A stretch of DNA of 11,522 nucleotides, taken from NCBI GenBank assembly GCA_016287975.1, contig JAEEXV010000130.1, positions 1-11,522 on the forward strand, given 5' to 3'. The first letter of the stretch is position 1. Each line of letters begins with the position of its first letter. The translations under genes and the position numbers were made by a program. The notes under the pieces were generated by a model, which was given only the letters and a program-made list of their open reading frames with translations, ran no database searches and was not told where the DNA came from. This DNA is from Lentisphaeria bacterium (GTDB taxonomy: Bacteria > Verrucomicrobiota > Lentisphaeria > Oligosphaerales > Oligosphaeraceae). Below are positions 1 through 11,522 of the stretch, one piece after another.

Positions 1-162
1 CCCCGGGCCGGGGCCCGCGCCGCCCGTGCACGGGCAGAGGCCGCAGGTCTCGCACCGCGGCGGGAGGTTCGCCGGCGCCGGCTGCGACAGCAGCAGCAGG
101 CACAGCAACAGGCTGGCGATGCGGCGAAGCGGGGTTGTGCGGTTGTCGTCGGGGCGTTTCAT
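1..162 (-). CDS. Secreted Cys-rich protein, N-terminus only (partial at left edge)
   Basis: An ATG at 162 on the minus strand opens a frame that stays open for all 54 codons to the window edge. The product starts with a clear Sec signal peptide: a basic n-region (MKRPDDNRTTPLRR), a hydrophobic core (about residues 15-26, IASLLLCLLLLS) and a likely signal peptidase I site after Ala-Pro-Ala near residue 31. Directly behind it come four closely spaced cysteines (C-x2-C-x2-C-x-C, about residues 37-44) and then a Gly/Pro run, so the mature protein begins with a possible disulfide or metal-binding cluster and a flexible stretch. There is no lipobox. No Shine-Dalgarno is seen upstream; the bases before the ATG are pyrimidine-rich. 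Function is unknown because the rest lies outside the window. High third-position GC supports it being coding. Confidence 0.6.
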   Translation of the reverse strand, partial: MKRPDDNRTTPLRRIASLLLCLLLLSQPAPANLPPRCETCGLCPCTGGAGPGPG

Positions 163-277
163 CGGAGGGCTGCGATGCGTTCGCTGTCGAGAGGCGTGGG
201 ATTCACATGCCATGAATATAATGCCCGAACAGGATTTCATGCCGTTCCCCGTTTTTTCCGCCTGCGCAAGTGGTGCC
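163..277. other. Non-repetitive part of the 629-bp intergenic spacer
   Basis: This stretch lies upstream of the left-edge secreted-protein gene and holds no supportable gene. It contains the most A+T-rich patch of the spacer, around 211-223, where TATAAT reads on the plus strand and ATTATA on the minus. On neither strand is there a good -35 element at 16-18 bp, so a promoter here is only a possibility. Nothing else is recognisable before the short repeats begin at 278. Confidence 0.4.
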
Positions 278-410
278 GTCCAAAGTCCAGCGTCCTGTCC
301 AAAGTCCGAAGTCCGAAGCCCCCACACGCCCACTGTTTAAAGTCCGAAGTCTGGCGTCCTGTCCGAAGTCCGAAGCTCCCGCCCGCCGTCCGAAGTTCAG
401 CGTCCCTGCC
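278..410. repeat. GTCCGAA-type short direct repeats
   Basis: The block is built from the heptamer-like unit GTCCGAA/GTCCAAA, present about ten times, some in direct abutment (for example 305-318 and 361-374). A higher-order pattern is visible: unit pair, then a linker close to CAGCGTCCT or CTGGCGTCCT, then a second unit pair. It appears at 278-318, again at 338-375 and partially at 388-410. It has no coding signature and sits between two genes. The role is unknown; it resembles slippage-prone intergenic filler. Confidence 0.75.
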
Positions 411-440
411 ATCTCAATTGAACAGGTGGCTTTTTGAGGA

Positions 441-726
441 GGGCGCTGGCGGGGGCTGGTTGGCTTGTTGGGGCGCCACGGCGGGACGCCGTGGCAACCA
501 CCTGCGGGGCGCTGTGGTTGGCTGGTTGGCCGTTTGGGGGCGCTGGCGGGGGCTGGTTGGCTTGTTGGGGCGCCACGGCGACGCCGTGGCAACCACCTGC
601 GGGGGCGATGTGGTTGTCTGGTTGGCTGTTTGGGGGCGCTGGCGGGGGCTGGTTGGCTTGTTGGGGCGCCACGGCGGGACGCCGTGGCAACCACCTGCGG
701 GGGCTGGTTGGCTGTTTGGGGGCGCT
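441..726. repeat. 96-bp tandem repeat (3 full copies plus a partial) with perfect hairpins
   Basis: Copies begin at 441, 538 and 634 (spacing 97 and 96 bp), and a shortened fourth begins near 720. Each full copy holds a conserved first half (GGGCGCTGGCGGGGGCTGG followed by TTGGCTTGTTGGGGC) and a perfect inverted repeat with arms GCCACGGCG and CGCCGTGGC. The hairpins are at 475-495, 572-590 and 668-688. The loop is GGA in copies 1 and 3 and a single A in copy 2. Each hairpin is followed by AACCACCTGCGGGG. The second half varies more in length and is made of GGTTGGCTG / TTTGGGGGCGC elements. All six frames stay open across it, an effect of the low complexity and not evidence for a gene. Confidence 0.85.
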
Positions 727-791
727 GTGGGTGGCTGGTTGGCGCGGCGGACGGGCATTCCGGACCCGGCATGGGACACGGGGGCCAGAAG

Positions 792-1670
792 TCATTCTTG
801 TTTCCCCCCCATCGTTCCGTTCCCGGGGCGGACAATCCGATGCAATGCCGTTCGCGCTGGACGGGAGACGCGCGCGTCCTTCGAGGCCGCGAGACGCTGC
901 AGGAGCGGCAGATCCGAGGCGTCGCCGAGCATTCCCACGGCGGCGATGGCCGAGGCGCGCAGCACCGGGGCGGAAGAGCGTCCGGCGATGGCGCGCGCCA
1001 CTGGCAGCGCGCGGCGCTCGCCCAGCGTCCCGCACACCTGCAGCAGCGCCGTCCGCGAAGTCTCCGAGCAGGCCGGATCCAGCAGCGCCTCCAACGCCGC
1101 TTCCGCGACCTGTTTTGCCGGGATTTCCGCCGAGGTGCGCGACAGCCATAGCAGTTGCCGTGCCGCCGAGCCGGCGGCGCGCCCGCCGCGACGGGTCTTC
1201 AGGGCCTCCCACAGCGCCTCCTCCATTGCCTTCCGGTTTGCGGCGTCCGAGATGCGTGGGTGGCACTTGCCCAGGAACTGCACGCAGTAGTCGCGCCACG
1301 TCTCGTCTGTATGGGGCGCACGGGACATCCGGATCAGCAGCCCCGCGAGATCCGGCAGTCCGTCGCGCTGGCGCAGCAACGCGAAGACCAGTTCGTTCTT
1401 CAGCGCGTTGAACTCCAGGTCGCCCAGCGGCTGCTCCGCGAGCGGCGCCTCCAGGAAAGCCCGCAGGCGCGCCTGCTGCGCCGGTGCGAGGTTCGAGGGC
1501 AGGGCGTGGATCAGCCGCAGACGCTCCGCATACGGGGGCGTCGGGGAGACCGCCCCCGTGATTCGTCCAATCTCCTGGTCCACCGCCGAGGCCAGGCGCA
1601 AACGCCCCTGGCCAAATGCCGACAGAGGCAATAGCAGCAAGGTCACCAGGATGCACAGGATTCTACGCAT
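792..1670 (-). CDS. Exported HEAT-repeat protein
   Basis: The product is 292 residues. Residues 1-20 form a Sec signal peptide (MRRILC, then a Leu-rich core ending SAFG) with cleavage predicted before Gln21, so the protein should act in the periplasm or outside. The middle (about 40-180) is helical and not assigned to a family. The C-terminal part (about 185-280) shows paired amphipathic helices of the HEAT type, for example the stretches ending in LGERRALPVARAIAG and the following AVGMLGDASDLPLLQRLAA. This points to a protein-binding scaffold and not an enzyme. The ATG at 1670 has no Shine-Dalgarno; the preceding bases are C-rich. It is separated from the upstream phosphatidyltransferase gene by a 210-bp repeat spacer and from the next gene by 629 bp, so it is probably a single unit. 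Unlike the genes to its right, it contains CCGG at about the random frequency. Specific function unknown. Confidence 0.75.
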   Translation of the reverse strand: MRRILCILVTLLLLPLSAFGQGRLRLASAVDQEIGRITGAVSPTPPYAERLRLIHALPSNLAPAQQARLRAFLEAPLAEQPLGDLEFNALKNELVFALLRQRDGLPDLAGLLIRMSRAPHTDETWRDYCVQFLGKCHPRISDAANRKAMEEALWEALKTRRGGRAAGSAARQLLWLSRTSAEIPAKQVAEAALEALLDPACSETSRTALLQVCGTLGERRALPVARAIAGRSSAPVLRASAIAAVGMLGDASDLPLLQRLAASKDARVSRPARTALHRIVRPGNGTMGGKQE

Positions 1671-1690
1671 GGGGGAGGGGTATTTTTCGC

Positions 1691-1870
1691 CATTTCGTCA
1701 TGCCAGTTCAGTTGTCATTTCGTCATTTCGCCATGCCGGCCGGGGCGCCATTCCGTCATTCCGCCATGCCGGCTCAGTCATCATTTCGTCATTCCGCCAT
1801 TCCGGCCGGGGCGCCATTTCGTCATGCCGCCATTCCAGCAGGGGCGCCATTTCGTCATGCCGTCATTCCG
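1691..1870. repeat. ~33-bp imperfect tandem repeat (six copies)
   Basis: Units beginning CATTTCGTCA or CATTCCGTCA start at about 1691, 1716, 1749, 1782, 1814 and 1848, a spacing of 25, 33, 33, 32 and 34 bp. Each unit is made of the sub-element CATTYCGYCAT or CCATKCCG, and most end in a GGCCGGGGCGC-like tail. The block fills nearly the whole gap between the phosphatidyltransferase stop codon and the HEAT-protein start. Short open frames cross it and give periodic FRH-type peptides, which follow from the repeat period being close to a multiple of three. No promoter or terminator can be singled out inside it. Confidence 0.85.
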
Positions 1871-1880
1871 TGATTCATCC

Positions 1881-3362
1881 TCATGGGGCGGCGGGGCGGT
1901 CGACTGGCGGGGTGCTTTCCTTGGCTTCCTCCTCGTCCTCGGCGGCCTGTTCGAGGAAGAGTTTCTCGAGGTAGGCGGGAGTGGCGAAGGCGAAGAGGGC
2001 GTAGACGACCGAGAGGAGGGCAGTGAGGCCGATGAAGGAGGTGGCCCAGTCGAGGCTGGCGATGGCGATGCAGCTGTAGACGGTGACGAGGATGAGCAGG
2101 AAGATGCGGATGCCGCGCGGGAGGGATGGCCAGAGGTTGCGTCCGAAGTGGCGGTAGGAGAGGTCGGAGATCATCAGCAGCGAGGCGATCAGGGCGGAGG
2201 CGGCGGCCGCCCAGTCGGTCCAGGTGAAGTGGAACTGGTGCTGGAGGAGGTCGGCGGCGATGACGAAACTGCCTGCGAGGAGGGCGCCCGCGGGGCCAGG
2301 GAGGCCCTGGAAGATGCCTCGGGGGAGCGTGCGCGTGGGCTTCATGAAGCGGTAGAGGCGGTAGAAGAGGCATCCGACGTAGAGGATGGCGGTGACGGCG
2401 CCCAGGACGGGGCGGTGGACGAGACCGTGCGAGAGGCTGACATAGATGATGGAGCCGATGGCGAGTCCGAAACTGGTGGCGTCGGCGATGTCGTCGAAGA
2501 GCGCGCCGCGCTTGGTGGATCCGTATTTTCGGGCGACGCGGCCGTCGAAGAGGTCGAAGAACTGTCCCGCGAAGATGAGGAGGAATGCGAGGATGAAGTT
2601 GTTGGGGATGTCCATGAGGCGCCTGATCGGCGCGCGGGCGAATGCGGGGAACCATGCGATGGCGATGGCGAGGATGCCGCAGAGGAAGTTCAGGAAGGTC
2701 AGCGAGTTTGCGTACCAGTTGTTGGGGATGACCTTGCAGTAGAGGGAGAGGAATGCGAGGATGACGCAGGCGATCATCATCGTGTCCACGAAGTTCGACC
2801 GCATGAACTCGACGGGGAGGGGTTCGAGCTGGTTGAGCGCGACGATGGAGATGAGGACGGTGACGACGGCGGTCTTGACCTTGCCGAAGGAGTTGGCGGC
2901 CTTCTTCTGGCAGAAGAGGCGGGAGGCCTGGCCGATGACATCCAGGGTGCAGTAGATGACGACCCAGAGCAACGGCAGTTTGGGGGAGGGGACGCGGGGG
3001 CTGCTGGCGAGGGCGAGGTAGAAGAGCGCGGGGAAGGACATGCACTTGTCGGAGAAGGGGTCCAGCCAGGCGCCGATGGTGGTGGAGAGGTCGCAGGTGC
3101 GCGCGATGGTGCCGTCGGTGAGGTCGGTGATCATCCAGAAGGCGAACCAGAGGATGGCCCAGTCCCAGTGTCCGCAGTCGGCGATCCAGATGGCGATGAG
3201 TCCCTGCGGGATTCTCAGCAGGGAGATGCCATTGGGATGCAGGAAGAAGTGGTGCCGAATGAACTGCTGGCACTGGAGGCTGCGGGTGAAATAGAGCGCG
3301 AGGGTGCGTTCCAGGCCCAGCATCAGCAGGATGACGGCTATGATGAGCAGGGTGTAGTTCAT
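1881..3362 (-). CDS. Fused double CDP-alcohol phosphatidyltransferase (PgsA-like + PssA-like)
   Basis: The product is a 493-residue integral membrane protein with two complete CDP-alcohol phosphatidyltransferase domains in series. In the first, residues 80-105 match the family signature D-x2-DG-x2-AR-x8-G-x3-D-x3-D exactly (Asp80, Asp83, Asp101, Asp105). The LDPFSDK ending is typical of phosphatidylglycerophosphate synthases (PgsA). In the second, residues 270-294 carry DLFDGRVAR and, one residue closer than usual, GALFDDIAD, followed by SFG. Together with the upstream NSLTFLN this looks like phosphatidylserine synthase (PssA). The signature aspartates bind the metals that activate CDP-diacylglycerol. 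Several membrane spans surround each motif, and an acidic, Pro-rich tail (about 472-493) ends the protein. The ATG at 3362, 16 bp after the corC-like stop, puts MNYTLL directly before the first membrane span. An ATG at 3551 would add a Ser/Pro-rich piece lying inside the upstream gene and is rejected. Substrates are inferred from motifs only. Confidence 0.85.
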   Translation of the reverse strand: MNYTLLIIAVILLMLGLERTLALYFTRSLQCQQFIRHHFFLHPNGISLLRIPQGLIAIWIADCGHWDWAILWFAFWMITDLTDGTIARTCDLSTTIGAWLDPFSDKCMSFPALFYLALASSPRVPSPKLPLLWVVIYCTLDVIGQASRLFCQKKAANSFGKVKTAVVTVLISIVALNQLEPLPVEFMRSNFVDTMMIACVILAFLSLYCKVIPNNWYANSLTFLNFLCGILAIAIAWFPAFARAPIRRLMDIPNNFILAFLLIFAGQFFDLFDGRVARKYGSTKRGALFDDIADATSFGLAIGSIIYVSLSHGLVHRPVLGAVTAILYVGCLFYRLYRFMKPTRTLPRGIFQGLPGPAGALLAGSFVIAADLLQHQFHFTWTDWAAAASALIASLLMISDLSYRHFGRNLWPSLPRGIRIFLLILVTVYSCIAIASLDWATSFIGLTALLSVVYALFAFATPAYLEKLFLEQAAEDEEEAKESTPPVDRPAAP

Positions 3363-3378
3363 GGGAGGCGGGGATGGT

Positions 3379-4692
3379 TCAGGAGGCGCGTGGGGCGGTG
3401 CCGTCGGCGGCGGCGCGGCGGATTTTGACGGTGTTGAGCTTGCGTGGGGAAGCGCTGAGGATGTCGATGACGAGGTCGGGGGTTTCCAGATGCTCGCCAG
3501 TGCGCGGGATGCGCCCGAGCGCGGCCATAATATAGCCGCCCAGCGTGTCATAGCCTTCCTCCTCGGAGATTTCGAGGTCGAGGGCCTGGTTGACTTCCCA
3601 GATGGTCATGCGGGCGTCGGCGGTGAGGGATCCGTCGGGCTGCGGGGTGGCGCCGCCCGGGGGCGGTTCGTCGCGGTCGTATTCGTCCTGGATTTCGCCG
3701 ACGATTTCCTCGAGGATGTCCTCGATGGTGACGAGTCCCGAGGTGCCGCCGTATTCGTCAAGGACGACGGCGATGTGGATGTGCGCCTTTCGGAATTCGT
3801 CGAGGAGGTCGCTGACGTTTTTGGTCTCGGGGATGAAGACGGGGGGGTGGAGGAGGTCCTTGAGGCTGGAAATGCCCTGGATTCGCGTTTCGTCGAGGAG
3901 ATCCTTGGCGTAGAGGATACCGCTGATGGCGTCGATGGACTTTTCGAAGACGGGGATGCGGCTGTGTCCAGAGCGTGCGATGGCGCGTTTGGCCTCGTCG
4001 ATGGTGGTGTCCTCGCGGATGGCGTCGATGTCGACGCGCGGGGTCATGATTTCGTGGACGAGGGTCTTGTCGAGGTTGATGACGCCGTTGAGCATTCGCT
4101 TTTCGTCGCTTTCGAGGTCGTCGATGGGCGCGGACACTCCAGAGTCGGCGTGCGGGGCGTCGGTGTCGTCGTCTTCGAGGAGGGAACGGATTTCGTCTTC
4201 GGCGGTGACCTGTCCAGCGGTGTCGGGATCGGCGTTGCGGCGGTGTGCGCGGGCGAGCGCCTCCAGTGGGAGGAGCAGAAACGCGAATGGCCAGAAGAGG
4301 ATGGAGGTGAATGCGGAGACGGCTCGGAGGAGGAGTGCGGCGGCTTTGAGCCCGAGGGTGGCGTCGAGGATTTCGGTGGCGGTGAAGATGGCGGCGGGGA
4401 ATGCGGCGATGGCGACGGCTTTCCAGACGGGGGGGATGGAGGCGCGGAGATGCCAGGCGGCGAGGGTGACGGCCAGCGCGACGACGGCGGCGAGGAGGGC
4501 GAGGTGGCCAGTGAGGCGTCGTCGTGGCGCATGGAGGAGGAATTCCTCGAGGCGGTCGCTGAGGTCGCGGTCGTTTTCGCGGAGGCGGCGGAGGCTGGCG
4601 CGGTTGAAGGTCTCGGACTTCACGGCGGCCAGGGAGAGGAACACCACGAGGGCGGCGAGGGCGAGGGCGAGGAGAAGCAGGCTGCTACACAT
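3379..4692 (-). CDS. CNNM/CBS/CorC-HlyC family membrane protein
   Basis: The product is 437 residues with the layout of the HlyC/CorC (CNNM) family, linked to magnesium or cobalt efflux and metal homeostasis in the inner membrane. A membrane domain (spans near 4-23, 62-82, 88-107 and 116-145) is followed by an acidic linker. The paired CBS domains come next: the first begins near residue 214 (HEIMTPRVDIDAI) and the second runs about 280-335, including the conserved AVVLDEYGGTSGLVTIEDI at about 308-326. The C-terminal CorC/HlyC domain covers about 350-425. CBS pairs in this family bind adenine nucleotides. The start overlaps the ybeY stop by 8 nt (ATG at 4692, ybeY TAG at 4685-4687), so translation is probably coupled; there is no Shine-Dalgarno. 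The first membrane segment looks short and diverged compared with standard DUF21. Placement next to ybeY is common in bacteria (E. coli ybeX/corC). Confidence 0.88.
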   Translation of the reverse strand: MCSSLLLLALALAALVVFLSLAAVKSETFNRASLRRLRENDRDLSDRLEEFLLHAPRRRLTGHLALLAAVVALAVTLAAWHLRASIPPVWKAVAIAAFPAAIFTATEILDATLGLKAAALLLRAVSAFTSILFWPFAFLLLPLEALARAHRRNADPDTAGQVTAEDEIRSLLEDDDTDAPHADSGVSAPIDDLESDEKRMLNGVINLDKTLVHEIMTPRVDIDAIREDTTIDEAKRAIARSGHSRIPVFEKSIDAISGILYAKDLLDETRIQGISSLKDLLHPPVFIPETKNVSDLLDEFRKAHIHIAVVLDEYGGTSGLVTIEDILEEIVGEIQDEYDRDEPPPGGATPQPDGSLTADARMTIWEVNQALDLEISEEEGYDTLGGYIMAALGRIPRTGEHLETPDLVIDILSASPRKLNTVKIRRAAADGTAPRAS

Positions 4693-5194
4693 ACGGTTCT
4701 GTCGAGGGGGGGAGAAGGAGGCCGTCGAGGGGGATTTGCGTTTCCGTGGCGGCGAGGACCCTGGCTTCGGCGCGCCGCATGGCGGCGCGGTCGCGCGGGG
4801 TCAGGTCGTCGAGGCCCGCCAGATGGAGCATGCCGTGGACGGCGTAGCGGAAGAGTTCGCGCGAGGGGGAGGCCGAGAACCTGGGGGCCTGCCGCAGGGC
4901 GACCTCGGGGCAGATGTAGATTTCGGCGGCGACGGCTTCGCCCGCCTCGGGAGGGAGGCTGGCGAGCAGGTCGTCGCGCAGGTCGTAGGTGATGACGTCC
5001 GTGTCGCCTTCATGGCCCAGATGGAGGCGGTTCAGCCAGACGATGCGCGGTCGCGTGACCAGGATGAACCTGAGGATGCCAGGCGCCGCCGCGTCCAGGC
5101 CCGTCTGGGGCAGGGCGAGCGCGAGCGCCTTTCGGAAGCGCGGCAGGTCGCGCACTCCGCGCACGCGCGTCATTTTGGTCAGGTCGATTTGCAT
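4685..5194 (-). CDS. ybeY: Endoribonuclease YbeY (16S rRNA maturation)
   Basis: The product is 169 residues, normal for YbeY, a cytoplasmic zinc-dependent RNase that helps mature the 16S rRNA 3' end and in quality control of 70S ribosomes. The conserved N-terminal part shows LNRLHLGHEGDTDVITYDL (about 54-72), matching the LN-x-TDVL[ST]F block of the family. The metal site is HGMLHLAGLDD (120-130): His120 and His124 are present, but the third ligand, His in E. coli-type proteins, is Asp130. This H-to-D form also occurs in Bacteroidetes-type YbeY (as recalled from family knowledge), so the enzyme is probably active. The helix after it (PRDRAAMRRAEARVLAA) fits the family. The start ATG at 5194 lies 40 bp after the 7TM-HD stop and has no Shine-Dalgarno. 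The gene overlaps the downstream CorC-like gene by 8 nt. Confidence 0.9.
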   Translation of the reverse strand: MQIDLTKMTRVRGVRDLPRFRKALALALPQTGLDAAAPGILRFILVTRPRIVWLNRLHLGHEGDTDVITYDLRDDLLASLPPEAGEAVAAEIYICPEVALRQAPRFSASPSRELFRYAVHGMLHLAGLDDLTPRDRAAMRRAEARVLAATETQIPLDGLLLPPSTEPYV

Positions 5195-5234
5195 CTCGGG
5201 GTGGATGGAGGGCGGGCCAGTGGGGGCCAGTCGG

Positions 5235-7274
5235 TCATTTGCGGAGGTATTCGGGGCGGGCGTGGTTGCTGTTGACGAGGGTGTCGAGGAAGCTGTTGCG
5301 GATGATGCCGAGTTCGCGGGTCGTGAGGTCGGCGTTTTCGAGTTGGTGGTCGGCGATTTTGCCCTGGAAGACGGAGTCGATCCGTTCCGCGATGGCCCGC
5401 CGCAGTTCCTCCTTCTGGGGATTGAGGTCGGCGTCGATGGCGGCGGCGCATTGCCGCGCGAGGGTCTCCTTGTCCAGCTGCTCGCCTGGCAGATGCTGGA
5501 GTTTTTCGGCGGCGGCCAGGATGTTCCTGGTGATCTTGAGGGGGTCGGTCTTCTGGCTCAGGAGGGCGCGGACAGCGGCTTCGCAGGAATCGGCGAGGGA
5601 GAGGAGGGCGACTTCGCGGGAGGATGGGGGATCCTGCGTATAGCGGAAGGACTTCTGGTTCGGCGGGGCGCCGTGGCTGTCCTCGGCGGCGCGTCGGGCC
5701 TTTTCGAAGAAGGAGAACAGCAGTGAATTGCCGTGGTGCTGGAGGATGGCGGGGAGGAGGACGGGGTCGAGATGGTATTTTCGGGCGAGTTTTTCGCCGA
5801 AGGCGACATGTTCGCGGATGATGTCGCTGCTTTCCTGCGGCGGCATGTTGTCATGGGGGTTGGGCTTGCCGTTGAGGTTTTCCGCGAATTGCGCTGGCGA
5901 GAAGAGTTTTCCGATGTCGTGGTAGAGCGCCATGACATAGACGAGGCGCGGGTTGATGCCAGTGGGGGAGAGGGCGGCCCTGGCGGCGGCGGCGTCGTTT
6001 GTGGAGGGGAGGCGGGAGGTCTTGGCGGCCAGGTCGGCGGCGGCCTTGGAGGCCAGGTCGGCGACGGCGATGGAGTGCGCGTAGGTTCCTGGCGCCTCGT
6101 CGCGGAGGCGGTTGAGCAGGGGGGTGTTGAGGTCGCCGAGTTCATTGAGGGTCAGCGAGGAGACGAGGCGGAACATGGTCTCGAACAACGGCAGGGCCAT
6201 GACCGCGAGGAGTCCTGTGAGGAGGCCGTTGCCGAGGGCGAGGCCAGTGCATTGCGCATATAGGATGAGGCGGTCGGTGCGGTTCGGGGAGAGGGGGAGC
6301 AGGTTGACGATGAGCAGGGTGGAGGCGGCGATGATGATGCCGAGGAACAGTCCGCCCTGGAGGAACTGGGTGCGGGTGCTCACATGCTGGAAGCAGTAGA
6401 TTGCGGCCAGGGAGATGAGGAAGACGTGGCAGAAGATGGTATAGTGGCGGACGAGGGGGGGCAGGAAAAGCGGCAGGAGGAAGGAGAGGAAGACGACGGA
6501 TGCGGTGGTGAGGCGCCGGTTGAGCAGGTTGATGAGGAAGGCGGGGAGGAGGCCCAGGGGGAGCAGCGCCAGCAGAATGTAGTGGTTCCAGCCTTTGAGG
6601 GTGATGAAGAACTTGATGGCCGTGATCAGGCCGACTTCGATGACGAAGAGCAGCAGAACCAGCCCCATGCTTTTCCGCCCCGTCTGCTGCGGAAGGCCCA
6701 GGTTGAAAATGGCCATGGCGAACATGAGCAGGAGGGCGCCGAGGATGAAGAACGGGCGCAGGAACTGCGCCGTGCGGAGGGTATGGAAGCGCTGCCGCCA
6801 GGTGGGGAGGGGGGCCTTCGCCTTGGCACCTGGCTGGCGCGGCGTCGCCGTCTCGGCGGCGGCCGTGCCCACGGCGGGCTGCGTCGGGGGATTCGCCGCT
6901 TCCCTGGCCGACGGGGTGGCGGCGGGCTGGACGGCGGCGGGGTGCAGGCGGTTCCAGACGGCGGCATTGGGCGCCCAGGGGGTGGTCACATGGACGAGGA
7001 GGCACGCGCCCAGGAGGAACCAGAAGAGCAGGAAGAGCAGGAACGCGGGCCAATAGCATCGGATCCACAGGCGCAGGCGGTGGCGGAAGCGACGGGAGTC
7101 CATTTCCAGGGCGTTTTCGGTGTTGTGCTGGATGTCGGCCTGGGTGCGGGTCATTTCGCGGGTCCGTTCGTCCGCCGCCGTCGCCGTCGGGGCCATCGGG
7201 GTGGTGGCCGTGGCCGCGTGCGGGGCGGTCGAGGTGGCGGCGGTGCTTTTGGGCTGGGAGGAGTTTTTGCTCAT
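5235..7274 (-). CDS. 7TM-HD family phosphohydrolase (PgpH-like, c-di-AMP phosphodiesterase)
   Basis: The product is 679 residues. A hydrophilic Ser/Thr/Ala-rich N-terminus (1-70) is followed by one membrane span (about 73-95), a Pro/Ala-rich loop (96-171), about seven further spans (172-366) and a cytoplasmic HD domain (about 380-600). The HD-domain residues are visible: DLNTPLLNRLRDEAPGTYAHS (about 381-401, His400), YHDIGK (His452-Asp453), EHV (His489), QHHGNS (His513-His514) and LADSCEAAVRA (Asp562). This matches the 7TM-HD proteins such as PgpH, which hydrolyse c-di-AMP to pApA. Two departures are visible. The loop between the first and second spans is only about 75 residues, whereas PgpH has a folded extracellular 7TM-HDED domain of over 200. 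There is also an extra segment of about 20 residues before the YHDIGK motif. Starts at 7319 and 7340 are also possible; 7274 is preferred for a weak AGAGG about 7 nt upstream. Position before ybeY matches other phyla. Confidence 0.85.
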   Translation of the reverse strand: MSKNSSQPKSTAATSTAPHAATATTPMAPTATAADERTREMTRTQADIQHNTENALEMDSRRFRHRLRLWIRCYWPAFLLFLLFWFLLGACLLVHVTTPWAPNAAVWNRLHPAAVQPAATPSAREAANPPTQPAVGTAAAETATPRQPGAKAKAPLPTWRQRFHTLRTAQFLRPFFILGALLLMFAMAIFNLGLPQQTGRKSMGLVLLLFVIEVGLITAIKFFITLKGWNHYILLALLPLGLLPAFLINLLNRRLTTASVVFLSFLLPLFLPPLVRHYTIFCHVFLISLAAIYCFQHVSTRTQFLQGGLFLGIIIAASTLLIVNLLPLSPNRTDRLILYAQCTGLALGNGLLTGLLAVMALPLFETMFRLVSSLTLNELGDLNTPLLNRLRDEAPGTYAHSIAVADLASKAAADLAAKTSRLPSTNDAAAARAALSPTGINPRLVYVMALYHDIGKLFSPAQFAENLNGKPNPHDNMPPQESSDIIREHVAFGEKLARKYHLDPVLLPAILQHHGNSLLFSFFEKARRAAEDSHGAPPNQKSFRYTQDPPSSREVALLSLADSCEAAVRALLSQKTDPLKITRNILAAAEKLQHLPGEQLDKETLARQCAAAIDADLNPQKEELRRAIAERIDSVFQGKIADHQLENADLTTRELGIIRNSFLDTLVNSNHARPEYLRK

Positions 7275-7348
7275 GGGCAGGCCTCTGGTTGTGGAGGGCG
7301 CGCCGTCCGCCGCGGTCATGGCCGCGTCTGGACGGCGCATTCGGGGGA

Positions 7349-8785
7349 TCAGCGGATGTCCTTCAGGAAAGCGCCATAGCCCTTGTAGGCCATGTAGATG
7401 TCGAGCTTGCCTGCGACTTCCCAGGGGGCGTGCATGCAGAGGAGCCCGACGCCGCAGTCGATGACCTGGATGCCGAAGCGCGCCATGTAGAGCGCGATGG
7501 TGCCGCCGCCGCCGTGGTCGACCTTGCCCATTTCGCACATCTGCCACTTGACCTGGTTGTCGTTGAAGACCTTGCGGACTGCGGCGACGAATTCGGCGGA
7601 GGCGTCGGAGGAGCTGCTCTTGCCGCGGTGGCCAGTGTACTTTTCGAGTTCGATGCCGCAGTTGATGCGGCCCGTGTTGTTGGGGGAGTCGACGGACTTG
7701 TAGTCGGGGTCGGCGACGGTGCCGACGTCGGCGGAGAGCATCTTGGTGCGTTCAAGGGCGCGTCGGAGGGCGAGGTCGGAGGTCTCGCCGCAGGCGGCGA
7801 GGAGTTCGGCGATGGCGTTGGGCAGGAAGACGGAGTCCATGCCCGTGCGGCCGTAGGAGCCGATTTCCTCCTTGTCGCAGAGGAGGGCGCCGATGGTGCG
7901 CTGCGGCGTGCCCTTGAAGTCGAGGACGGCGCGTGCGGCGGCGTAGGAGCAGACGCGGTCGTCGTGGCCGTAGCCGAGGACCATGGAGCGGTCGAAGCCG
8001 AGTTCGCGGGCGGGGCCAGCGGGGACGACTTCGAGTTCGGCGGAGGCGAAGTCCTCCTCCTCGATGCCGTATTTTTCCTGGAGCAGCCGAAGGAGGTTGA
8101 GCTTGACCTTCTGCTTGATGTCGGGGTTGTCGTGCTTTTCGGCGACGGGGCGGCTGCCGAAGAGGACGTTGAGCTTGTCGCCAGGAATGAAGGAGCGCGC
8201 GGGCTTGTCGAGGTTTTCGGTGTCGAGGTGGGGGAGAAGATCGGTGACGGTGAAGACGGGATCCCCTGGCTGGTCTCCGATGGCGATGTCGATCCTGGCG
8301 CCGTCGCGTCGGATGATGACGCCGTAGAGGGCGAGGGGCATGGCGACCCACTGGTATTTCTTGATGCCGCCGTAGTAGTGGGTGTCGAGGAGGGCGAAGT
8401 CGCCGTCCTGGTAGAGCGGGCAGGCCTTGAGGTCGAGGCGGGGGCTGTCGATATGGCCGCCGACCAGGTTCAGGCCCTGCGCGGGGCCGTCCTTGCCGAC
8501 GCGGGCGAGGAAGATGGTCTTGCCGTCGACGATGCGGTAGACGGCGGCGCCAGGCTTGAGGCGGAGGCACTTGGCGTTGACTTCGTCGAGGTCGCGGAAG
8601 CCTTTGGCCCTGGCGTCGGCGGCGATGCGGGCGCAGGCGAGGCGCTCGGTCTTGGCGGCGCTCAGGAAGGCGATGTATTCGCGGCAGTATTCCTCCAGGG
8701 CGCGCTCTTCGGCGGCGGAGAGGTCCTTCCAGCCTGGTTCGCGTTTCCAGACGGTGACGGCGGGGGTGGCGGATTTTCTGGGCAT
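7349..8785 (-). CDS. M18 family zinc aminopeptidase
   Basis: The product is 478 residues, a cytosolic di-zinc metallopeptidase of family M18 that removes N-terminal residues, often acidic ones, from peptides. The metal and catalytic residues are all recognisable: His111 in GGHIDSPRLDLK, Asp275/Asp276 in YGHDDR, Glu306/Glu307 in DKEEIGS, Asp353 in LSADVG, and His452 in CMHAPWE close to the C-terminus. The stretch LLDTHYYGGIKKYQW (132-146) is typical of the bacterial/archaeal M18 branch often annotated aminopeptidase 1. Length is normal for the family. The start at 8785 is supported by a strong Shine-Dalgarno (AAGGAGG, 8794-8800), the best in the window. The gene begins 15 bp after the phenylacetate-CoA ligase stop and is probably cotranscribed with it, although no metabolic link is evident. 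The downstream 7TM-HD gene starts 74 bp after its stop. Confidence 0.93.
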   Translation of the reverse strand: MPRKSATPAVTVWKREPGWKDLSAAEERALEEYCREYIAFLSAAKTERLACARIAADARAKGFRDLDEVNAKCLRLKPGAAVYRIVDGKTIFLARVGKDGPAQGLNLVGGHIDSPRLDLKACPLYQDGDFALLDTHYYGGIKKYQWVAMPLALYGVIIRRDGARIDIAIGDQPGDPVFTVTDLLPHLDTENLDKPARSFIPGDKLNVLFGSRPVAEKHDNPDIKQKVKLNLLRLLQEKYGIEEEDFASAELEVVPAGPARELGFDRSMVLGYGHDDRVCSYAAARAVLDFKGTPQRTIGALLCDKEEIGSYGRTGMDSVFLPNAIAELLAACGETSDLALRRALERTKMLSADVGTVADPDYKSVDSPNNTGRINCGIELEKYTGHRGKSSSSDASAEFVAAVRKVFNDNQVKWQMCEMGKVDHGGGGTIALYMARFGIQVIDCGVGLLCMHAPWEVAGKLDIYMAYKGYGAFLKDIR

Positions 8786-8793
8786 GGCGGAAG

Positions 8794-8800
8794 CCTCCTT
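8794..8800 (-). promoter_or_regulatory. Strong Shine-Dalgarno (AAGGAGG) of the M18 aminopeptidase gene
   Basis: On the minus strand AAGGAGG precedes the ATG at 8785 by 8 nt and starts directly after the upstream stop codon (TAA, 8801-8803). It fixes the start of the aminopeptidase. None of the other gene starts here has a comparable motif; most are preceded by C-rich DNA. Confidence 0.85.
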
Positions 8801-10087
8801 TTACTTGGCGGGGTGGTCGAGGTCGACTTTGACGACGCGTTTGGCCTTGCCCTCGGAGCGGGGGAGGGTGCCAGGGGCGAAGACGTCGCCCTTGGGGGAG
8901 AACCCGAGGCGTTCCTTGAGGTGCTTCTCGATGGTGTATCCAGTGACGCCCTGCTCGGCCTCGACGTTGATGCGGACGTCCTGGATGCCGCCTCGGGTTT
9001 CGAGGATGATCTGGTATTCGGGGAGGACGCCTGGGATTTCGAGGAGGGCCTGTTCGACCTGCTTGGGGAAGAAGTTGACGCCCTTGATGATCATCATGTC
9101 GTCGTGGCGTCCGACGATGCGCGCAAGGCGGAGGCTGGTGCGTCCGCAGGCGCACTTTTCGCGGGAGATGATCTTGGAGATGTCGCCAGTGCGGAAGCGG
9201 ATGACGGGGATGGCCTCGCGGGTGAGGGCGGTGAAGACGACGTCGCCGTAGGTGCCGTCGGGGACGGGTTCGCCAGTCTTGGGATCGACGACTTCGGTGA
9301 TGTACTGGTCCTCCCAGACGTGGATGCCGCAGCGTGCGGCGCAGTCCATTCCCGTGGTTCCGACGCCGCCCGTCTCGGTCATGCCGTAGATGTCGTATGC
9401 CTTGATGCCAGTCGTGCTTTCGATCTTGTGGCGCATTTCATCGGAGAAGGTCTCGGCGCCGAAGATGCCGATCTTGAGGTCGGGGAGTTCGACTTTTTGC
9501 TCGATGGCGACTTCGAGGATTCGGGCCATGTAGGAGACGACGCAGCCGATGGCCTTGACCTTGAAGTCGTGGAGGAGTTTGATCTGGCGGGGGGTGTTGC
9601 CGCTGGAGGCGGGGGAGATGAAGAGATTGGCGAGGCGGGCGCCGTGGTAGAAACCGAAGCCGCCGTTGAAGAGTCCGAAGGTCGGGGTGATCTGGAGCAT
9701 GTCGCCAGGGTAGAGGCCCGCCATGCGGAAGCATCTGGCCATGCACTCCGCCCATTGGAGCAGGTCGTTCTGGGTGTAGGCCATGACGACGGGGGTGCCC
9801 GTGGAGCCGCTCGACATGTGGAACTCGCGCAGTTCGGTCTTGGGGACGGTGCACATGCCCAGCGGATAGTTGACGCGGAAGTCCTCCTTGCCCATGAACG
9901 GGAGCAGGTGGAGATCCTCAATGCCGCGGATGTCGCCTGGCTTGAGGCCGATGGCGTCGAATTTCTGGCGGAAGTAGGGGCTCGTGGCATAGACCCTGTT
10001 CACCTGGCGGCGAAGCCGCTCGTTCTGCAGGGCGGTCAACTCGTCGCGGGACATGGTTTCGTAGCGCTCGTTCCAGTATTCGTTCAT
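8801..10087 (-). CDS. paaK: Phenylacetate-CoA ligase
   Basis: The product is 428 residues, the normal length for PaaK, an ANL-superfamily adenylate-forming enzyme that makes phenylacetyl-CoA from phenylacetate, ATP and CoA in the cytoplasm. Visible motifs are the phosphate loop SSGSTGTP (92-99), YGMTETGG (234-241), the RFRTGD motif (297-302), the hinge region IKGVNFFP (334-341) and EGKAKR near the C-terminus (412-417) with the candidate catalytic lysine. Cysteines at 249/253 and in KCACGR (311-316) are typical of this subgroup and may bind a metal. In anaerobes this enzyme often sits beside indolepyruvate:ferredoxin oxidoreductase (iorAB) and salvages aryl acids. No such genes are here; it lies between hisG and an M18 peptidase, so its real substrate (phenylacetate, indoleacetate or another aryl acid) cannot be fixed. 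The ATG at 10087 has no Shine-Dalgarno and abuts a 9-bp tandem repeat. Confidence 0.92.
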   Translation of the reverse strand: MNEYWNERYETMSRDELTALQNERLRRQVNRVYATSPYFRQKFDAIGLKPGDIRGIEDLHLLPFMGKEDFRVNYPLGMCTVPKTELREFHMSSGSTGTPVVMAYTQNDLLQWAECMARCFRMAGLYPGDMLQITPTFGLFNGGFGFYHGARLANLFISPASSGNTPRQIKLLHDFKVKAIGCVVSYMARILEVAIEQKVELPDLKIGIFGAETFSDEMRHKIESTTGIKAYDIYGMTETGGVGTTGMDCAARCGIHVWEDQYITEVVDPKTGEPVPDGTYGDVVFTALTREAIPVIRFRTGDISKIISREKCACGRTSLRLARIVGRHDDMMIIKGVNFFPKQVEQALLEIPGVLPEYQIILETRGGIQDVRINVEAEQGVTGYTIEKHLKERLGFSPKGDVFAPGTLPRSEGKAKRVVKVDLDHPAK

Positions 10088-10090
10088 GGG

Positions 10091-10140
10091 ATTTCAGGGA
10101 TTAAAAGGGATTTAAGGGATTTAAGGGATTTAAGGGATGC
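10091..10140. repeat. 9-bp tandem repeat (GGGATTTAA) between hisG and paaK
   Basis: Three perfect head-to-tail copies of GGGATTTAA lie at about 10108-10134, flanked by degenerate copies: GGGATTAAAA on the left, GGGATGCAA on the right, and further GGATT words at 10088 and 10146. It occupies almost all of the 61-bp gap. On the transcribed strand it reads TTAAATCCC repeated and ends at the paaK ATG, where a ribosome binding site would be expected. It is A+T-rich against the surrounding DNA and so may also hold a promoter, although no clear -35/-10 pair is visible. Confidence 0.85.
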
Positions 10141-10148
10141 AAGCGGGA

Positions 10149-10997
10149 TTAGATTCGGCAGGTTTTGATGTCGGTCACGATGATGCCGTTGGCTCCGACC
10201 TCTTCGAGACGGTCGATGGTGGGGTTGAGGTCTCCGCGCTTGACCATGGCCTTGACGGCGTGCCAGCCTGGCTTGGAGAGGGGCATGATGGTGGGGGATT
10301 CGAGGCCAGGGGTGATGGCGCAGGCGGCTTCGAGTCGGTCGGAGGTGATGTCGTATTCGATGACGACGTAGTCGCGGGCGGTGAGGATGCCGCGGACGCG
10401 CTTGAGGAATGCCTGGATCTGGGGCTGCCGCTCGGCCTCGGCGGAGCGCGCGATGAGGACGGCTTCGGAGAGCATGACGGGTTCGCCGATGGGCGCGAGT
10501 CCCGCCTGGCGCATGGTGGTTCCAGATTCGACGACATCGGCGATGGCGTCGGCGACGCCGAGGCGGATGGAGATTTCGACGGCGCCGTCGAGTTTGACGA
10601 TCTGGCACTGGAAGCCGCGGCGGGCCATGTCGGCGGCGACGATGCTGGGGTAGCTGGAGGCGATGCGCTTGCCGTCGAGATCCGCGACGGTGAGTCCGCT
10701 GTCGGCGGGGGCGGCGTAGGTGAAGCGGGATTTGCCGAAGCCGAGGGGCTGGAGTTCGACGGCGGCGGCCTGGGAATCGACGAGGAGGTCGCGGCCCGTG
10801 ATGCCCAGGTCGACGATGCCGTGGGCGACATAGATGGCGATGTCGCGCGGGCGCAGGAAGAGGAATTCGACGTCGTTGGCGGTGTCGGTCACGGCGAGTT
10901 CCTTGGCGGCGCGGCGGGCGCTGTAGCCGGCCTGCTTGACGAGGAGCGCGGCCTCTTCGGAGAGGGAGCCTTTGTTGGGGAGGGCGATGCGGATCAT
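10149..10997 (-). CDS. hisG: ATP phosphoribosyltransferase, long form
   Basis: The product is 282 residues and catalyses the first, feedback-controlled step of histidine synthesis: ATP + PRPP to phosphoribosyl-ATP. The N-terminus MIRIALPNKGSL and FLRPRDIAIYV (47-57), the GITGRDLL block (65-72) and the PRPP-binding loop at 138-161 (DGAVEISIRLGVADAIADVV, then ESGT) are diagnostic. It is the long form: residues from about 208 to 282 make the ACT-like C-terminal domain that binds histidine (ITPGLESPTI at 228-237 lies at its start). It should therefore work as a homohexamer without HisZ and be inhibited by histidine. It starts 9 bp after the hisE stop, so the two are cotranscribed. As recalled, it resembles the Mycobacterium type in length and motifs. 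The ATG at 10997 lacks a clear Shine-Dalgarno. Confidence 0.96.
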   Translation of the reverse strand: MIRIALPNKGSLSEEAALLVKQAGYSARRAAKELAVTDTANDVEFLFLRPRDIAIYVAHGIVDLGITGRDLLVDSQAAAVELQPLGFGKSRFTYAAPADSGLTVADLDGKRIASSYPSIVAADMARRGFQCQIVKLDGAVEISIRLGVADAIADVVESGTTMRQAGLAPIGEPVMLSEAVLIARSAEAERQPQIQAFLKRVRGILTARDYVVIEYDITSDRLEAACAITPGLESPTIMPLSKPGWHAVKAMVKRGDLNPTIDRLEEVGANGIIVTDIKTCRI

Positions 10998-11006
10998 GGC
11001 GGTGCT

Positions 11007-11522
11007 TCAGAGGTTGCGGTAGAGATCTTCGAGGGAGAGCTGCTTCTTGAGCATGAGCACGACCAGATGATAGACCAGCTGGCTGATCTCCTCCATCGTG
11101 CGCTCCGATTTTTCGTATTCGGCGGACATCCAGACCTCGGCGGCCTCCTCGACGATCTTCTTGCCGATGGCGTGAACCCCCGCGTTGAACTCGGCAACGG
11201 TGCGCGACTTGGGGTCGTTCGCCTCGATCTTGCGGGCGAGTTCCTGGAAGAGGTCCTCCAGGGTCTTGCGGGTGGGCTCGCCGCGGCCCGCAAACTGCGG
11301 GGGGAGATTCGCGGCGATCACGGGGCGCGGCCCGCCGTTCGCGGGCTGGGGGCCGAGGTAGTTGTGCGCGGTGAGTTCATCCAGCAGGTTGGCGGCGCGT
11401 TCGGTGGAGACATGCAGGGCACCCGCGATCGCGCGCGGGGTCGCGGCGCAGCCGTCGACGATGGCCGCGAGGGCGTCGAGGGCGATCGGTTCGCCGTCTT
11501 CGGGCAGGCGGTGGCCGGGCGC
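11007..11522 (-). CDS. hisE: Winged-helix (FtsK-gamma-like) domain fused to phosphoribosyl-ATP pyrophosphatase HisE, partial at right edge
   Basis: The frame is open from the right window edge to the stop at 11007, giving 171 visible residues. The last 87 are a complete HisE domain (from KTLEDLFQELARKI), which hydrolyses phosphoribosyl-ATP to phosphoribosyl-AMP, step two of histidine synthesis. Its metal-binding helices show GKKIVEEAAEVW and EEISQLVYHLVV, followed by SLEDLYRNL. The 67 codons before position 11321 have no stop and no ATG, and very high third-position GC. They encode a helix-turn-helix stretch (ALDALAAIVDG, then TPRAIAGALHVS, then TERAANLLDELTAHNYLG, then NGGPRPVIAANLPP). This resembles the C-terminal gamma domain of FtsK, including its NREVLAPPP-like end. 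If translation began at the GTG at 11321, HisE would have a free-standing 104-residue product. The open coding-like frame favours a fusion. HisI-type cyclohydrolase motifs are not seen. Confidence 0.8.
   Translation of the reverse strand, partial: APGHRLPEDGEPIALDALAAIVDGCAATPRAIAGALHVSTERAANLLDELTAHNYLGPQPANGGPRPVIAANLPPQFAGRGEPTRKTLEDLFQELARKIEANDPKSRTVAEFNAGVHAIGKKIVEEAAEVWMSAEYEKSERTMEEISQLVYHLVVLMLKKQLSLEDLYRNL

Follow-up and report, generated by a model that had tools for sequence, protein, structure and literature searches.

CCGG has nearly vanished from positions 1810-11514 of the window, by which we mean the whole 11,522-nucleotide stretch of DNA analyzed here: three sites stand there against 63.9 expected under a maximum-order Markov model, a comparison that an earlier sequence-only reading of this DNA had proposed. 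We favor restriction avoidance as the explanation, with a probability of about 0.75, that is, long selection against CCGG by a resident Type II enzyme of HpaII/MspI specificity. The stretch carries eight ordinary housekeeping genes of an uncultured Victivallales/Lentisphaerota bacterium.

1810-11514, no strand: CCGG-depleted stretch, 3 sites vs 63.9 expected
3657-3660, no strand: surviving CCGG, from the site count
6516-6519, no strand: surviving CCGG, from the site count
10927-10930, no strand: surviving CCGG, from the site count
1881-3362, minus strand: CDP-alcohol phosphatidyltransferase gene (PF01066), 0 CCGG, start chosen by us inside a longer ORF
3379-4692, minus strand: CorC/CNNM-like CBS-domain protein gene (PF03471, PF00571), 1 CCGG
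4685-5194, minus strand: ybeY gene (PF02130), 0 CCGG
5235-7340, minus strand: 7TM-HD phosphohydrolase gene (PF01966, PF07698), 1 CCGG, start chosen by us, with a later start at 7274 possible
7349-8785, minus strand: M18 aminopeptidase gene (PF02127), 0 CCGG, the basis of phylogenetic placement
8801-10087, minus strand: AMP-binding ligase gene (PF14535, PF00501), which we take to be phenylacetate-CoA ligase-like, 0 CCGG
10149-10997, minus strand: hisG gene (PF01634, PF08029), 1 CCGG
11007-11321, minus strand: hisE gene (phosphoribosyl-ATP pyrophosphohydrolase, PRA-PH; PF01503), 0 CCGG

The sequence-only reading had named 3657, 6516 and 10927 as the only CCGG sites of this stretch, and these positions are exact; the whole window holds 25, the others being 21 within 3-1806 and one at 11515. 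Its estimate that roughly one hundred sites would be expected agrees with base composition (97.2) but is too high by the Markov model and by synonymous shuffling. In the latter, synonymous codons were permuted among the eight minus-strand genes 500 times, giving an expectation of 62.1 (sd 4.0, minimum 52) against the three observed, which rules out protein composition and codon usage as the source of the loss. Among the 16 palindromic tetramers, CCGG has by far the lowest z in this shuffle (-14.7), followed by AGCT (-4.2); also low are GGCC (83 vs 104.7), AGCT itself (12 vs 25.1), ACGT (13 vs 22.5) and GTAC (3 vs 13.4). Under the Markov model GGCC (88 observed, 118 expected), GCGC (122, 126) and CGCG (123, 142) are far less affected than CCGG. 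GGCC and GCGC thus remain common, as had been claimed by eye, CG-containing tetramers are not equally depleted, and a general depletion of CG or of palindromes is ruled out. A CCWGG-type target is likewise excluded, given that CCWGG is close to expectation (64 vs 70.8), and GATC is not depleted in the window (39 vs 38.0, Markov). Measured against the Markov expectation, CCGG in 1810-11514 shows the strong and specific underrepresentation of a palindrome that characterizes avoidance of a Type II site.

The M18 aminopeptidase provides the placement of the organism. Its relatives in genome_contigs are Victivallales and Lentisphaerae MAGs of up to 70% identity (best 80 of 345 confirmed loci), and among the best 120 of 7,999 scored proteins a single one, from a contig of 2,513 bases, is identical, with the next at 70-71%. 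An M18 tree with 31 rows joins the window, as sister, to the genomes G005, G030, G031, G032, G041 and G042, this seven-row group having a support of 100/99. A phage origin of the stretch was dropped, the genes being housekeeping ones by Pfam; the AMP-binding protein, the one protein scanned against viral_contigs, found no relative there.

To the left of the depleted stretch, positions 1-1809 have a normal CCGG content (21 vs 20.8 expected, Markov), and the following features lie at or near the boundary.

760-1809, no strand: CCGG-normal patch holding 17 of the 21 sites left of 1810; our reading is recent acquisition
792-1670, minus strand: HEAT-repeat gene (PF13646), CCGG 10 vs 8.0
1691-1870, no strand: tandem array of 33/66 bases across the boundary, with CCGG at 1736, 1740, 1769, 1802 and 1806

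The HEAT-repeat segment is probably recently acquired DNA that has not yet been purged of CCGG. The codon usage of its gene is outlying: per codon, the log-likelihood falls short of expectation by 0.71 (the eight genes range from -0.19 to +0.14). Its relatives are patchy, with 6 of the 47 Victivallales genomes having them. The closest long matches reach 70-75% (G019 and G033) and short pieces up to 90%, the M18 proteins of G019 and G033 being only 60-61% identical to that of the window. In G033 one HEAT copy forms the front of a 1,174-aa ORF, which continues into repeats that look RHS-like (the type was judged by eye), and one HEAT relative, P0203, bears PF05593. The boundary might instead be an artifact, the left 1.8 kb coming from another genome through misassembly at the tandem array and hence being silent on recent acquisition. 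The transition does sit inside an array, a kind of sequence in which assemblers make mistakes, and the foreign codon usage of the HEAT gene would suit this origin too; against it, positions 80-759 are again free of CCGG (0 vs 5.2 expected, p 0.006), which fits, if weakly, a patch lying between native DNA. We regard misassembly as the less probable account, though one to be taken seriously.

We compared 47 genomes of the order (Victivallales) by the count of ACCGGC against its reversed control. Three are strongly depleted, namely G001 (64/3017), G035 (185/2822) and G034 (183/1941); six are partly depleted, with ratios of 0.24-0.42 (G002, G037, G038, G040, G041 and G043), and the remaining 38 have ratios of 0.60 or more. 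In sampled DNA the observed/expected CCGG is 0.06 in G001, 0.11 in G034 and 0.14 in G035, a genome-wide depletion, while G036 stands at 0.93. The six sister genomes of the window have ACCGGC ratios of 0.41 to 0.89, none being strongly depleted, and G001 falls in a different part of the M18 tree. Since the nearest kin compared are not strongly depleted and G001 lies elsewhere, the loss of CCGG arose at least twice in the order. GATC is likewise depleted in sampled DNA of G001, G034 and G035 (0.31, 0.30 and 0.23) but normal in the window, which also speaks against one shared event. The M18 orthologue was not found in G034 (a 28% paralogue only) nor in G035; the HisG paralogues of these two genomes are 86% and 97% identical, respectively, to the HisG of G001.

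The codons of the eight genes indicate how the sites were lost. The sequence-only reading had counted Thr-Gly and Pro-Gly pairs and proposed their tabulation, which bears out its counts exactly and breaks them down by codon: the 18 Thr-Gly pairs use ACT nine times, ACG eight, ACA once and ACC never, and the 16 Pro-Gly pairs use CCT seven times, CCA eight, CCG once and CCC never. The loss extends to all frames, including the one in which methyl-deamination alters the protein. NCC precedes GG in 1 of 51 codons vs 605 of 777 elsewhere; CCG is found in none of 47 codons before G-not-G vs 37 of 111 before non-G; and CGG follows C in 1 of 129 Arg codons vs 14 of 82 elsewhere. In this last frame both deamination products, C-TGG and C-CAG, change the residue, and yet CCGG has hardly survived there. 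For further comparison we used a null that forbids CCGG only, background codon use being otherwise kept. Under it CTGG is raised (82 vs 61.9) and CCAG is not (80 vs 82.6), so the excess of both that deamination predicts is absent. Because CCGG is equally lost where decay changes the protein, and CTGG and CCAG do not rise jointly, selection explains the loss and, as a mechanism, outweighs deamination.

C-to-T escapes are nevertheless real, and exceed what avoidance at equilibrium predicts. NCT makes up 21 of 51 codons before GG vs 6 of 777 elsewhere, with 4.0 expected under the same null, and 21 of the 27 NCT codons of the eight genes precede GG; this excess counts against avoidance at equilibrium as the whole explanation. 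The G-to-A mirror is missing (CCA-G 11 vs 18.1), and so deamination could contribute at most on the coding strand. NCT and NCC codons are decoded by the same tRNA, and the NCT excess may reflect this shared decoding, transition-biased first steps not yet relaxed, or coding-strand deamination. At codons for Thr, Ala and four-codon Ser, T as opposed to A+G ahead of GG has an odds ratio of 16.5 for the window; the three depleted genomes give 1.7-3.0, G041 gives 0.88 and the three undepleted ones 1.1-1.6. In one unlikely scenario, selection against CCGG would go together with hypermutability on the coding strand: at methylated sites the inner C would turn into T while the DNA is transcribed or replicated, and the rare NCT codons left behind would be permanent scars from which the age and direction of the purge could be read. 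If so, such scar codons could tell when a restriction system was gained. AGG after C (10/129 vs 0/82, p 0.007; 10 vs 0.2 under the null) was considered as another escape scar and is not relied on, because undepleted G036 has the same preference (293/758 vs 191/1518); G030 does not (44/752 vs 74/1220).

Deamination of the inner cytosine had been put forward as the source of these silent changes. In its full form, a HpaII-like methyltransferase would turn CCGG into CTGG and CCAG by decay of the inner m5C to T, with no selection against the site. The NCT codons before GG and the surplus of CTGG agree with this, as does the CCT:CCA ratio of proline before GG (7:8 vs 1:11 elsewhere, p 0.04, or p 0.18 when the comparison is restricted to Pro before non-G). 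Two units of the tandem array, moreover, have CCAG (at 1703 and 1835) in matching places where others have CCGG, a difference that could have run in either direction. Decay does not, however, account for the equal loss of CGG after C, nor for CCG before G-not-G, which is replaced by CCC in 44 of 47 codons and by CCA in only 3 of 47 (vs 8 of 111 before non-G). CCAG shows no general rise in the separate frames either (CCA-G 11 vs 18.1, NCC-AG 20 vs 12.0, third frame 49 vs 52.6). Combined CTGG and CCAG relative to expectation is not specifically raised, being 1.18-1.30 in depleted genomes, 1.24 in partly depleted G041 and 1.15-1.22 in undepleted G036, G030 and G042. Decay alone would also have to supply a roughly 2,000-fold rise of T:C before GG, a figure resting on one NCC. 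The frame tests, the null comparison and the genome ratios thus lend deamination no support as the main cause; as sole cause it is dropped, and decay without selection seems to us quite improbable.

A HpaII restriction-modification system has the specificity CCGG. The HpaII-family endonuclease (PF09561) occurs in 2 of the 47 genomes, depleted G034 and undepleted G036, both outside the sister group of the window, and in both its gene is preceded by a C5 methyltransferase gene. The G034 contig with this pair is itself depleted (CCGG 3 vs 35.5), and the 20-kb piece of G036 around its endonuclease has a normal content (72 vs 73.2). Having the pair without CCGG depletion is what a recent arrival would show, and the pattern fits G034 as the carrier of an old, and G036 of a recent, resident system. 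The HpaII family has no match in G001 or G035, the most depleted of the relatives, an observation that counts against the restriction reading. A search for the MspI family gave zero matches everywhere, controls included, and is uninformative. In a phylum sample of 288 genomes, ten have the HpaII-family endonuclease, one being G036. With kinship and base composition uncontrolled, the nine others have ACCGGC ratios of 0.43-5.13 (five below 0.6, four above 1), and of the 278 non-carriers the 19 counted, equally uncontrolled, include none below 0.6 (lowest 0.64). Presence of the family does not predict CCGG depletion well.

Neither of the two C5 methyltransferases of G001 could be tied to CCGG: L082 also occurs in undepleted G005, and the 20-kb piece with L086 is far richer in CCGG than the pieces beside it (53, with 99.2 expected). 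The methyltransferase L110 of G035 adjoins an Eco29kI-family enzyme and L081 of G002 an EcoRII-family one, families whose target sites, we assume, explain CCGG in neither case.

In the restriction reading, a Type II enzyme of HpaII/MspI specificity would have been resident through much of the recent ancestry. Cleavage at CCGG escaping methylation would make each site slightly costly, so that synonymous changes destroying CCGG would be retained in every reading frame, many by the cheapest route, C to T in the last base of a codon that precedes GG; the HEAT-repeat segment on the left would have entered too recently for the purge. The data show directly the specific depletion, its spread over all three frames, the boundary and the genome-wide depletion of distant relatives, whereas we infer the enzyme, its residence time and the action of selection through cleavage. 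Selection of a non-restriction kind, for example by a regulatory or DNA-binding protein using CCGG, would suit G001 and G035 with their lack of a HpaII-family match, but it is very improbable given that the loss, whatever the frame, concerns a single exact palindromic tetramer and spares CCWGG and GCGC, and that, in the part of PMC4687349 consulted, 0.7% of site-genome pairs are underrepresented in genomes without any restriction-modification system.

The finding leaves knowledge of restriction avoidance itself unchanged. As a natural record of restriction bearing on the housekeeping genes of the host itself it is a strong one, with more than one occurrence in a largely uncultured order; the reading-frame test separates selection from deamination simply, and a CCGG-normal patch could flag recently acquired DNA. 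Among the leading records of our literature search we found neither a codon-level account of CCGG avoidance nor a report tying restriction-site avoidance to Lentisphaerota.

We conclude that the window, from an uncultured lineage, holds a real and extreme case of a known effect, the avoidance of a Type II restriction site, with the enzyme unseen. Of the known systems, the HpaII one (PF09561 endonuclease plus C5 methyltransferase) is present in depleted G034 and also in undepleted G036, so that presence alone does not imply depletion. No restriction or methylase gene was found among the proteins scanned with Pfam in the 11.5-kb window, and the long-lived CCGG-specific system proposed in the sequence-only reading stands as the best, though inferred, explanation, fitting the pattern in the consulted part of PMC4687349. 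That part also reports an over-representation of CCGG in Helicobacter genomes that have systems of this kind, which counts against the restriction reading. The codon-by-frame deamination test is not in that paper, whose text contains neither "codon" nor "deamination". Unlike the cases in the consulted part, the enzyme is unseen for the window DNA. Like them, positions 1810-11514 are chromosomal DNA in which a short palindromic Type II site is strongly and specifically underrepresented; and in those cases, according to the same portion of Rusinov et al. 2015 (PMC4687349), avoidance tracks the residence time of the restriction-modification system, old systems showing depletion and new ones not, and may outlast the enzyme once the system is lost.

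The window carries a HEAT-repeat gene (792-1670) and, among its tandem repeats, these two:
441-704, 96-base unit, 2.7 copies, 95% matches
10088-10138, 9-base unit GGGATTTAA, 5.6 copies, between two genes
The 9-base repeat sits in a G+C-rich chromosome. The HEAT-repeat family, to which L286:7948-11472 also belongs, has a confined and patchy distribution; G033, from the order holding relatives of the window's gene, contains several copies or pieces of it, one copy being fused to RHS-like repeats.

In the three Victivallales-order genomes with strong genome-wide CCGG depletion, GATC is low as well, at 0.31 (G001), 0.30 (G034) and 0.23 (G035) of expectation (samples L156-L187 and L196-L235). This joint depletion suggests a second long-lived restriction specificity in the group. 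Within G001, the sampled 20-kb pieces hold 0-6 CCGG each, except for one with 53 against 99.2 expected:
G001:C32:1-20000 (L164), C5 methyltransferase and HATPase-domain protein
This piece is likely an imported defence region.

G001 and the distant G005, a CCGG-undepleted genome of the window's sister group, both hold, at L082 and L083, the same C5 methyltransferase gene together with an adjoining ORF, which matched no Pfam family. The methyltransferases (375 aa) differ by one residue and the products of the adjoining ORFs (337 aa) by none. The pair is probably a restriction-modification system, and such near-identity marks it as having moved between the two genomes by very recent transfer. At L110 of G035, in a Pfam test of this locus alone, an Eco29kI-family endonuclease (PF09517) adjoins a C5 methyltransferase gene. 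By eye, look-alike methyltransferase/endonuclease pairs resembling L110 seem to lie in L085 and L087.
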